From a virus: a DNA stretch of 64,000 nucleotides. A model generated the notes under the pieces. It made no database searches, had not been told where the DNA came from, and saw only the letters and a program-made list of their open reading frames with translations. The stretch lies in the IMG/VR virus record IMGVR_UViG_3300035180_001820, positions 1 through 64,000 of that record. The stretch is one strand, 5' to 3'. How positions within the stretch are numbered: position 1 is the stretch's first letter; the number at the start of each line of letters is the position of its first letter. Made by a program: the position numbers and the translations under genes. This document shows positions 1-64,000 of this stretch, in pieces.

Positions 1-2822
1 GTATCAAATTTATTATTCTTATTAATAACAACTAAACATTTTTCACCATTACCACGTTCCCAATGTACCGTCATTGCATGATCTGTTATATCAGTAAATG
101 TTAAACCGCTTGCTTGTTCATTTGGTGTATTTACACCTGATATGAATGTAGTACTTTTTGGATTATCAATCGCATTTTCTAATAAATACTTGGTATTTGC
201 TCCTGAACCATTAAATTCATATCCTTTAACATAATAAGTAGTGCCATTTATTAAACCATTAACACTTACGGTTTCACCTAAACCATTATAAATTACTTGT
301 TGATTATTATTACCAAATGTTGAATTTCCAATAATATCTTCACCATCTTTAGGATCATTTATAGTATTGGATTTGCTCATTATTATCAATCGCTTTTCAC
401 CATGACCTTTATTCCACGTAATATTCATCTTATCAATATTCATTGTATTAAATGCAATATTACTTATTTGAATTTCAGGTACCTTTACACTAGACACTAA
501 TGTAAAATTAATTGGATTAGAAAATCCAATATTTGTTAAATAAAAACATTCAATATCCGGAGCTCCATAATATTCAACAGCCTTAACATAATATCTTACA
601 TTTTCTTTTAAACCTGTCACGGTAACTTTTGCTTTATTATTATCACCACCAATTGTTAGACGATGATAATCATTATAAACAACCTGTGTACCTGATGTGT
701 ATATTGAATTAGGTACAATATAATTACCGTCTAACGGGCATTGTGGATTGTTTATATCACTTATTAATAATATACATCTATTACCATCACCTCTATCCCA
801 AATAATATCAACATAATCAGAACCTGATGAACCTGTCATTATATTATATGATTGTGTCTTTGGATATAAGCTTTGATTTGTATTATTAACACCTACAAAA
901 TGATTAGTATTTGATGAATTATTATTTAATGTTTTTAATGTTTTAACTTCAGTACCATTTGTATTATATTCTAATACTAAACAATAATAATTCATACCAT
1001 CAATTACTTTTGATAATATAACAGTGTTTTCATTACCTGAGTATACTATTTCAGAAACATTACTACTTATTGAAGAATCTGCTATTATTGGATATGAATC
1101 AACTTCATCAGTATTACCATTTAACCATACACCACCGTTAAAAAATGTTGATAGAATTACAACACAACCATTACCATTACCGCGAGTCCATGATAATTGT
1201 ACTCTACCATTTGATGAAACATTTGCGATGATATCGGATGCCTGAATAGTTGGTACGTTAATAGGTACAATAATAGGTGGTGATAATGTAACATTTTTAT
1301 TATTATCATTTGTTAATGTTCTTAAATATTTACCATTTGAGGGATTTCCATTATCATTAAATTCATAAACTCTACATTGATATATTTTATTTGGCATTAA
1401 ATTTGTTACCGTTACCGTCGTTCCAGTACCAATGTATACAAATTGACCATTATCAAATCCATTTGCGGTATCGTAATTAAATACATTACTAAAATTAAAA
1501 TTAGTAGCTCCATCTTGTGGGTCATATAGTTCTTGGACACCAAATATAACCATACATTTTTCACCATCACCACGAGACCAATTTATAGTAACACTATCAG
1601 ATGTTAAATTTGTAAAATTCAAATTTGATGCTTGTTTTGTTGGTGGTGTTGTAATTAGTGATGTATTTTTTAATATAACTCCATTAGGATTTAGTGTCAT
1701 TGTATCTAGATTATATCCAGTGTCAGTGCCACTTCCTAATCTATCATATATTCTACAATAATATTCTGTACCTTCAGTTAATCCGGTTACTTTAAAAGCA
1801 CCATCTTGAGGAAAATATTCATCATATATTAATTGCTGTCCTGAACCTTTATAATGAGAATCTGCTATAGGATCCGTACCATTTATAGGGTCAGTAAATT
1901 CATTTATAGTATTTAACAAAATATAATGGTCATGACCATTACCTCTAGTCCAAGTAATCCACATACTATCTTTAGTCATATTTGCAAATGAAATATTACT
2001 TGATTGTGTAGTTGGTGTAATATAATTAATTGGAGGAAAACCATCTCTATGATTAGAACGCTTAGATGAAGATGATAATATACCATAAGTATCGAAATGT
2101 AATACTGTCTTTAAATTTGTTGGTATTGATTTCATATATGGATCTTTAAGATATCTTTCATTAATAAATTTTATTAAAAAATATCTATCATCTTCCTTTA
2201 GATCATTTAATTCACTATCAGAATATGGTATAAAGAATGGTCTAAATAATTTTGCAGCAACTTCAGCATCACCATTACAAAATGGATATGGTAACGTTAA
2301 TATATTTGAAATTAAATTACCAGTAAAATCTGACATTGATTGTGATGTATTTAGATTAAATGCACTTTCAAATCTTGAACTATTATTTATATATTCTGCT
2401 ATTTGTTTTGATTCATTTGATAATGTACCTGCATACCGCATAGTATTAATTAATGATGAAGTATAATTAAATGGGCTAATATTTGTTTTTGATGGAATGA
2501 GATTATATGTTTCAACTAATCCCAATGGATTGTTTGGTAATGACATATTAAAGTCTATTATATCACTTCTAGTATCACGCAATATTTCAAAATTTGTTGT
2601 TTTATTTTCTGAATAAATATCCTTTTGATTATTTAATAAATTAGCAACGGCACCTGACACTTCATCATAATTATATTTATCATTCAAATATTGACTTGAT
2701 GTTACATAAATATATTTTACATCTTTTTCATGTAATATATGTTCAACTTCAAATTCCGTATTAAAATCAGAATCATCTATACTGAATTTGTCAGCTATTA
2801 TTTCAGTTGTTTCTGTTATCAT
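1..2822 (-). CDS. Large tail/adhesin protein with Fn3-like repeats (C-terminus beyond left edge)
   Basis: An open minus-strand frame starts at ATG 2822 and reads to the window edge, about 940 codons, so the gene is partial. The start overlaps the stop of the upstream gene (ATGA). The first 280 or so residues resemble part of the upstream 2819-4702 product (both carry P-x-PFCNGD). After that come six repeats of about 125-130 residues, each with W-x-RG-x-G or W-x-KG-x-G, at about 1950, 1580, 1180, 800, 415 and 60. The tryptophan codons checked at 1952, 1580, 416 and 62 are all in the same frame. The repeats look like fibronectin III-type beta sandwiches. Position next to baseplate genes suggests a tail fibre or tip adhesin. 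The fold and role are inferred. Confidence 0.8.
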   Translation of the reverse strand, partial: MITETTEIIADKFSIDDSDFNTEFEVEHILHEKDVKYIYVTSSQYLNDKYNYDEVSGAVANLLNNQKDIYSENKTTNFEILRDTRSDIIDFNMSLPNNPLGLVETYNLIPSKTNISPFNYTSSLINTMRYAGTLSNESKQIAEYINNSSRFESAFNLNTSQSMSDFTGNLISNILTLPYPFCNGDAEVAAKLFRPFFIPYSDSELNDLKEDDRYFLIKFINERYLKDPYMKSIPTNLKTVLHFDTYGILSSSSKRSNHRDGFPPINYITPTTQSSNISFANMTKDSMWITWTRGNGHDHYILLNTINEFTDPINGTDPIADSHYKGSGQQLIYDEYFPQDGAFKVTGLTEGTEYYCRIYDRLGSGTDTGYNLDTMTLNPNGVILKNTSLITTPPTKQASNLNFTNLTSDSVTINWSRGDGEKCMVIFGVQELYDPQDGATNFNFSNVFNYDTANGFDNGQFVYIGTGTTVTVTNLMPNKIYQCRVYEFNDNGNPSNGKYLRTLTNDNNKNVTLSPPIIVPINVPTIQASDIIANVSSNGRVQLSWTRGNGNGCVVILSTFFNGGVWLNGNTDEVDSYPIIADSSISSNVSEIVYSGNENTVILSKVIDGMNYYCLVLEYNTNGTEVKTLKTLNNNSSNTNHFVGVNNTNQSLYPKTQSYNIMTGSSGSDYVDIIWDRGDGNRCILLISDINNPQCPLDGNYIVPNSIYTSGTQVVYNDYHRLTIGGDNNKAKVTVTGLKENVRYYVKAVEYYGAPDIECFYLTNIGFSNPINFTLVSSVKVPEIQISNIAFNTMNIDKMNITWNKGHGEKRLIIMSKSNTINDPKDGEDIIGNSTFGNNNQQVIYNGLGETVSVNGLINGTTYYVKGYEFNGSGANTKYLLENAIDNPKSTTFISGVNTPNEQASGLTFTDITDHAMTVHWERGNGEKCLVVINKNNKFD

Positions 2823-4702
2823 TTGCTATTTGCTATTATTCCTGAAGTACTTGACATATAATATGTAGTACCTAAATTAATATTATAAAAATTTGATGAC
2901 TCATTACGAGTATCTAATAACCATGAAAATGCTTCATCCTTTGAACGTATTTTATATTTATTTAGAAAGTTTTCTAATAAATCATAATAAGCAAAATCCT
3001 TTATTTCATCAGTAGGTCTTATTCCAAAAAATGGTACATATCCTTTATTACTATAATAACAAGTTCCATTATTGGACCTATAACCATTTTCATCCAATGA
3101 ACCATTACCTGTGGCACGTACTATAAACGTACCTTCATGAGAACCTATATATTCTATTATTGTATGTAATCTATCACTATTCATAGATTCTTGTTTTACC
3201 TGTAAAGCTAAACAATCATAACCTGTATCTTCATCACAAGTTTCAAATGACCCATTAAATTTAGTATCCCTATTAAATAATGCAGAATCTATTCCAATCC
3301 CAGGAATGTTATAAAAATAATTACTTAAATTACTACCATTATAATGAGTGTTCATTATATTAGTGTTCATTTTAATATAATTTGTAGTTTCTATTATACC
3401 ATCATTTAATACTAACACCGGTGCCAATAGCGGACGTACAGTTTTGCTTGAGCTCCAATAAATACCACGAGTATATCTTACTTCGGGTGCCCATACAATA
3501 TCTATATAATTATCATTACCAAAGAAATAGCTTTCAAATGTAGAGTTAAGATATATTTTATTTGTTAAATTCTTAAATAACCTATTAGACATTGCTTTAA
3601 AAATTGACAATAAATGATTTAGATAATCTAAAACAACAACTTCACTTTCATCATCTAAAGATGAAATAAAATCATCAATACCATCATATGTAACATTTAC
3701 ATAATTTCCACCATAATATTTTACATAACCATAATTGAATGCTTTTAACATATCATCAGTATAATAATTACCTATATTATAATATCCTAATGTAAATAAA
3801 TCTAAATTGTATGATTTGAAATTTATATTTAGATTTAATGCATTTGTACTTAACAATACATTTGAGTTATTAAGTATTTGCCCTACAACATTTATATAAA
3901 AATATGTTGGTAAATCATAATTAATACTAGCATTTCTAGAAATAGGTAAAAAATTAAAACCAGTTTCACTACTTCCAGTATATTGAAATAATGAAAGATT
4001 GTTGTTATTATTAAGATTACGTAAAATATAATTACTATTCTCAATAGTATAATCAAATATATAATTAAACATATTATCATCACCATTGCAAAATGGTCTA
4101 GGTAATGAATATATTTTATTTAATAAATCTCTTATATATGTTATAGCATCTGTTTTTTGTATAAGTTTAATATTATCGGAAATGTTAATTTCATTGGATC
4201 TTGTAAAATTTATTATTTCATCATTTGAATAGTGTGTTATAACCCAAGTTGGTATTACGGCTGAAGCCGTTGGATCCGGTAATATACCTGCGCTTTGTGT
4301 TGGTAATGAATTATAAATATATTTCAATGCTGCATTTAAGTAATAAAAAGTATTAGGTTTATTTAATGCAAATCCAACATTATGCATTTCATTATTAAAT
4401 GATTGTTTATATTGTACAATATTATCTTTAATTTCTTCTAAGTTAACTTGAAGATTTGCGCCTGTTAAATATAAATTTTTATAATCTTCCTTTTTTACTT
4501 CTTCAATATCATTAGGTAATTCAGTATTAACAACTTCCGCTATATCATCTATATGTGTTAATGTAAAAGGTGGGTTGTTTCCTGCATGCACATATAACAT
4601 ATCGGATGCATCAAGTTTAGAATCATTTAAGAAAATAGGTTCTAAATTTGCACTGCGAGTTAAATATGTCCCATCTTTAATTTTATCAAGGTCAAATCCC
4701 AT
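2819..4702 (-). CDS. Large tail/baseplate-associated structural protein
   Basis: 627 residues, rich in Asn, Tyr and Ser, with no signal peptide or membrane segment, as is common in phage tail appendage proteins. It shares the P-x-PFCNGD segment (around residue 205) with the start of the downstream adhesin, so the two probably arose from one tail module. It shares one base with the gene upstream (stop/start) and overlaps the next by ATGA, so they are probably cotranslated. I do not recognise a named T4 homologue; the place after gp6-like suggests wedge or fibre-attachment work. Confidence 0.75.
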   Translation of the reverse strand: MGFDLDKIKDGTYLTRSANLEPIFLNDSKLDASDMLYVHAGNNPPFTLTHIDDIAEVVNTELPNDIEEVKKEDYKNLYLTGANLQVNLEEIKDNIVQYKQSFNNEMHNVGFALNKPNTFYYLNAALKYIYNSLPTQSAGILPDPTASAVIPTWVITHYSNDEIINFTRSNEINISDNIKLIQKTDAITYIRDLLNKIYSLPRPFCNGDDNMFNYIFDYTIENSNYILRNLNNNNNLSLFQYTGSSETGFNFLPISRNASINYDLPTYFYINVVGQILNNSNVLLSTNALNLNINFKSYNLDLFTLGYYNIGNYYTDDMLKAFNYGYVKYYGGNYVNVTYDGIDDFISSLDDESEVVVLDYLNHLLSIFKAMSNRLFKNLTNKIYLNSTFESYFFGNDNYIDIVWAPEVRYTRGIYWSSSKTVRPLLAPVLVLNDGIIETTNYIKMNTNIMNTHYNGSNLSNYFYNIPGIGIDSALFNRDTKFNGSFETCDEDTGYDCLALQVKQESMNSDRLHTIIEYIGSHEGTFIVRATGNGSLDENGYRSNNGTCYYSNKGYVPFFGIRPTDEIKDFAYYDLLENFLNKYKIRSKDEAFSWLLDTRNESSNFYNINLGTTYYMSSTSGIIANSK

Positions 4703-5835
4703 TAGTCAGTAACCATAAATGTATTGTTATTATCAAATATATGTAAATTATTTCCATATGTTAATTTTATTTTTATTTTATACATTCTTTGTGGTACTAA
4801 AGAGTCCATCCAAATGTTAAAATAATTACCATCAATGTCAGATGATATTTTTGTATATTCCGAAAAACCTATAATTTGTTCATCGGTTACTGCATCAAAT
4901 ATACCATAAAAAGATTCAGTTGGTAAATACAACACAGGTGTATCGGCCAAAAATAAATTATATGAATCTCTTTGCCATTTTGGTCTACTATTAAGTCGTA
5001 TTGCAACAACATCATTAGCGGAATATTCTTTAGATAAATTTTTATAAAAAATAAAAATATTACTTAATAATACATTACCTGATAACTCATATATAGATGT
5101 ATTAATATTTGATGGTACATAATTATCATCGGTAACTAATGATAGAATAGTGTCCTCATCGGTAATCTCTAAAGCTCGTACATAATCATCAAAATAGATA
5201 TTTAATTTTGGTCTATATATTGTATTTGATTGTTTTGAATAAAAACATAAAGTTCCATAATCAGAATCATTTGATTCTACGGCATCTTGAAACTTAACTA
5301 AAAATCCATATTTTAGATCTGATGAACCACTTATATAATATGATTGAACAAATTCGGTAATATCAAATTTTGGATCCTCTAACATTGTAGATTCATTTAA
5401 TCTACCTTTAACCTTTTCGATAATTGTACAAGTCTTTGGATTAACACTTGCTACATCTCCTCCAGCAACATCCCAAGCAACATTATCAGTGGAATATAAC
5501 CAATTTGAATCATTTGTATTTATTTTTGTTTCTGTGAATTTACCAAAACCTTCACTCCAATAATGTTTAACTGGGAAGCATTCTAAAGTTAAACCTTTAA
5601 TGCGATCACCTGCTATACAAATAGGTAGGGACAATTCAACCTTATCTGGCATTCTACCTAACGCTGTAAATAATCTATCTAAATCAAAATATACTAATGA
5701 CCTTGATATTACAGGTTCTATATTTATATTTCTTTTAGTTAATTCTAAAATTTCATCTTCACCTGTATTTTTATTATCATATGATTGACTATGATATAAA
5801 GTAGTATCTTTATCTACATAAAAAATAATTTGCAT
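4702..5835 (-). CDS. Putative virion protein with DNRLRE-like N-terminal domain
   Basis: 377 residues. The first 200 or so resemble DNRLRE-type beta-sandwich domains: an early T-x-Y with N-x-G-x-D-x-x-L, then SRSLVYFDL, then strands leading to a ...FYSKQS... edge. The rest is beta-rich and unassigned. DNRLRE domains occur in surface and carbohydrate-associated proteins. It lies 9 bases after the gp6-like gene and shares a base with 2819-4702, so it belongs to the tail operon. A structural role is inferred from context; the domain call is from pattern only. Confidence 0.7.
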   Translation of the reverse strand: MQIIFYVDKDTTLYHSQSYDNKNTGEDEILELTKRNINIEPVISRSLVYFDLDRLFTALGRMPDKVELSLPICIAGDRIKGLTLECFPVKHYWSEGFGKFTETKINTNDSNWLYSTDNVAWDVAGGDVASVNPKTCTIIEKVKGRLNESTMLEDPKFDITEFVQSYYISGSSDLKYGFLVKFQDAVESNDSDYGTLCFYSKQSNTIYRPKLNIYFDDYVRALEITDEDTILSLVTDDNYVPSNINTSIYELSGNVLLSNIFIFYKNLSKEYSANDVVAIRLNSRPKWQRDSYNLFLADTPVLYLPTESFYGIFDAVTDEQIIGFSEYTKISSDIDGNYFNIWMDSLVPQRMYKIKIKLTYGNNLHIFDNNNTFMVTD

Positions 5836-5843
5836 TGTGTTCC

Positions 5844-7724
5844 TTAATTAACAATTGTACCAACAATATCATTGTCTGGTAATTTGACTTCAAAAATAGA
5901 TGGGTCAAGTGCCGTATAAATTACACCATTTACATTTGCCTTTGACATTATATCTGGGTAATAGACATTTGAATATGGTGAACCACCAATACTTGATTTA
6001 TTTACTATCTCAATATCAACTATAGATCTTACACCTGGGATAACTGCTAATAGATTATAAATTTCATGAATAATAATTGGTTGACCAATTGTCCATTTTG
6101 AAATATCAAAATAATCTTTTAATGCAGTAATACATTTTAATAGAACTTCCTTTTTATCAATAATATCATCAAATATTGATACACTAAAATTAACACCTAT
6201 ATTAATAACATACGCATCTCTTATTTCTATAGTATCAGTAGCCATACGATATTCATCTAAGTATGTTTTTATATTACCTTTTATTAAATCTGATAATGGT
6301 ACCAAATTGTTATTTTCATCATATCCTAAACAAAATGCACTCAATGAAGAAACTGATAATTTATTCAATGTTTCATCAGGTGAATTTGTAGTTGCTATTA
6401 AGTTTGAATTATTAACAACTTTTACTTTTGCAACTGAACCATATTTAGGATGTAATGATAAAATTCTTATTTCATAATCAGGTGTAGTTACACAACGATT
6501 TTGTGTAGGATATGATGCAATTGCATTTTCCTTAATTTCATATAATGATTCAGGTCCTCTTCCACCAGTTGCGGCTGTTATATTGTTTACTGTTAATGTT
6601 GATTTAATATAATTAAATGTTTGTAAATCACTACCAATTAAATTAGCACCATTACTTATAAAATTAACATTCTTTATCTTATTCAAACTATCAGCCGCAA
6701 AATTTGTATTTCCGGTGTAGCCTTTTAGATATCTAATTGTTAATGTAACATTACTTGGACTTAAACCATAACTTCTATTTAATAGAAAATTTCTTGGGTC
6801 TATATTTTTATTAAATGTTGCGGTACCAATATATTTTGGGCTAGGTAATATATCAATATCTGATAATTGTGTAACACCACTACCAAATTGTATCATTAAT
6901 TTATTATCAACTAATCGTGATATAAATCTAGTATCTACATTTTTATAGTTTAATATATAAGGTGTATTATGTTGCGCATGCGCATATCTTAAATCATTTT
7001 TTACAGGAATATCATCCACTATTTTATTATATGCTAAATATGGTACTTCATACCAAACTGTACCATCACTACCTACAACATCAATAATTTCTAAAACATT
7101 ATCATCAGGTATTGTTATAGTTAAAAACTTTTGAGCATTACCTACATCATAAGTATATGTTTCAATACTACCCGATTTTCCAGCTATTGGTTTTTCTAAT
7201 AAATAAAACAATACACTTCCATCATTACCTTTTGAATATTCCGATATTACAGTTCCATCTGTTAATGTATTTGAAAAATCAATTATACCATCATTAGGAA
7301 TAAATGTCGTATCGCTACCATCTGCACCTATTTGTAAATCCGATAATATTAACGAATAATTCCAATCTGGTTTTTGAGGCATTTCTGTTGTAGCAGGTAT
7401 TAATTGATATAACATAAATTGTGCATGTGATTGTGCACTTACTTTTGGTCTATATCCAAAAAGACTTTGTGCTTGATTTATAATATTAGTCCTATCGGTT
7501 GCCGAAAAGAATAATGATTCTGTAAATTTTACATTTTGATAAAATCCAGTTAAATCGGTTATATATGATAATAATTCTACTATTATCATTTCAACTGATT
7601 CATTTGAAATTGATGTAAATTCATTTGGAAAATATACTTTAAGAAATTCAATTAATGCATTTCTAACATCTTCAAAATTTCTATTAATATATTTTACGTT
7701 TTTATTTATGTCTTTAGTTATCAT
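5844..7724 (-). CDS. Baseplate wedge protein, gp6/J-like
   Basis: 626 residues, the usual size of T4 gp6. The N-terminus (VRNALIEFLKVYFPNEF, then SVEMIIVELLSYITDLTGFYQ and a YRPK segment) is typical of baseplate J/gp6 proteins. The C-terminal third has the J-like pattern of RCVTTPDYE and a late VIPGVRSIVDIEI. In T4-like virions gp6 dimers form the ring of wedges. The gp25-like gene is directly upstream with a 5-base gap, a conserved pairing that strengthens the call. Confidence 0.9.
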   Translation of the reverse strand: MITKDINKNVKYINRNFEDVRNALIEFLKVYFPNEFTSISNESVEMIIVELLSYITDLTGFYQNVKFTESLFFSATDRTNIINQAQSLFGYRPKVSAQSHAQFMLYQLIPATTEMPQKPDWNYSLILSDLQIGADGSDTTFIPNDGIIDFSNTLTDGTVISEYSKGNDGSVLFYLLEKPIAGKSGSIETYTYDVGNAQKFLTITIPDDNVLEIIDVVGSDGTVWYEVPYLAYNKIVDDIPVKNDLRYAHAQHNTPYILNYKNVDTRFISRLVDNKLMIQFGSGVTQLSDIDILPSPKYIGTATFNKNIDPRNFLLNRSYGLSPSNVTLTIRYLKGYTGNTNFAADSLNKIKNVNFISNGANLIGSDLQTFNYIKSTLTVNNITAATGGRGPESLYEIKENAIASYPTQNRCVTTPDYEIRILSLHPKYGSVAKVKVVNNSNLIATTNSPDETLNKLSVSSLSAFCLGYDENNNLVPLSDLIKGNIKTYLDEYRMATDTIEIRDAYVINIGVNFSVSIFDDIIDKKEVLLKCITALKDYFDISKWTIGQPIIIHEIYNLLAVIPGVRSIVDIEIVNKSSIGGSPYSNVYYPDIMSKANVNGVIYTALDPSIFEVKLPDNDIVGTIVN

Positions 7725-7729
7725 ATACC

Positions 7730-8092
7730 TTAAACTTTAATTTTAACTACTGCTGATGTACCAAAATACATAAAGTTTATTGAAACTTGAGTATCATGAT
7801 CCGTTATTTTTTCTATTGTAACATTAGTAACCGTTATTTCTGGAATGTAAGTCCGTAGGCTATCAATAATATCTTTTTTTATTTTCTTATTGCTAGTTTC
7901 ATCATTTTGTTCAAATAAATACTTTGTTAATGACATACCAGTAAGATTGAAATATCTTTCATTTTCTTCACATGAAAACAATATTCTTATTTTTGTTTTT
8001 ATATGTTCAAGCGTTGTATAATTTAAACTAAAAGATCCATCTTTTTTTGATGGTTCTATAGGATATTTAATACTTAATGGGTTACTTATCAT
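7730..8092 (-). CDS. Baseplate wedge protein, gp25-like
   Basis: 120 residues, close to T4 gp25 (132). It has the family layout: N-terminal FSLNYTTLEHIKTKIRILFSC, a middle ERYFNLTGMSLTKYLFEQ, then IIDSLRTYIPEITVTNVTIE and a final beta hairpin. gp25-like proteins seed sheath assembly and bind gp6; the gp6-like gene follows at once. No lysozyme catalytic residues are expected or seen. Confidence 0.88.
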   Translation of the reverse strand: MISNPLSIKYPIEPSKKDGSFSLNYTTLEHIKTKIRILFSCEENERYFNLTGMSLTKYLFEQNDETSNKKIKKDIIDSLRTYIPEITVTNVTIEKITDHDTQVSINFMYFGTSAVVKIKV

Positions 8093-8095
8093 TTA

Positions 8096-8455
8096 TTAAA
8101 TTTGACCTGAATAATCTTTGTTGAAAACATTATCTAAAAATGTACCATATTTTTTATCTGTTACTGATATCGCATCTAATGCATTAGGAGCGGTATCACC
8201 TTCAGGAATATCATCTATAGTATTATTCATGATATCATTCAATACTGGATTCTTAAATTGTATTTTAGGGCGTTGTGATTCTTGTACTTTTTTTTGTTGT
8301 TTTTGACCAACTCTTGGAACGTTATTATTAATAAGTTTTAATACATCATCTTTATCATCAGAAAGAATATTATTTTCTTCTAATTTCTTAAATGCTATTT
8401 CTAACTCTTGTCTAACAACAGTTCTTAGTATTTTTATAAATCTTGCTTCATCCAT
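8096..8455 (-). CDS. Small acidic virion-operon protein, unknown function
   Basis: 119 residues. It starts with a helix (FIKILRTVVRQELEIAFKKL) and then a low-complexity charged middle. This N-terminal helix pattern is common in small proteins next to baseplate genes of T4-like phages, but I cannot name it. It ends 3 bases before gp25-like. Upstream, at 8471-8483, is the 13-base TATATTTATTATA motif, a candidate second-class promoter. Confidence 0.7.
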   Translation of the reverse strand: MDEARFIKILRTVVRQELEIAFKKLEENNILSDDKDDVLKLINNNVPRVGQKQQKKVQESQRPKIQFKNPVLNDIMNNTIDDIPEGDTAPNALDAISVTDKKYGTFLDNVFNKDYSGQI

Positions 8456-8470
8456 TTTTCTTAACCTTTT

Positions 8471-8483
8471 TATAATAAATATA
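8471..8483 (-). promoter_or_regulatory. Candidate second-class promoter (TATATTTATTATA)
   Basis: The minus strand reads TATATTTATTATA just before the 8455 gene. The same 13 bases occur at 46040-46052 and 19624-19636. Unlike the main promoters there is no TTGACA box 17 bases upstream. Possibly read by the phage late sigma factor; this is inference. Confidence 0.35.
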
Positions 8484-8487
8484 TGAA

Positions 8488-9555
8488 TTATATTATTTTT
8501 ACATTATTACTTAATATTCCAGTTACTTCACTATTCAATGCTAATATTGAAGGTAAATTAACAGGTGGTGTCCCAGGTGCACCAAATGTAAGTTTAGTCA
8601 TTTCTTGTATTATCTTAGAAATTAATTGTGTTAATTTTGTTCCTAAAACTGCTGGGATTGTTGCACCATCTCCAATGGTAATTTTATTTGCTTTCAATGA
8701 AATTGATTTTGCTGTAGAAAGTATTATATTATCACCACATTCAAATATTATTTTTTCATTAGCACTACCATATAAACTACGTTTTGAAAATATTGAAATT
8801 TCATTTTGATTTGAATTTAATATTATTCTATCTGAATTTAATATTATTTGTTTACCCTTAAAAACAGGTTCTGATAAATTATTATAATAATACTGTTTAC
8901 CATTTGTTGATGCATTAAATTCGACATTTTGCTCACATATAAATATACTATTATCATTGTTCAATGCATTATTAGTAATTGTTATGTTTTGATATCTTGC
9001 ATCTTTATCGTATGAAAATATCATAGCACTTCCAAACCTACTTTGAATCATTAACATTCCAGGGACCATATCAACCTGTTTAGATTTATTTAGCTTATTT
9101 AGCTTATTATCCGTTGTTGGTGTTGATGATGGTGCGACCGTTGGTTTAGGGCCACTTGATTTGAAGTTTGAAATGTTGGTAGATGATGATGTTACTTTAT
9201 CACCAGTAACTAACTTATTACTTGTATTTTCAAATACATCTCCAATATAACTAATAGGGGCTTCATAATATACTTTATCTAAAATATAATAAAATTTTAC
9301 CAATTCACCAATAATTGGTATTACAAAAATATTTTTAGTCCCAGGTGTTGCTAATACACCTTCAGGATTAGGATTTCCATCAAGTATATTTATAACGGCC
9401 TTACCAATGTCATTTGGACCCGTATAAAGTACATGATTTTCATCTAATATAATATCAGTTACTTCTGCAATGTTTGATTTAATACCATTTTGATTCTGTG
9501 GTAACTTACTTGATAATGTTGAACTACTTATTAATTCATTGTTATTTTCAAACAT
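8488..9555 (-). CDS. Baseplate spike/hub protein, gp5-like without lysozyme
   Basis: 355 residues. An N-terminal OB-like region (ILDENHVLY through IPIIGELVKFYYI) precedes a linker rich in Ser, Thr and Pro (about 105-160). Then comes LMIQSRFGSAMIFS, and a C-terminal run of short strands (IILNSDRIILNSN, ISLKANKITIGDG) that looks like the beta-helix needle of gp5/VgrG-type spikes. I see no lysozyme motif between the two, unlike T4 gp5, so this spike should pierce without digesting. It overlaps the upstream gene by 8 bases. Confidence 0.75.
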   Translation of the reverse strand: MFENNNELISSSTLSSKLPQNQNGIKSNIAEVTDIILDENHVLYTGPNDIGKAVINILDGNPNPEGVLATPGTKNIFVIPIIGELVKFYYILDKVYYEAPISYIGDVFENTSNKLVTGDKVTSSSTNISNFKSSGPKPTVAPSSTPTTDNKLNKLNKSKQVDMVPGMLMIQSRFGSAMIFSYDKDARYQNITITNNALNNDNSIFICEQNVEFNASTNGKQYYYNNLSEPVFKGKQIILNSDRIILNSNQNEISIFSKRSLYGSANEKIIFECGDNIILSTAKSISLKANKITIGDGATIPAVLGTKLTQLISKIIQEMTKLTFGAPGTPPVNLPSILALNSEVTGILSNNVKII

Positions 9556-9985
9556 TTACATTTTCACCTTCTAAATCTTTTATAGCGGCATCCGCTTTAT
9601 CAATTAATGTTGTTAATCTATTACTAACATTTGTATCTACTGATTTTGCTAATGCACGTTGGGCATTAATATCTTTAATTAAACTTTGTCTTTCATCTTC
9701 AGTGAATGCACCTGTTTCACCACCTCCGCCTATTTTTATAGCACTTATCATACGTTGTATAATAGCTGCTAATTTAACCATATTTCCATCATTAGCAACC
9801 GCAACCTCAAAATATTCTTTAATTAAAGGTACAATAATCATAGCATCTTGTGGTTGTTTAATTAGACTATTTAATTTTTCTAAAAAGAAGTCTATTTGAC
9901 TTGATTTATTTTTAGAACTATTATAAATATCTGCATAAATATTTGATAGTGATATCTCACCAAATATTGTAGTATCTTTATCCAT
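9548..9985 (-). CDS. Virion-operon protein, helical, unknown function
   Basis: 145 residues, mostly helical, with a Gly-rich turn (IGGGGETG) near residue 90 between two helices. It overlaps the spike gene by 8 bases. The first gene of the virion block downstream of the gp55 terminator. Related-looking proteins sit beside baseplate genes in other myoviruses, but I cannot assign a T4 name. Confidence 0.7.
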   Translation of the reverse strand: MDKDTTIFGEISLSNIYADIYNSSKNKSSQIDFFLEKLNSLIKQPQDAMIIVPLIKEYFEVAVANDGNMVKLAAIIQRMISAIKIGGGGETGAFTEDERQSLIKDINAQRALAKSVDTNVSNRLTTLIDKADAAIKDLEGENVNV

Positions 9986-10022
9986 ACTTTCCTTGAATTG
10001 TTATATTATAACCTTGTCTATA

Positions 10023-10030
10023 TAAATATA
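10023..10030 (-). promoter_or_regulatory. Candidate -10-like box upstream of the virion block
   Basis: The minus strand reads TTATATTTATATAG between the gp55 terminator and the 9985 start, which is preceded by AAGGAAAG (a possible ribosome site). There is no TTGACA at the usual distance. Since a terminator lies just upstream, a promoter is needed here; this is the best candidate. Confidence 0.4.
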
Positions 10031-10050
10031 AGAAAGTACTAAAAATAAAT

Positions 10051-10080
10051 AAAAAAGGCGGGTACCTTACGATAACCGCC
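10051..10080 (-). terminator. Intrinsic terminator after the late sigma factor gene
   Basis: On the minus strand an 8-bp stem with one mismatch (GGCGGTTA with TACCCGCC) is followed by six T residues and more AT. It lies 20 bases past the stop of the gp55-like gene and separates early-type genes from the virion block. Confidence 0.85.
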
Positions 10081-10100
10081 TGCTTGTAGGAGTATAATGA

Positions 10101-10844
10101 TTAATTATAATATTTTTTTGACATATCTAAATAACCATGTTCTTTATATGAAGAATATGCATTTAGGTATATTTTTTTCATTACGTTTAATATTCTGTTG
10201 ATGTTTTGAGATGTGTCATCTGTCATTTCGCGGATGTATACAAATATTGATTTCTTTGAAATGATGTCCATTCCCTTATTTTCCAATAGGTGTATTATTG
10301 CTGATAATATATTTTGGTATTTTTTTCTACCTTTACATATTTCATATGAATTTTCTTTAAGATAAATTATAAACTGTTGTATGAATGTTGATATATCATC
10401 ATTTTTTTCATCAATATCATATGATTCATCTTTTATGTCCAATGCAAAACTATTTTCAGAATCATCATTACCTGACATTGACATTTCATTTTTCATTCGT
10501 CTTTCACATCGCCTATTCCATAATATTAAATAATTAATCATAGAACGTGTAAAGTATGAAAATGCCCTACCTTTTTCTGGAGATATTTTACTTATGTTTA
10601 ATAAAATATGAGCAACTAATTCATGCTTAATATCATAAAATGATTCATTAATATATGAAAACTTTTTAGTATTAATAATACTTTCTGCCATTTTATCCAA
10701 TGCAAACTCAATACGATCTTTATAGATAATACTTCGTTTTAACACATCAGGTTCAGCAATATATTCTAACACTGCAGCTTCAGTATCAGGTGTAAAATAC
10801 ACCTTACCCTTTTTCTTTTTAATTTTACTCAATTGAGTTAACAT
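10101..10844 (-). CDS. Late-transcription sigma factor, gp55-like
   Basis: 247 residues; T4 gp55 is 185. The central part matches sigma region 2 as seen in gp55: LVAHILLNISKISPEKGRA, FSYFTRSMINYLILWNRR. An acidic linker and a C-terminal helical part follow. gp55 redirects host RNA polymerase to late promoters. The gene ends at a strong terminator and sits next to the virion block it would control. The N-terminal 30 or so basic residues are an extension relative to T4. Confidence 0.88.
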   Translation of the reverse strand: MLTQLSKIKKKKGKVYFTPDTEAAVLEYIAEPDVLKRSIIYKDRIEFALDKMAESIINTKKFSYINESFYDIKHELVAHILLNISKISPEKGRAFSYFTRSMINYLILWNRRCERRMKNEMSMSGNDDSENSFALDIKDESYDIDEKNDDISTFIQQFIIYLKENSYEICKGRKKYQNILSAIIHLLENKGMDIISKKSIFVYIREMTDDTSQNINRILNVMKKIYLNAYSSYKEHGYLDMSKKYYN

Positions 10845-10846
10845 AT

Positions 10847-11152
10847 TTATTCCGTAGGTTTATTAGTAAAATAGTTAACAACGTTTTCGTGTAACTCTTT
10901 AATTTCATTTGTTATAAATTTATAAGTCCATCCAATTTCATCATCGGCTTCAAATGAACCACGAATATCAATATCCTTAATTTTCTTAAGTGCATCATTA
11001 AATCGTAATATCATTAAACTTTTATAATGTTCAAATGAAATTAATATAGATTCCATAACTGTTAGTTTTCTATAAGTATTAATAGCAACATATGTTGCAA
11101 CTAATGCATATATAGTAACTATTGTATTATATAATTCAATATGTATTTCCAT
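10847..11152 (-). CDS. Small membrane-anchored phage protein with DIRGSFEADDE motif
   Basis: 101 residues: one N-terminal membrane segment (IVTIYALVATYVAINTY) and a cytoplasmic helical tail with DIRGSFEADDEIGW. I have seen D-x-(K/R)GSFEADDEVG in many small phage proteins of unknown role. Two-base gaps to both neighbours show it is in one operon with gp55 and the HD protein. Confidence 0.7.
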   Translation of the reverse strand: MEIHIELYNTIVTIYALVATYVAINTYRKLTVMESILISFEHYKSLMILRFNDALKKIKDIDIRGSFEADDEIGWTYKFITNEIKELHENVVNYFTNKPTE

Positions 11153-11153
11153 A

Positions 11154-11927
11154 TTATGACTTCTTTTTATTTAATATTGCTGACATGTCACCTAAAGTAA
11201 ATTCTTTGAAAACATCAACTGCTTTTGCTTGTGCCGACTGTTTTCCTGATTTAAGAACCTTTATATTCTTTTCACCAAATTTCCAATCTTGGTATTCAAT
11301 ACGCATAGCCATCATATCGGCTTGATGAATTATATATGGTAAGTTATTTTTGATTTGTTTAGAATCATACCAAGAAACTAAATATTCTTCATTACCTTTA
11401 TTATATAAACCATCATGAAGTCTAATTCCGATAAATTCATTTTCAGTAATACGAATATCATATTCTTGTAAGAACCATAAAGCTCTATCTTGATGTGGCA
11501 TTACATTTTTAATAGTTGTATTTGTATCATACATTTCACCACGTTTGCGTTTCCAATCTTCAGTTACTGGAACATATAATTCATTATCTAAATCTCCCAA
11601 TTTACCAATATCATGATTTAATGCAACGAACATTAATTCTGAATATTCATAATTCTCAAATTGACCCATACGAATCCACAATTCATGCAATTCTTCTGCA
11701 CATCTGATAACATTCAAAACATGATGAACATAACCACCAACAAAACATGAATGAAAATGTTCTTTACCTGATGCCGGCATCATAGTAATTCTCTCTTCAA
11801 ATTCACCATATAATTTTAATAGTTTATCAATACGATCTTGTGAAAATCCATGTTTAGATGAATCTTTAATCCATTCGATTAATCTATCATAATTTGCTTG
11901 AACTTGTTCTGGTGTTAATTCTTTCAT
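11154..11927 (-). CDS. HD-domain phosphohydrolase-like protein
   Basis: 257 residues. Metal ligands of the HD fold are visible: H near residue 58-60 (EHFHS), GYVHHVLNV, then LNHDIGKLGD (the HD pair), and later RLHDGLY and IHQADMMA. HD proteins hydrolyse nucleotides, cyclic dinucleotides or phosphate esters; the substrate cannot be read here. Close homologues are frequent in T4-like phages near gp55 or nucleotide genes. Confidence 0.8.
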   Translation of the reverse strand: MKELTPEQVQANYDRLIEWIKDSSKHGFSQDRIDKLLKLYGEFEERITMMPASGKEHFHSCFVGGYVHHVLNVIRCAEELHELWIRMGQFENYEYSELMFVALNHDIGKLGDLDNELYVPVTEDWKRKRGEMYDTNTTIKNVMPHQDRALWFLQEYDIRITENEFIGIRLHDGLYNKGNEEYLVSWYDSKQIKNNLPYIIHQADMMAMRIEYQDWKFGEKNIKVLKSGKQSAQAKAVDVFKEFTLGDMSAILNKKKS

Positions 11928-11939
11928 TTAATAACCTCT

Positions 11940-12452
11940 TTATTTTGTAATTGATTTGGCATAATCATTAACCACTTTATGCCCAGTATTGTATACACCA
12001 AATGCAATATCCCATCTATGATATTTTGCATATAATGTACTTAAATATTTCATTGACACTTTTATGTTAAGGTCTATATCATATAACACTTGGTCATATG
12101 TTAATACACTATCCGACATTGAATTTGCCGTACTTAACATTACTTGTGCAGCTCCTAATGCATTTTGATTTGAAATTAAATTTGCATTATAATCTTTATC
12201 TATTGGGCCACGATATGTTGATTCATGATATAACATTCTTAGTGCATATTTCGTTGGTACATTATATTCTTTAGAATATTTTACAGTACTTAAATAAACC
12301 TGCACTTCAGGTGAAATAATATTTTGCTTTGTTTGTATATTATGAATTTTTACAACTTCTGCTTCTATATTATTTATTCTAACTATATCAGTAATAAACA
12401 TAGTCACTGTTATAAAAAATAACAGTGACATATATAAATGTGTTAATTTCAT
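11940..12452 (-). CDS. Lytic transglycosylase (SLT fold), membrane-anchored
   Basis: 170 residues. An N-terminal signal anchor (residues 5-21) is followed by an SLT domain: catalytic Glu77 in MLYHESTY, ALGAAQVM at about 98-105, and YNTG near 153. It should cleave peptidoglycan in the periplasm, at lysis or on entry. The spike protein at 8488 lacks lysozyme, so this may supply that activity. It overlaps the upstream gene by 4 bases. Confidence 0.85.
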   Translation of the reverse strand: MKLTHLYMSLLFFITVTMFITDIVRINNIEAEVVKIHNIQTKQNIISPEVQVYLSTVKYSKEYNVPTKYALRMLYHESTYRGPIDKDYNANLISNQNALGAAQVMLSTANSMSDSVLTYDQVLYDIDLNIKVSMKYLSTLYAKYHRWDIAFGVYNTGHKVVNDYAKSITK

Positions 12453-12790
12453 TTTATTTTATTCAAATATGAACGTTGCATTTGCGCTTGTATTTGACCG
12501 TTAATAATTGTAGTTGATGAATCATCAAATATAGTAACCGAATTTGCTTTAAAATCAATTATATTTAATTGACCTTTATCATCAACCATAATACTAATAC
12601 TATCACCTGTCTTAAATTCAAAGACTTTATGTTGAACTGTTGTTCTAACAGTGTGCACTAAATAACCAAAGACAATAGATAATATTATTAAGCTATAAAG
12701 TTTTACAAATTTCCAAAATGATAAACAATACACTTTGATTTTTGATAAAACTTTAGTCTCAATTTCTTTAATCTTTACTTTAGTTACCAT
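12449..12790 (-). CDS. Small bitopic membrane protein, unknown (possible spanin/holin-like)
   Basis: From ATG 12790 the product has 113 residues: a basic N-terminus, one membrane helix (LIILSIVFGYLVH), then a beta-rich periplasmic part. A longer frame to 12898 exists but overlaps the upstream gene by over 100 bases. ATG 12790 overlaps the upstream stop by 11 bases. It sits directly before the transglycosylase, so a lysis role is possible but unproven. Confidence 0.65.
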   Translation of the reverse strand: MVTKVKIKEIETKVLSKIKVYCLSFWKFVKLYSLIILSIVFGYLVHTVRTTVQHKVFEFKTGDSISIMVDDKGQLNIIDFKANSVTIFDDSSTTIINGQIQAQMQRSYLNKIK

Positions 12791-13106
12791 AATGACCAAC
12801 TCTTCCATAAAATTTGAAAATAAGATCTTTAAGATCTTCGCATGTCCAAACACGAGCACCAACATCATTATTATATAAAAATACACGTGTTGCAACACCA
12901 GCCGTTAAAATTGAATTTAATTCACTTTCAACTTCAGGTCTTGGTATTAGTTTTCTTTTTGTATCAAACATCTTATCACGACGATCATCTTTAGAATGAC
13001 CATAATTTTCATTAAGCCATGCTAAAAGTTTAGGTTCATCTAAATCAATATTTATATAGACTAATTCAGGTGCAAATTCACCATGTCTAATTAAAATAGT
13101 TTTCAT
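12780..13106 (-). CDS. Hypothetical protein
   Basis: 108 residues, soluble, mixed alpha/beta. It begins with ILIRHGE, which mimics the histidine phosphatase motif, but the other catalytic residues are missing. It contains a DDRRDKMF segment and a C-terminal RVGHYGN. It overlaps peptide deformylase by 4 bases. Unknown function. Confidence 0.6.
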   Translation of the reverse strand: MKTILIRHGEFAPELVYINIDLDEPKLLAWLNENYGHSKDDRRDKMFDTKRKLIPRPEVESELNSILTAGVATRVFLYNNDVGARVWTCEDLKDLIFKFYGRVGHYGN

Positions 13107-13930
13107 TTATTTTCCTTATTTTCTTTTACTGAAAGTCTATAACCATTTTTGAAATGCTTATCTGCATTTTTATATTTATCAATGATTTTTTCATTATTAT
13201 CATTAATAAATTCAACTTTTTCATTCCTACCAATTTTAGGTTCAGTACGAACATGAGTAATACCTGCATATGATCTATCAGTCATTAGAATACCCATCAA
13301 GTGATCATATTCATGTTGAATAGCAACACATTCTAATAAATCCAAATCGGCATATAATGCCTTTTTGCTTTTAATAGAATCAGGATCTTTAATACCAAAC
13401 TCACGTACACCTTCAAAATTATCTGCTTTAACTTTTATTGAAAGTCTACGAACGGTTTTGCTTGATTTATTTGGAATTGACATACAGCCTTCTACATAAG
13501 GAACTGTTTCATATGAGGCTTCGATAATTTCAGGATTTATAAAAATCTCAGGTTCTTTTACGTTTACAACAAAGACCTTTCTAAAAATACCAATTTGTGG
13601 AGCTGATAAACCGATACATGGATTTTCTTTCATTGATTGTAAAAGTAACAATGCAATTTTTTCACCATACTCAACGGATTCAACTTTTTGTGAAACTTGG
13701 CGTAGTTTATTTTTATCTTTTATAATATTAATTCTACCAACACTATCAAGTCCTAATGTAATACTAGGATCATTTCCAACATTGGAATAATCTACACTTT
13801 CTATTTTATCCGAAGCCATAACATTTTCAGATGAAACAACTTCAGCATCTTCGGCAGAATTTAATTTTTCATCAATCACAGGAAATGCTTGTTTAACAGC
13901 GCTTAAATCATTGGAATTATTCAGTAACAT
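13103..13930 (-). CDS. def: Peptide deformylase with long N-terminal extension
   Basis: 275 residues. All three deformylase motifs are present: GLSAPQIG (107-114), EGCMS (147-151, Cys is a metal ligand) and QHEYDH (205-210, two His ligands and catalytic Glu). It removes formyl groups from new proteins. Phage deformylases are usually short; here about 65 acidic residues precede the domain and about 50 charged residues follow it. Its overlap with the upstream zinc protein is 14 bases. Confidence 0.92.
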   Translation of the reverse strand: MLLNNSNDLSAVKQAFPVIDEKLNSAEDAEVVSSENVMASDKIESVDYSNVGNDPSITLGLDSVGRINIIKDKNKLRQVSQKVESVEYGEKIALLLLQSMKENPCIGLSAPQIGIFRKVFVVNVKEPEIFINPEIIEASYETVPYVEGCMSIPNKSSKTVRRLSIKVKADNFEGVREFGIKDPDSIKSKKALYADLDLLECVAIQHEYDHLMGILMTDRSYAGITHVRTEPKIGRNEKVEFINDNNEKIIDKYKNADKHFKNGYRLSVKENKENK

Positions 13931-14390
13931 TTAATTTTGCCTTTGCTTTCTTTTTTGAAATTTTCTTTTCTTTTTTAGCTTTGTTATATCTTTTTAACAA
14001 TCGTGCTTCTTTTTTAATTTTATTTGCTTCACGATTTTTACGTTGAGTTTCTTTAATTGCATCAACATCGGTTACCGGTAAAGTACCTTTTAATTTTGGA
14101 GATTCAACACCAAATCTATAAACAGTACCATCTTTGTAAACAAATTGCTGCATTAATTTCCACCCACGTGGATATCCTACTTTTTTCTCAACTTTTGCTT
14201 TCTTTGAAGGTAATTCAAATGGAACTAAAGCACTTGTACATTTTGAACAAGTGACAGAAACAGCATCGGTACTAGTATGTGGAACAACAGTACCACATTT
14301 ACATTTTAGATCTTGAGATTTTTTAGCATTCAATAATCTATCTGCTTGAGCACCTGACATTTTAACAATTTTACGTTTTTGTTTTTTCAA
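13917..14390 (-). CDS. Basic zinc-ribbon protein
   Basis: 157 residues starting at TTG 14390, or 147 from ATG 14360 (MSGAQADRLL). A zinc ribbon is visible: CKCG, then CSKC about 20 residues later. The C-terminal third is almost all Lys, Arg and Ala, so it probably binds nucleic acid. It is the first gene after the promoter at 14418. Unknown function. Confidence 0.7.
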   Translation of the reverse strand: MKKQKRKIVKMSGAQADRLLNAKKSQDLKCKCGTVVPHTSTDAVSVTCSKCTSALVPFELPSKKAKVEKKVGYPRGWKLMQQFVYKDGTVYRFGVESPKLKGTLPVTDVDAIKETQRKNREANKIKKEARLLKRYNKAKKEKKISKKKAKAKLNVTE

Positions 14391-14417
14391 TTCTATAACC
14401 GTTTAATTTTTATAATA

Positions 14418-14448
14418 TAAATATAACCATTTATAAACCAAATGTCAA
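14418..14448 (-). promoter_or_regulatory. Promoter, TTGACA-N17-TATATTTA
   Basis: Minus strand: TTGACA at 14448-14443 and TATATTTA at 14425-14418, spacer 17. Drives the zinc-ribbon/deformylase operon. Confidence 0.8.
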
Positions 14449-14457
14449 TTGAGTTTT

Positions 14458-15417
14458 TTAACCATTATGCATTGATGACCTAAAAGGTGGTGCTTGTGGT
14501 TTAGAAGATTGTAGTTTATTTAATTCTTCAGAAACATTAAAAGTTTCAGGTTTAATTAGAGTATCATGTTGAGTATCATTTATGGGATCACTTACAGGAT
14601 CATTTATTTTAGGTTCTTCTTTTTTAGACTTAAACGCATCTAAAATATCATCCTGAGTTTTACCGCCTCCACTATAAATATAGTTAGCCGCAATAATTAA
14701 ACATACTGCAAGTGGGTCAAATACAAACACAAATAATAACATAAAATATTGAGATATTACATCAATATCTTTATTTAGTATTTTACTAATATAAATTATA
14801 GGACCTAATTCACCCTTTAGATTGGATGTTTCTAATGTAGATATTTGAAAATCACATGACATTATAGAATCATTTAATGCAGATATGTTTTTATTTAATA
14901 ATTTAATATCACTTAAATTACCTGAGATTGTTGATTCAACACGATTACCAATCTGATATCTGTTATGCTTATATAAGGTGTCTAACCTATCTTGTTGTTG
15001 ATTATATGACTTATTTAATGATGTTAATTGATTGTTTGAATAATCCAACTGTTGTTTGAAATATGATTTTTTATTTACCAATAATGTAACATTATTACTA
15101 TTCGCCGAATATGATTCTTTAGTTTTTTGATATGCATCTGATAAGAATCCATAAATTCCTGCGGAAGTTATTAACATTAAAACCATTAATGCAATTGTCA
15201 TATAACTTTTCATTAATGTATTAACAGTTTTCCAATATCTATATAGAAATGTAGATAATATGAATTTAGAATATTCTAATGTTGATGCCATAATCATTAC
15301 AGAATAATAATGACCAGAAAATAACAATGATATACCAAATACAGAAAAGAATGCGGCTGACATAGTCAATGCAGCCGCAGATAATGACACTAATGTAAGG
15401 AATGAATTAAACTTCAT
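14458..15417 (-). CDS. Multi-pass membrane protein with central coiled coil
   Basis: 319 residues. Membrane helices at about 5-35, 36-55, 70-95 and 225-250 flank a long coiled coil (110-200, rich in Asn, Gln and Leu heptads). The cytoplasmic tail is Pro-, Asp- and Lys-rich. The layout resembles DUF4407-like proteins, which is a guess. The promoter for the next operon abuts its stop codon. Confidence 0.65.
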   Translation of the reverse strand: MKFNSFLTLVSLSAAALTMSAAFFSVFGISLLFSGHYYSVMIMASTLEYSKFILSTFLYRYWKTVNTLMKSYMTIALMVLMLITSAGIYGFLSDAYQKTKESYSANSNNVTLLVNKKSYFKQQLDYSNNQLTSLNKSYNQQQDRLDTLYKHNRYQIGNRVESTISGNLSDIKLLNKNISALNDSIMSCDFQISTLETSNLKGELGPIIYISKILNKDIDVISQYFMLLFVFVFDPLAVCLIIAANYIYSGGGKTQDDILDAFKSKKEEPKINDPVSDPINDTQHDTLIKPETFNVSEELNKLQSSKPQAPPFRSSMHNG

Positions 15418-15420
15418 TGA

Positions 15421-15606
15421 TTAAAATTGTGTTTCGTTTTCTAATTCAACAACTTCAATTAATTGTGTTAACTCTTCTAATAGAACAATAAGAGTTCTTT
15501 CTAATGATGTCTTATCAACAGTATTAGAATTTACAACTCTATTTATCGCATCAATTTGATTGTTCACCGTGTTGAGAAGACTCAACACTTTCTTCTTGTT
15601 TCTCAT
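15421..15606 (-). CDS. Small coiled-coil protein
   Basis: 61 residues, entirely helical with Leu/Ile heptads (LERTLIVLLEELTQLIEVV). It overlaps the upstream gene by 56 bases in another frame, and lies 3 bases before the membrane protein. Unknown; could be its partner. Confidence 0.5.
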   Translation of the reverse strand: MRNKKKVLSLLNTVNNQIDAINRVVNSNTVDKTSLERTLIVLLEELTQLIEVVELENETQF

Positions 15607-15802
15607 TTAATAATCCTGTTTCTTCATTTATAATTTCAAATTCGGCATCTAATATTTTTTCACATACGTATAAATATCCATCTGAACCTTTAATAATTGT
15701 ATATGAATCACCTTTTCGAGAATTTAAGTCAACTTCATTCTCTTTGTTATTTTTATAAATATAAAGTGCATTATATTTGTCATCATTTATGGTTATTATC
15801 AT
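15551..15802 (-). CDS. Hypothetical small protein
   Basis: 83 residues: a beta-rich first half (YNALYIYKN, GDSYTIIKGSDGYLYV) and an acidic, polar tail. ATG start at 15802, two bases after the previous stop. The C-terminal 18 codons overlap the next gene. Unknown. Confidence 0.55.
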   Translation of the reverse strand: MIITINDDKYNALYIYKNNKENEVDLNSRKGDSYTIIKGSDGYLYVCEKILDAEFEIINEETGLLNEKQEESVESSQHGEQSN

Positions 15803-15804
15803 AA

Positions 15805-16164
15805 CTACCTAACAAACTTACAAATATACATATATGTATATTGTGGATATTTGAATGTTATAATTGCTGATTTATTTTTATTAATATATACATATGTAAT
15901 TAACGTATCATTTAGATAGTTTATACATTTGATTTTGTATGATACTTCAGTTAATTGTTTTGAATCTAAAACTTTAAGTGGTAAACCATCTGATATTTTT
16001 ATCACACCATTATCACTATCTAATTTTATTATAATATTTTGTGATTTTGTTGTAGTATCTTTTTTATAAATCTCAGTAACACTTGATGATAGAAATGTTA
16101 ATGATTGTGTAAATGATACACAAGTTAGAAATAAAAACAAAAATAGTACTTTCAATTTTATCAT
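15805..16164 (-). CDS. Secreted small protein
   Basis: 119 residues with a clear signal peptide (IKLKVLFLFLFLTCVSFTQS; possible cleavage near residue 20). The mature part is beta-rich with two Lys/Asn-rich loops. Probably periplasmic or membrane-attached through the Cys at 15, though the sequence around it is not a good lipobox. ATGA overlap with the upstream gene. Confidence 0.6.
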   Translation of the reverse strand: MIKLKVLFLFLFLTCVSFTQSLTFLSSSVTEIYKKDTTTKSQNIIIKLDSDNGVIKISDGLPLKVLDSKQLTEVSYKIKCINYLNDTLITYVYINKNKSAIITFKYPQYTYMYICKFVR

Positions 16165-16403
16165 ATACCTAAACCTCTAACCCTAACTCGCATATTCCAT
16201 TTATCAATTAATTTATGTATATTATCAACATGACTATTAATTCCATTACCATATTTCAAATAACATCCTTCGGTTAAACACATTATATTATATTCTTCAT
16301 CATCTATATTTATAATTGTTGGATGTGCACCACAAAATGGACATACAACCAAAGTATCTGATAAAATAACTAATTCATCGTCGGTAAGTTTTACACTACC
16401 CAT
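16161..16403 (-). CDS. Lar-like restriction alleviation zinc protein
   Basis: 80 residues. CPFCG at 21-25, C at 42 and 47 (MCLTEGC), and a closing IDKWNMRVR fit the Lar family, where the last part is usually a-x-x-WN-x-R. Lar of Rac prophage eases type I restriction by acting on the methylase. The function here is inferred from family resemblance. Confidence 0.65.
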   Translation of the reverse strand: MGSVKLTDDELVILSDTLVVCPFCGAHPTIINIDDEEYNIMCLTEGCYLKYGNGINSHVDNIHKLIDKWNMRVRVRGLGI

Positions 16404-17230
16404 TTATTAACCTCTATCATCTTATTAATAGTAATTGGTAATATTTTATTATTAACTAAACATTCTAACATTTGATGCACAGCTAATCTGGTTTCAGGTT
16501 GAGCATGATCACTAAGACGTTGATTAAATAAATGTTCTAATGAATTAAGGTTTAATATAATTTGCATATCGGTAAAGAAAGCAGTACCTAAAATACCACG
16601 ATAAACTTCACGAACTCTTCTTAATTCGCTAGCAGTAATAATATTATGTTCTTTACCAAATTGTAAAAACTTAACTAAATTATCATACATTAGTGATGCA
16701 TATTGATTTACTCTATCATATAATTCAACAACATCTGGACTGTATTTGGTTTCATGTTGATATTCAAAATCTTCATGATCATGTATTCTATTTATAATAT
16801 CAACCGCATCCGTTGGTAATGGAATATATGTATTAGGCATTGTTTTATATCTTAATGATAATTCATTTTGAGATATACCCAATCTACCAAAACTACCATC
16901 GTCACTATCAACCGTCATATTCTGAACTTGTCTAGACATACGATATTTATCAAGTTGGCGTTCTACATAAATAGGAACATGTAAATAAAACTTAAACCAT
17001 ACACACTCTTTAGGTGTATCGTGATGTAAAGGAACAATTGATGTTTCTAATACTCTTTTAACATCTTCATCAGGACGATATGTATTAGGTCCTTGAGTAC
17101 TTACCCAAGCAGATTCGGCAACATCTCTATCACTATTCCAATGATCCAATAAAACAACTCGTATTTCATTGTCTATCACATTTGGTTTATTATTAGCAGG
17201 TGTATTTGTTTGATTATCCATTTTTACCAT
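16391..17230 (-). CDS. thyX: Flavin-dependent thymidylate synthase ThyX, divergent signature
   Basis: 279 residues. ThyX makes dTMP from dUMP using FAD and methylene-folate. Seen: ERQLDKYR (90-97) in place of the usual RHR, then NELSLRY (122-128), and the late SLEHLFNQRLSDHAQPETR which fits the family's nucleotide-binding helix. About 20 residues (100-119, acidic) are inserted in the middle of the RHRxxSxNExSxRY signature. Start ATG 17230 overlaps the upstream stop; ATG 17221 is an alternative. Confidence 0.88.
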   Translation of the reverse strand: MVKMDNQTNTPANNKPNVIDNEIRVVLLDHWNSDRDVAESAWVSTQGPNTYRPDEDVKRVLETSIVPLHHDTPKECVWFKFYLHVPIYVERQLDKYRMSRQVQNMTVDSDDGSFGRLGISQNELSLRYKTMPNTYIPLPTDAVDIINRIHDHEDFEYQHETKYSPDVVELYDRVNQYASLMYDNLVKFLQFGKEHNIITASELRRVREVYRGILGTAFFTDMQIILNLNSLEHLFNQRLSDHAQPETRLAVHQMLECLVNNKILPITINKMIEVNKWVV

Positions 17231-17586
17231 AAAAATTTTACATTTTGAAAATCTAATTTATCTTTAATTTGAGGTTCGATTACTTTCTCAAATATATGAT
17301 ACTTATTAGCCAATCCTGCACCTAACATTGAAATTAAAAATAAATTATTAGGTGAATGTTTAATAATATCTATTAATTTATCCAATTCTCGTTTGAATAT
17401 TAACTCATATTCTTTAGGTTTATAATATGCATCATCTTTATATGATGGATATTTTTTAGTTATAAACCCATATGAATTTGAATGATATCTTAGTGCAGCT
17501 GCACCTTTTGTTCCTCTATGAAGAGAATTATCACCAAATACGAATATATGTGTAGGATTATCTATTAAATATTTTGCTGTTATCAT
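17224..17586 (-). CDS. Macro-domain-like small protein
   Basis: 120 residues. The start (THIFVFGDNSLHRGTKGAAA, then NSYGFITKKYPSY) and later LISMLGAGLA are typical of a phage family related to macro domains. Macro folds bind ADP-ribose or hydrolyse ADP-ribose-1'',2'' cyclic phosphate. It overlaps the cyclic-phosphate receiver gene by 4 bases, suggesting a joint role in nucleotide or RNA-end processing. Confidence 0.7.
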   Translation of the reverse strand: MITAKYLIDNPTHIFVFGDNSLHRGTKGAAALRYHSNSYGFITKKYPSYKDDAYYKPKEYELIFKRELDKLIDIIKHSPNNLFLISMLGAGLANKYHIFEKVIEPQIKDKLDFQNVKFLW

Positions 17587-17999
17587 ATGCGTATATTATT
17601 ATGAAATTTCATTGCAGTCCAAACAAATGGAATTACCGTTGACCTATCACCTAATAATTCATGCATATGAATTGCAGCTGTAGTGTTAAGTGAATGAATA
17701 ATAATTGGAGTATACTCATTACGTTTATTATCATAATCTGGATTACTTAAAAATCTAGCAACTTCGGCACCAGTATTGTCATTATTACTATCAACATATA
17801 CTTCACCACCAAGATCATGATCTAAAAATATTAAATCATACTTAATCATACTTAGACGTTTGCATGCATCTATTACAGTTTCACAAAAATCTACATACAC
17901 ATCAACATGATTACGCCATTGTAATTCATTGAATCTTTTCTTAAATTCATCAATTCTTTCATAAGAATCTTCTAATACAAGAATTTTATATTCATTCAC
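17583..17999 (-). CDS. Cyclic-phosphate-processing receiver-domain protein (cRec)
   Basis: 138 residues, receiver-like fold: KILVLEDSYER, then DLIFLDHDLGGE, TGAEVARFLSN and IIIHSLN. The LDHDLGG motif marks the cRec branch rather than two-component regulators. That branch is predicted to act on cyclic phosphates at RNA ends. GTG start at 17999 with GGAG seven bases upstream. Confidence 0.75.
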   Translation of the reverse strand: MNEYKILVLEDSYERIDEFKKRFNELQWRNHVDVYVDFCETVIDACKRLSMIKYDLIFLDHDLGGEVYVDSNNDNTGAEVARFLSNPDYDNKRNEYTPIIIHSLNTTAAIHMHELLGDRSTVIPFVWTAMKFHNNIRI

Positions 18000-18016
18000 T
18001 TATTCACTCCATTTTA

Positions 18017-18487
18017 TTATAATGTTAGTTTATTTTTAGGATCATTAACATCGGTATCATTAAGACTACAATTAATTGCATGAACGGTTTCTAACCATTT
18101 AATACCATGACGGTTAATTAAAATAGCAAAATCTTTTACATCATGATCGCGAAGTTTATATGATACATCACCAGTCTTATCATTGGTAACTGGTAGAATA
18201 TGTAACAATTCATGAAACATTAGAATATATTGACTTTCATCCGAAAGCGAATCCCAAAGTTCACCACTCATCTTAATAACATAATCACAGTCACTGTAAT
18301 ATTTCAAATCTTTATTTGCTCTTGTACATTGACCTGCTATGGTTTTACTAACATTAGGATATACTAAAACATATCCAATATTAGCACCATACATGTTAAG
18401 TTTTTCTTTTTCTATAATATCAGCTGCCAAATCTTTTAATTGTGGAGCATCAACATAATCTTTATTACCGATTTTTTTATTATCCAT
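18017..18487 (-). CDS. Putative phage metallopeptidase
   Basis: 156 residues. MFHELLHILP (around 90-99) supplies HExxH, and a second His comes in RDHDVKDFA about 20 residues on. This fits the short phage metallopeptidase family seen in many tailed phages. N-terminal half has an IGYVLVYPN strand and Cys at 53 and 65. Substrate unknown. Confidence 0.7.
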   Translation of the reverse strand: MDNKKIGNKDYVDAPQLKDLAADIIEKEKLNMYGANIGYVLVYPNVSKTIAGQCTRANKDLKYYSDCDYVIKMSGELWDSLSDESQYILMFHELLHILPVTNDKTGDVSYKLRDHDVKDFAILINRHGIKWLETVHAINCSLNDTDVNDPKNKLTL

Positions 18488-19082
18488 TTTTGAACTGTCC
18501 TTTTCTTTTTACTGTTCTAAATAACCAATCATCTTCGCCTTCTAATTTTTGTCCGCGAATAAATGATTTTTCTTTAATAGCATATTTTATTTTACCTTCA
18601 TCACCTATAACATCAGCCCAATCTTCACCGCTATCAATATCTTCACATATTAATTTGCCATCTATAACGTTTGGTACGAATATTTTTTCCTCCAAAACAA
18701 CTTTAGATATAATATTTCTTTTTGCTGAATGTTTAACGTTTATAACAATTGATGAACTAATCATATCATTTAGAAATGTTAACAACTCAGGTGCGCCAGT
18801 TGCATTTGATAAACACCATTTAGTAAACATTTCATCATCACCAAATGCCTTTACAAATTCTTTAAATGATGATAATTCTTTTTCGTATGGTTTATAAATT
18901 ACATTATTTGATTGTATATTTTCTAATAAATTAATTGCTAATTTTAGATCTTCGATATCATTTAATGTACTTTTACAATGTGTAGTGATAGGAAATTGTA
19001 ATTTTTTAGAATGCAATTTTTCTACTATAAAGTTATATAATATCCTATTATCGGATATCATAGCAAGAGAATATAATTCCAT
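18480..19082 (-). CDS. Hypothetical protein
   Basis: 200 residues, soluble, N-terminal half helical, C-terminal half charged with EDIDSGEDWADVIGDEG. No motif I know. It overlaps the metallopeptidase start by 8 bases (same operon). Confidence 0.6.
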   Translation of the reverse strand: MELYSLAMISDNRILYNFIVEKLHSKKLQFPITTHCKSTLNDIEDLKLAINLLENIQSNNVIYKPYEKELSSFKEFVKAFGDDEMFTKWCLSNATGAPELLTFLNDMISSSIVINVKHSAKRNIISKVVLEEKIFVPNVIDGKLICEDIDSGEDWADVIGDEGKIKYAIKEKSFIRGQKLEGEDDWLFRTVKRKGQFKNG

Positions 19083-19106
19083 AACCTACTTTTATTTTAT
19101 TAATAA

Positions 19107-19622
19107 CTATTTTTTTATTTCATTACGAATTAATTTTACATTAAGTTCGTCTTCCGCTTTACTCAATACATCAGTTTGTGATGTAGGAATATCAACCAAT
19201 CTACCTTTTGTTATTTTGTTTGTTATTTTGATAGTAAGTTTATTTGTTTTTTTATTTATATTGACATATGAAAATTTTCCAATGTCATAATATGAACTAT
19301 AAATATCAAGAAATTCTTTACACGATTTTCTAAGCCTATAGAATGATATCATATCATTTTCAGTTAAATATTCATGACCTGCTACAACACCTTCTTTAGA
19401 ATATATCTCTAAAATTTTGTCATAAATATTAATTTGTTCATTAATATCTATCAAAAGGAATGGTGATAACAATTCATCATGTATATATCCACTGATTAAA
19501 TCAAACATATAATCATATAGTTTTTCATCAGTATCTAATTCTGATACATGAATCATTCGATTATTCCTTCTATCCAAAGTATAATCAAAACGAGTAAAAT
19601 TTTTGGGTTGTTTCTTTTTCAT
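19107..19622 (-). CDS. Hypothetical protein
   Basis: 171 residues from ATG 19622 (MKKKQPKNFTRF). A longer frame from ATG 19664 adds 14 hydrophobic residues but would span the TATATTTATTATA motif at 19624-19636. Helical, charged, no known domain. If the motif is a promoter, the mRNA would begin at or just before the ATG. Confidence 0.6.
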   Translation of the reverse strand: MKKKQPKNFTRFDYTLDRRNNRMIHVSELDTDEKLYDYMFDLISGYIHDELLSPFLLIDINEQINIYDKILEIYSKEGVVAGHEYLTENDMISFYRLRKSCKEFLDIYSSYYDIGKFSYVNINKKTNKLTIKITNKITKGRLVDIPTSQTDVLSKAEDELNVKLIRNEIKK

Positions 19623-19623
19623 A

Positions 19624-19636
19624 TATAATAAATATA
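19624..19636 (-). promoter_or_regulatory. Candidate second-class promoter (TATATTTATTATA)
   Basis: Same 13 bases as at 8471 and 46040, ending one base before the ATG at 19622. A hairpin (19645-19674, AGGGAT paired with ATCCCT) lies just upstream and may end the preceding transcript. Confidence 0.3.
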
Positions 19637-19679
19637 ATAGGGATATGAAATTTTCATTCCACATCCCTAAAAGTATTAA

Positions 19680-19970
19680 TTAAACCGCAAATGATTTCTT
19701 CAACTTTGCAGTTGCAACATATGTACCGGCATCACGAGTATGCTTGAACAATTTCCCTGCATTTGCACGTACTAAACGCATCAAATAATTATGAGTATAT
19801 GATCTCTCAGGGGCAGATTCCAAACCTAAGCTTTTATATGACTTTTTAGCTAGTTTAGAAACTGAATCATTTGTGATTGTAAATGAACCATCAGATACTG
19901 AAGCATTTGCTAATAGTACGAATAATGATTCTTTGATTGTAGGGGCAAGAGCCTTTGTCTTCTTTGCCAT
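19680..19970 (-). CDS. Small basic protein, possible DNA-binding
   Basis: 96 residues, rich in Lys, Ala and Ser. Helix-turn-helix-like spacing in SFTITNDSVSKLAKKSYK and a closing KLKKSFAV. First and probably only gene of the 20011 promoter before a weak hairpin. It may be an abundant early protein; function unknown. Confidence 0.65.
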   Translation of the reverse strand: MAKKTKALAPTIKESLFVLLANASVSDGSFTITNDSVSKLAKKSYKSLGLESAPERSYTHNYLMRLVRANAGKLFKHTRDAGTYVATAKLKKSFAV

Positions 19971-20010
19971 AGAGTAACCTCTTTGTTTGTTTTGTTAATT
20001 AATTGATATA

Positions 20011-20041
20011 CAAATATAATTAAAATATATTGTAATGTCAA
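20011..20041 (-). promoter_or_regulatory. Promoter, TTGACA-N17-TATATTTG
   Basis: Minus strand: TTGACA at 20041-20036, TATATTTG at 20018-20011, spacer 17. Drives 19680-19970. Confidence 0.8.
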
Positions 20042-20082
20042 TTGTGTTATTTAATAATTTATTTTCTAAAATATATATTAAA

Positions 20083-20171
20083 AAGCCGTAGGCTTAGTCG
20101 TTCTCCGACTTCGGTAGATGCTTCGCATCTGAGTCGCATGCGACTCTTAAGGTAGCGGATTTCTAATCCGC
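20083..20171. ncRNA. Five back-to-back hairpins, candidate small structured RNA
   Basis: Perfect stems: 20083-87/91-95 (5 bp), 20096-100/106-110 (5 bp), 20116-121/125-130 (6 bp), 20131-136/141-146 (6 bp), 20155-161/165-171 (7 bp). On the minus strand the third has the very stable GCGAAGC cap and the last (first in that direction, AAGCC/GGCTT) is followed by T residues like a terminator. The plus strand reads toward the 20324 gene. A further 8-bp inverted repeat lies at 20195-20202/20226-20233. Strand is uncertain. Confidence 0.5.
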
Positions 20172-20323
20172 GAATTTCTGATATAAGTTCCACAAAAACC
20201 TATAAATTTAATTATATTATACATTTAGGTTTTACCATTAAAATTAAAAATAAAGATATAAATTATAAAATTTCAGTCTATTTATTTTATATATTAATTT
20301 TTTTCTAAATAATAGGATAACCA

Positions 20324-20662
20324 ATGTCTACATTCTTTCATATTTTATTTAATTTGTGGTTAGTATCAAGATTTACATATAATCCAATTTTATATATAAC
20401 GGTAATAATATTATCAGCAAGACCTGATGTTATTAGATTATTACAAAAAGATAAATCTGATTGGACAACATATAATGAATGTCATAAAATGACGTTAAGT
20501 AATATGTTAATTCCATTCTCAAATGATCATATTCTTATGGATTATTATTGTCATCAACCAACAGGTGAATGGAAACCTTGGGTTTTACCGCTTGAAATAT
20601 GTCTTTGGATAATATATATCATTTTATACATATATTGTCCGCAATATGTTAGATTAATCTAA
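20324..20662 (+). CDS. Plus-strand small membrane protein (moron-like)
   Basis: 112 residues, the only convincing plus-strand gene. Membrane segments at about 5-32 and 86-105 flank a polar loop with CHKM and DYYCHQPTGEWKPW. AGGA lies 7 bases before the ATG. It is set apart from the minus-strand genes by the hairpin array on one side and a terminator on the other, as for independently expressed accessory (moron) genes. Function unknown. Confidence 0.65.
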   Translation: MSTFFHILFNLWLVSRFTYNPILYITVIILSARPDVIRLLQKDKSDWTTYNECHKMTLSNMLIPFSNDHILMDYYCHQPTGEWKPWVLPLEICLWIIYIILYIYCPQYVRLI

Positions 20663-20787
20663 AATAACATAAAATAGTGACCTTTAGATGCCCACCAGAT
20701 GCATCAAATTATCAGACCATTGAAATATACAGTCTGTTTATTTGGCTCTTCTAGTAAGCATTATATGAATTTTCATAGTTTTATAAT
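20663..20787. other. Non-coding stretch between plus-strand gene and terminator
   Basis: No gene seen. It holds a 5-bp inverted repeat (CAGAC...GTCTG around 20714-20737) and GGCTCTTCTAGTAAG near 20741, a partial copy of the CTAGACTCTTCTA repeat found at 40403 and elsewhere. Confidence 0.4.
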
Positions 20788-20822
20788 AAAAATGCCGAGA
20801 TTAGATAATACCAATCTCGGCA
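20788..20822 (-). terminator. Intrinsic terminator
   Basis: Perfect 10-bp stem (20793-20802 with 20813-20822, TGCCGAGATT/AATCTCGGCA) followed on the minus strand by TTTTTATT. It ends the 20829-22266 transcript and shields the plus-strand gene. Confidence 0.88.
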
Positions 20823-20828
20823 CTAATT

Positions 20829-21323
20829 TTAGAAGCTACTAGAATCAAAAGAACTACTTGAGTCAAAAGACGATCCGCTATCTGAACCAAATGAACTACT
20901 ACTAGAATCAAATGAAGAACTAGAATCGGATCCTGATGAATAACTAGATTCTGAATCTGAAGAACTTCCCCAATCAGCAGTAGAACCGCCGCCGCCAAAA
21001 TCTCCACCTTGACCTTCAAATCCAGTATTAGAATCTGGCAATCTTTCTTCAGGAAGTTGACTATCATTTTCTAACAATTGTTCTGCGGCATAATAACCTG
21101 CTACACCAAATGGTGTAATATTATCATCTTCTTCAGATTGTTTACGTAATCTTTCACGTTCTTCTTCATCCGCAATTCTTTTGCGTCTGATTTTTTCAAT
21201 ATCAGTTGCGGTAAGTACGGTAGTTGCATTTTCTTGAACTGGTACATTATCATATACTGTATTTGGTTCAGCATATTTGCTTGGTTCTTGTTTCTTACCG
21301 AAAAGTTTAGTAATCCATGACAT
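20829..21323 (-). CDS. Protein with charged helix and long Ser/Asp-rich tail
   Basis: 164 residues. It starts SWITKLFGKK, then a charged helix (IEKIRRKRIADEEERERLRK), a Gly-rich linker (GGDFGGGGS), and about 50 residues of nearly only Ser, Asp, Phe and Gly. The tail looks disordered. Such tails occur in small bacterial proteins of unknown role. It ends 6 bases before the terminator. Confidence 0.7.
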   Translation of the reverse strand: MSWITKLFGKKQEPSKYAEPNTVYDNVPVQENATTVLTATDIEKIRRKRIADEEERERLRKQSEEDDNITPFGVAGYYAAEQLLENDSQLPEERLPDSNTGFEGQGGDFGGGGSTADWGSSSDSESSYSSGSDSSSSFDSSSSSFGSDSGSSFDSSSSFDSSSF

Positions 21324-21324
21324 A

Positions 21325-21849
21325 TTAGAGCTCCGTTTGTTTGTTTTTTAGTGTTTGTTTAAACTCAATACTTCCATCTGGAAATATTATTATATAATCT
21401 TTATTTGAATTTCTTGTGTATCTAAATGTTGCCCATGTACCTGAACGAATTTGTTCTTTAAACTCATTTGGACAAACTATCATTAAACTTACTGCATCTA
21501 CAATATCATGATTTCTAACAAGATATGGTTTTTCTTCATGAATAATAGTATTACCTTCTTGAGGTGTTTTAGGATGTTGACTACAAAGATGCGCATATGC
21601 TCTATAAACATTTATATTAGGCGGATGTATTTCATAACCAACTACACCTAATTTAATACACAATAAATGAAATTCAAGATCTGCACCTTGACAATCTCCA
21701 TGATGTACTATATAAGGATCTAATGCTTCAACAACCATCTTTAATGATGCAAGTTGATTCATCGTACAACCATATTTAGTTCCGGTAAATCCAACTATAT
21801 TTACTTTAGGAATTGTATCATAAGTAGGTTTAGGTATTTTTTCAAACAT
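21325..21849 (-). CDS. SLOG-superfamily nucleotide-binding protein
   Basis: 174 residues from ATG 21849 (MFEKIPKP). VGFTGTKYG near the start, HHGDCQGADLEFH, EIHPPN, an RNHDIVDAV segment and GTWATFRYTR make a Rossmann-like SLOG protein (DprA/YpsA-like). SLOG proteins bind nucleotides or their derivatives, often in conflict or signalling systems. A longer frame to 21876 would overlap the upstream gene more. Confidence 0.75.
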   Translation of the reverse strand: MFEKIPKPTYDTIPKVNIVGFTGTKYGCTMNQLASLKMVVEALDPYIVHHGDCQGADLEFHLLCIKLGVVGYEIHPPNINVYRAYAHLCSQHPKTPQEGNTIIHEEKPYLVRNHDIVDAVSLMIVCPNEFKEQIRSGTWATFRYTRNSNKDYIIIFPDGSIEFKQTLKNKQTEL

Positions 21850-22084
21850 ATGATACCCAACATATTGATATAACAAGTGTTAAAAAAGAAGGATTTGTAA
21901 AACACATTCCAGCAAATTCTAACATAGAATATATTTCATTACATGTTTCTGCCAATTTAATCTGACTTTTTGTTTTTGAGTAAATCTTATCACCAATCCA
22001 ATAACTATTATCACATCCTTTTGGATATAAAATAATAGCTTTTCTTTTTTTACCAGCTCTGAATATTGTTCTCTTTACATACAT
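21842..22084 (-). CDS. Hypothetical small protein
   Basis: 80 residues: basic N-terminus (RAGKKRKAIILYPKGCDN), then a helix, and a hydrophobic end. Its ATG lies inside the end of the frameshifted upstream gene and its stop overlaps the SLOG start by 8 bases. Unknown. Confidence 0.55.
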   Translation of the reverse strand: MYVKRTIFRAGKKRKAIILYPKGCDNSYWIGDKIYSKTKSQIKLAETCNEIYSMLEFAGMCFTNPSFLTLVISICWVSYV

Positions 22085-22266
22085 TTGATCTTAACTCTTT
22101 TAATGTAGATTCTACTATATTTAGTTTATTAGCACATTCTATTAACTTATTAATATCACCACCAATATCGGCACAACGTTCTTTAAATTCTTTATCAAGA
22201 ACTTTACGATAATTCTCAAAAAATCATTTCAGTTGTTACACCATTACCTAAATCATTGTTGTGCAT
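22050..22266 (-). pseudogene. Small gene split by a +1 frameshift at UUU UGA
   Basis: From ATG 22266 the frame gives MHNNDLGNGVTTEMIF then TGA at 22218-22216. The +1 frame from that point reads ENYRKVLDKEFKERC and continues in good protein-like sequence to TAA at 22050, about 71 residues in all. The stop follows a run of six T. Either one T is extra (mutation or assembly error) or ribosomes shift +1 at UUU UGA, as at the prfB site. The long second part argues for a real product. Confidence 0.6.
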
Positions 22267-22290
22267 ATATTCTTGTTTTAATTTATATAT

Positions 22291-22321
22291 CAAATATAAC
22301 TATTTATAAACCAAATGTCAA
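22291..22321 (-). promoter_or_regulatory. Promoter, TTGACA-N17-TATATTTG
   Basis: Minus strand: TTGACA at 22321-22316, TATATTTG at 22298-22291, spacer 17. Drives the frameshifted gene, 21842, SLOG and 20829. Confidence 0.8.
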
Positions 22322-22327
22322 TTGAGT

Positions 22328-22927
<600 letters not shown>

Positions 22928-22932
22928 TTATT

Positions 22933-23136
22933 TCAAAACCCAGGTTTTTTACGATATTCATATTTTTCCCAATCCCAAGTTGGTTCTCCAACAACATCTT
23001 TCCATTTCAATATTTCTCCAGACATACCAACATGGTATCTATTTGCATATTGAAGAACTATTGGTTTTTTTGAATTTTTTGATTGTGTATAACTCAATTC
23101 CAATTTTATTTCATTTGGTGTTAATGTATATGCCAT
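22933..23136 (-). CDS. Small protein with single YR-x-KP domain
   Basis: 67 residues from ATG 23136. Contains KKPIVLQYAN, then WKDVVGEPTWDWEKYEYRKKPGF. The same layout is repeated several times in the 25057-26043 product, so this is a single-domain relative. The domain is familiar from many phages; no known function. Confidence 0.7.
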   Translation of the reverse strand: MAYTLTPNEIKLELSYTQSKNSKKPIVLQYANRYHVGMSGEILKWKDVVGEPTWDWEKYEYRKKPGF

Positions 23137-23137
23137 T

Positions 23138-23527
23138 TTATTCCCAATCCAATTCTTTAATAATATCCGATAATACAGTATCAGATTTAACTTCAGGTAC
23201 ACTTCTAACTAAAATGCTATATATGACAACAGCATCTTCATATGATAAATAAACATCAAAATCAAAATAACTTGAAACTGTATTACTAAATAAACTTTTC
23301 AAATTATTAATACGTATTTCATGTCCGAGCTTTTCAGTAACCAAAATACCATTTGAATCATATTTATACTTTGACTTTGATACTGATAAATCATAATTAA
23401 ATTCTATCATTTCCTGTATGGTCACACCATAATATATAGCTAGGAAAGTATATTTTCCTAATTCGATTACATTAAAAATTTTATTGTTTAATAAAATTTT
23501 GCTTCCAATATTTATTTTACTTATCAT
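23138..23527 (-). CDS. Hypothetical protein
   Basis: 129 residues, beta-rich N-terminus (INIGSKILLNNKIFNVIELG) followed by a helical part with a YEDAVVIYSILV stretch. Fits no family I know. One-base gap to 23528 shows a shared operon. Confidence 0.6.
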   Translation of the reverse strand: MISKINIGSKILLNNKIFNVIELGKYTFLAIYYGVTIQEMIEFNYDLSVSKSKYKYDSNGILVTEKLGHEIRINNLKSLFSNTVSSYFDFDVYLSYEDAVVIYSILVRSVPEVKSDTVLSDIIKELDWE

Positions 23528-23752
23528 CTAAAAATCTCGAGTATTGATAGGTTTGTGATTAATTAATGCTCTATAAATTGTTTTTTCAACAATACTATAA
23601 AACAATTTGTCTGATAGTTGATTATTACTTTTGAATGTTGCACATGCATTAACAAAGTCATCACCGGAATTATGTAAATATATTATTAATAAATCGGATG
23701 ACATATTATTTAACATTGTCTTATATGGTGTTAACCTATTTTTATCCTCCAT
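23528..23752 (-). CDS. Hypothetical small helical protein
   Basis: 74 residues, all helical, polar; contains LLIIYLHNSGDDFVNAC. Overlaps 23742-24161 by 11 bases. Unknown. Confidence 0.55.
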   Translation of the reverse strand: MEDKNRLTPYKTMLNNMSSDLLIIYLHNSGDDFVNACATFKSNNQLSDKLFYSIVEKTIYRALINHKPINTRDF

Positions 23753-24161
23753 AATATTGACTTTCTTTTAATTTATCATATGCATCTATTCCATATTGAT
23801 GATCGGTTGTATAATTAGTCCAATCTTCTTTTAAAGTATGTTCTATAAAATCAATAGGTAATATTAAATCATGTTCTTTTACATAATGTGATAATTTATC
23901 AGGCCAAATGTATACATAATCGGTTCTTTCACATGATCCTAATATATCACTACAAATTCTACATGTAGAAAAACCTCTATAATGATTTAATCTAATACCA
24001 CCATCTAAATACGTAACAATATAATCTTTATGAATATAATATTTTTTATAAATATCATCCCAAAATTGAGAAGATAAAAATTTATTAGGGTTAGGATATT
24101 TTTCATTTTCTTTATAATTATTTTTCCAATACCCAAGTAACTTAAGTTTTATTTGTTCCAT
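23742..24161 (-). CDS. Conserved phage/bacterial protein with WPD-x-LSHYV motif
   Basis: 139 residues. STCRICSDILGSCERTDYVY followed by WPDKLSHYVKEHDLILP matches a pattern I have seen in bacterial and phage proteins (CRxCG...TDG...WPEGLAHYV-x-x-H). The two Cys may bind metal. Function not known. 20-base overlap with the upstream HAD gene. Confidence 0.65.
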   Translation of the reverse strand: MEQIKLKLLGYWKNNYKENEKYPNPNKFLSSQFWDDIYKKYYIHKDYIVTYLDGGIRLNHYRGFSTCRICSDILGSCERTDYVYIWPDKLSHYVKEHDLILPIDFIEHTLKEDWTNYTTDHQYGIDAYDKLKESQYYGG

Positions 24162-24639
24162 TTAATATCCATTCCGCTTTATATATAGCATGTGGTGTTA
24201 AACCACAATAGCTATCAATTTGTATAAAATTATTTCTTTGCCAATATAACATATCAGAATCATCATCAAAAATAACATACTTTACATAGTCCCAATTATA
24301 TTGGCCTAAATATTCTTCATTATCTTTAATCCATCTTAATATTTCATTACCACGAAGTGCGGATGATGTTGGTGTTAATCCAACTATTTCACCTTTGAAA
24401 CCATGTTTATTAAACATCTCTTGCATAGATTCTACAGTTTCACCGATTCTCCAAACGGATGATATAACAACTTTGGCATTTGTTTTTTCAATTAGAATAT
24501 TAAGTAAATCCATACATCTAGGATCAATGTCATCTCTACCTCTTTCTAATTCACTTATATATGAAGGTGTATATGCTAATTCATTGTTCATAACACCATC
24601 AATATCCAAAAATATTATTTTAACTATTTCATCTGACAT
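24142..24639 (-). CDS. HAD-superfamily phosphatase
   Basis: 165 residues from ATG 24639. HAD motif I IFLDIDGVMN, motif II VVISSVWR, motif III/IV VIFDDDSDM are in order. The compact layout resembles HAD domains found with RNA repair proteins. Substrate not visible. ATG 24651 is possible and would add four residues; both overlap the upstream stop. Confidence 0.8.
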   Translation of the reverse strand: MSDEIVKIIFLDIDGVMNNELAYTPSYISELERGRDDIDPRCMDLLNILIEKTNAKVVISSVWRIGETVESMQEMFNKHGFKGEIVGLTPTSSALRGNEILRWIKDNEEYLGQYNWDYVKYVIFDDDSDMLYWQRNNFIQIDSYCGLTPHAIYKAEWILNGTNKT

Positions 24640-25067
24640 TTTATACCACATATAAATTTTATTTTTTCAAAAAAAGTTAATTTCATTTCATCAGGTCCAT
24701 AAAAAACAGGTTTAGTTTCTTTATATTCAATTGAATCTAAATACAATTTTTCTACTTCATATGTACCATTATGTTGTCTTGATATCTCAAAATTTAATGC
24801 ACCAGTAGTTTCAAATATTTCCTTATCAATTTTTCGTATTCTATCTCTTGCATATTCTTTCATAGCAGCACTCATAGAATCACTTAATTTTTCATCATTG
24901 ATACTTCGTATAATCTGTGGACTTTCAGTATCTGCTTTTGGATATTTTATATTACATTTAATATCCTCTACACTTGATGTTAGTGCTATAAGTTCAAATG
25001 ATTTTCTATGATCATTTAATGCAGCTAATTTTTCAATATGACTTCTTAAATAAATATTATAAACCAA
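24624..25067 (-). CDS. Hypothetical protein
   Basis: 147 residues beginning at TTG 25067, which overlaps the upstream stop by 11 bases. Helical N-terminus, then a beta hairpin (YEVEKLYLDSIEYKETKP) and Cys-x-x-x-Cys near the end. Ends with TAG, showing TAG serves as a normal stop here. Confidence 0.55.
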   Translation of the reverse strand: MVYNIYLRSHIEKLAALNDHRKSFELIALTSSVEDIKCNIKYPKADTESPQIIRSINDEKLSDSMSAAMKEYARDRIRKIDKEIFETTGALNFEISRQHNGTYEVEKLYLDSIEYKETKPVFYGPDEMKLTFFEKIKFICGIKCQMK

Positions 25068-26043
25068 AACCTGTTACCTTTTCTTCTTGTTTTAATATAC
25101 CTAAAGGTGTACCATCTGAAAATGTATAATCTGATAGTAATGTATCTTTTGTAATTATACCACCGCGTACTTTAATAACAATAGCATGTTTAATGATCAT
25201 AAATCTAATATTTTCTTGTTCTATTACATTACCATTTTTCTTATGTTTGATTTCATAATTATCACGACTCTTAAACGCATCAATTAATTCATCATCGGTA
25301 AATGCACGATATTCAGGTTCAGGTTTTATCCTGTAATAGTAACTTTGCCAATTCCATGCTGGCTCTAAACAATCATCATATATAGTGCTTTTCTTTTTTA
25401 ATGCACATTGTATCTTAATAGGTTTATTTGTTTTAAGTGACTTTGCATATTCCATCATTAATACAATTTGATTAATTAATATGTCATATTTAACATCATC
25501 AACAATATTAGTTACCTCTTCATTAAGATCATCTTTAGGCTTTTCACGATAATCATTATAAGTTGGCCAAGATACTATAGGTCCACTGTTTTTTGTTTCT
25601 TTAACATCTAACCAATCTTTATCATCTTTATGTTTATATTGTAACACCATAGGTTTACCAATAGCAATTTGATGATAATATCTTTCTTTTAACAATTCTA
25701 ATTCACTTGGTAATTCACGATACTCGGTACCATCTTCCCATGAAGGATCTAAATTGCACGTATGCCAAACCTTCATCCCAGGTTTCTTATATTGGATTGT
25801 GATTGGTTTTTCATAATGTTTTGATTTATTATATTTTTCAATAAGTAATTGCCTTTCACAAAAAACTTCCCTAAATTCAAATTTAGAAAAATCCCAAATA
25901 GGTTCACCAGCAACAGGATACCATACGGAAAATCTTGCTCTTAATGTCTTATCGCGATATTCTAATTTTATTGGAGTACCTCTTTGTTTCATTACATAAT
26001 ATTTTAACTTTAAACCCATGTTTGGATTTTTAACATTTTTCAT
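25057..26043 (-). CDS. Multi-repeat protein of the YR-x-KP domain
   Basis: 328 residues made of about four copies of a unit of about 75: helix, KP(I/M)-x-(I/L)(Q/R)YK, W-x-D, then W-x-x-x-x-YR-x-KP. Clear ends are at EPIWDFSKFEFRE, DGTEYRELP, YNDYREKP and NWQSYYYRIKP. The last 80 residues are different. It shares TAATG with the upstream gene. Function unknown; repetition suggests binding. Confidence 0.72.
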   Translation of the reverse strand: MKNVKNPNMGLKLKYYVMKQRGTPIKLEYRDKTLRARFSVWYPVAGEPIWDFSKFEFREVFCERQLLIEKYNKSKHYEKPITIQYKKPGMKVWHTCNLDPSWEDGTEYRELPSELELLKERYYHQIAIGKPMVLQYKHKDDKDWLDVKETKNSGPIVSWPTYNDYREKPKDDLNEEVTNIVDDVKYDILINQIVLMMEYAKSLKTNKPIKIQCALKKKSTIYDDCLEPAWNWQSYYYRIKPEPEYRAFTDDELIDAFKSRDNYEIKHKKNGNVIEQENIRFMIIKHAIVIKVRGGIITKDTLLSDYTFSDGTPLGILKQEEKVTGFGL

Positions 26044-26300
26044 TATTTACCTATTTCTTTAATTTTTCTAAAAATGGTACGAATCCACATCCAAAATGGA
26101 ATCACCAAATCAATTAAAAGTTCTTTTTTGGATTTATATTCTTCTTCACCTACAAATAGCTTTACTAATATGGTCATATAGTATACTGCCAAAATTACAC
26201 AAATTGTAATGATAGTATCAATTGGTAACTAAGGTCCTACAGGTCCACTATTTGTTGGTACGAAAACAGGCATAGGAATTATTTGTAAAATATTATTCAT
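26043..26300 (-). pseudogene. Small membrane protein gene with an in-frame amber codon
   Basis: ATG 26300 opens a frame with TAG at codon 24 (26231-26229). The same frame then reads LPIDTIITICVILAVYYM, KKELLIDLVIPFWMWIRT and ends at TAA 26043, 85 codons in all. The second part has a membrane helix and a good protein sequence but lacks an ATG before the helix. Either a nonsense mutation, readthrough, or two genes with the second starting at TTG inside. Other genes here use TAG as a stop, so global recoding is unlikely. Confidence 0.55.
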
Positions 26301-26568
26301 ATTCACTCCATACTAATATAGTATCATTTACTTTAAGTTTAGACCATTTTTCATAAGTCTCAATCATAGGTTGAAATTTACCAGTTGAATCTTTTCCTAG
26401 CCATCTAAATTGTGTTGTATTTTCTAAAAATCCAATTTTAGTAAGTGTCCATTTTCCAACGACAACATATGTTTCATAATACTTATAATGTGGTTTAGGT
26501 GTATGATCACATGATGTTAATAATATACTAAATAAAAATGCTAAAAATAATACTTTATACTTTTTCAT
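26293..26568 (-). CDS. Lipoprotein
   Basis: 91 residues from ATG 26568. Signal peptide KKYKVLFLAFLFSILLTSC with lipobox LTSC (Cys20). Mature part about 70 residues, beta-rich, with WLGKDSTGKFQPM. A membrane lipoprotein of this kind may affect superinfection or lysis; no evidence for either. It overlaps the DNA ligase end by 14 bases. Confidence 0.72.
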   Translation of the reverse strand: MKKYKVLFLAFLFSILLTSCDHTPKPHYKYYETYVVVGKWTLTKIGFLENTTQFRWLGKDSTGKFQPMIETYEKWSKLKVNDTILVWSEYE

Positions 26569-27652
26569 ATTCTTCTCTATTAAATTTTGTTGCATATGGA
26601 ATCCTAAGACTTCCATCAGGTGTATAATTTTGAAATTTAATTGTCACCGAATGTCCAATATAATCATTTTTATTTTCAAGCAATTTCTTAAGAAAAGGCC
26701 AAGGACCAACAATATTTGATTTACATGTCTGACCATTTTTCAATTGTACTCGAATGTAACCTGCCATACCTGATTTATTACCTTCACCTTCAAGAATATC
26801 AAGAAGAATGAATTCATCATCCATAAAATCTTTTCTTTTTAAGAGATATTTGGATTTTTTGTTTTCATAAAACCCATCCAATCTAATAATAGATCCTTCA
26901 TATCCATCAGCGATAAATTGCTCATGCAATACATCAAGTTCTTCAAATGAGTTTGCAACATATGTAGGTACAAGTATCCAGTTTGCATAATTTATTTCCT
27001 TTACTAAATTGGTTAAGTATTTATATCTTTCGGAAAAAATCATATTAGGAATGTATATATCATATACATAAAAGAATAATGATTTATTAGTTTCGGCAAG
27101 TTCAGCTGCGGTAGGAGTTTGTTTTTTAGCAAGGCTCATGATTGCATCAAAGTCTGCTTTTAATTCATGATTATAAAGTTCACCGTCAACAAACTTAACA
27201 TTTGGATAATTTTTTACTTTATTTGAAAAGATATTAGGCCATTCATAAATATGTTTATCACCACGCGAACGTAATTCATCTGGACGATGAGCACAACGCA
27301 TGCCATCAAGTTTAGGTTGGACAAAAACTGGAAAAGTAAGCTTCTTTTTATTATCAGCATAACCTTTAGCAGTCATAGGATCCATTTTTTCTTTTGAATC
27401 AACATGCTCAATAGTTGTTGAATAACCTCTACTTAATTTTTTTATGTGCATGGCTTCGGCTTCGGCTCGGGCTTGTGAAGCTCCAGTTGTTTCATTCGCT
27501 TTACCAACATTTTTTGGTTTACAAATTGTCCATTTTGAGGTAACCATCTTACCATTAAGTTTTCCACTTATGGTTCTATATTTATTATCAACGACTTCAA
27601 CTTCCCATGTTTGAATAGTACCCGTTGATGTTCTTTTATAAATAGTTATCAT
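26555..27652 (-). CDS. ATP-dependent DNA ligase
   Basis: 365 residues. Motif I VQPKLDGMR (Lys114 takes AMP), motif III VDGELY, motif IV YEGSIIR, motif V YLLKRKD, and a C-terminal OB fold. About 100 N-terminal residues come first (including a WGR-like ITIYKRTSTGTIQTWE-x-E-V start). It seals nicks in phage DNA. ATG start at 27652 overlaps the next gene's end by 4 bases. Confidence 0.9.
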   Translation of the reverse strand: MITIYKRTSTGTIQTWEVEVVDNKYRTISGKLNGKMVTSKWTICKPKNVGKANETTGASQARAEAEAMHIKKLSRGYSTTIEHVDSKEKMDPMTAKGYADNKKKLTFPVFVQPKLDGMRCAHRPDELRSRGDKHIYEWPNIFSNKVKNYPNVKFVDGELYNHELKADFDAIMSLAKKQTPTAAELAETNKSLFFYVYDIYIPNMIFSERYKYLTNLVKEINYANWILVPTYVANSFEELDVLHEQFIADGYEGSIIRLDGFYENKKSKYLLKRKDFMDDEFILLDILEGEGNKSGMAGYIRVQLKNGQTCKSNIVGPWPFLKKLLENKNDYIGHSVTIKFQNYTPDGSLRIPYATKFNREEYEKV

Positions 27653-28119
27653 TTTATTTCTCTTATTTTATTTAATTTTTTTTCTTCTAAACGAATTTTT
27701 TCAAAATTAGTTATAATTTTATTTGCATCATTAATATCATGAAAACCACAATCGGTGTTATAACATGCCTCTGCACTATAACCTTGATAAAATTTTCTAT
27801 CTTTAGGAAAATACTTATAATCAATTTCATTCCAAATTAATTTATATTTTTTTCTAAAACATAATTTTTTCATATATTTAGTTTCAATATGATATAAACC
27901 ATCATATCTAAAAACTCTATATTTATGAGTATCGGTGTCCATATATCGTATTATACTAAAATCAACATCTAATTTCATTATATTAGAACCTAATGATTTA
28001 ACCCAATTGTCTGCATTTTCCTCTGTAGAAAAATCCAAATTTTTGAATGGTTTCCATTGGCCATTTCTTATAGTATGTACCCAATATCTATCATTAAACT
28101 TAGTTATTTTGTATTTCAT
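27649..28119 (-). CDS. Hypothetical protein
   Basis: 156 residues from ATG 28119; the frame extends to TTG 28128. Aromatic- and Lys-rich, with FNDRYWVHTIRNGQWKPF and a C-terminal helix. The start is about 22 bases past the promoter -10 box. Unknown. Confidence 0.6.
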   Translation of the reverse strand: MKYKITKFNDRYWVHTIRNGQWKPFKNLDFSTEENADNWVKSLGSNIMKLDVDFSIIRYMDTDTHKYRVFRYDGLYHIETKYMKKLCFRKKYKLIWNEIDYKYFPKDRKFYQGYSAEACYNTDCGFHDINDANKIITNFEKIRLEEKKLNKIREIK

Positions 28120-28141
28120 ATAATCCAATAATTTTAATAAT

Positions 28142-28172
28142 TAAATATAACTATAAATTTACTAAATGTCAA
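28142..28172 (-). promoter_or_regulatory. Promoter, TTGACA-N17-TATATTTA
   Basis: Minus strand: TTGACA at 28172-28167, TATATTTA at 28149-28142, spacer 17. Drives the operon with DNA ligase. Confidence 0.78.
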
Positions 28173-28179
28173 TTAAGAA

Positions 28180-28500
28180 TTAAATTATATTAAAACAACC
28201 ATATTCACCAATTATACAGACTTTAATATTATGTAATTGTAACAATAAATCGGTTGAGATATCATCACCTTCATTATCTGAGATATCTTCATTTATAAAT
28301 AAATATTTATGGTTATCATCTAAATATTCTATCTTAAAAAATAACCTATTTATATTATAAAAATATTCTACATATTCGGTTATTATTTTCTTTTCTGATT
28401 TATTTGAATAATAATCTTGCAGCCTATCTGAGGCTGTATTGATATATTTATTAAAAACAATAAGTGGTAATAAAAATACTAATAGTATGTAAATTATCAT
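28180..28500 (-). CDS. Hypothetical membrane protein
   Basis: 106 residues from ATG 28500 (ATGA overlap with the upstream stop). N-terminal membrane helix IIYILLVFLLPLIVF, then a soluble acidic part (DISDNEGDDIS). Unknown. Confidence 0.6.
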   Translation of the reverse strand: MIIYILLVFLLPLIVFNKYINTASDRLQDYYSNKSEKKIITEYVEYFYNINRLFFKIEYLDDNHKYLFINEDISDNEGDDISTDLLLQLHNIKVCIIGEYGCFNII

Positions 28501-28808
28501 CCATCTCGCCATGCATATTCATGAGTACCTAATTTATAATTTGTTAACTCAGGAAATTCTGTTTTTATTAATGTAGCTACACGTTCTTTAAACTGTGCAC
28601 CTGTTTCATCATCTTTAACATTATCCCATGATAAACCAATATATAACTCATCACAATATTCGGGTGAATGTGTTTCTAATTTTACAGCCTGTTCACCATA
28701 TTCAAAAAGATCCATACCTTCAGGTATATCCGAACTCTCAACAGTTATTCCAAAAATTAAAAATGAACTTGTAGAGCTATTACTAACGAACCCTTGTCTT
28801 ATTTTCAA
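28497..28808 (-). CDS. KIRQGFVSNSSTSSF family protein, copy 1
   Basis: 103 residues. The start is TTG 28808 in an ATTGA overlap: it restores the family N-terminus (M)KIRQGFVSNSSTSSF, identical to the upstream paralogue. The middle has a DDETGAQFKERV segment, also shared. The (K)IR-x-GFVSNSSSSSF opening is known from many phage proteins, always at the very N-terminus; its function is unknown. Confidence 0.75.
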   Translation of the reverse strand: MKIRQGFVSNSSTSSFLIFGITVESSDIPEGMDLFEYGEQAVKLETHSPEYCDELYIGLSWDNVKDDETGAQFKERVATLIKTEFPELTNYKLGTHEYAWRDG

Positions 28809-29140
28809 TTGTATTCTTCTCCACAATAATGTTCAAAGCGAGCTTTACTTTCATCATAGAATGGTAATGCCGTTTTAATCATACTTAATATACGTGCTTT
28901 ATATTGTGCACCTGTTTCATCATCTTTCATTGAGTCTGGGTCGACACCTAATATTGCACCATACTCTGTCTCAGATCTATATGATAAACCTAAATTATCA
29001 AAATACTCTTCATAATCTTCATCATGTTTATCTTCAAAATCAGTAGGAAGATATTTTGATACATCTTCACGAAGTATAATTCCGAATAAACAAAATGAAC
29101 TTGTAGAACTGTTACTAACGAACCCTTGTCTGATTTTCAT
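28805..29140 (-). CDS. KIRQGFVSNSSTSSF family protein, copy 2
   Basis: 111 residues, ATG 29140, opening MKIRQGFVSNSSTSSF. Shares DDETGAQYKARI and the following helix with copy 1, so they are a tandem duplication. The middle is acidic. Unknown function. Confidence 0.78.
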   Translation of the reverse strand: MKIRQGFVSNSSTSSFCLFGIILREDVSKYLPTDFEDKHDEDYEEYFDNLGLSYRSETEYGAILGVDPDSMKDDETGAQYKARILSMIKTALPFYDESKARFEHYCGEEYN

Positions 29141-29151
29141 ATCAGTACTCC

Positions 29152-29643
29152 TTAATGTTTACTTAATCTAATGTGAGGAATTTTATTGAATATTCCACCG
29201 TGCTCCATAGTTCCTGTGTAGGAATTATCATCACCATATTCTACAATAAAAAACTCACAATCTTTATTTTCATTAACAAATTCAGTTGCAACTTGTGTTG
29301 CATAAATATTAGATGCCTTTTCGTATGCATCCCAATCAATTTTATCAGTACCTTTTATTTCATATTGATGATAATCAGGAGCTCCTGTTAACCAACCGTT
29401 AGTAAGCTCTTTTGAAATTTCATCAATAGATGCCGATTTCTGTTTTTCAATATCCATAAATATTGTTTCGGCAAAGCCTATTGTTTGATATTCTTCACCA
29501 GTATCTGGCCATGAATATTTCTTTATGGTATTACTATCAAATAATATTGATTTAATTTCTTGTGGTGATTTTGGTTTTCTTTTAAATGCTATAATAAAAC
29601 TTGATGTTGAACTATTGCTTACAAAACCTTGACGTACTTTCAT
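29152..29643 (-). CDS. KVRQGFVSNSSTSSF family protein, copy 3
   Basis: 163 residues. Only the first 17 residues (KVRQGFVSNSSTSSFII) match copies 1 and 2; the remainder differs completely (includes WLTGAPDYHQYEI). That the opening is kept while the body changes suggests it works as a sorting or processing signal. Confidence 0.75.
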   Translation of the reverse strand: MKVRQGFVSNSSTSSFIIAFKRKPKSPQEIKSILFDSNTIKKYSWPDTGEEYQTIGFAETIFMDIEKQKSASIDEISKELTNGWLTGAPDYHQYEIKGTDKIDWDAYEKASNIYATQVATEFVNENKDCEFFIVEYGDDNSYTGTMEHGGIFNKIPHIRLSKH

Positions 29644-30290
29644 ATTACATCCATTTCATTGTTTACTTCTTTTAATACGGCATCTTGACCATATTTATTT
29701 TTTAATCTTTCAAACCAATCTGCCGTTTTTGCTTTAACCATCCAAACTCGTTTATCAACTCGTTTTGTTTCATGTAGTCCTTTACAGATTACACCCTCAA
29801 CCAATCCAAATTTATTATCATGAACATCCTTTACAAAGGACTTATTTAGATTTCCTTCATATACAACTCTTGGTATACCTATATTAGAAAACTTTTTAAT
29901 AAACTTACGAGGCTCTACCCATCCTCTTTGATGCTGCCAAATATCAAACATTGTTATATCTTTAACATCATTAGGATCATGTAAACCAAATGCAGAGTTC
30001 GGTCCATAAAATTCTGAAAATACTATAAAGTTTTTAATATTTCTATAATCTTTATCAGTCTTAAATATTTCAGTTAATGGTTCTGCATATTTTTTCATGA
30101 ACAAAATTATAGCTTCACCAAATACATCGGCCTTTTCATTTATAATTTGATTACGAGTTCCAAATTTATAAAATCCTAATTTGTATGACCATTCGCATCT
30201 AATATTTGAACCGTCCATTTTATCAAATGCAACTATTGGTGCACCAATAGTTCCGTGCTTCCAATATTCTATGTGATGATATTCTTTCAT
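29640..30290 (-). CDS. RNA ligase (Rnl-type nucleotidyltransferase)
   Basis: 216 residues. FDKMDGSNIR gives motif I (Lys23), FGTRNQ follows, then FSEFYGPNSAFG (motif III), EGVICKG (IV) and WMVKAKT (V). Short, without a clear C-terminal domain, like other Rnl2-type phage ligases. It would join RNA ends, for example cleaved tRNAs. ATGA overlap with 29152-29643. Confidence 0.85.
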   Translation of the reverse strand: MKEYHHIEYWKHGTIGAPIVAFDKMDGSNIRCEWSYKLGFYKFGTRNQIINEKADVFGEAIILFMKKYAEPLTEIFKTDKDYRNIKNFIVFSEFYGPNSAFGLHDPNDVKDITMFDIWQHQRGWVEPRKFIKKFSNIGIPRVVYEGNLNKSFVKDVHDNKFGLVEGVICKGLHETKRVDKRVWMVKAKTADWFERLKNKYGQDAVLKEVNNEMDVI

Positions 30291-30301
30291 TATTTACCTT
30301 A

Positions 30302-31330
30302 TTAAATTGTATAAACTGGACATGCTTTAGAACAATCCCTACATCCTAAAACATCTTTTCTAAATGCATATGTTCTAGAACTATGCCATACTTCATCCAT
30401 AGATTTTGCATCTAATAAACTAATACCATTTTTCCAACCTTCAGTTCCTTCAATAAAAGAACATGGAAAAAATTCACCTTCAACATTTACATAACTTGAA
30501 AATAGTGTACTTTCACAAGGTTCAATAAATGTTGAAAATTGTTTATTTATATCTGCTTTAAATGCCTTTTGTGCTGAACATGAATCAAAACCAATGTTAA
30601 CATTTTTTTGTAATGCAGTTTGAAATAATATACCAAATGATTCTTCACTAATACTATTATATCTTTTAACGGCTCTACCTTTTGATTTCAAAGATAAAAA
30701 TACAATGGCATTTAACTTTTCTAATCTAGAATCGGTTTTTACTTTATCTAATAAACTCATAGCAATATCATATGTTTCTTTAGATAACATAAAATGAATA
30801 TTACATTGTGTTAAACCAAGATCCGTTAATTTTTTAATAGTATCCAATGTTTTATTTTCATCATAAAAAGATACTGCAATTGCTCCGCATCTTTGAACTA
30901 ACTTATTAGCAATTTCATCAGTAATTCCTTCACCATTTATTGTAAGATTGGGTGTAATTCCATTTAAGATACAAAAATCAAAAATATCCCACATATCAGG
31001 ATTAGAATCAATATCACCAATACCAAAAGCTATTTGTGTTAATGTTCTATTGAATTTATAAAATACTTTTTTGAATGTTTCTAATGTCATGTAGGTACCA
31101 TTAGGTGTGTTTGCTTTATAACAAAATTTACATGGTCCTATACCATCTACACCTTTACATGTAGTTGAAATTTCTATATCAGCAATCTCAGGTCCATATT
31201 TAGACCATTGTGGATCTTCTTCTTTTGTTTTTCCCCATCTAGCAAAATAACCAGTTTTTTTATCAAATACATAGTTATAATCTGTACTTGAAAAAATCTT
31301 TTTGTCTTTATTTTCTAATAATTTTGCCAT
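30302..31330 (-). CDS. Radical SAM protein with SPASM-like C-terminus
   Basis: 342 residues. The cluster region reads C-x8-C-x2-C (CKGVDGIGPCKFCY), longer than the usual CxxxCxxC. Then a TIM-barrel-like body, an FPCSFIEG segment and a final GCRDCSKACPVYTI with four-cysteine character, as in SPASM domains. Such enzymes modify peptides or proteins using S-adenosylmethionine. Substrate unknown; no obvious small peptide neighbour. Confidence 0.82.
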   Translation of the reverse strand: MAKLLENKDKKIFSSTDYNYVFDKKTGYFARWGKTKEEDPQWSKYGPEIADIEISTTCKGVDGIGPCKFCYKANTPNGTYMTLETFKKVFYKFNRTLTQIAFGIGDIDSNPDMWDIFDFCILNGITPNLTINGEGITDEIANKLVQRCGAIAVSFYDENKTLDTIKKLTDLGLTQCNIHFMLSKETYDIAMSLLDKVKTDSRLEKLNAIVFLSLKSKGRAVKRYNSISEESFGILFQTALQKNVNIGFDSCSAQKAFKADINKQFSTFIEPCESTLFSSYVNVEGEFFPCSFIEGTEGWKNGISLLDAKSMDEVWHSSRTYAFRKDVLGCRDCSKACPVYTI

Positions 31331-31361
31331 TGTAACCTATTTATTTTAATTTTTTATAATA

Positions 31362-31392
31362 TAAATATAACCATTTATTTACTAAATGTCAA
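31362..31392 (-). promoter_or_regulatory. Promoter, TTGACA-N17-TATATTTA
   Basis: Minus strand: TTGACA at 31392-31387, TATATTTA at 31369-31362, spacer 17. Drives the radical SAM / RNA ligase operon. Confidence 0.78.
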
Positions 31393-31398
31393 TTGAGA

Positions 31399-31734
31399 TT
31401 AATCATCACATACATCATTACACCAATTATCCTGATTAAATATTATTCTCTCATAATCTTCAGTTTTTAGTGTAGGTTTAACAACAAATGTATTATCGCT
31501 ATATTTAATAACGGCCTCATTTTTGTGCAACTTAACCCATTCATCTTTTACACGAATAAACCAAATAGGATTCCTAGCACCGTCATTATCATCAGAATCA
31601 AAATCAAAACCTATAAAGCAATTTGCACCTTCAGATTCCATCGGTGCCCAAGGTCTTTGTTCAACAAAATCAAAAATAGCCCTGTCATTTTTACCATCGT
31701 ATGTAATTCTATCTACGATATATCTAATATCCAT
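31399..31734 (-). CDS. Hypothetical protein, pair A
   Basis: 111 residues, start chosen at ATG 31734 sharing TAATG with the upstream gene. Contains WAPMESEGANCFIGF and IKYSDNTFVVKP; the latter resembles VKFSDGTYTVVKP near the end of the upstream gene's product, so they may be distant paralogues. Unknown. Confidence 0.6.
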   Translation of the reverse strand: MDIRYIVDRITYDGKNDRAIFDFVEQRPWAPMESEGANCFIGFDFDSDDNDGARNPIWFIRVKDEWVKLHKNEAVIKYSDNTFVVKPTLKTEDYERIIFNQDNWCNDVCDD

Positions 31735-32186
31735 TATGATATCTTCCATGATAATTTTGAAATTTCTAAATAATTAGCATTTTTAGGTTTAACAACAGTA
31801 TATGTTCCATCGGAAAACTTAACAATTAAATCACCAAATTCTGCATTAATATTAATTCCTAAAAATAAATCTTTTATGACCAAACCACATTTTGGATTTT
31901 CAGACCAACTTATATAAAAATTTTTACCGGATGAATCCATTTTTGCATTTTCACCTTCAAGAAAACTATGCATTATACTATCTGTATTTGGTGCCCATTT
32001 TAGTACATCTTCTATTGCTAGATATTTTAGATTTTCCATAGTTTGTTTAATGCCATCCGCAAATTCTTTAAGATCTTTAATTCCTTTATCAACACTACCC
32101 CAAGATGCATTACTAACATCTATTTTATGTACCTTTTGTACAGGAAAGTCTCGTGTTTCAATTATAATAGTATCAGTGAAACTCAT
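31734..32186 (-). CDS. Hypothetical protein, pair B
   Basis: 150 residues from ATG 32186 (the frame reaches 32198). Helical middle, C-terminal VKFSDGTYTVVKPK as in its downstream neighbour. Unknown. Confidence 0.58.
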   Translation of the reverse strand: MSFTDTIIIETRDFPVQKVHKIDVSNASWGSVDKGIKDLKEFADGIKQTMENLKYLAIEDVLKWAPNTDSIMHSFLEGENAKMDSSGKNFYISWSENPKCGLVIKDLFLGININAEFGDLIVKFSDGTYTVVKPKNANYLEISKLSWKIS

Positions 32187-32187
32187 A

Positions 32188-32460
32188 TTATTCTTCATTA
32201 GTTACTTTAAAAAAATTACAATTCATTTTAGCTTCAACATCTTTAGAAGCTAATGTATGATTTTCATTTGTACATATATACAAATCTTTATTACACTTAT
32301 TTGCAAAAATACAATTTTCACAAACTTCTAAATCTTTTCTATATTTATAATACAATTCCGCAAATGCTGTAAAATTATATTTACAAAATTGATATGCAAC
32401 ACCTGGGTCATTACGCGGAATCATATCTGCATAAAATTCATCAGCAGTCATTATCTTCAT
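32188..32460 (-). CDS. Cys-rich small protein
   Basis: 90 residues from ATG 32460 (TAATG overlap with the MBL gene stop). Cysteines in VCENCIFANKCNK and later IC, NC look like a metal site. The rest is helical. Unknown. Confidence 0.58.
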   Translation of the reverse strand: MKIMTADEFYADMIPRNDPGVAYQFCKYNFTAFAELYYKYRKDLEVCENCIFANKCNKDLYICTNENHTLASKDVEAKMNCNFFKVTNEE

Positions 32461-33383
32461 TATACTATCCACTCTTGACCTTGTTTAACCATACCTGCGA
32501 ACCCATCATCTTTTACCATTTTGAACCAATCACAAGGTTGTCCATAAAAATCAAATCCTTCGGTAACATAATCTTGATAGTGATCTAAAAACATTTTTTC
32601 TTTAATATCATCACTCAATCTTATTGCATTTACATTTTCATAACCTTTAAGTTCACCATAATTTGCATGAACTTTAGATGAAAAATTCATTATTTTTTTA
32701 ACGGTATCAACACCATCACATTCACAATCTTGGAAGATGATATCTGATTCCTTATAAAAAATTTCAGATTGGCGAGGTGAACAATGTTGACTATCTGTAA
32801 CAAAATATACTGTCTTATGACCTTCTTTTTTAAAGAGTAAACCAAATGTAGGACTTGTTATACTACCTGTCATAATATGAATTTGTTGAATCAAAGATAC
32901 GGTCCAACCTTGCCAAATAAAGTTTTGATTTTCTTTAATTGGATATAATGTAAAAAATGATTTTAATGTTGCAGGTTGTCCTTCAATTGATTCTAATCCA
33001 CCTCTCCAACTCTTCTTCCATAAATCTTTAAGTAACTTTCTGTTACAAATAAGATTAGGTACATAATCGGAGTTTGTTCTTATGATAGGTGTTTCTTCAA
33101 TTGGCATTTCACTTCTCATTGCAACTTCAGGTTTATTATACCAATCATATCTCTTAAATGCAACAAACTCAATTGATGCATGATCCGCATGTGCGTGACT
33201 AATATAAATATCATCAATTGACTTGATAGGAATATTATATTTATGAAGCATTAGAGGTAGTGCCCAGCCAGTATCTATTAATAGGTTTCGTGTTTCACCT
33301 TCATGCTCTTCGGTTAATAAAAAACTATTATTACCATTTAATATTGAGAATGCATTGCCATATCCAATTGATTTAATTTTCAT
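32460..33383 (-). CDS. Metallo-beta-lactamase-fold hydrolase
   Basis: 307 residues. LLIDTGWALP, then ISHAHADHAS (HxHxDH), later His in IQQIHIMT, VTDSQHC and an Asp in IFQDCECDG. Similar to RNase Z/phosphodiesterase-type MBL enzymes. The substrate may be RNA or a cyclic nucleotide; not decidable here. Overlaps 33380-33940 by 4 bases. Confidence 0.8.
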   Translation of the reverse strand: MKIKSIGYGNAFSILNGNNSFLLTEEHEGETRNLLIDTGWALPLMLHKYNIPIKSIDDIYISHAHADHASIEFVAFKRYDWYNKPEVAMRSEMPIEETPIIRTNSDYVPNLICNRKLLKDLWKKSWRGGLESIEGQPATLKSFFTLYPIKENQNFIWQGWTVSLIQQIHIMTGSITSPTFGLLFKKEGHKTVYFVTDSQHCSPRQSEIFYKESDIIFQDCECDGVDTVKKIMNFSSKVHANYGELKGYENVNAIRLSDDIKEKMFLDHYQDYVTEGFDFYGQPCDWFKMVKDDGFAGMVKQGQEWIV

Positions 33384-33940
33384 TTTAATTTGCTTTCATT
33401 TGCTAATTGTTTTATTATGGACCCATTACATAAACGAATCGGAACTGTATTTGTTCTGAACCAATGTCTTATATCCTTACCTGCTTCTATAAGATTATTA
33501 CATTCTGTTTTATGTTTTGATAATACAGTTAATGCAAATTTAATATCTGAAAGATTTGCATGTATAATTTTGTAAAGTTTAGAATCTGCAATTTGTACAC
33601 CAATTGTTGTGTATGTATTAAATCTAGTAAGTACACCATTTTTAGTTAAAAATATTGGACCTGATTTATCACGACATACAAATGTATTGTCCAATGATAA
33701 TGCATCATATTCATCATGGCGTCTTATAAATGACTCATATAAATAACTACCATTATCATTATAGCTATCATTATATGCATACACTAATGGTAATTTTTTA
33801 TTAGTACATTCTATCATTCTAGTCATAAATCCAACAGCTGCATTATAATTTACAAATGTTCTATGTCTAAACAAATCAACTCTTGCATTACCATTATCGG
33901 TTACTGTTATTTGTGTACCATGTAAGTATAAAGTTTCCAT
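33380..33940 (-). CDS. Hypothetical protein
   Basis: 186 residues, beta-rich first half (LYLHGTQITVTDNG) and a helical C-terminus. Shares a base with the kinase gene stop. Unknown. Confidence 0.58.
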   Translation of the reverse strand: METLYLHGTQITVTDNGNARVDLFRHRTFVNYNAAVGFMTRMIECTNKKLPLVYAYNDSYNDNGSYLYESFIRRHDEYDALSLDNTFVCRDKSGPIFLTKNGVLTRFNTYTTIGVQIADSKLYKIIHANLSDIKFALTVLSKHKTECNNLIEAGKDIRHWFRTNTVPIRLCNGSIIKQLANESKLK

Positions 33941-34461
33941 TAAAAATCAGATCCTATTATTAATTTACCATTTTTGATTTGCAACCTATGTAATATATCA
34001 GAAAGATATTCTTCAGGTTTTGTTATTTGCCATTGTGTACAATCAGTTGCACTTTCATTATCACATTCAAAAATAAATTTATTATAATTTTCTTCCATAA
34101 ATTTAACAAATGCTTCAGTATTTCCACGATCTTTATATCGTTGTATAAAATGATCTCTCAGTTGATAAGTTGGATAAATTAAAAAATACTTTATTCCATT
34201 TTTCTTTAATGCATCCCGAACTACACTATGACATGATATCATTATAATATCGGCTTTACCAATATTATTTTTAATATGGTTCATATAGTTTTGTGGAAAT
34301 GATGGATCTCTAATAGGTGCGGAATCTTTATGAGGTATGGCTGGATATATCCATGAAAACTTGCTTGAATCGGAATCTAATATAATTAGATCTTTATTGT
34401 TTTCAAAAACTTTTGTTTTACCAATCCCAGGGAAGGCTGAAATTATAATTGTTTCTTTCAT
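33940..34461 (-). CDS. P-loop nucleotide kinase-like protein
   Basis: 173 residues from ATG 34461. Walker A AFPGIGKT at about residues 9-16, LDSDSSKF (acceptor region), MISCHSVVRDAL (Walker B-like strand), and an R-x-x-FIQRYKDRG lid. Like small phage kinases that phosphorylate nucleotides or polynucleotide 5' ends. Possible RNA-repair partner of the ligases. Confidence 0.75.
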   Translation of the reverse strand: MKETIIISAFPGIGKTKVFENNKDLIILDSDSSKFSWIYPAIPHKDSAPIRDPSFPQNYMNHIKNNIGKADIIMISCHSVVRDALKKNGIKYFLIYPTYQLRDHFIQRYKDRGNTEAFVKFMEENYNKFIFECDNESATDCTQWQITKPEEYLSDILHRLQIKNGKLIIGSDF

Positions 34462-34706
34462 TACTTTATCCAATTATCATAATTATTAATTGTTCTTAAC
34501 AACATTGGTTGTTCTTTTTTCTTTACTTGGTATGTGCATACTGGAACAAATGCGCCTTCTTCAGGAACATCCATATCACGCAAGCTTTGTCTCCAAAGTG
34601 CAGATGCTAATTCCATTAAATGACCATAACCAATTTGTTCACCTAATACTTTAACGCGGTCTGCTTGGTTTTTTATTTCTAATTTACGTTGGGCAATATC
34701 AATCAT
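34461..34706 (-). CDS. Hypothetical small protein
   Basis: 81 residues. The central GYGHLMELASALWRQSLRD is a motif I associate with small conserved phage proteins; role unknown. One-base sharing with the kinase, ATGA overlap with the methyltransferase. Confidence 0.6.
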   Translation of the reverse strand: MIDIAQRKLEIKNQADRVKVLGEQIGYGHLMELASALWRQSLRDMDVPEEGAFVPVCTYQVKKKEQPMLLRTINNYDNWIK

Positions 34707-35365
34707 CTACGTGTACACCTTCTAACAAATTCATTATCTGCTTTTAATTGAAGCCTACAATATTTTTCTTCCCATGCTGTCATGTATTTAATATCATCGG
34801 CTAAATGTTTTTTATATTTTCTTTTTAATTTTTTAATTTCTGTCCAATTATCTCCACATTTATTTTCCCAAATGTCAAAATAAATAGTATCAAAAATTAT
34901 ATGTTTAGGAAAGTTGCATGTGAAGACATCTTCATGAATTATGTTAACCTTTTTATTAAAACCTGATACTTCATTCATTATATCTATTAATGTTTTATTT
35001 TTTTCAATAATAGTAATAGATGTAACATGTTCTAAATCTTGTATTGCATAAATTATTAAACCTAAACCTAAACCAGCTATTAAAACATTACCGTGTGCAT
35101 TTCTAATAAAATTAATATTAGTTATAACTTCCATAGGTGTATTACTCATAAATAATTTACCATTTATAAATAATCTTTTATATGAACCTATTTCAATAGA
35201 ACCATGTCCTTGGTAGCTATTACCTATTTGACACATCATTTGCAAACGTTGGTATTCTTTTTCATCTATAGAAAATGAATCTATTTTAACATCATCCGAA
35301 ATAATATCAGGTAACTTATTAACCTTAGAAATTATAAAATTCTCAATATCTTTATAGTCAAACAT
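34703..35365 (-). CDS. SAM-dependent methyltransferase / spermidine-synthase-like protein
   Basis: 220 residues. LIAGLGLGLIIYA (motif I), ITIIEKN (motif II, acidic residue for ribose), IIHEDVF, then IYFDIW (motif IV). Resembles spermidine-synthase-like Rossmann methyltransferases. First gene after the 35388 promoter. Substrate unknown. Confidence 0.72.
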   Translation of the reverse strand: MFDYKDIENFIISKVNKLPDIISDDVKIDSFSIDEKEYQRLQMMCQIGNSYQGHGSIEIGSYKRLFINGKLFMSNTPMEVITNINFIRNAHGNVLIAGLGLGLIIYAIQDLEHVTSITIIEKNKTLIDIMNEVSGFNKKVNIIHEDVFTCNFPKHIIFDTIYFDIWENKCGDNWTEIKKLKRKYKKHLADDIKYMTAWEEKYCRLQLKADNEFVRRCTRR

Positions 35366-35387
35366 TAATAACCTATTTTAATTTATA

Positions 35388-35418
35388 TAAATATAACTAT
35401 TTATTTACTAAATGTCAA
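35388..35418 (-). promoter_or_regulatory. Promoter, TTGACA-N17-TATATTTA
   Basis: Minus strand: TTGACA at 35418-35413, TATATTTA at 35395-35388, spacer 17. It overlaps the end of 35415-36044. Confidence 0.78.
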
Positions 35419-36044
35419 TTAAGATATTCAATTAATTTAGTATTAAAATTAACTTCATTTTTTCCAAGAAATTGCAATTCTGAAATATGTACAGTGTATT
35501 CATATTGAGTAACTTCTTTTTTGTTTATATATGCATAGCATCTACATTTTACATAATCACCATCTAAACCAACTACACAATGATCACTATTATCTACATA
35601 AATCATTACTTTAGAATCTGGAACATTTAACATATCTAAAATTTCATGTGAATATAATGGTCGCCAATCTCTAATATAATCAACGGATATTCCATAATTT
35701 GGAGTATTAATATATGTTAGTAACTCACCGTTCAAACCGGTTATTTTCCATGAACTATTGGAATCATCCATAGGTTCTATTTTATGTATATACATCTCAT
35801 TAATTTTACCACCTACACACCGTGTACCAAAATGAGTTTCTAATTTATGTACTCTCATATTTTTCTTTTTATTAAATCGTTTTTGAATTTCATCATGTTT
35901 ACGAACATTTAATTGATTAATTAATTCTTCTTGTTCACCTTCAGTCATTGACGGCCATTTACGAATTTCTTCGGATGTACGTAAACAACCTAGACATAAA
36001 CCATCCGATGATATTTTACATATCTTATTGCATGGACTTTTCAT
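35415..36044 (-). CDS. DUF1289-like Cys domain fused to an unknown domain
   Basis: 209 residues. The first 50 match DUF1289: SPCNKICKISSDGLCLGCLRT, then EEIRKWPSMTEGE and a closing NVRKHDE. DUF1289 proteins usually stop here (about 60 residues). A second domain (60-209) follows, beta-rich with CRCYAYINKKE. The fusion is unusual. Metal or Fe-S binding by the four Cys is likely. Confidence 0.75.
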   Translation of the reverse strand: MKSPCNKICKISSDGLCLGCLRTSEEIRKWPSMTEGEQEELINQLNVRKHDEIQKRFNKKKNMRVHKLETHFGTRCVGGKINEMYIHKIEPMDDSNSSWKITGLNGELLTYINTPNYGISVDYIRDWRPLYSHEILDMLNVPDSKVMIYVDNSDHCVVGLDGDYVKCRCYAYINKKEVTQYEYTVHISELQFLGKNEVNFNTKLIEYLN

Positions 36045-36328
36045 TAATGTCTAGCCTCTAATAATTGTTCATAAACATATTCACAATAATGTTTGAAAAC
36101 ATCATACTGAATATCAACAGTACTATTATATATTTTACAATATGGTTCACAACCTTCAAAACAAAATAACTCTACACAAAGAAACTTTCCTTGACAATCA
36201 TAAACATGAGCAACATTTATTTTTATTTTATTATCAATAACATAACCTCGTGAAAAGGTAATATCATTATCTTTATCCATTACCCAATATATAGCGGTTT
36301 CTAATTTTATTTTCTCTAAATCATTCAT
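36044..36328 (-). CDS. Hypothetical small Cys-containing protein
   Basis: 94 residues, beta-rich (INVAHVYDCQGKFLCVELF), with CFEGCEPYC, and a helical end. Shares one base with both neighbours. Unknown. Confidence 0.6.
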   Translation of the reverse strand: MNDLEKIKLETAIYWVMDKDNDITFSRGYVIDNKIKINVAHVYDCQGKFLCVELFCFEGCEPYCKIYNSTVDIQYDVFKHYCEYVYEQLLEARH

Positions 36329-36570
36329 TAGAATTTAATCTTTCTTAATTCATTAAAACTTTTATTAAGTTCTTCAAAAATCATACTTACATTAGCAAAC
36401 ATATTTGGTTCCCAATGTAAACCTTTACAGTCTTCCCAAGCATACATACATAACTTCATTATTTTTTGTTTGCTCCAAGGATTTCTATGTTCAACGGTTA
36501 ACTTACATAAATAGTTTCCACTACTTCTATTAAGATAAGCATGTACACAGTTTAAGCATTCTTTATTCAT
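36328..36570 (-). CDS. Cys-rich small protein
   Basis: 80 residues from ATG 36570 (4-base overlap with upstream stop). MNKECLNCVHAY, YLCKLT, LCMYAWEDC suggest a zinc site of the kind seen in many small phage proteins. C-terminal helix. Unknown. Confidence 0.62.
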   Translation of the reverse strand: MNKECLNCVHAYLNRSSGNYLCKLTVEHRNPWSKQKIMKLCMYAWEDCKGLHWEPNMFANVSMIFEELNKSFNELRKIKF

Positions 36571-36950
36571 TCTATTTCCTGCCAATTTCCATAACATGAT
36601 TGTTCATAAGGTTCTTTAATATCAATATTTAATATTCTACATTTGTAAACTTTAGTTAAATGTGTGTATTTATCTTTAACCATATTTCTACATGTATTAC
36701 AAATTTCTATTTTATGATGGGCTCTTATTAATTCTCTTAATGGATTAAAATAAAAATAAATTATAGGATTACCATTTTCATCAGTCTGAATATGACCATA
36801 TTTTTTGAATAATTCTAATTCGGATGGAATATTAATAATTCTATCTAAATTAGATGCTAATCTTTGACCAGCAATTCTTCCACATTTTTCACATGGATGC
36901 GTTATATGATTTCTACATCCTGGGTGATTACAATAATTTTTATTGTTCAT
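36567..36950 (-). CDS. Zinc-finger-like protein
   Basis: 127 residues. NYCNHPGCRNHITHPCEKCG gives a dense Cys/His site at the N-terminus; a second pair is EICNTCRN near 85. Unknown role; likely structural zinc. Confidence 0.65.
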   Translation of the reverse strand: MNNKNYCNHPGCRNHITHPCEKCGRIAGQRLASNLDRIINIPSELELFKKYGHIQTDENGNPIIYFYFNPLRELIRAHHKIEICNTCRNMVKDKYTHLTKVYKCRILNIDIKEPYEQSCYGNWQEIE

Positions 36951-36952
36951 TT

Positions 36953-37654
36953 CTATAATTCCAAAATATGAAAACGAACATCACCATCTTTCATCATACA
37001 ATCGGTATTAATTAATATTGAATCACCAACAAGTGCAGTTGTTATTTGAGGGCGGTGAGAATGTCCTACAATTTGATGTAATTTTCCAAATGGATTATTA
37101 ACAAGCTCTCTCCAATCAGCCCACAATGGGCCTCCATGAGCATGCCAACCGCCACGATATTTACTACAATGTGTTAATGATCCATTTATTTGACGATATA
37201 ATGTATTTAGAAATTCATCAATACCCCAATCATCATTATATAATCTAGCTAATTGTGAATCCCAAAAACCTTGGGTGATACCTGCATGAGTCCATAAGAT
37301 ATTTCCATGTTGATATGCTAATGTAAATTTATATTCATTCTCATCATATAATTGTTTTATTTGCCATTGACATTCCGTTTTGAATCCACTACACCAAAGT
37401 GCATTTTGATTTTGGACTCTACCTAACATAAAATATTGATAATCATGATTACCAACTAATAGTTTTATCTTATCTGGAAATTTATCTTTCCATCTAACAA
37501 TTTCTACTAAATTCAAATAACATTCACTTGGTGTATGTGTAAATGAATCTAAATAATCACCAATAAATATAATAGTATCATATTCATGTTCATGCCCAAT
37601 TACATCTTTCCATGAATCACGACCATGAACATCTCCAATAGTTAATATTCTCAT
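36953..37654 (-). CDS. Calcineurin-like metallophosphoesterase
   Basis: 233 residues. The motif series is complete: IGDVHGRDSW, FIGDYLDS, LVGNHDYQ, WTHAGIT and VGHSHRPQ. This is the PPP-like branch (lambda phosphatase, ApaH). It removes phosphates from proteins, dinucleotides or nucleic-acid ends. ATGA overlap with 37651-38022. Confidence 0.88.
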   Translation of the reverse strand: MRILTIGDVHGRDSWKDVIGHEHEYDTIIFIGDYLDSFTHTPSECYLNLVEIVRWKDKFPDKIKLLVGNHDYQYFMLGRVQNQNALWCSGFKTECQWQIKQLYDENEYKFTLAYQHGNILWTHAGITQGFWDSQLARLYNDDWGIDEFLNTLYRQINGSLTHCSKYRGGWHAHGGPLWADWRELVNNPFGKLHQIVGHSHRPQITTALVGDSILINTDCMMKDGDVRFHILEL

Positions 37655-38022
37655 TTGTCTAAAGTCTTTCTTAATTTTTCTAATTCAACCGACATGCTAT
37701 CATTTTTGTCATAAGGTAAAAATTCATATTTATAAAGTTGTTTATGTATATCATAAAATCCATAAATACATTTTAATATTATTTCAAGTCTAAATAATAA
37801 TGTCATTACTAAATATAATGATATAAAGAACCATGTTATCATTGATAAATCAGCAACGGCCGAACCTGCTAAAACTTTATTTGTAGTTAAATAATTAATT
37901 ACATTATTGGAACATGACACTAACCAATATGTAAAATAAAACCATATACTATGACATATCATTAATCCAAAACAACCTGCTTGTGCTACATAATATGTAC
38001 GTTTATATTTAATAAGTTTCAA
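37651..38022 (-). CDS. Multi-pass membrane protein, unknown
   Basis: 123 residues, TTG start in an ATTGA overlap. Membrane helices at about 15-35 and 60-85, with a charged C-terminal tail. Unknown. Confidence 0.6.
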   Translation of the reverse strand: MKLIKYKRTYYVAQAGCFGLMICHSIWFYFTYWLVSCSNNVINYLTTNKVLAGSAVADLSMITWFFISLYLVMTLLFRLEIILKCIYGFYDIHKQLYKYEFLPYDKNDSMSVELEKLRKTLDK

Positions 38023-38333
38023 TATGTTTCTTTCGTTTTTATTTTAACAAAGTTACCATTATAAAAGATTAAAAATTTTGATTCTAATTCATATAATGAA
38101 TATTCATTTCTATCATCAACATAACATACATATGTATTTGTTTTACTTGAGCTAAAACATTTTGTAATTTTATGTTTTAATTTATGTTTACAACCAATAA
38201 ACATAACAGGCCTACCAATAAATGCCTTTGGATCTGTAATTAGATATGAATCTTCTGGAGCCTCTTTCCATAATTTCCAACATGATTTTTTACTAACTGG
38301 TATATCTTCATTAACTTTGAATTTTTCAATCAT
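38019..38333 (-). CDS. Hypothetical protein
   Basis: 104 residues from ATG 38333, overlapping the upstream stop by 8 bases. Beta-rich, with FIGRPVMFIGCKHKL. Unknown. Confidence 0.55.
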   Translation of the reverse strand: MIEKFKVNEDIPVSKKSCWKLWKEAPEDSYLITDPKAFIGRPVMFIGCKHKLKHKITKCFSSSKTNTYVCYVDDRNEYSLYELESKFLIFYNGNFVKIKTKETY

Positions 38334-39261
38334 TGGTAATTCTGATATGATAATCATTTGGAAATTTTGATTTTATATAACCACCATCAATCATTCTATG
38401 AGCCCAATCCAAATGTCCTATTTGTCCTACTTCATAAAATTTACCATCAGGTGATACCCAACCGTGCATATGATTTTTATTCAATATATCAGGTTCATAG
38501 AAATTTGCACGAGGAGGGGCTAAAAATTTATCTAAGTTATCAAGTGCTTCTTTACTAACATTTGAAAGTCCATCACCTTTAAGTATACTTAATACTTGTC
38601 TTGGTGATTTAGGTGTACGTGCATCAGATGCATAACCCATTTCTGCCAGTTCAATAATTGAATTATCTGAAAATATTTTATGCCAAGGAAAGTCAGACAT
38701 TTTCATTCCAAGAAATTCATAAAGAATCTCAAGACCTTCAAAATGTTTTTTAATTTTTTTATTTCCATTTTTTATTTTTTCAACATCGACCTCTCTGTCT
38801 GAAAAATAATCATTAGGACCTCTTCTATATGTTCCGCCAGTTGCATTGGCTAACCCAGGCACTTTACGAGCCTTATCTGAAAACCAAGGTTCATCAGTAT
38901 CATCATCAGGTTCACCACACATAAGAAGAATATCTCTTTTAAGAGCTGTACAATTTGAGATATCTCTAAGAGCAAGATCTTCAATCTTACTAATCATTCG
39001 CTCAACAACAGGTTTACAGATATCTAAATTAATAGTAAACAGTTGCAATTCATGAGGAGGTTCTTGTGTACTACCTCTTAATTCCATACCACCTGTACAT
39101 ATACCAATAGCCTGAGCAACGGTTGCGCCCAAGCCAAGTGTATAAATATCTATTGCCTTTTTAATATCATAAGATTCCCAAAGATCTCGACCGATATTAT
39201 TCATTCCTTCACCTGTAGTGTAGAAATGTAATACTTCTGTTTTGTTTTTAGTTTTAGCCAT
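38326..39261 (-). CDS. Conserved-looking phage protein, unknown
   Basis: 311 residues with a long Gly-rich start (LGLGATVAQAIGICTGGMELRG) and C-terminal HMHGWVSPDGKFYEVGQIGH, where a G-WV-x-P-DG-KFYEV layout and H-x-x-WA follow. The middle is helical. Size and composition indicate a real enzyme or structural protein, but I cannot place it. Confidence 0.65.
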   Translation of the reverse strand: MAKTKNKTEVLHFYTTGEGMNNIGRDLWESYDIKKAIDIYTLGLGATVAQAIGICTGGMELRGSTQEPPHELQLFTINLDICKPVVERMISKIEDLALRDISNCTALKRDILLMCGEPDDDTDEPWFSDKARKVPGLANATGGTYRRGPNDYFSDREVDVEKIKNGNKKIKKHFEGLEILYEFLGMKMSDFPWHKIFSDNSIIELAEMGYASDARTPKSPRQVLSILKGDGLSNVSKEALDNLDKFLAPPRANFYEPDILNKNHMHGWVSPDGKFYEVGQIGHLDWAHRMIDGGYIKSKFPNDYHIRITND

Positions 39262-39262
39262 T

Positions 39263-39472
39263 TTATATTAAACCTTTTTTATGCAAATCATTTAAGACAT
39301 TTATAGTTGTAATAAATTGTGCTAATCTTTCACCTTCAACATTAAGTACATCCGTATTAATATAACCATAATCTATTTTATGATTCATAATTGTTTCAAT
39401 TGTACTAATGTCCTCAGGTTTATCGAAACACTTCTTCATCCAAGGTTCCATTTCCCATCTAGGAGTGTGCAT
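39263..39472 (-). CDS. Hypothetical small protein
   Basis: 69 residues from ATG 39472 (MHTPRWEMEPWMKK). The longer frame begins at TTG and overlaps more. Helical. Unknown. Confidence 0.55.
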   Translation of the reverse strand: MHTPRWEMEPWMKKCFDKPEDISTIETIMNHKIDYGYINTDVLNVEGERLAQFITTINVLNDLHKKGLI

Positions 39473-39788
39473 TGGATATCCTTTCAAACATAGGTGTTAA
39501 ATTCATCGCGGTTAATCTTTCAACTTCCCAACGTGCACGTTCTAACCAACCCAATCTCATATTTTCGGCAAACATTCTTAATGCCACTAATGACGATGAC
39601 ACATACATTTTTTCAGATACTTTATCATTAACTTTATATATGTATACATCTGATGCAGGTGCTATACCATAGTCATCAGGTTTTATTTTAAAGTTATCTA
39701 AGTTACCTAAATAAAATGTTTTGTTTTTAAAGTTGATACATAAATAAAAATGACATTCAACTTCAGATGTTTCTTCTAATTTTTTCAT
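39459..39788 (-). CDS. Hypothetical protein
   Basis: 109 residues, beta-rich N-terminus and a helical C-terminus with MRLGWLERARWEVERL. Overlaps the next gene by 14 bases and shares 4 bases with 39785-40012. Unknown. Confidence 0.57.
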   Translation of the reverse strand: MKKLEETSEVECHFYLCINFKNKTFYLGNLDNFKIKPDDYGIAPASDVYIYKVNDKVSEKMYVSSSLVALRMFAENMRLGWLERARWEVERLTAMNLTPMFERISNAHS

Positions 39789-40012
39789 GACTTATACATA
39801 TGAATTATTATACAATCGTGTGGGTATGAGATAAAGCAGTCAGTTCCAAGAAATAAAAGTTTCAAATCAATTTTCATATAATCTATGATATTAGTATTTC
39901 TTGGAACTATAATCCAACAACCATTATCAGTAGTATCAAAATTAAGAATCTTACAATTTAAGATATCTTTAACTTTTGACTTTAATTCCTTTTTCTTTTC
40001 TGACTTTGTCAT
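39785..40012 (-). CDS. Small alpha/beta protein, paralogue family A
   Basis: 75 residues: basic helix, strand-strand, helix, strand-strand (ILNCKILNFDTTDNGCWIIV ... CFISYPHDCIIIHMY). The layout recurs in a set of small proteins between 40677 and 49815. Sequence identity is low. Unknown. Confidence 0.55.
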   Translation of the reverse strand: MTKSEKKKELKSKVKDILNCKILNFDTTDNGCWIIVPRNTNIIDYMKIDLKLLFLGTDCFISYPHDCIIIHMYKS

Positions 40013-40224
40013 AAAAGTTCCAAATTAACCAATAGTCTTAAACTTCTCAATTTACAATCAGGATGTGTAGTATGATTTGACATATATTCATCAACATCAC
40101 CTGCACCTAAATTACATCTTTCAACATAATATCCTCTTTCGGCGGAATCATATTCCCCAGTAAAAGGACAATCCCAACAGGATGTAACTTTTAGATCTTC
40201 GGTTTTCTTTTCTGTATTTTCCAT
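40009..40224 (-). CDS. Small Cys-rich protein
   Basis: 71 residues. SCWDCPFTG, ERCNLG and DCKLR give four Cys in a zinc-like pattern. First gene of the 40250 promoter. Unknown. Confidence 0.58.
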   Translation of the reverse strand: MENTEKKTEDLKVTSCWDCPFTGEYDSAERGYYVERCNLGAGDVDEYMSNHTTHPDCKLRSLRLLVNLELL

Positions 40225-40249
40225 CTAATCCATTAAAAATTTTGATATA

Positions 40250-40280
40250 TAAATATAACTATATTTTCATAGGCTGTCAA
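40250..40280 (-). promoter_or_regulatory. Promoter, TTGACA-N17-TATATTTA
   Basis: Minus strand: TTGACA at 40280-40275, TATATTTA at 40257-40250, spacer 17. Drives the 36-40 kb operon from 40224 on. Confidence 0.78.
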
Positions 40281-40302
40281 TAGAGTTTTATAATCATTTT
40301 TA

Positions 40303-40429
40303 ATGAAAATTAAGCCATTCAAAACTGTATCAAAACGAAACAGCCTAATACACAAATAATCAGTCTATGGTTATATATGGATTAGGCTATTCAACACTGA
40401 CTAGACTCTTCTAGCAAGTTAATTTTCAT
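40303..40429. repeat. Nested inverted repeat in a gene-free stretch
   Basis: Outer arms of 11 bp (40303-40313 with 40419-40429, perfect) enclose inner arms of 8 bp (40342-40349 with 40381-40388, perfect). Inside are two direct repeats (AAGCCATTCAAAACTG and TAGGCTATTCAACACTG), a CTGTATCAAAACGAAACAG hairpin, and CTAGACTCTTCTAG. Could be a large RNA hairpin, a replication element or a transcription end. Confidence 0.55.
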
Positions 40430-40447
40430 CTTATTTTATGACAAAAT

Positions 40448-40687
40448 TTACAATCCGTCATATTCAACAAATATCGTTTTTCCGCTTTTAATTCGTCTAC
40501 GTATATTTTTAATTGGTATATTAAACATTGTTTTATCTAACTTTCGTTTATGTCCTTTTTGTACATAAACATCAATTGATTTTTGATTACCTTTTTTATC
40601 ATAGTTAACAGATAATACGGTAATTATATTTTTCCTATGCTTAAAATGTTGTCCCATACGAAACACAACAAAAGTATTATTCTTCAT
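40448..40687 (-). CDS. Small basic protein
   Basis: 79 residues from ATG 40687 (MKNNTFVVFRMGQHF). All beta-like and basic, with KGHKRKLD and NIRRRIKSGK. Could bind nucleic acid. The frame extends upstream but would overlap the preceding gene. Confidence 0.55.
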   Translation of the reverse strand: MKNNTFVVFRMGQHFKHRKNIITVLSVNYDKKGNQKSIDVYVQKGHKRKLDKTMFNIPIKNIRRRIKSGKTIFVEYDGL

Positions 40688-40949
40688 CATTATCTCCACA
40701 TATATTCCAATCATAATCAATTACATTTATAGTAGCTTCATGTGTAAAATTTATTTTTGAATTTTCATATGAAACTTTTGGAGTATTAAACATTTCAGAT
40801 ATTTTTATCATATGATATAACTGAATTGTAATATCTTCAGATACTATAACGTAAATTACAGTGTGATCTCTATAGATATGTAAAAATGCGGTACCGAAAA
40901 GTTCTTTAAGTTTTTCGGTATAAATCTCAACAAATTTAGTTGATGTCAT
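40677..40949 (-). CDS. Small alpha/beta protein, family A
   Basis: 90 residues from ATG 40949 (MTSTKFVEIY). Helix, two strands (FLHIYRDHTVIYVIV), helix, two strands with an acidic end. Overlaps its upstream neighbour by 14 bases. Same layout as 40936, 41232 and 41494 products. Unknown. Confidence 0.6.
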   Translation of the reverse strand: MTSTKFVEIYTEKLKELFGTAFLHIYRDHTVIYVIVSEDITIQLYHMIKISEMFNTPKVSYENSKINFTHEATINVIDYDWNICGDNDEE

Positions 40950-41232
40950 ATACAACATTTCTATCAATATCAAGTACTGTGACTATGACATTGGTTCCAT
41001 AAATAGTACTATCACTATAATCACCTACAGTAATATTTGTACTTTTCAATAATGCAGATAGTAATGTTAAATCAATTAACTCAATATCATGAACAGGATC
41101 TAAATCAATTATACAAAAAATACCAGATGCTTGTGTTTCTATAAAACTAACATTATGAATAATATCTTTACCAAAAATATCAAATATTTTTCCAACTAAT
41201 GTTGTTGTTTTATTACCATAAATCTCATTCAT
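40936..41232 (-). CDS. Small alpha/beta protein, family A
   Basis: 98 residues: short helix, strands around SFIETQASGIFCIIDL, a helix (LIDLTLLSALLKS), then strands ending in VIVTVLDIDRNVVY. Family A layout. Unknown. Confidence 0.6.
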   Translation of the reverse strand: MNEIYGNKTTTLVGKIFDIFGKDIIHNVSFIETQASGIFCIIDLDPVHDIELIDLTLLSALLKSTNITVGDYSDSTIYGTNVIVTVLDIDRNVVYDIN

Positions 41233-41504
41233 TATTTTGAGTCCAATAATTTATCAAAAAAATCACAATCAATTTGCATCTCAAAATATTCATCTTGACC
41301 ATCATTGAATACTATTATTCTAATACTCTTTGCATCAAAATACTTTTCGATGTTTTTTAATTGTTCTAAATATATTCCACTATCAGGTGAAATTTTTACA
41401 GTAACTGCAAATGGATGAATATCAATATCAAGGACTTGTTTATCATACCACAAGTCCTTAACATATTTTTCCATTTCAATAAAAATAGGATTATCAATAA
41501 CCAT
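41232..41504 (-). CDS. Small alpha/beta protein, family A
   Basis: 90 residues: helix, strands (VLDIDIHPFAVTVKIS), helix (YLEQLKNIEKYF), strands (IRIIVFNDGQDEYFEMQI). Very acidic. Shares one base with the previous gene. Unknown. Confidence 0.6.
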   Translation of the reverse strand: MVIDNPIFIEMEKYVKDLWYDKQVLDIDIHPFAVTVKISPDSGIYLEQLKNIEKYFDAKSIRIIVFNDGQDEYFEMQIDCDFFDKLLDSK

Positions 41505-41787
41505 CTAAAATAGATCCTTTCTTTTGGAAAACATCGGTCTTTATTGTTACAAGTAAAAAATTAACATCCATATCGGTTAATATTGAGACCGATATTTGTG
41601 ATGGTTGAATCAACTCAAACATAAATGATAATTCATAAAGTTGGCTAACGGTTAATACCGTGTTACCTTGAAATAAAATTTCAGTTACATTTTCTTCAAT
41701 TTCATCAACCTTTATAGCTACATATGATAATGCAAATGATCTTTGTAACATCCTATCGGCTTTTCTTAATTTTTTAGCATCTAACAT
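41494..41787 (-). CDS. Small alpha/beta protein, family A
   Basis: 97 residues: basic helix, strands (EENVTEILFQGN), helix (SQLYELSFMFEL), strands (ISVSILTDMDVNFLLVTI). Overlaps the next gene by 11 bases. Unknown. Confidence 0.6.
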   Translation of the reverse strand: MLDAKKLRKADRMLQRSFALSYVAIKVDEIEENVTEILFQGNTVLTVSQLYELSFMFELIQPSQISVSILTDMDVNFLLVTIKTDVFQKKGSILDGY

Positions 41788-42911
41788 TATTTACTCGAAT
41801 TTTTTAATAGAAATTTATTTGATACTGCTTTAAATGAAAACCTAGTACCTTTATTATAAACATTAAATACTAAACCTTCTCGGTCAACTTGACTGTTTAA
41901 CATACTTTTACCATCAGCCATTGCAATGAAATATTGAACTGCATTATCACGACTAGTAGGTGAAAAATAAATAAGCCCATTTGCCACAATCCTAACAAAA
42001 GGAACGGTATGTATTGAATCGAATTTTTTAGATTCGTCGGTTTGTTTATAGTAACCTGTAATATTACTTATGAAAGATAAATCCATATCATAAGGTTGTT
42101 TATCGTAAACGGTCCCATCAGTAATTAACATTATTCTAAAAACAAAAAACTGATGCTCTGTTAATTTATAATGATTATCTTGAATGTTTGGACCTACGAT
42201 TTCACCTTGAAACACAACCGCAATTGTACCTAAACTTTTTGCTTGTTCTGATTCCATAAAACATTTGAAAACATTTTCTATGTCATATTTTCTAGCAATT
42301 TCCCAATGCTTATTACCTTCAGTATCTTTCAATTGAAGATTCCTTGAACAAACACCAAATCCTTCATCTTTATGATAAAAGAAAGTTGCAGATGTACCAT
42401 CAAGCTTTTCAGTAATAAGAATTAATGCTTCACTTAAACCTGAGCATGCTCTATCAATCTTTATAGCAATTGCTGGAATATTTTGAACTCTCTCTTCATC
42501 GGTCTTTGGAATCCATGAAGGAAAATTACCTTTAGCCATTCCTTGAAGACATGCTGGAATTTTCGGTTCATATTTAAGAATGTCATACCATTCTGTCATA
42601 TCTGAACCTTCAACAAATTCACATGCATCATTCTTAGGTGCAGGTATAATCAAACCTTGACTAATTTGTCCCCTAAGTTTAATGGTCTTAAGACGATACC
42701 TTTCACTAGTTTCATCTTTGAATAGAAACTCAAATTCAGGACGCCTTGGTAATAGACTATCAATTTCAAAATATACAATCAGCTCCCCTACTGAATGTAA
42801 TCCCTTTTTAACAACAACGGCCCATCCTCCTACCATAGCAACTTCAATTGCATCTGCGTTCTCTATTGGTAGAATCTCTGTAATTTTTTTAATACTTGCT
42901 AATTGTCTCAT
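41787..42911 (-). CDS. RNA ligase, DRB0094 (Rnl5)-like
   Basis: 374 residues. The N-terminal OB domain (LASIKKITEILPIENADAIE, VKKGLHSVGELIVYFEID) comes before the catalytic domain: motif I ITEKLDGTSATFF, then GVCSRN, VFQGEIVGP (III), and EGLVFNV (IV) with FSFKAVSN (V). This order is the DRB0094 family, which seals nicked RNA. It is the second RNA ligase in the window. Shares one base with 41494-41787. Confidence 0.88.
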   Translation of the reverse strand: MRQLASIKKITEILPIENADAIEVAMVGGWAVVVKKGLHSVGELIVYFEIDSLLPRRPEFEFLFKDETSERYRLKTIKLRGQISQGLIIPAPKNDACEFVEGSDMTEWYDILKYEPKIPACLQGMAKGNFPSWIPKTDEERVQNIPAIAIKIDRACSGLSEALILITEKLDGTSATFFYHKDEGFGVCSRNLQLKDTEGNKHWEIARKYDIENVFKCFMESEQAKSLGTIAVVFQGEIVGPNIQDNHYKLTEHQFFVFRIMLITDGTVYDKQPYDMDLSFISNITGYYKQTDESKKFDSIHTVPFVRIVANGLIYFSPTSRDNAVQYFIAMADGKSMLNSQVDREGLVFNVYNKGTRFSFKAVSNKFLLKNSSK

Positions 42912-43279
42912 TTTAATACCTTTACATTATCAATTGCTTTTTGTGATATGTACCTCATATCAACTTCTAAAATAAACTCTACATTTAACATATCATATGT
43001 ATGACATCTAAATTCTGCGAAAGTATGTTCATATAAATCTAAAAATTTATGAACCATTTCTTTTTCTAACATACTTAAATTATAACCAGTATCTTTAACC
43101 ATCCTAAATCTTACACGATATGTATTAGTTAGTCCATCATAATTTAATATAATTTTAGGTACAGGTAATTGATACGCTTTACATAAAAAAGTTACGGTTT
43201 CTGTAATATTTTGTCTTACAACTTTACGCCTACCAAATGAATCAATATTAAAAAATGATAACGGTCTAAAGTTCTTCAT
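42908..43279 (-). CDS. Small alpha/beta protein, family A-like
   Basis: 123 residues, a longer version of the family A layout with strands (IILNYDGLTNTYRVRFRMV), helix (MLEKEMVHKFLDLYEHTF), strands ending in EFILEV. ATGA overlap with the RNA ligase. Unknown. Confidence 0.58.
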   Translation of the reverse strand: MKNFRPLSFFNIDSFGRRKVVRQNITETVTFLCKAYQLPVPKIILNYDGLTNTYRVRFRMVKDTGYNLSMLEKEMVHKFLDLYEHTFAEFRCHTYDMLNVEFILEVDMRYISQKAIDNVKVLK

Positions 43280-43280
43280 A

Positions 43281-43547
43281 TTAATCTTTCTTAAAATTAA
43301 TTGATTTTAATGTCGTGATATCATCATTAAAACTAATAACATATTTTTGTCTAATTTCATCCGCTTTATTAATTAATGCGTTTTTATTGTTAGAATAAAA
43401 ATGGTGGTTTGATTTATTATATTGATATACTTCAGGGTTAACTTCTTCTAATAAATTAGACTCTAATAATTTATCACTATCGGTTAAACTTAACAATAAT
43501 ATTAAATCTTCAAAATCAGTGTATAAATGATATTTAAGATGAATCAT
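43281..43547 (-). CDS. Hypothetical small protein
   Basis: 88 residues, helical, polar, Asn- and Asp-rich (DFEDLILLLSLTDSDKLL). ATGA overlap with 43544-44116. Unknown. Confidence 0.52.
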   Translation of the reverse strand: MIHLKYHLYTDFEDLILLLSLTDSDKLLESNLLEEVNPEVYQYNKSNHHFYSNNKNALINKADEIRQKYVISFNDDITTLKSINFKKD

Positions 43548-44116
43548 TTTTTCTTTCTAAGTATCATTTTATAATGATCTGCATAATATTGATGCACTTG
43601 TTCAACTTGACGATTTGATGCAGCCCATGAAACTTTAATAAAATCAATATCATTCATTTTAGATTTCAAATCTTTAATAAGCGATAAAAGTTTCATACCA
43701 CTATATAAATTATAGTAGTCATTTAATTCATCGGCATATATGCCAATCTGATGACCATCTATAGATGCACCATCAATTGAATGTAATGACCATTCATCAA
43801 CTTTTGTTTTGTTAATTTTATTAACATAAATCTCAATTGAAGAATCATCATTTTCAAGATGATCATGAACTTCGATAATTGTCATATCATCAGTTTCACA
43901 TAACTCATAAAGATCTTTGAAAAATCTAATATGTAACCTACCTAATTCTGAAGTAAGATTAACATACAGTATATAAAAGTCTGGTGCATTTGGATCATTG
44001 CGTAATCGTACACCAACATCCTTTTGGTTATAATCCAAAGATATCTGACATACTTTTGATGTCACATATTCATTAGCACGTTCTAAATCGGTTTTAAGTT
44101 CGAACTGTTTATTCAT
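43544..44116 (-). CDS. Hypothetical protein, possible two-domain family A relative
   Basis: 190 residues. The first half has FYILYVNLTS, a helix and MTIIEVHDHLENDDSSIEI, as in family A; the second half is mostly helical, ending KMILRKKK. Unknown. Confidence 0.55.
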   Translation of the reverse strand: MNKQFELKTDLERANEYVTSKVCQISLDYNQKDVGVRLRNDPNAPDFYILYVNLTSELGRLHIRFFKDLYELCETDDMTIIEVHDHLENDDSSIEIYVNKINKTKVDEWSLHSIDGASIDGHQIGIYADELNDYYNLYSGMKLLSLIKDLKSKMNDIDFIKVSWAASNRQVEQVHQYYADHYKMILRKKK

Positions 44117-44117
44117 C

Positions 44118-44366
44118 CTAATCCAAATAATGTTTAATAATAATTACGCGGCAATTTAATCTGTCCAATGTTCTTCCCATTTTAATTTCACATGTATTAT
44201 TAGGAAAAATCATACTTATTTCTTCTGAAATAATAATTGACTTTTTAGATGCAGAATTAAAACATATATATAAATTTTTACCTTTGATATATGTGCACAA
44301 TAACGGTTCATCATAATTTGAAAAGACGTCACTTATACGCAATTTATCTAAAATTGGATTAATCAT
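44118..44366 (-). CDS. Small alpha/beta protein, family A
   Basis: 82 residues: LLCTYIKGKNLYICFNS strands, short helix, strands ending CRVIIIKHYLD. Shares its start with the end of the next gene upstream (ATG 44366 beside TAA 44367). Unknown. Confidence 0.58.
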   Translation of the reverse strand: MINPILDKLRISDVFSNYDEPLLCTYIKGKNLYICFNSASKKSIIISEEISMIFPNNTCEIKMGRTLDRLNCRVIIIKHYLD

Positions 44367-44531
44367 TTATACACCAAATGTTTCTTTTATTTCAGGCCAT
44401 ACTAAAAACAATGCAATGATAGCAGCAATTCCTGCAATAGCAACACTACCTTCAACAGTAACAAATGCTACACCAACTAAAATCAATGCTGAATTAACAC
44501 GTAATTTCTGAGTGCCTAAATGTTCGTTCAT
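44367..44531 (-). CDS. 54-residue membrane protein
   Basis: Short gene found by reading the gap: ATG 44531 to TAA 44367. Basic start, then a long hydrophobic stretch (ALILVGVAFVTVEG, SVAIAGIAAIIALFLV) making one or two membrane helices. Abuts its downstream neighbour. Unknown; holin-like size. Confidence 0.65.
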   Translation of the reverse strand: MNEHLGTQKLRVNSALILVGVAFVTVEGSVAIAGIAAIIALFLVWPEIKETFGV

Positions 44532-44538
44532 TGTAACC

Positions 44539-44685
44539 TTATTTTAATTTCTTATGTTTTGAATGTCTGCGATATTTTGTTTTATCGACATAAACTTTAC
44601 CGCTCTTTAAAAAGCGATGTTTAACTAACTGTTTGTTTAATTCATCAGCCGTTAAAATTAACAAAATTTCTTTTTTATTTTTCAT
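44539..44685 (-). CDS. 48-residue basic protein
   Basis: ATG 44685 to TAA 44539. Basic throughout (KNKKEILL start, RRHSKHKKLK end). The ATG lies only four bases past the -10 box of the 44689 promoter, so its mRNA would have almost no leader. Unknown. Confidence 0.58.
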   Translation of the reverse strand: MKNKKEILLILTADELNKQLVKHRFLKSGKVYVDKTKYRRHSKHKKLK

Positions 44686-44688
44686 ATA

Positions 44689-44719
44689 TAAATATAACCA
44701 ATTAAACCTTAAATGTCAA
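44689..44719 (-). promoter_or_regulatory. Promoter, TTGACA-N17-TATATTTA
   Basis: Minus strand: TTGACA at 44719-44714, TATATTTA at 44696-44689, spacer 17. The next ATG is at 44685. Confidence 0.78.
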
Positions 44720-44725
44720 TAGAGT

Positions 44726-45085
44726 TTATTTGGCTTCAACTAAATATTTGAATAAATTCATTTCTTTAATAGTTAAATCAACCCAAACAAAACCAAAGGA
44801 TGGATATGCAAGACGGAGAGCTTCTACAAACAGTGGCCATTTAGGATCGCTTGTTGACTTTGGCTTATGTTCATATTCCCAGATGTATCGTTGTTTAGAT
44901 GCTGCCCAGATTTTTTCTAACATACCTTTGTATAATTCTTGAGATGCACCGCGTAAATTGCGTACTTCATTTTTATGATACTTTAAAATTAGAATTTTTC
45001 CGGTTGGAGACTTTATTATAAGATTATCGGTCTCAAAATTACCGCTATTCCAAGTTGCTTCGCACTTAACTAATTTTTCTGTCAT
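44726..45085 (-). CDS. Hypothetical protein
   Basis: 119 residues; beta-rich N-terminus with SPTGKILILKYHK, a helical part (YKGMLEKIWAASKQRY) and PKWPLFVEALRLAYPSFG. Sole gene between two promoters. Unknown. Confidence 0.62.
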   Translation of the reverse strand: MTEKLVKCEATWNSGNFETDNLIIKSPTGKILILKYHKNEVRNLRGASQELYKGMLEKIWAASKQRYIWEYEHKPKSTSDPKWPLFVEALRLAYPSFGFVWVDLTIKEMNLFKYLVEAK

Positions 45086-45115
45086 TTAATCTATTCTATT
45101 AAAAATTTTGATATA

Positions 45116-45146
45116 CAAATATAACTATAATTTCATAGACTGTCAA
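45116..45146 (-). promoter_or_regulatory. Promoter, TTGACA-N17-TATATTTG
   Basis: Minus strand: TTGACA at 45146-45141, TATATTTG at 45123-45116, spacer 17. Leader contains AAAATTTTTAATaGA like several others. Confidence 0.8.
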
Positions 45147-45194
45147 TAGAGTTAGTAAAATAATTAAGATTTTTATGGTCTTATTTTAAGCTTT

Positions 45195-45262
45195 TTTATG
45201 ACCCATATAAAGGGTCTAGTAAGTGTATTTTACAGTGACTGATAGTTTATATTACTATCAAT
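45195..45262. repeat. Intergenic repeat module with two hairpins
   Basis: Holds GACCCATATAAAGGGTC (5-bp arms), CTAGTAAGTG, and TGATAGTTTATATTACTATCA (7-bp arms). Related to 56983-57045 (GGGTCTAGTGGGAGT, CTGATAGTTTATAT) and, inverted, to 62695 and 62795. No gene here. Confidence 0.5.
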
Positions 45263-45273
45263 TTTGGGACATT

Positions 45274-45542
45274 TTAAAGCAATGATATTAACTGTAATAT
45301 GATAAATACAATCCAAAATGGAACATAAATTATATGGAAAAATGGTACTACATACCAATTGAATAACCACCAAAAACCAGTGTTTTAAGACTTGAGTATA
45401 TCATAGAACTGGTTATCAATCGAGATGCTGATATATTGTTTGGTTTGTATGAACTTAATACTGCTCTTGAAATTGATTTAACAATTGAATTTAGATATTT
45501 AGGATCTATAGTTTCGTTAGATTCTGTATTTTGTGTGGACAT
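45274..45542 (-). pseudogene. Small membrane protein gene with a -1 frameshift
   Basis: ATG 45542 starts an open frame that stops at 45348 after 64 codons. At the T5 run 45376-45372 a -1 shift (or one extra T) gives FWWLFNWYVVPFF, then IIYVPFWIVFIILQL, to TAA 45274: 89 residues with a strongly hydrophobic, aromatic end. The 0-frame end (GGYSIGM) is unremarkable. Likely a one-base deletion or assembly error; a programmed shift cannot be excluded. Confidence 0.55.
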
Positions 45543-45576
45543 TTTTATAACCTTTATTTTGAAATTTGGCGAAGCC

Positions 45577-45647
45577 TTTTGAAGTTGTTCTGCAACTTCA
45601 AAAAACTGAAGTCTATAGAATGTGGAGGTTCTCCCGACACATTCTAT
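45577..45647. promoter_or_regulatory. Two long hairpins in the leader of the 45542 gene
   Basis: First: 11-bp perfect stem, 45577-45587 with 45593-45603, five-base loop. Second: 10-bp perfect stem, 45615-45624 with 45638-45647, 13-base loop that can pair GAG/CTC inside. Both are upstream of the gene start on the minus strand. Possible leader regulation or processing; 45648-45773 otherwise holds nothing clear. Confidence 0.55.
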
Positions 45648-45773
45648 TTTAAGTCAGTAATAACCATTTCCTTCAGTAGAACCAGATAAATAATTATACA
45701 AGTATTTTTGCTTTTAAACAAAATCTAAAGAAAAAATATTATTAATTTTTTTTAATCAAATTTTAATCAAACT

Positions 45774-46013
45774 TTAATTAACACCTGCTATTGAACTATC
45801 TTTGTACATATAGTTTTCTAACAGTTCTTCAGGTGTAAGTGTTTTAACTGTAAATGGATTATTAGTACTTATTGCAACTAAAGCTGTGTTCGCTGTTAAT
45901 AATACACCAACAACTTCTATAACTTTTCCATTATCATAACTTTTTAATTTTACATATTTTTTTGAAAACTTAGCTATTAACTCTTGAGTGTTATATGGTC
46001 TTGGATTTGACAT
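45774..46013 (-). CDS. Hypothetical small protein
   Basis: 79 residues, SH3-like beta pattern: KYVKLKSYDNGKVIEVVGVL, TALVAISTNNPFTVK. Preceded by AAGGA and the TATATTTATTATA motif. Unknown. Confidence 0.6.
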   Translation of the reverse strand: MSNPRPYNTQELIAKFSKKYVKLKSYDNGKVIEVVGVLLTANTALVAISTNNPFTVKTLTPEELLENYMYKDSSIAGVN

Positions 46014-46039
46014 GATATTCCTTAAATATTTTATTGTTT

Positions 46040-46052
46040 TATAATAAATATA
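46040..46052 (-). promoter_or_regulatory. Candidate second-class promoter (TATATTTATTATA)
   Basis: Third copy of the 13-base motif, 27 bases before the 46013 start, without a TTGACA box. Confidence 0.35.
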
Positions 46053-46063
46053 AAGATATAATA

Positions 46064-46396
46064 TTATGTGTTATGATAATCAGGTTCATTAACTTTATAT
46101 ATTTTACGAAATAATTCAATAGGTACTTTTAATGTTTCTATTCCAAATTTTGTATATTCATTATATCCACCGGCTTGAAATATTTTAAGATCTTTGCTAT
46201 TGAGTAACCTAAATAATTTATTTAGATTTTTGATTTCAATACCGCTTGGTTTATCAAAAACAAAATATAATCTATATAAATGATCACTCATTGGATTTAC
46301 TTCAACACTGACTAACTTGCTATTTATTATTTTTTCAAATTTATCAATAAACTTTTTAGTTGGTAGGTTTTTAATATTACTTAATATTTTATTCAT
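46064..46396 (-). CDS. Small alpha/beta protein, family A
   Basis: 110 residues from ATG 46396 (ATGA overlap with upstream stop). Basic helix, strands (YRLYFVFDKP), helix (IKNLNKLFRLLNSKDL), C-terminal strand. Unknown. Confidence 0.58.
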   Translation of the reverse strand: MNKILSNIKNLPTKKFIDKFEKIINSKLVSVEVNPMSDHLYRLYFVFDKPSGIEIKNLNKLFRLLNSKDLKIFQAGGYNEYTKFGIETLKVPIELFRKIYKVNEPDYHNT

Positions 46397-46650
46397 CGTT
46401 TTGTCCAATCATGTACATCGTCAATTTGTCGAGTGTTGTTAATTCTTAAAGCTTCAATCCATTTATCGGATACCGATTTTGCATATGCCTGAATATCAGA
46501 TAATGAATCGGAATAAATAATTCCATGATTTCTATACAATGCAGGCCAATCTTTTACCGGTTTATTATCATCGTTTTCATGTGACCGTTTACATTTAACT
46601 ATAGTAAGATGTTTCCTGTTACTTTCAGTTAATAACATATATGTTATCAC
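46393..46650 (-). CDS. Hypothetical small protein
   Basis: 85 residues with GTG start at 46650 in a GTGA overlap with the frameshifted gene upstream. Helical end with SDIQAYAKSVSDKWIEAL. Unknown. Confidence 0.58.
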   Translation of the reverse strand: MITYMLLTESNRKHLTIVKCKRSHENDDNKPVKDWPALYRNHGIIYSDSLSDIQAYAKSVSDKWIEALRINNTRQIDDVHDWTKR

Positions 46651-46915
46651 GTTCTATATTCCTTAAATGTAACAAAAATTTGATTTACAGGATATGCATA
46701 ATGTATACCTTCATAAAAATATGAATGTAAAAATACATTATGTTGTGTTGATACTACTAATACATTGTCACACTTACAAAAAATTCATATTGCTCAACAC
46801 AACTTTCACCATATATAATTTTTTTATCCTTGACTTCAACTTTATCTGTAAAGATAACGCATTGAATTTTTCTATCGCTAGAAAACATGTCTCTTAATTT
46901 ATTTGCTATATTCAT
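46647..46915 (-). pseudogene. Small gene with a -1 frameshift at a T6 run
   Basis: ATG 46915 reads NIANKLRDMFSSDRK... to YEFFVSVTMY and a TAG near 46749. At the six-T run 46783-46778 a -1 shift (or one extra T) gives CKCDNVLVVSTQHNVFLHS, then YAYPVNQIFVTFKEYRT and TGA at 46647, which couples by GTGA to the next gene. The coupling and protein-like sequence make the shifted frame convincing. Total 89 residues. Confidence 0.6.
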
Positions 46916-46916
46916 A

Positions 46917-47201
46917 TTAACCCCTTGCTGGTTGTATGGATGTATCAGAATTGAGACAGTCGAGGAACCCTTCGGATCGTCCTCTTACAAGGGCATCATC
47001 TGCATAAGTCATCATAAATTCAATAAACTCATGCTCACGATAATTTTTCATTACCTTAAAAATAACAAAATCCTGATATTTAATCTTAGCATCCTTTGCC
47101 TGAAACTTATGATTAAAATCAGCAACCGCTCTCTGATAATCATTTTTATTATACTCATCAATTTCATGCTTTGAACCAGCGATACGATTTGTGTTATCCA
47201 T
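46917..47201 (-). CDS. Hypothetical helical protein, family B-like
   Basis: 94 residues from ATG 47201. Fully helical and charged, C-terminal ADDALVRGRSEGFLDCL. The 'G-x-x-x-G(F/Y)' near the end recurs in other small helical proteins here. One base before the frameshifted gene. Confidence 0.56.
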   Translation of the reverse strand: MDNTNRIAGSKHEIDEYNKNDYQRAVADFNHKFQAKDAKIKYQDFVIFKVMKNYREHEFIEFMMTYADDALVRGRSEGFLDCLNSDTSIQPARG

Positions 47202-47203
47202 TT

Positions 47204-47428
47204 TCAATTTCTCATCCAATCATTTTTATCTGTTAATGGGTCTAAAAAATTTAATTCTATTAATTCTAAATTGACAAACTCTATTTCAATATCAGTTAAA
47301 TCATATAACTTTATACATTCATCATAATGTTCTTTATAAAGTTTATCACTTATTCTGAACTTACTTGCATTATGTAAGTGATTAGCAATTGCTTTAAGTT
47401 TTGTTCTACGAAAATTGGGTATTAACAT
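47204..47428 (-). CDS. Hypothetical small helical protein
   Basis: 74 residues, basic N-terminus, LYDLTDIEIEFVNLELIEL middle. Two bases before the next start. Unknown. Confidence 0.55.
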   Translation of the reverse strand: MLIPNFRRTKLKAIANHLHNASKFRISDKLYKEHYDECIKLYDLTDIEIEFVNLELIELNFLDPLTDKNDWMRN

Positions 47429-47430
47429 TA

Positions 47431-47649
47431 TTAATAATCCTTCCCAAAATCATATCCAGATTCGTAACCATCATTACGTGAAATTTCTAACATTTCACGC
47501 ATTAACAAAAATACATCAGCATCTTCCAGATTATAATCATTTTTAATTCTTATCATATCCAAAATAAAGAGGTCATCTGATAATGCATTTTCATTAACTT
47601 TTTGCATTTCTGCTAAAACCTCAATGTACTTATCGTTTGTTCTTTTCAT
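47431..47649 (-). CDS. Small helical protein, family B
   Basis: 72 residues: helices, then KNDYNLEDADVFLLMREML and ending NDGYESGYDFG. Compare FELEHNLTTFEMYVVFW in the 50819 product and KEHNLTVSEVKDLLF in the 58736 product. Unknown. Confidence 0.57.
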   Translation of the reverse strand: MKRTNDKYIEVLAEMQKVNENALSDDLFILDMIRIKNDYNLEDADVFLLMREMLEISRNDGYESGYDFGKDY

Positions 47650-47650
47650 A

Positions 47651-47878
47651 TTACCTTATATCAAAATAAACACTTAATGTATGAAGTAGGTTCTCATAGT
47701 CACCACTAATAGCTTCCTCTTGGATATCTTTCCAAGTGATATTAAGTGGGTCAAAATGTTTTCGATTGCTTATAAAAACTTTTCGAGCTACACCAAGAAT
47801 AGCAAAAGCATTTCCATCGGTACCTACTATTTTAAGTTTAGGTCTTACGGCTGGGACAGGTGCATTTAAAGTTGTCAT
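47651..47878 (-). CDS. Small protein with GNAFAILG motif
   Basis: 75 residues. KIVGTDGNAFAILGVARKV, then WKDIQEEAISGDYENLLHTL. The DGNAFAILG-x-x-x-(K/R)A pattern recurs in small proteins of many phages; unknown role. First gene of the 47909 promoter. Confidence 0.65.
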   Translation of the reverse strand: MTTLNAPVPAVRPKLKIVGTDGNAFAILGVARKVFISNRKHFDPLNITWKDIQEEAISGDYENLLHTLSVYFDIR

Positions 47879-47908
47879 TTTTTAGATTCCTTAATTAAAA
47901 TTGATATA

Positions 47909-47939
47909 CAAATATAACTATAATTTCTTAGACTGTCAA
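47909..47939 (-). promoter_or_regulatory. Promoter, TTGACA-N17-TATATTTG
   Basis: Minus strand: TTGACA at 47939-47934, TATATTTG at 47916-47909, spacer 17. Leader has TTAATTAAGGAAT. Almost identical to the 62221 promoter over about 45 bases. Confidence 0.82.
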
Positions 47940-47958
47940 TGGAGTTTGAAACTAAATC

Positions 47959-48321
47959 TCAATAACCATCATAATAATGTCTATTATAATAATCGATGAT
48001 AGGTTTTAGATTTTTGACCATTTTCTTTAATTCAAGTTCTGTAAAAGTGGCATTTATTATCCATAAATGTTCTTTATTTTCGGTGAGTATAATCTCGGCA
48101 TTTTCAACTTCTAATGCATCTAAGATCTTATTTTTTTGACGTTGGTTTAACACATACCTTAAACCGTCATTTTTTGTTAAAGAAACTAATTTGTATTTTG
48201 TTACTTCACCTTCATGTTCAGGTGTAAAATAGGTAATCAGATTATCAGGTAAAACACTAGTTAATGCAACAATTCCTTCATTTGCAATTGACTCTATTTT
48301 ATTCAGTTTATTTATTTTCAT
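47959..48321 (-). CDS. Alpha/beta protein, family A-like
   Basis: 120 residues from ATG 48321; a longer frame would start inside the promoter. Strands (KYKLVSLTK), helix (QRQKNKILDALEV), strands (AEIILTENKEHLWIINA), helix. Unknown. Confidence 0.6.
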   Translation of the reverse strand: MKINKLNKIESIANEGIVALTSVLPDNLITYFTPEHEGEVTKYKLVSLTKNDGLRYVLNQRQKNKILDALEVENAEIILTENKEHLWIINATFTELELKKMVKNLKPIIDYYNRHYYDGY

Positions 48322-48351
48322 ATTATCCAATCCATTAAAAATTTTGATATA

Positions 48352-48382
48352 CAAATATAACCATAATCTAGCTAAATGTCAA
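48352..48382 (-). promoter_or_regulatory. Promoter, TTGACA-N17-TATATTTG
   Basis: Minus strand: TTGACA at 48382-48377, TATATTTG at 48359-48352, spacer 17. Drives 47959-48321. Confidence 0.82.
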
Positions 48383-48402
48383 TAGAGTTCAAATGGCTTA
48401 TT

Positions 48403-48693
48403 TTAAGTGATTTTAAGTAGTCTTAAAATATGTAAAATTAAGATAGCAAATTTATGGTTATTATCTGATTTATCAATAAGTAACATTCTATGTCTTAACA
48501 TTTTTAACATTGATAATTTTGTCATTACAAAATACTTACCATTACAAAATTTAAAAGATGTTGATGTTACACAACTATGTTCATTACTTTGTAATAATAA
48601 TTCCGTTACGACTGAATTTGTACATAATAATGGAAGTCCCTTAAATCCAGTATCATATACATATTCACAATTTGAACATAATAAGTTACACAT
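48403..48693 (-). CDS. Cys-rich hypothetical protein
   Basis: 96 residues. MCNLLCSNCEYVYD, later PLLCTNS, HSCVT and KFCNG: a possible zinc site; hydrophobic C-terminus (ILILHILRLL). TAATG overlap upstream. Ends near a stretch with the ATTTTAAG repeat. Unknown. Confidence 0.55.
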   Translation of the reverse strand: MCNLLCSNCEYVYDTGFKGLPLLCTNSVVTELLLQSNEHSCVTSTSFKFCNGKYFVMTKLSMLKMLRHRMLLIDKSDNNHKFAILILHILRLLKIT

Positions 48694-49076
48694 TATAATC
48701 TTACCAAATTATATAATGATACATTTTTTATAATTATTTCCGCGGTGTATTTTGAACATAACCTATAAGTATCATATGATTCATTATATGATAATTTGTT
48801 TACAAATACTTCTTGTGTTTCATAAAGGTTAGCTAGCTTTGTTAATTTGGAATATTCAATTGTATTAAAATTCAAACCAACAACGGTAAAGATATCATAA
48901 TTACCATCACCTCTTATAAAAAGTTTAATATCTTCGGCTGAATATAATTCGGATCTTTTTTCATTACCTGATGTTTGTAAGATGTGATTTATTTTAAGAA
49001 CCGTCATTAATTTTGTAAATTTAGTTTCTCTTAAATCACAATTTGGTAATAGCTCTACTGGGTTAGTACTATTCAT
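48693..49076 (-). CDS. Alpha/beta protein, family A-like
   Basis: 127 residues: IKLFIRGDGNYDIFTVV strands, helix (YSKLTKLANLYE), strands (SYDTYRLCSKYTAEIII). Family A order in a longer protein. Unknown. Confidence 0.58.
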   Translation of the reverse strand: MNSTNPVELLPNCDLRETKFTKLMTVLKINHILQTSGNEKRSELYSAEDIKLFIRGDGNYDIFTVVGLNFNTIEYSKLTKLANLYETQEVFVNKLSYNESYDTYRLCSKYTAEIIIKNVSLYNLVRL

Positions 49077-49375
49077 TATCTTTTACTTACTTTTAATGTA
49101 TCATTAATAACAGGTTTAGGACCAACTGGTTCGTAAATATAATAACCGCCAATAATAACAGGAACTATAATCGTTTCAGAAAAAACGATTGCACAAACAA
49201 GCCCAGGTGTTGAAATTTTATATTTCACATCCGATTGTTTTTCTTCATCTGCATTAAATAAACCATAATTGTTAACTACCCGACCGTTTATAATTTTCTC
49301 AGGCTGTTTATCAACATAAACAAACATTAATATTGCTAATATTAAAAAACCTACAACATATCTCTTTAACTTCAT
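49076..49375 (-). CDS. Membrane protein with IIVPVIIGG segment
   Basis: 99 residues, two membrane helices (VVGFLILAILMFVYV; VCAIVFSETIIVPVIIGGYYIYEPVG). The second, with S-E-T-I-I-V-P, is a pattern I have seen in small phage membrane proteins. TAATG overlap upstream. Unknown. Confidence 0.65.
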   Translation of the reverse strand: MKLKRYVVGFLILAILMFVYVDKQPEKIINGRVVNNYGLFNADEEKQSDVKYKISTPGLVCAIVFSETIIVPVIIGGYYIYEPVGPKPVINDTLKVSKR

Positions 49376-49470
49376 TATTTACTCATTTCTTTTATTATTT
49401 GACAAAATAAACCAATAGTGAATATCCTAATTACATATCCAACTATTTTATAAAATTGTTTTTTATTCAT
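49375..49470 (-). CDS. 31-residue membrane peptide
   Basis: ATG 49470 to TAA 49375, joined to its neighbours by ATGA and TAATG. KKQFYKIVGYVIRIFTIGLF forms one membrane helix. Coupling on both sides supports it. Unknown. Confidence 0.55.
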   Translation of the reverse strand: MNKKQFYKIVGYVIRIFTIGLFCQIIKEMSK

Positions 49471-49568
49471 GATAAAAACCATGCTATGATTCCACCGATA
49501 ATTAATCCGATAAATGTTGCATGCGTCATCCTATCGGTTTTTAACATATACCAAAAGTGACTATTCAT
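49467..49568 (-). CDS. 33-residue membrane peptide
   Basis: ATG 49568 lies in the end of 49561-49815; TGA 49467 overlaps the next ATG. One membrane helix: ATFIGLIIGGIIAWFLS. Unknown. Confidence 0.55.
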   Translation of the reverse strand: MNSHFWYMLKTDRMTHATFIGLIIGGIIAWFLS

Positions 49569-49815
49569 TTAACCAATCTCTCATATAAAATGTTTTTATA
49601 TCCAAACTAATATATTCAATACCTCTTGAATGATAATGCATTATTTCGACAGATGTTCCATTTAATTTTTTAGTAAGATCCAATGCGGCTTGAACTGCAA
49701 TGATATCATATACTGGAATATGAATATCAATATGATCTTTAGCAGGAATGACATCTAAAATTTTACATTCCAAAATCCCTTGAGCATCTTTAATTACAGC
49801 TTCAATTCTTTTCAT
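49561..49815 (-). CDS. Small alpha/beta protein, family A
   Basis: 84 residues: ILECKILDVIPAKDHIDIHI strands, helix (AVQAALDLTKKLNG), strands (SVEIMHYHSRGIEYISLDI). The best match to the 39785 product (ILNCKILNF). Ends with TAG. Unknown. Confidence 0.62.
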   Translation of the reverse strand: MKRIEAVIKDAQGILECKILDVIPAKDHIDIHIPVYDIIAVQAALDLTKKLNGTSVEIMHYHSRGIEYISLDIKTFYMRDWLNE

Positions 49816-49819
49816 AATA

Positions 49820-49909
49820 TTAACCTTTACTTCTTAAACAATAAAAAGATCCGATGATACAAATTAACATCCAACCTATAATAAAAAATTTCATTTCATT
49901 TGGTATCAT
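49820..49909 (-). CDS. 29-residue membrane peptide
   Basis: ATG 49909 (ATGA overlap with upstream stop) to TAA 49820. One helix: FFIIGWMLICIIGSFY. Unknown. Confidence 0.52.
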   Translation of the reverse strand: MIPNEMKFFIIGWMLICIIGSFYCLRSKG

Positions 49910-50199
49910 TGAAGATATCTCCAATAAAATTGTTCTCTACCAACAGGTACATTACCATCAGGATAAAATCTATCCCACCCTGGGCAAATGTCATTCAATT
50001 TCAATGAATTATATTTTGCTTTTATTTGTGGGTCTTTAGCATGCTTAAGTTGATTCAGTAACTCTTCTCGAGTATAAATTTCAACTATATGCACATCACC
50101 AATGAAACTATATTTAATTAAATTTTCATCAATTATTTCATAGTCACCAGTTTCATCCAAATAAAGTAAGTGGATAACAGCTGCCATTTTTTTATTCAT
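49906..50199 (-). CDS. Hypothetical protein
   Basis: 97 residues from ATG 50199. KMAAVIHLLYLDETGDYEII, helix with EELLNQLKHAKD, then CPGWDRFYPDGNVP. Unknown. Confidence 0.58.
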   Translation of the reverse strand: MNKKMAAVIHLLYLDETGDYEIIDENLIKYSFIGDVHIVEIYTREELLNQLKHAKDPQIKAKYNSLKLNDICPGWDRFYPDGNVPVGREQFYWRYLQ

Positions 50200-50200
50200 T

Positions 50201-50488
50201 TTATTTGCAATACAGTTCATTCATATGTTCCGGTTTATCAATTAAAACACCGTAGCCAATTATAGGCCACCAAGGACATCCTGATTTTTTAAGATTAACT
50301 TTATACCAATTTTTTTGATGTGGTGAATGCTTTTGGTAAATAAGTAAAGTATCATCATCGATATTAACTCCGACAATATACCCTTCCAGATAACCGCTCT
50401 CAACCGCAAATGTTACATTAGGTGTAAAATAAACAGGAATATCTTTACCAAGTAATGGAACATAGTCCATAATATCTTTAGGTTCCAT
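50201..50488 (-). CDS. PLLGxDIPV family protein, copy 1
   Basis: 95 residues. YVPLLGKDIPVYFTPN, then GYLEGYIVGVNIDDDTLLIYQ and a Trp-rich end (GCPWWPIIGYGV). The order matches the 60139 product (LIPLIGTDIPVWFKP, GYLKGTIEGINLLDKSVYIV). A small beta-barrel is likely. Unknown. Confidence 0.65.
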   Translation of the reverse strand: MEPKDIMDYVPLLGKDIPVYFTPNVTFAVESGYLEGYIVGVNIDDDTLLIYQKHSPHQKNWYKVNLKKSGCPWWPIIGYGVLIDKPEHMNELYCK

Positions 50489-50745
50489 TATCCCAACTTC
50501 ACAATGGTTTTTTCTTCAATCTTTTTAGCGATAGAATCAACTCTTTCATCAAAGATGATGCCGATAGCCTGTCTAATTTTTGATTTAGTAATTTGGCAAG
50601 TTGCATCCATATGACCATCAGGCCATCTGTAAAAATTGACAACTTTAAATTCGATATCTTCAGTTTTATCTAAAAAACTATCAAACATACCTACCATTTT
50701 TTCGGCTTCTACGTTTGGGTCAATTTTCTTTTTCTTAACTAACAT
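50488..50745 (-). CDS. Hypothetical small protein
   Basis: 85 residues from ATG 50745, with a basic start (LVKKKKI). FYRWPDGHMDATCQI is the most distinct part. First gene of the 50776 promoter. Confidence 0.58.
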   Translation of the reverse strand: MLVKKKKIDPNVEAEKMVGMFDSFLDKTEDIEFKVVNFYRWPDGHMDATCQITKSKIRQAIGIIFDERVDSIAKKIEEKTIVKLG

Positions 50746-50775
50746 GTGAATTATTTCCTTATTAAATCTACAATA

Positions 50776-50806
50776 CAAATTTAACTAAAATCGTTTAGAC
50801 TGTCAA
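50776..50806 (-). promoter_or_regulatory. Promoter, TTGACA-N17-TAAATTTG
   Basis: Minus strand: TTGACA at 50806-50801, TAAATTTG at 50783-50776, spacer 17; the -10 variant still fits TAnnTTTG. Confidence 0.8.
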
Positions 50807-50818
50807 TAGAGTTTACAA

Positions 50819-51055
50819 TTAAAAATCAGAAGTATCTGAATTTTCATCATATTCATATTCATTTCCAGCGCTCCATTTAGCTTCACCATAACTCCAAAAA
50901 ACAACATACATTTCAAATGTTGTTAAATTATGTTCAAGTTCAAACTCAGCAAATGTTGACATTGTATCATCTAAATCACCTTTACCATTTTCAACACACT
51001 TATTAAATAGATCTTTACCAAGTGATATTAAAAAATCTTTTCTATCTCTATCCAT
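50819..51055 (-). CDS. Small helical protein, family B
   Basis: 78 residues from ATG 51055; the longer frame begins in the promoter -10. FELEHNLTTFEMYVVFWSYGEAKWSAG shows the E-x-x-HNLT-x-x-E signature shared with the 58736 product. Acidic tail. Unknown. Confidence 0.62.
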   Translation of the reverse strand: MDRDRKDFLISLGKDLFNKCVENGKGDLDDTMSTFAEFELEHNLTTFEMYVVFWSYGEAKWSAGNEYEYDENSDTSDF

Positions 51056-51085
51056 TTTTTCCGTTTCATTAAAAATTTTGATATA

Positions 51086-51116
51086 CAAATATAACTAGAA
51101 TCTAGCTAAATGTCAA
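51086..51116 (-). promoter_or_regulatory. Promoter, TTGACA-N17-TATATTTG
   Basis: Minus strand: TTGACA at 51116-51111, TATATTTG at 51093-51086, spacer 17. Nearly the same as the 48352 promoter including AATTTTTAA in the leader. Confidence 0.82.
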
Positions 51117-51129
51117 TAGAGTTCTAACT

Positions 51130-51270
51130 ATCATATTTTAAGTGTTTTTGGGTGGTCTTATTTTGATGTATTTTAAGTGGTGTTTTAGATGCATTTTAAT
51201 GCATAAATATTGAGGTTAGTTTGTATTTTATCGGTAGGTTAATTAAACTCCCACTAGACTCTTCCAATGG
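51130..51270. repeat. Intergenic repeat stretch (ATTTTAAG and CTAGACTCTTC units)
   Basis: No gene. Contains ATTTTAAGTG twice, TGTATTTTAAGTGG, GATGCATTTTAATGCAT and ACTCCCACTAGACTCTTCC within CCCA...TGGG. These units recur at 48395, 56955, 62545 and 62790. Confidence 0.5.
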
Positions 51271-51276
51271 GATATT

Positions 51277-51546
51277 TTATTCTATAGTTTTAATATATTT
51301 TAAGAATCCACAATTTGGACAATATGTAAACTCATTAAACATAATTGGATATAATTTACCACATTCGGTTTCGAATGATTCAGCAGTTCCACCTTTGAAA
51401 ATCATAACCCAATTGCAAAACAAATTATCATATTGTTTTATTGCTTCTATAAAATCATATTTATCAATTACATAACTATCAGATTCCTGACTCCAAGATG
51501 AATGTATTGTCCATATAGAATCTAATTCTTTTTTAACATCCTTCAT
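51277..51546 (-). CDS. Protein with C-terminal zinc ribbon
   Basis: 89 residues: helix, strand (NWVMIFKGG), then FETECG and YCPNCGFL near the C-terminus. Same general plan as the 51543 and 60407 products. Unknown. Confidence 0.6.
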   Translation of the reverse strand: MKDVKKELDSIWTIHSSWSQESDSYVIDKYDFIEAIKQYDNLFCNWVMIFKGGTAESFETECGKLYPIMFNEFTYCPNCGFLKYIKTIE

Positions 51547-51974
51547 TTTTTTATATCCTCTATATATCCTTCATTTTTAAAGTCCCTATATTTGGATTCA
51601 ACAAATTTAATCAATTTACCACAATGTTTACAATACTTATCATTCCTAGTTGGTGATTCATAATTATGATCTAATATATTTTTACTAAATTCTGGACACG
51701 ATGGCTTAAATGAATAACTCGAACCTTGCCACCATTTTAGTTTTCTCCAATACCAAACACATTCGGTTACTCCAGTATTTAACATATTAATGGATTCCAA
51801 ATGTACAAGTAATTCATAATATGATTTAGCCTGAATATGTTGAATGTCATAATCATTAGGATCTGTATATGAATGATTAATTGCCCAATTCATATATGAT
51901 GTACCAATGTTCTTAAAACCTTTTAAACATTTAATTTGTAATTCTGTTAACTTTGGAATGTTTATTTTACCCAT
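51543..51974 (-). CDS. Protein with C-terminal zinc ribbon
   Basis: 143 residues from ATG 51974. Helical N-terminal half; CVWYWRKLKWW, then CPEF and YCKHCGKL. ATGA overlap with 51277-51546. Unknown. Confidence 0.6.
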   Translation of the reverse strand: MGKINIPKLTELQIKCLKGFKNIGTSYMNWAINHSYTDPNDYDIQHIQAKSYYELLVHLESINMLNTGVTECVWYWRKLKWWQGSSYSFKPSCPEFSKNILDHNYESPTRNDKYCKHCGKLIKFVESKYRDFKNEGYIEDIKK

Positions 51975-52215
51975 TTTCATACCCATCATTATATCCTATC
52001 ATTGCTGCAACATTTGTAATACTAATCATTGTTTGGTACATTAAACTTTGAGCTTCATCAGGTGTTAATTTATGTTTATTCAATATGTTATTATATATTG
52101 AAAGAAATTGTTTTTCATCAGCACATCTTGAATATTCAGATTCATCATCACCATTACCACATAACGTATATGCTAAATCATTAGCTAGCTCATATTTTAA
52201 TTCATCAGTCATCAT
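51967..52215 (-). CDS. Small helical protein, family B-like
   Basis: 82 residues, helices with HKLTPDEAQSLMYQTM and end IGYNDGYENG, like the other family B endings. Unknown. Confidence 0.57.
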   Translation of the reverse strand: MMTDELKYELANDLAYTLCGNGDDESEYSRCADEKQFLSIYNNILNKHKLTPDEAQSLMYQTMISITNVAAMIGYNDGYENG

Positions 52216-52652
52216 ATTTTTGTTTCACATTGTCTATATTCAGGTTTCAATGATTTTTGTTTTTTAACAAGTAAAGCATTATTACTTAATGGTAAAATTT
52301 TTGGATTTGGTTCTCCAAGTTCACCATCAATTTCAGATACTTTAAGAAAGGCTAAAAGACTTAAAGATGCCTTTGCATATTTAATATGCATAGAATCTTC
52401 AACCTTAGCCCCAATTCTCCAAAGATTATCATCTAATAAGTTATTAAATATTGTTTTAGCATGAACTTCCTTTTTCATATGCGGTATGACAATCTCAATA
52501 AGATGAAATACTCCATATGCAAATAATTCGGCCGGTTTATAATCTATCAATCCACAATAATCGGCTTGTAATTTTGCAATATCTGTTATGATATTATCTT
52601 CTTTATAATGACCTTTAGCATACAAATAAAAATGCCTATGTTCATTAAGCAT
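52212..52652 (-). CDS. Hypothetical helical protein
   Basis: 146 residues, helical, with KPAELFAYGVFHLIEIVIP and a polar C-terminal tail. 4-base overlap with 51967-52215. Unknown. Confidence 0.57.
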   Translation of the reverse strand: MLNEHRHFYLYAKGHYKEDNIITDIAKLQADYCGLIDYKPAELFAYGVFHLIEIVIPHMKKEVHAKTIFNNLLDDNLWRIGAKVEDSMHIKYAKASLSLLAFLKVSEIDGELGEPNPKILPLSNNALLVKKQKSLKPEYRQCETKI

Positions 52653-52653
52653 A

Positions 52654-52851
52654 TTAATAATTCCTTATATTTAATTTTTCTTCATCTGGTAATTTTAATG
52701 ATTGCTGAAGAAATTCTTCATCCTTAATTGCGGTTATTAAACATGCTGTTGAATAAACTTCTTCATATGTTTCACATACATTAAAAATATTTTTAATAGC
52801 AGATGTCAATATTTTAACGGCTTCCTTTTTACCATCTTCGGTTAACTTCAT
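52654..52851 (-). CDS. Hypothetical small helical protein
   Basis: 65 residues, helical, with CETYEEVYSTACLI. 4-base overlap upstream. Unknown. Confidence 0.53.
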   Translation of the reverse strand: MKLTEDGKKEAVKILTSAIKNIFNVCETYEEVYSTACLITAIKDEEFLQQSLKLPDEEKLNIRNY

Positions 52852-53291
52852 TTCTTTTCTCCAAGTTCTATAAAATTACCACATGTACATAATGGATGAT
52901 GATGTGGCCTATATGCATTTTTAATATTTAATTTTAGATATTCTCTATCTTTATCAACACCATAAGTTTCAGTTTCATAATCATAATCATATATATGAGG
53001 GTTCATATAAATATCATATTTACCATACTCTGGTTTTTCATCCATTCCTTGGTATGGCCATTTACATACACGATGTTTATACCAAGCTTGATCTTTTCTA
53101 AATCTAAGAAATGTAATTTCTGGTGACTTAATAAAATATCCAATAAAGTACTTATCACCAATTTGTACATTGGTAATTACTACAACATTTGTTAGCAAAT
53201 CATTACCATCACCAATGAAATTATTTTCTTTAAAATGTCTATCAAAATTTTCGACATCTAATTTATTAAAACCATTTGCTGACATTATCAT
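52848..53291 (-). CDS. Protein with C-terminal Cys/His motif
   Basis: 147 residues. Beta-rich body (IGDKYFIGYFIKSPEITFLRF), ends with RPHHHPLCTCGNFIELG. ATG 53291 sits in a ATGA overlap. Unknown. Confidence 0.58.
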   Translation of the reverse strand: MIMSANGFNKLDVENFDRHFKENNFIGDGNDLLTNVVVITNVQIGDKYFIGYFIKSPEITFLRFRKDQAWYKHRVCKWPYQGMDEKPEYGKYDIYMNPHIYDYDYETETYGVDKDREYLKLNIKNAYRPHHHPLCTCGNFIELGEKK

Positions 53292-53548
53292 TTATACTTA
53301 TCCGATATTTTATATTTATAACCTACTTCGACTTGAACTATACTTACAGTCCCGCCATCATTTTTATATCTAAGTAACTTTTGGTGAAAGTCTACCAATT
53401 GTTTAATTGGTTCATCTATGATTTCAAATAATTTTGGGCAACCATCCTCTTTAGCTAAAAACCACATATGATTATCGGGTTCAACTAAAACACCAAATGA
53501 TATAGTCCATTCAGATCTTGTATTTTTATTTTCATTATTTATTTTCAT
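53288..53548 (-). CDS. Hypothetical small protein
   Basis: 86 residues, beta-rich (WTISFGVLVEPDNHMWFLAKE) with a middle helix. First gene after the 53553 promoter. Unknown. Confidence 0.57.
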   Translation of the reverse strand: MKINNENKNTRSEWTISFGVLVEPDNHMWFLAKEDGCPKLFEIIDEPIKQLVDFHQKLLRYKNDGGTVSIVQVEVGYKYKISDKYK

Positions 53549-53552
53549 AATA

Positions 53553-53582
53553 CAATTTAACTATAATATATTAGAATGTCAA
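53553..53582 (-). promoter_or_regulatory. Promoter, weak form, TTGACA-N16/17-TTAAATTG
   Basis: Minus strand: TTGACA at 53582-53577 and TTAAATTG at 53560-53553. The -10 box departs most from consensus. It overlaps the end of the next gene. Confidence 0.6.
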
Positions 53583-53864
53583 TTGAGATTTTTTAATCTT
53601 TGTTATTTTACCGATAGGTAATCCATCACCACCAACCCAATCATCCCATAATGATTTAAGTGTAACAATATCTAATTTATTTGGATTTGATGTGTCATAA
53701 ATTAAAACATATAAACATTTTTTCTTAGCAGTGTACACTATACGATTAACTTTATAGATTTTAATATTTGGATCATCTCTTTTAATAAACAATCCACCAA
53801 AATCTGAATATGATTGTAATTCATCTGCTTTAAATTTTCTACCAGTAATTATTACTTGTTCCAA
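53571..53864 (-). CDS. Hypothetical protein
   Basis: 97 residues, TTG start at 53864 within the end of the upstream gene. Beta-rich: VNRIVYTAKKKCLYVLIYD, ends with basic KITKIKKSQL. Unknown. Confidence 0.55.
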   Translation of the reverse strand: MEQVIITGRKFKADELQSYSDFGGLFIKRDDPNIKIYKVNRIVYTAKKKCLYVLIYDTSNPNKLDIVTLKSLWDDWVGGDGLPIGKITKIKKSQLTF

Positions 53865-54034
53865 TATATGTTATGCACTTCCGTTTTTATAGTTTCTATA
53901 TCTGATTTTAATTTTTCAATTTCTTCAAATAAAATTTTATCACGTTCGGCGGCCTTTAGTAACATTCGTAATATTATATCAATTTCTTCTTGTAATATTA
54001 CAACTTCACCTGCCACATCCTCAATCTTAATCAT
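53852..54034 (-). CDS. Small coiled-coil protein
   Basis: 60 residues with heptad-like LLKAAERDKILFEEIEKL. Shares a base with the VWA gene stop, so it is cotranslated with it and could be a partner subunit. Confidence 0.58.
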   Translation of the reverse strand: MIKIEDVAGEVVILQEEIDIILRMLLKAAERDKILFEEIEKLKSDIETIKTEVHNIYWNK

Positions 54035-56853
54035 TAAATTTTTACTTTCTTTGACTTTGTCATTCTATTTCTAAGTTCAGTTGTCAATACACCAAAATTA
54101 TTGTATGTTGAAATAACATTCTTCTCACCATATACAGTTGAGAATTGTAAAGGTGCATCTCCAATCATAAGACAGATTGTTTCAATTCCAACATGCTGTA
54201 ATTTAGTAAGCGATGTTTTAATATGTTCATATGCAGCTTCTCCGTTATACATCATTCTACCAACTTGTGTATAAGGACCACCATCACAGATGTTTAAGAA
54301 GTATGATTCTTTTCCACGACCATTAGCAATTATTTCTTTTGAGATGGCGTCATAGCAAAGGCTTTCAGGGGTGCAACCTGCAGGTATAAGATATTTCCAA
54401 TTGTTAACTGCTGAAGATAATTTATTTTTATTTGAATCATAAATTACATAAAGGTTAGTCATATATTCTTTACCCATATCAGTTTCACCTCTTACATCGA
54501 TAACAACGTGAGTATGAGTTTGTTCGTATGTTGATGCAATGATTGCTGCAATCTGTAATGATTTTTTGAATCTTGTCATATACATACGTTCTTCACCTCT
54601 GAAGATATTGTTATCGCTCATTGAACCGCTACCATCAATTGAAATATGTACATATGATTTATTATATGCGGTTTCAATATGCTCTAAGAAAATTTTACGA
54701 TTTCCAAATGATGCAAACTCTGACAGTAACTCTTCATCAATATCACCAGTATCTTTTCTTAAAGATTCCTCAATAGTGATATCATTTCTGAATGCCATCT
54801 TACTTGCATACATCTTACCGATTTGTATTGCTTGTTTATAAAGTATAACATCTTCTTCATTAGGATATCTTGTGACGTTACCAGTTGTATTAATATCTAA
54901 AGCTTTAGAATTATTTATAAGTGATTCTAAATCTCTATAAACAATTGAAGGAATAACTTTATTATTAAATGTAGTTGACTGGACCGATCCGCTATTGATA
55001 ACGGTGTTAATAACACTTGCATCATTCTTTGACTCAAATTTTTGTTTTTTGAATCCATTGCTTAATGCATCAACTAATTCATCTGAATATGTATCTCTTA
55101 AATCAGAATCGGCTGATGAATTTGATTCTCTTTCATTGGCTTCATTAATAGCATCAATTTCATCTTCGGAAATTTCATCTGATGTATCTTTAGTATGAGT
55201 ATATTCTTCATCTTCAGAATCTACGTTACCAAAGTCACCTTTAAGAGTTGATTCTGAATCATCATGTTCAAGTTCAGGACTGTCTTCATCAGATTCATTA
55301 TCTTCAGAATCAGGTTTGGTTTTATTGGTTGTACCTTCAGCATCAGAATCTTCAGCTTCATTAGCATCTGCTTTTGAACCATCATCTTCATCTTTAGAAT
55401 CTTCAGTTTTTTCGGCTTTTTCTTTAGGTGATTTTTCTGATTTTTCTTTTGATTCTGATTCGCCTTTACTATCACCAGTTTCTGATTCTTTAGTATCATC
55501 ACCATTTTTATCAGGTACCGATGGTGTAGGTACAGATCTCTTAATAGGCATTTGCTTATTTTGAAAAACCAATTCCTGAACTACTTCAAAAACTTTAAGT
55601 GTTTTTTCAAAAGCAGCAACCATTGAATCTTTTGTAATATTATCTAAGTCAATAATTTTTGAAATTTCTTTTAATCCGATTAATGCATTTGCATTAAAAT
55701 ATTTTGTATGAATCATCATAATATGAGACATATAATTTGAAAAAGATTCCGTTCTTTTTTCAGGTAAAAGTAAAGCAGCTCCTCTTTCAGGATAATCAAA
55801 ATATCTTTTATTTATTGCGTCATAATAAGGAACATACCCAGTTGCATCCGCTTTAGTTAATGCATCAATTCTTCTATCTTCAATATAATTGAATAATGGA
55901 AAAATGAAATTACTAAATAGTGTAGTTGAATTAACTCTTGCTTTTGAATTGGAGTTAACTTTTAATGCATATACATTATACATCTCAATAAATTTTAATG
56001 TCTGATATAATCCTGTCATAATTGACTTAGTGATATCATACATATTAGGATCTGTTTTTCGTTGACCCAACTTCTGCATAACATCTCTTAATGAACGTAT
56101 TATGTTTGTTTTGAAGTCTCCGCGGTCAAAAGAATAAATTTCATTGAAACAACCTGCTGCATCCAATTTATTAAAAATATTAATAGGTAATATATGATAG
56201 AAAAAACTATCAGAATCATTTATACCTAGATTCCAACCTTTAGGTTGATTTAATGTTGATTCCAAAACATCTGATAAAATCTCATTATATTTTTCATAAG
56301 AAACAAATGGAACAATAGTTCCAAATTGCGAAAATTTTGAACCTAAATACATTGTGTTGTAAGTTAATCCATTAACCATATCTCTAACAGCAGTAAGTGC
56401 ATACATATCAGTGTACACAATATGTGAAGCTTCATGTAAAGCCAAACCAATGTTAATGTCAAAGTTGGAAATGTCAGTTGAGAGGATAATAAATTCACCA
56501 TCTGTTGCACTATCAGGACCTGCATATTTTACAGGTATATTCTTTTTAGTAAGAATGCTGATAAAATTTTTAGCAACTGTAGCAAACTCATAATATTTTG
56601 AGATTGTGCGTTCTTTTTCAGAACCTGCATTTAATGCACGGTTCGATATCATCATTTGCTTAACATTTTCATCAAGCCAAAATGATGATGCCGGTGAGTT
56701 TTCAATTTGTTTTGTAAGTTCGGATTCAATACCCTTAATGACCTGTTTAGTAACCTTTGTAACTTTAGTTGTTTTACCTAAAGTTGACGGAGTCGATGAT
56801 CCTGATGATCTTCTTCCACCTGATCTGCGATGTCTGCTTCTTGGATATGCCAT
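54034..56853 (-). CDS. Large VWA-domain protein with HExxH motif (CobT-like)
   Basis: 939 residues. A basic Ser/Arg N-terminus (1-40), HEASH at 140-144 within LALHEASHIVYTD, EDRRIDAL near 325, a very acidic Ser/Asp/Glu linker (about 440-600), and a VWA domain from about 735 with the MIDAS motif DGSGSMS at about 740, plus a later ICDGGP. The build is like CobT/metallopeptidase-VWA proteins that work with MoxR/CobS ATPases; the MoxR-type gene is the second gene upstream. Likely a metal-dependent assembly or remodelling partner. Longest complete gene in the window. Confidence 0.82.
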   Translation of the reverse strand: MAYPRSRHRRSGGRRSSGSSTPSTLGKTTKVTKVTKQVIKGIESELTKQIENSPASSFWLDENVKQMMISNRALNAGSEKERTISKYYEFATVAKNFISILTKKNIPVKYAGPDSATDGEFIILSTDISNFDINIGLALHEASHIVYTDMYALTAVRDMVNGLTYNTMYLGSKFSQFGTIVPFVSYEKYNEILSDVLESTLNQPKGWNLGINDSDSFFYHILPINIFNKLDAAGCFNEIYSFDRGDFKTNIIRSLRDVMQKLGQRKTDPNMYDITKSIMTGLYQTLKFIEMYNVYALKVNSNSKARVNSTTLFSNFIFPLFNYIEDRRIDALTKADATGYVPYYDAINKRYFDYPERGAALLLPEKRTESFSNYMSHIMMIHTKYFNANALIGLKEISKIIDLDNITKDSMVAAFEKTLKVFEVVQELVFQNKQMPIKRSVPTPSVPDKNGDDTKESETGDSKGESESKEKSEKSPKEKAEKTEDSKDEDDGSKADANEAEDSDAEGTTNKTKPDSEDNESDEDSPELEHDDSESTLKGDFGNVDSEDEEYTHTKDTSDEISEDEIDAINEANERESNSSADSDLRDTYSDELVDALSNGFKKQKFESKNDASVINTVINSGSVQSTTFNNKVIPSIVYRDLESLINNSKALDINTTGNVTRYPNEEDVILYKQAIQIGKMYASKMAFRNDITIEESLRKDTGDIDEELLSEFASFGNRKIFLEHIETAYNKSYVHISIDGSGSMSDNNIFRGEERMYMTRFKKSLQIAAIIASTYEQTHTHVVIDVRGETDMGKEYMTNLYVIYDSNKNKLSSAVNNWKYLIPAGCTPESLCYDAISKEIIANGRGKESYFLNICDGGPYTQVGRMMYNGEAAYEHIKTSLTKLQHVGIETICLMIGDAPLQFSTVYGEKNVISTYNNFGVLTTELRNRMTKSKKVKI

Positions 56854-56886
56854 TTGTTATTGTCCGTAATTAATAAATTTGATATA

Positions 56887-56917
56887 CAAATATAACTACA
56901 ATTTCATAGACTGTCAA
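56887..56917 (-). promoter_or_regulatory. Promoter, TTGACA-N17-TATATTTG
   Basis: Minus strand: TTGACA at 56917-56912, TATATTTG at 56894-56887, spacer 17. Leader ATTAATTACGGA also follows the 62503 promoter. Confidence 0.82.
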
Positions 56918-56982
56918 TAGAGTTTATAAATATTTGTAAATTGACACTATTTAAGTAGCCATCATATTTTGATGTATTTTAT

Positions 56983-57045
56983 GACTCTTTAGAAGGGTCT
57001 AGTGGGAGTTAAAATGATAGGCTGATAGTTTATATAGCCTTAAAA
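56983..57045. repeat. Intergenic repeat module
   Basis: GACTCTTTAGAAGGGTC, CTAGTGGGAGT and GGCTGATAGTTTATATAGCC. Relates to the 45195-45262 module. Confidence 0.5.
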
Positions 57046-57074
57046 TTAAGCTTATTTTGAAGCTTTATACCGAC

Positions 57075-57118
57075 TGTATCAAAATGATACAAAACGACAA
57101 TAGGACCGAAGTCCTATT
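57075..57118 (-). terminator. Tandem hairpins ending the MoxR transcript
   Basis: On the minus strand an 8-bp perfect stem (57099-57106 with 57111-57118) is closed by a C(UUCG)G tetraloop and followed by GUCGUUUUGU. Next comes TGTATCA-TTT-TGATACA (57075-57091). They separate MoxR from the VWA gene, which has its own promoter. Confidence 0.7.
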
Positions 57119-57155
57119 TGCCGCTGTAAATTTGAGTAAGGAAATACTCAAAATC

Positions 57156-57404
57156 CTAAATATCAAAAAATCCTTTCTCATATGATATTCTTCGATGTTC
57201 TTTTACTATATCGGAAGTTGCTTTTGATAACACTTTAACAACGAATAGTTTATCATATCCATATTTAACTAAAAAATTATATATAACTTTATCATAATGA
57301 AATATATTTCCACTCATATATGCATTATATAATTTCTTACTTTCTTCATCCAATATTTCCTGTTGGACGTATACTAATTCTTTATTCTTTTTTTCTTTTT
57401 TCAT
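57156..57404 (-). CDS. Small helical protein
   Basis: 82 residues, basic Lys/Glu-rich N-terminus, helices; ends with EHRRISYEKGFFDI. Directly follows the MoxR gene in its operon; could be part of the system. Possibly family B. Unknown. Confidence 0.6.
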   Translation of the reverse strand: MKKEKKNKELVYVQQEILDEESKKLYNAYMSGNIFHYDKVIYNFLVKYGYDKLFVVKVLSKATSDIVKEHRRISYEKGFFDI

Positions 57405-57410
57405 TTTTTA

Positions 57411-58661
57411 TTATCTTGGTTTTTGAATCATCTGTTTAACAAGTACTCTTTCCGATGCTTGACCACCGTCATAAGAATAAAGACCTTCAATAACCAGCGC
57501 ACATGCTTCTTCATATGTAAAACCATCAGTAAGATATTTACCAAGTTCAATAAGCTTTCTTGTTGAGACGGCTTGACTTAAAATTGAATTACCTGACATA
57601 ACCTGAAGTCTAATGTCAATGATAAGAGTAACCACTTTTTCAATTAGTGGTTTTGTTATAGCAGGAAACATTTCTTGCATTAAATCAATAAGATCTTCTT
57701 TGGAAATATTATCAACTTCAATTTTAGTAAATCTATCAATAACCGCAGTGTCCATTATTGATGTACCTGTATACTCCATACCAATGTTAGCCGTTGCGAT
57801 AAAACATACTCCTTGAGCTAATTTAACTGTGTGATTTTCATGTTCACTTGAGTTGATTGAAATTTCCCGAATATTTTCATCGAGCAATGGCATCAATAAG
57901 TTTGCGGCATCTCGTGAAGCTCTGGAAAATTCATCTAACAAAATAATGCTATTGGGTATTTGAATAGCTCTGATAAAATCAGATTCTAAGAAATATGTTC
58001 CACCGTCAGCCGCATGTGTCTTACCAAGAATTGTAGTGTTTGCATCTCGGCTATTACCAAGATCCAATTTGAAGAATGGCCTATCTAATACCTCTTTCAA
58101 AACATAAGCTAACATTGTCTTACCTTCACCCTTAGGACCGGTGATCATAATATTCTCACCACGGATTACCGCGCGGACCGCAGCCTTCCACTTAAGTTCT
58201 GAAATTTTATAATAACTTGGTTTAATTGTATAAGACTGATGGATGAATTGAACTTTCTCAAATTCATCAGTAAAAACAGTGTCGGCCTTATTGATACCTT
58301 CAAGAAGTTGGAGAATAGTTTTTGTGGCTTGATGCCGCATACCGATAGTTGCCATTCTTCGTGTTGAAGCAACCTTTGGTGTAGTTGCAGTAAGCTCTTT
58401 TACTACAGGAGTAAATCCACTTCGAATGCTCTTCTTAAGTCTAGCTGATTCAGGATCTCCTGCTTTATAAATAAGTTCGAACTCGAACCCTTTATTATAA
58501 CCGTATGAGATCTGAGACTTGTGTAAAAAATCGGTTACATCAAATTCAGTACCATCTGCACTTGTGATGACTGCTTGTTTTGAAGTTTTGCATATGATAA
58601 TTGAATTACCTGCTGAGTTCGCAGCCTCAATTAGGCGCAATTTATTTGTGATAGTAGCCAA
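57411..58661 (-). CDS. MoxR/CobS-type AAA+ ATPase
   Basis: 416 residues. Walker A GPKGEGKT (175-182), Walker B IILLDEFSR (239-247), sensor ATANIG (290-295) and arginine finger near DRF (309-311). The N-terminal 110 residues are an extra domain, beta-rich at first. These ATPases, paired with VWA proteins, insert metals or remodel complexes. TTG start at 58661 with AAGGA 8-12 bases upstream. Promoter at 58691. Confidence 0.88.
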   Translation of the reverse strand: MATITNKLRLIEAANSAGNSIIICKTSKQAVITSADGTEFDVTDFLHKSQISYGYNKGFEFELIYKAGDPESARLKKSIRSGFTPVVKELTATTPKVASTRRMATIGMRHQATKTILQLLEGINKADTVFTDEFEKVQFIHQSYTIKPSYYKISELKWKAAVRAVIRGENIMITGPKGEGKTMLAYVLKEVLDRPFFKLDLGNSRDANTTILGKTHAADGGTYFLESDFIRAIQIPNSIILLDEFSRASRDAANLLMPLLDENIREISINSSEHENHTVKLAQGVCFIATANIGMEYTGTSIMDTAVIDRFTKIEVDNISKEDLIDLMQEMFPAITKPLIEKVVTLIIDIRLQVMSGNSILSQAVSTRKLIELGKYLTDGFTYEEACALVIEGLYSYDGGQASERVLVKQMIQKPR

Positions 58662-58690
58662 TGAATTATTTCCTTATTAAATTTACAATA

Positions 58691-58721
58691 GTAATATAAC
58701 TATAAAATCTTAAACTGTCAA
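58691..58721 (-). promoter_or_regulatory. Promoter, TTGACA-N17-TATATTAC
   Basis: Minus strand: TTGACA at 58721-58716, TATATTAC at 58698-58691, spacer 17; the -10 end is off consensus. Confidence 0.7.
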
Positions 58722-58735
58722 TAGAGTTTGAAAAA

Positions 58736-58996
58736 TTATTTTGAAAGAAGAGCTTTAACTTTTTTGTTTCTTGCTCTGGTGCGGGCACCTTTACAACGTC
58801 CCCATTTTTCACCTTCCATAAATTTCCAGTTTGCATACATAAAAAGAAGATCTTTAACTTCGCTTACTGTCAGATTATGTTCTTTTTCAAACTCCGTAAG
58901 TTTATCATGATAACTACGTACGCAGTGTACATCTTCTGATTTGTGTAAAAGTTCTGCTAAATGTAATACCAATTTCCGTCTATCTAAGTTATTCAA
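58736..58996 (-). CDS. Small basic helical protein, family B
   Basis: 86 residues, TTG start at 58996 after GGA. KEHNLTVSEVKDLLFMYANWKFMEG is the family B core; the tail is basic (RARNKKVKALL). Unknown. Confidence 0.62.
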   Translation of the reverse strand: MNNLDRRKLVLHLAELLHKSEDVHCVRSYHDKLTEFEKEHNLTVSEVKDLLFMYANWKFMEGEKWGRCKGARTRARNKKVKALLSK

Positions 58997-59025
58997 TTTT
59001 CTGTTCCATTAAAAATTTTGATATA

Positions 59026-59056
59026 CAAATATAACTATAAATCTGACACAAGTCAA
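59026..59056 (-). promoter_or_regulatory. Promoter, TTGACT-N17-TATATTTG
   Basis: Minus strand: TTGACT at 59056-59051, TATATTTG at 59033-59026, spacer 17. Confidence 0.78.
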
Positions 59057-59124
59057 TAGAGTTTAGAAAACATTATGATAGCTTAAAATACATCAAAATA
59101 AGACTGTATCAAAATGAGACAGAT

Positions 59125-59412
59125 TTACTTAATTTTTGTAATAAATGAACAATTGATTTTTTTAAGATCATTCTTAAAACCATCTTTATTAAATCGAAGC
59201 TTCTTCATATAATATCCTGAAGTGTCACCGAAAGTATCATTAAAATGAAACTCAACAATTACCATGTATACATATGCATACTTACATATTTCAATGACTT
59301 CACCAATAGACCCATTAAAAACATTTTCATCATCATCAAGATAACTCGAACTTGCTCGAGTATACTCTACCTTATCACCAACTTTAAATTTTGTACAAAT
59401 TTCTTGAGGCAT
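59125..59412 (-). CDS. Hypothetical small protein, SH3/KOW-like
   Basis: 95 residues from ATG 59412. FKVGDKVEYTRASS, FNGSIGEVIEICKYAYVYMV look like an SH3-type barrel of the KOW kind. 3' of the gene lies an ACTGTATCAAAATGAGACAG hairpin (59102-59121). Unknown role. Confidence 0.6.
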   Translation of the reverse strand: MPQEICTKFKVGDKVEYTRASSSYLDDDENVFNGSIGEVIEICKYAYVYMVIVEFHFNDTFGDTSGYYMKKLRFNKDGFKNDLKKINCSFITKIK

Positions 59413-59414
59413 AA

Positions 59415-59618
59415 TTATTTTTTCTTTACAATTAAAACAAATGCAATAACCAATATAAAACATCCACCAAATAATAACATTATTAATGTCATATCTTCAA
59501 TAAGATTATTAAATAACCTAATCCATAAATTATTATATGTTATAATTCCAATTAATAATAAAGGAATAAAAATTTTAGCAACATTAAAAAAATCTTTGAA
59601 ATTAAACCAACTAATCAT
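59415..59618 (-). CDS. Small two-helix membrane protein
   Basis: 67 residues from ATG 59618. Helices IFIPLLLIGIITY and LIMLLFGGCFILVIAFVLIV, basic end. Coupled to its upstream gene by an 8-base overlap. Unknown. Confidence 0.6.
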   Translation of the reverse strand: MISWFNFKDFFNVAKIFIPLLLIGIITYNNLWIRLFNNLIEDMTLIMLLFGGCFILVIAFVLIVKKK

Positions 59619-59829
59619 ATGTAACATATTCAACTTCTTCTTCTGTAAATTCTCTTTGGTCTTTACAACTATCACAATACCAAAAATATCTGGTTTGTAT
59701 AGGTTCTTTAGATAAATTTATAAACATAAACTCATCCAAATCAACATCAACTTTAGTGTTAATTTCTTGAGTAATTACAGTAGTCATTTTATGACCACAT
59801 TCAATACAGATGTTTGTAGGTTCTATCAT
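59611..59829 (-). CDS. Small zinc-ribbon protein
   Basis: 72 residues, CIECG and YCDSCKD make a CxxC pair set as in YgiT-type ribbons. ATGA overlap upstream. Unknown. Confidence 0.62.
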   Translation of the reverse strand: MIEPTNICIECGHKMTTVITQEINTKVDVDLDEFMFINLSKEPIQTRYFWYCDSCKDQREFTEEEVEYVTYD

Positions 59830-60146
59830 TCTAATCCTTTATAACAATTTTCTTTATAATATTCAGTAACTATATTTAACATCTCATTAAAATTAAATTC
59901 AACAGTATCACTATTTACATCAAGGAATCCAGTACCCCTACGAATTTGTACAAATTTAATTGCATTTTCAAATACAGTAGGAGAATCATATTCTATATCT
60001 TTTATAAAACATATACTCCCATAGATATCTGAACAAAATATAGCAACTTCAATTTCACTAAAAACAATTTCAGTATCATATTTACCATTATAATACTGAC
60101 TAATAAACCTACAAATTTTATTTTCAATATATAATTCTTTATTCAA
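59826..60146 (-). CDS. Hypothetical protein
   Basis: 106 residues, TTG start at 60146. Beta-rich and acidic; FVQIRRGTGFLD is the clearest feature. 8-base overlap upstream. Unknown. Confidence 0.55.
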   Translation of the reverse strand: MNKELYIENKICRFISQYYNGKYDTEIVFSEIEVAIFCSDIYGSICFIKDIEYDSPTVFENAIKFVQIRRGTGFLDVNSDTVEFNFNEMLNIVTEYYKENCYKGLE

Positions 60147-60414
60147 TTATCTTAACTCCAATTGTATGTACCTTACCTTTGTTAGGTCCACTTACAAAAT
60201 AAAAATTAACATCTTGCCAACGTCCCCAATAATTACCTTCACATACAATATAAACGGATTTATCTAAAAGATTAATACCTTCAATTGTACCTTTAAGATA
60301 TCCATCTTCAAAATTATAAAATGGTTTAAACCAAACTGGTATATCAGTACCAATAAGCGGTATCAATGTTTTAATATCTGTACCTTCAATAGGTAACATA
60401 ATTTCTTTATTCAT
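60139..60414 (-). CDS. PLLGxDIPV family protein, copy 2
   Basis: 91 residues. LIPLIGTDIPVWFKP and GYLKGTIEGINLLDK match the 50201 product. Both precede unrelated genes, so it is a dispersed paralogue. Unknown. Confidence 0.65.
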   Translation of the reverse strand: MNKEIMLPIEGTDIKTLIPLIGTDIPVWFKPFYNFEDGYLKGTIEGINLLDKSVYIVCEGNYWGRWQDVNFYFVSGPNKGKVHTIGVKIIE

Positions 60415-60658
60415 CTTTCTTTCCTTTAACTCTTCCAGTTACTCCGCGCCATACTTCATCAATACCTAACGGAACTGTAAATTCTTTAACCACTTTAAAT
60501 GGTAATCCACACATCGGACAAAAATTATACAACTCTCTCATATTAGATCTGTTTGAAACTAATCCATTTCCACAACGTGTATACCAATTAGTATCATCAC
60601 ATCCAACGAAATGTTTTAGAGGCCTATAAACAACTTCACAAACTTTTTTAGTTTTCAT
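60407..60658 (-). CDS. Protein with zinc ribbon
   Basis: 83 residues. FVGCDDTNWYTRCGNG and FCPMCGLPFKVV supply four Cys. Basic C-terminus. Unknown. Confidence 0.6.
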   Translation of the reverse strand: MKTKKVCEVVYRPLKHFVGCDDTNWYTRCGNGLVSNRSNMRELYNFCPMCGLPFKVVKEFTVPLGIDEVWRGVTGRVKGKKDE

Positions 60659-60875
60659 TTTTACTCTTAATTAATTCTAATCTACTTTCAGATATCCAAA
60701 AATCATATTTTCCAAAACTGTTTGAATATTGAACCCAAGGTTCACCAAAGCATGCTTTTACTATGATACCTTTTACAACAAATTCATCAAACGGATATGC
60801 TTTTTCGCCATGTCCATTTATATTTTCTACGATACGAAGGGTATCACCAAGGTTATATTTTGTTTCTAAAATCAT
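60648..60875 (-). CDS. Hypothetical small protein, SH3-like
   Basis: 75 residues, beta-rich: YNLGDTLRIVENINGHG, EFVVKGIIVKACFG. Overlaps the next gene by 11 bases. Unknown. Confidence 0.57.
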   Translation of the reverse strand: MILETKYNLGDTLRIVENINGHGEKAYPFDEFVVKGIIVKACFGEPWVQYSNSFGKYDFWISESRLELIKSKNEN

Positions 60876-60876
60876 A

Positions 60877-60975
60877 TTATTTTTTTATTATCCATTTAAT
60901 AGCAGGAATTAAACAAAGACCAAAAGTCAAATAAACAATGGCTATAGCTAATATACTTTCTAAAAATGTATTCAT
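60877..60975 (-). CDS. 32-residue membrane peptide
   Basis: ATG 60975 to TAA 60877. One membrane helix ILAIAIVYLTFGLCLIPAI, basic end. Fits tightly between neighbours. Unknown. Confidence 0.55.
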   Translation of the reverse strand: MNTFLESILAIAIVYLTFGLCLIPAIKWIIKK

Positions 60976-60976
60976 A

Positions 60977-61351
60977 TTAATACTTTAAAAATAAATTTCC
61001 ATTGAAATATTTCTCAGATGGTTTTATAATAAAAATATCAAAAACATAACTTTCAACTTTAGCATAATCACGGGTGTTATATAATTTCAAAACATCCATT
61101 ATTTTACCATCTAAAAAATCAACAACAGCTGATAATGTTTCTGAATAAAAAGTAAGTTTACCATCATATGACTGTTTTGCATATACAGGTTTTAATGGAT
61201 AGTTATTAATAATTAAATTTATAATTTCAATTACTTTATCATTACTTAATGTTGTATTAGCTATATTACATAATCCAAACTGATAACGATCCGTCCTTGA
61301 CTTTAAAAATAAAATCCTAGCATCCATATAATCATGCTTTAAATCAACCAT
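60977..61351 (-). CDS. Hypothetical protein
   Basis: 124 residues, mixed; ILFLKSRTDRYQFGLCNIAN start, helices, Phe/Tyr-rich end. Shares a base with 61351-61659. Unknown. Confidence 0.57.
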   Translation of the reverse strand: MVDLKHDYMDARILFLKSRTDRYQFGLCNIANTTLSNDKVIEIINLIINNYPLKPVYAKQSYDGKLTFYSETLSAVVDFLDGKIMDVLKLYNTRDYAKVESYVFDIFIIKPSEKYFNGNLFLKY

Positions 61352-61659
61352 TAAAAACTCTCAATCGGACGAACCCAATGAAAGATATGCCATTCTAAAT
61401 CACACATATCATAATCACCTTCAGGAACATATCCTGTTTGACCTCTAACAAAATCCCAAACATATTCAATATCTTTATTGTTTGGTTCTTCATCAAAATA
61501 CTCAAAATAAAAATCAGCAACTATATTAACAATCTCCCTTTCAGAAAACTCAGAACAATCAACATACATACCATTTTCATATGTACTTAACCATCCTCTA
61601 ACTTTTTCAATTGTTAACTTATCATCAGATATAAAATAACTAGATAATTTCTTATCCAT
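61351..61659 (-). CDS. Hypothetical acidic protein
   Basis: 102 residues, helical and acidic (YFEYFDEEPNNKDIEYVWDF). Net charge and size suggest a DNA-mimic or inhibitor, but this is only a guess. Unknown. Confidence 0.57.
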   Translation of the reverse strand: MDKKLSSYFISDDKLTIEKVRGWLSTYENGMYVDCSEFSEREIVNIVADFYFEYFDEEPNNKDIEYVWDFVRGQTGYVPEGDYDMCDLEWHIFHWVRPIESF

Positions 61660-61864
61660 TCTTTTTTCCAGTCTTTACATATTTTACAAAATATACCGAA
61701 GGATTAACATTATCCAAAAACGATACCCAATTACCATCAAGATCATTATGAAAATCTCTCCGCAACAACTCACCATCAGGAGTCAAAAGCCAATCATCGG
61801 CTGTAGTAACATCCGTTACTTTTCCATCATAAGGTGATATTTTATAAACTTTAAATTTCAACAT
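61652..61864 (-). CDS. Hypothetical small protein
   Basis: 70 residues, beta-rich: FKVYKISPYDGKVTDVTTAD. 8-base overlap with 61351-61659. Unknown. Confidence 0.57.
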   Translation of the reverse strand: MLKFKVYKISPYDGKVTDVTTADDWLLTPDGELLRRDFHNDLDGNWVSFLDNVNPSVYFVKYVKTGKKNG

Positions 61865-61877
61865 AATTAATAATTTC

Positions 61878-62192
61878 TTAAAATTTTAACAAACTTGTAT
61901 GACCTGAATAACTAAACGTTTCTGGAAACTTAATTTTTGGTTCAGGTCCAAAAAGAGTTTTTGGATAAACATAAACCGCAATTCTCTCTCCAATAAACCA
62001 AGGAACATCAATTGAATATTTTCTCTTAATTGTTTTGAACAATTTAACTCTATCGGAATGTCTGCCTTTTAGCACAACTTTTGCATTCTTTCCATTAAGT
62101 CTTTTGAACTCAGAAATGAATCTTCGACCTTCTGCATTATTTTCAACTATTGCAGTAGATGCAACATTTTTAGCTGTAATATTAACAAACAT
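61878..62192 (-). CDS. Hypothetical basic protein
   Basis: 104 residues, basic: GRRFISEFKRLNGKNAKVVL, KGRHSDRVKLFKTIKRK. A nucleic-acid-binding role is possible. First gene of the 62221 promoter. Confidence 0.6.
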   Translation of the reverse strand: MFVNITAKNVASTAIVENNAEGRRFISEFKRLNGKNAKVVLKGRHSDRVKLFKTIKRKYSIDVPWFIGERIAVYVYPKTLFGPEPKIKFPETFSYSGHTSLLKF

Positions 62193-62220
62193 TTTTTATT
62201 CCTTAATTAAAATTGATATA

Positions 62221-62251
62221 CAAATATAACTATAATTTCTTAGACTGTCAA
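62221..62251 (-). promoter_or_regulatory. Promoter, TTGACA-N17-TATATTTG
   Basis: Minus strand: TTGACA at 62251-62246, TATATTTG at 62228-62221, spacer 17. Confidence 0.82.
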
Positions 62252-62263
62252 TGGAGTTTGAGA

Positions 62264-62470
62264 TTAATCTTTCTCAATTTTACCACATAAAATACACCGA
62301 TATGTATCTTTTTTACAACCATTATCTGTCCAAATATGACTGCATATTTTAATAGGTTTATTCGTCATATCCCAAACACCATTAAAACTAATAGCAAATC
62401 TGCCAATGGTACCTTTTACCGAACTTTTATCCGAAGTAATCATTTCTAGTTGTTTTGCCGTTAATTTCAT
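62264..62470 (-). CDS. Small zinc-ribbon protein
   Basis: 68 residues. KICSHIW, GCKKDTYRCILCGK give a CxxC-type site with His. Alone between two promoters. Unknown. Confidence 0.62.
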   Translation of the reverse strand: MKLTAKQLEMITSDKSSVKGTIGRFAISFNGVWDMTNKPIKICSHIWTDNGCKKDTYRCILCGKIEKD

Positions 62471-62502
62471 TTTTGTTATCCGTAATTAATAAATTTGATA
62501 TA

Positions 62503-62533
62503 CAAATATATCTATAAAAACATGGATTGTCAA
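62503..62533 (-). promoter_or_regulatory. Promoter, TTGACA-N17-TATATTTG
   Basis: Minus strand: TTGACA at 62533-62528, TATATTTG at 62510-62503, spacer 17. The most upstream promoter in the window. Confidence 0.82.
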
Positions 62534-62951
62534 TGGAGTTTAGAAATTAATTTCTACTATCTTATTTTAATGTATTTTAAGACTTCAAAGTTACTAGCAT
62601 AAAACGATGTATTTTAAGCTATTACTTATATCGTCTTTAAATGATGTTAAATAGCTTCCGAATAGATAACCACAGAACACACATAATAACACTTACTAGA
62701 CCCTTCTAACAAGACGATTACCGAGGCCTATAAATGCTTATAAATAATTAAACCATATAAACATTAAGTATACTAGTTTGACTCCCACTAGACTCATCTA
62801 ACAAGCCGCCACATACTTGCTAGTGGAAAAAATTACAGTCCGGAGTATTTTACTAGTTTGTCAATAATTGAATATATGACCATATAGAATTATCATAGTT
62901 TATTTTTTATACTCCCAATTTGATTTAAAGTCATATTGATTTATTTTTATA
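62534..62951. repeat. Gene-free stretch with intergenic repeat units
   Basis: No gene in either strand. Units: ATGTATTTTAAG (62565 and 62608), ACTTACTAGACCCTTCTAACAAG (62689), GACTCCCACTAGACTCATCTAACAAG (62780), and TATACTAGTTT/TTACTAGTTTG (62768, 62850). These recur in other intergenic stretches listed here. Confidence 0.5.
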
Positions 62952-63075
62952 CTTAAAGATGCTTCTATAATGTCCGGTAGAAATGCGGACTAATCCAATC
63001 TAAGTTATTTTATTTTTTTATATTTCTTAAAGATGCTTCTATAGAAGAAAAATAGTGTCCGGTAGAAATGCGGAC
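62952..63075. repeat. Direct repeat carrying a GTCCG/CGGAC hairpin
   Basis: CTTAAAGATGCTTCTATA occurs at 62952-62969 and 63026-63043. Each is followed by GTCCG-GTAGAAATG-CGGAC-TAA (62972-62990, 63057-63075), stem and 9-base loop identical. On the minus strand the second is followed by ACTATTTTTCTTC, terminator-like. Confidence 0.65.
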
Positions 63076-64000
63076 TAAAGTAAGCCATTCTCACATTACA
63101 CACTTCCTAACCCCAAGTAACTAGGCATAACCTTAGCATCTATTAATGTGTACACTTATTTCTTATGGGACTGAGATTATGGTAGGTAGTAACTACATAC
63201 TACAAAGGACCACCAACAAATGTCAGCAGTCCTTTGAGCTAGCTAGCTATACAGCAAAAGCATCTAATACTAAATGATCAGTAAAGTATGTCGATGCTTC
63301 CACTTTTGACGCGATTTTGAATAGACCATCGCTTACGGTCTCCTTTCCAACAAGTATGGATTGCTCCTCCTACTATCAGTATACTTGATAGTTAGTAGAG
63401 CTTCTTAACGTATAGCATCCTACGACATCCTATATTTAAAGCCTAGTATATGCAATTAAGGCACGCAGACAGTATACTTATTCAAGGTATACTAAATCGG
63501 CTACTGTTTAACGGCGGCAGTTTGCCGAGTACTTTTCTGAGTTAACTGTACATTAGTATTAATCTAATCTGTCACGTTATAGATATCGTCAGCACAATAT
63601 ACCATATGCAGGTGGTTGTTACTCAATTTAGTAACCAGCAGCTACTGTAACGTCGATAGCGGCACGTGATACTCACTTTAGTATCCATCGGTATTTTGTA
63701 ATGACAAAATTGACTAAAAACATCCTATACCTGTAGTCGATAGAAGAACTATAACTATATATCAGTTATCAATATTATATTTACATATACTTAAATATAC
63801 AAACAATCCTACATAAGATTATGGATGTAGTGCCATAGCCATGATTATTGAGTATAGACGACTCAACATAAGTTTTCGCGCTATGCCACGTACAAAGTGT
63901 TTATAGACTCTAAGTAAAAGTCTCCTAACCAGTTAATTATAATCCGTCCATGATCTGCACATGGCCTTCTGAGTTTCTGCTCAGCGGTTCTACTCCTAAA
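63076..64000. ncRNA. Candidate large ornate structured RNA, partial at right edge
   Basis: No convincing gene in any frame; base composition is visibly richer in GC than the coding DNA. Perfect stems: 63204-210/229-235, 63258-264/293-299 with an inner 63267-271/285-289, 63373-378/386-391, 63471-477/487-493, 63552-556/564-568, 63618-623/630-635, 63668-673/680-685, 63693-699/704-710, 63848-853/861-866, 63905-909/919-923, 63948-952/960-964 and 63969-973/980-984. Several loops have 7 bases; two hairpins are near copies. Size and density recall GOLLD and ROOL RNAs of phages. Strand not fixed; a terminator-like end at 63057 favours minus. Confidence 0.6.

Follow-up and report, generated by a model that had tools for sequence, protein, structure and literature searches.

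The closest described systems to the locus reported here are the large, folded RNAs GOLLD and ROOL, which are encoded by phages, often near tRNA islands, and of which GOLLD sometimes carries a tRNA in its linker (PMC12286853). A further precedent comes from the phage ICP1: its most abundant transcript is a noncoding RNA of ~800 nt from a 1-kb gap that has no ORFs (PMC7567579). T4-like phages have structured elements of a different kind, the promoter early stem-loops (PeSLs), which lie beside early promoters and are dispersed between genes.

Here we describe a long gene-free stretch near the end of a linear phage record of 67,267 bases. The window, by which we mean the whole stretch of 64,000 nucleotides that was analysed, corresponds to positions 1-64000 of this record; the last 3.3 kb were also read, and record 60000-67267 is the locus L003 (L003 position + 59999 = record position). 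The likeness to GOLLD and ROOL is one of analogy only: this locus combines a long gap with a tRNA-like element and predicted paired ends, but the candidate RNA is up to 2.5 kb in size, compared with ~0.8 kb for GOLLD, and the locus has no Rfam match on either strand, no homologues that we could find and no intact tRNA. It shares with ICP1, a lytic phage without tRNAs, the ORF-less gap (PMC7567579); however, the ICP1 RNA was shown by RNA-seq, and the gap in the present phage has nearly three times the length of that in ICP1. We propose that the minus strand may encode a large structured noncoding RNA, at most ~2.5 kb long, beside a regulatory cassette, and give this reading a probability of roughly 0.38: it is plausible but unproven.

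A long gene-free stretch in a compact phage record

ORF lists and a gap scan place the gene-free stretch at record 62471-65259 (2789 nt, Table 1). It is the longest gap judged in this compact record, the next longest being 830 nt; the gap scan also returned 1-2818, but a 940-aa frame that runs off the window start occupies this interval. The first-pass annotation had described about 1 kb without a gene, cut by the right edge of the window: the absence of genes is real and the stretch does continue past position 64000, but it starts further left and is much longer. The sole ORF of at least 40 aa inside 62952-64000 is one 43-aa frame. Reading TAG or TGA as sense yielded no longer frame in the gene-free stretch, and a recoded protein gene (TAG=Q, TGA=W) was rejected because stop-to-stop lengths equal those of shuffled DNA and frames are no longer than expected by chance. 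The short frames have no match in Pfam.

Table 1. Positions of the features discussed (window coordinates, unless marked as record coordinates)
Feature	Position	Strand	Basis
Gene-free region	62471-64000 in window, on to record 65259	minus	ORF lists, gap scan
Early promoter TTGACA ... TATATTTG, for the adjoining gene at 62264-62470; bounds the candidate RNA on the left	62503-62533	minus	promoter pattern
Dispersed 21-bp element TTAAAATACATCAAAATAAGA	62560-62580	minus	4 window copies, both orientations; 0.05 expected by chance
Left arm of perfect 14-bp inverted repeat, CTAGCATAAAACGA	62594-62607	minus	repeat search
Dispersed 9-bp hairpin, tetraloop	62683-62715	minus	42.6 bits, covariance model
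Dispersed 9-bp hairpin, second tandem copy	62775-62807	minus	41.1 bits
Promoter-like unit: dyad GTCCG-N9-CGGAC upstream of ATCTTTAAGTATAAAAATAAA	62928-62993	minus	repeats D1/D2
Promoter-like unit, second tandem copy	63002-63078	minus	repeats, core match in related phages
Strongly folded domain with five hairpins, of which one has 15 uninterrupted pairs	63179-63419	minus	MFE, z versus shuffles
First similar hairpin GTTACT/AGTAAC, 6-nt loop	63618-63635		stem count, fold
Second similar hairpin GATACT/AGTATC, 6-nt loop	63668-63685		stem count, fold
Hairpin ATTTTGT-CATT-ACAAAAT	63691-63711		21 nt identical to reverse complement at 48515-48535
tRNA-like element	record 64305-64417	minus	Rfam tRNA model, 19.6 bits
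Right arm of inverted repeat, TCGTTTTATGCTAG, complementary to CTAGCATAAAACGA	record 65105-65118, outside window		repeat search

Genes near the gene-free stretch are on the minus strand. The phage is a myovirus that has several genes resembling those of T4-like phages (baseplate wedge protein, ATP-dependent DNA ligase, RNA ligase, thymidylate synthase and a radical-SAM protein), and its host is probably a member of the Bacteroidetes. We infer the host from the early promoters: the minus strand of the record has about 20 of the pattern TTGACA-N17/18-TAnnTTTG/A, in which TAnnTTTG corresponds to the -7 box of flavobacterial sigma-A (PMC9723704). These promoters are near-identical to each other (AACTCTATTGACA...TATATTTGTATATCAA, minus strand, ~20 record sites, for example 62221-62251 and 56887-56917).

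Promoters and dispersed elements at the left end

The left 0.5 kb of the region is rich in repeated elements: 62540-62830 holds one copy of the 21-bp element and two of the dispersed hairpin. Further copies of the 21-bp element are at 51156, 56962 and 59083. The dispersed hairpin, of 33 nt, has five copies in the record, all intergenic and in both orientations: the two tandem copies of Table 1 and single copies at 40388-40420, 51241-51273 and 56983-57015, with the single-copy sites adjoining early promoters. The 9-bp stem is common to all five copies, 95.6% of the pair cells are standard and two pairs show a double change (C-G versus U-A); five sequences do not suffice to make the shuffle control of the pairing decisive (82 of 500), but sliding the partners destroys the pairing. 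The hairpin has no copy in 22 loci of related phages. To the right of the two tandem hairpin copies are the two tandem promoter-like units, each consisting, on the minus strand, of the dyad followed by ATCTTTAAG(TATAA). Their core, ATCTTTAAGTATAA, matches a repeated upstream element of genes in the distantly related phages L088, L084 and L036, where it sits just upstream of start codons in the fashion of a promoter.

Since dispersed elements, early promoters and tandem promoter-like units gather in 62480-63080, we read this part as what looks like a PeSL-like regulatory cassette for the gene at 62264-62470. The five-copy hairpin family and the 21-bp element lie next to early promoters in a way that recalls PeSLs. 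The likeness is a resemblance only and leaves the unique 2-kb part of the region unexplained.

The same elements bear on the possibility that the whole gap is a composite regulatory and recombination region, in which PeSL-like cassettes, tandem promoters and long leaders are collected and give rise to several short transcripts or serve as DNA sites. The hairpins and the 21-bp element beside early promoters at the left end, the tandem units with their dyad and the 21-nt hairpin shared with 48515-48535 are what such a region would contain, and in T4-like phages the shuffling of genes is reportedly mediated by PeSLs (PMC4503421). Moreover, because two minus-directed promoter-like units lie inside the region (62928-63078), several transcripts fit better than one. 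However, these elements account for ~62480-63080 only: apart from that 21-nt hairpin, no stretch of more than 15 nt in the part from 63081 to 65118 recurs elsewhere in the record, and other gaps of this phage with such elements measure ~190-300 nt. A composite region is thus possible, but we consider it rather doubtful as an explanation of the entire gap.

Folding of the gene-free region

Short perfect stems are in excess in 62952-64000: 18 have at least 5 bp (8.1 ± 2.4 in dinucleotide shuffles) and nine have at least 6 bp (2.3 ± 1.5). Sixty other 1050-nt pieces of the phage have on average 5.0 ± 2.2 stems of at least 6 bp, and three of them reach nine; the excess is therefore real, yet unexceptional for this phage genome. 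The many perfect short stems that had first drawn attention to the region thus exceed those of shuffled sequence, but hardly set it apart from other pieces of the phage. The 7-base loops also remarked on are not the prevailing type, as six-base loops are more frequent among the 6-bp stems. Two hairpins proposed to be duplicates (the first and second similar hairpin in Table 1) both exist and share ACTCAxTTTAGTA, but the argument for duplication is weak: 9% of shuffles contain two 13-mers that are no more than 60 nt apart and equally alike.

Over its full length, the region folds with a z of about -4.5 versus shuffles (30 shuffles); the value is equal on both strands, so that the full-length fold does not fix the strand. 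Thirds of the region have z values of -0.7 to -2.6, which is inside the span of +0.8 to -5.6 obtained for 17 further 845-nt segments of this phage, and 240-nt windows (746 windows) score a little lower than elsewhere: the mean z is -1.52 versus -0.86 on the minus strand (p = 0.04) and -1.23 versus -0.69 on the plus strand (p = 0.09). Thus, taken in its entirety, the region differs only mildly from the rest of the phage in local folding. One part stands out, the strongly folded domain (63179-63419), which has an MFE of -80.4 kcal/mol on the minus strand with a z of -4.77; none of 200 shuffles was as stable, and z on the plus strand is -2.71. The domain was chosen from a scan, and among the 746 sampled windows its z ranks as the 10th lowest. 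The G-U pairs of its 15-pair hairpin (CAAAGGACTGCTGAC/GTTGGTGGTCCTTTG) fail on the plus strand and the predicted structure therefore favours a minus-strand RNA for this domain.

The strongest 240-nt fold windows of the record start at 41221 (minus), 45541 (plus), 22321 (minus) and 65161 (minus, record position), with z values of -6.9 to -7.4 (15 shuffles each), and these four outscore every window inside the gene-free region. At 20080-20180 on the minus strand, five to six short hairpins with perfect stems stand in compact series (GCGGAT/ATCCGC, GAGTCG/CGACTC, AGATGC/GCATCT and others; z -3.3); the last hairpin is followed by a T-run and an early promoter lies just downstream of the series.

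Several perfect palindromes in the gene-free region have TACT/AGTA half-sites in common, as might be expected of an element that works at the DNA level, a replication origin or a packaging region made of palindromes, and a noncoding region of ~3 kb in the Vibrio PLE satellites does hold a replication origin (PMC7567579). Against this, the GC skew does not change sign at the region, there is no iteron-like array, and the G-U pairs of the folded domain and the dispersed hairpins are supported by a folded single strand only. We consider a DNA-level element very improbable.

Base composition, predicted paired ends and a tRNA-like element

The GC content of 63001-64000 is 0.361, in agreement with the higher GC noted in the first-pass annotation: ~0.28 is typical of the window and only 58001-59000 is comparable (0.359). 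The tetranucleotide CTAG occurs 15 times in the 2.5 kb of the region versus 57 times in 62.6 kb elsewhere (~1 per kb), with an observed-to-expected ratio of 1.35 versus 0.63 for the rest. TA, AG and CT steps are enriched relative to the rest of the phage, and CA/TG is lower. As CTAG and dinucleotide usage are unlike the rest, the region is not simply the phage's own sequence minus genes, but has a different constraint or a different origin. The minus strand of the region has a G excess, the same as in genes.

Large folded RNAs and rRNA precursors commonly have ends that pair. In this region, the two arms of a perfect 14-bp inverted repeat lie close to the two ends (Table 1), and they pair with a probability of 0.96-0.98 in full-length folds. 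A 14-mer pair separated by a distance above 2 kb is found in 1.6% of shuffles; restricted to the outer 160-nt ends the figure is 0.15%, which is somewhat generous because the 'ends' were defined post hoc.

The tRNA-like element in the record beyond the window scores below the gathering cut-off of 29 bits (E = 1 over all 4227 families). Its acceptor stem has 7 bp and its T-arm (GTGGG-TTCAATT-CCCAC) is perfect; 1% of shuffles hold a T-arm in which every consensus position is matched. Folded alone, it forms a cloverleaf of ordinary stability (z -1.2). A working tRNA was rejected, as the element has a 23-nt loop at the anticodon position instead of a 7-nt anticodon loop and its score is too low: it is a tRNA mimic, a remnant or a chance likeness. 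ARAGORN identified no intact tRNA in the window or in L003. A decayed tRNA array was also rejected, since ARAGORN counts in the region at relaxed thresholds equal those of shuffles.

The unusual composition and the degenerate tRNA-like element could both be explained if the stretch were DNA that has decayed or was acquired recently: a defunct cluster of genes that has no function and perhaps includes the remnant of a tRNA. In two phages, large tRNA arrays lie close to a related AAA gene, and the promoter-like units are similar to those seen in other phages and not to the type usual in this one. Yet pseudo-tRNA counts are not above those of shuffles, Pfam detects no protein remnant, and neither the end repeat nor the folded domain is expected in decaying sequence; this explanation appears unlikely to us.

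Searches for known families and homologues

Rfam models were searched with cmscan in the window at the gathering cut-off and in record 60000-67267 on both strands down to E = 10. GOLLD, ROOL, OLE and HEARO had no match in either search, and neither had rRNA or group I or group II introns. Membership of GOLLD or ROOL, the known phage RNAs that the first-pass annotation named, is therefore excluded at the Rfam level; the matches that would have spoken against a noncoding RNA altogether (rRNA, intron or coding) are likewise absent from the Rfam and Pfam results. A CRISPR was rejected, as there are just two repeat copies.

No homologue of the region was identified by nucleotide search of 50,697 phage records or by an exact 23-nt pattern in IMG/VR. 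When the gene neighbours were used as queries, singly and as an alignment, in IMG/VR and GTDB, only distant relatives were found (~44% in the AAA protein), none with the region. Eight whole records searched directly with the region gave merely short AT-rich or promoter-like matches, and the one contig matched by a promoter-pattern scan is not a relative by its AAA or RNA-ligase protein. Failure to find a homologue is not proof that the region is unique.

Large gaps in the distant relatives L027, L061, L064, L078 and L082 were rejected as counterparts, as they contain tRNA arrays or other sequence. The tRNA arrays near the AAA-ATPase gene of two related phages have 27 genes (L061 407-6651) and 16 genes (L082 12320-13975). 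Phage tmRNA genes, one of them of the permuted type, are located near the same AAA-ATPase gene at L026 17109-17267, L031 16044-16433 and L044 12100-12480. The gene-free, GC-rich and CTAG-rich stretch at L078 17365-18340, from a distantly related phage, looks like a complex folded RNA with a hairpin and a T-run at its end; it has no Rfam match.

Discussion

Several observations argue for a giant RNA: the length of the gap, the lack of recoded frames and Pfam matches, the end repeat, the full-length fold, the folded domain at 63179-63419, the composition, the tRNA-like element, the G excess of the minus strand and the ICP1 precedent. In addition, we found no canonical terminator inside the region on the minus strand. 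On the other side, local folding stays inside the phage's own range, the full-length z is the same on both strands, an early-type promoter (TTGACA/TAnnTTTG) is missing just upstream of the right end, the two promoter-like units inside the region suit several transcripts better than a single one, neither an Rfam family nor a homologue was found, and the tRNA-like element is below the gathering cut-off with a cloverleaf of ordinary stability. Of the large ornate noncoding RNA suggested in the first-pass annotation, the long gap stands and is joined by the end repeat, one folded domain and the tRNA-like element; the argument from short stems and the named families do not hold, and the left 0.5 kb is better described as cassette-like.

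If there is a large RNA, transcription would start at the early promoters at record 65.8-65.95 kb, cross the gene at 65260-65844 and continue into the gap. The ends at 65105-65118 and 62594-62607 would pair and close a giant domain, and the transcript could be trimmed at this end helix, as host RNase III does with rRNA precursors. The mature RNA would act in its folded form, perhaps as scaffold, cage or decoy, as is supposed for large noncoding RNAs of other phages, and may work in a GOLLD/ROOL-like way, while the left 0.5 kb would be a separate regulatory cassette that serves the next gene. Transcription, processing, the single-molecule nature and any function of the candidate RNA are what we infer from the arrangement of these features. 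The stronger claim, that one phage RNA of ~2.5 kb, and thus threefold larger than GOLLD, outside the Rfam families and with paired ends and a tRNA-like domain, represents a new class and possibly the largest structured phage noncoding RNA known, appears unlikely at present.

Phages seldom keep kilobases without genes. If the stretch encodes one RNA, this molecule would found a new class among giant RNAs of phages and enlarge the set in which the role of GOLLD- and ROOL-like RNAs can be tested; if it is a pile-up of cassettes, it would show that regulatory stem-loops accumulate in a phage of a probable Bacteroidetes host.
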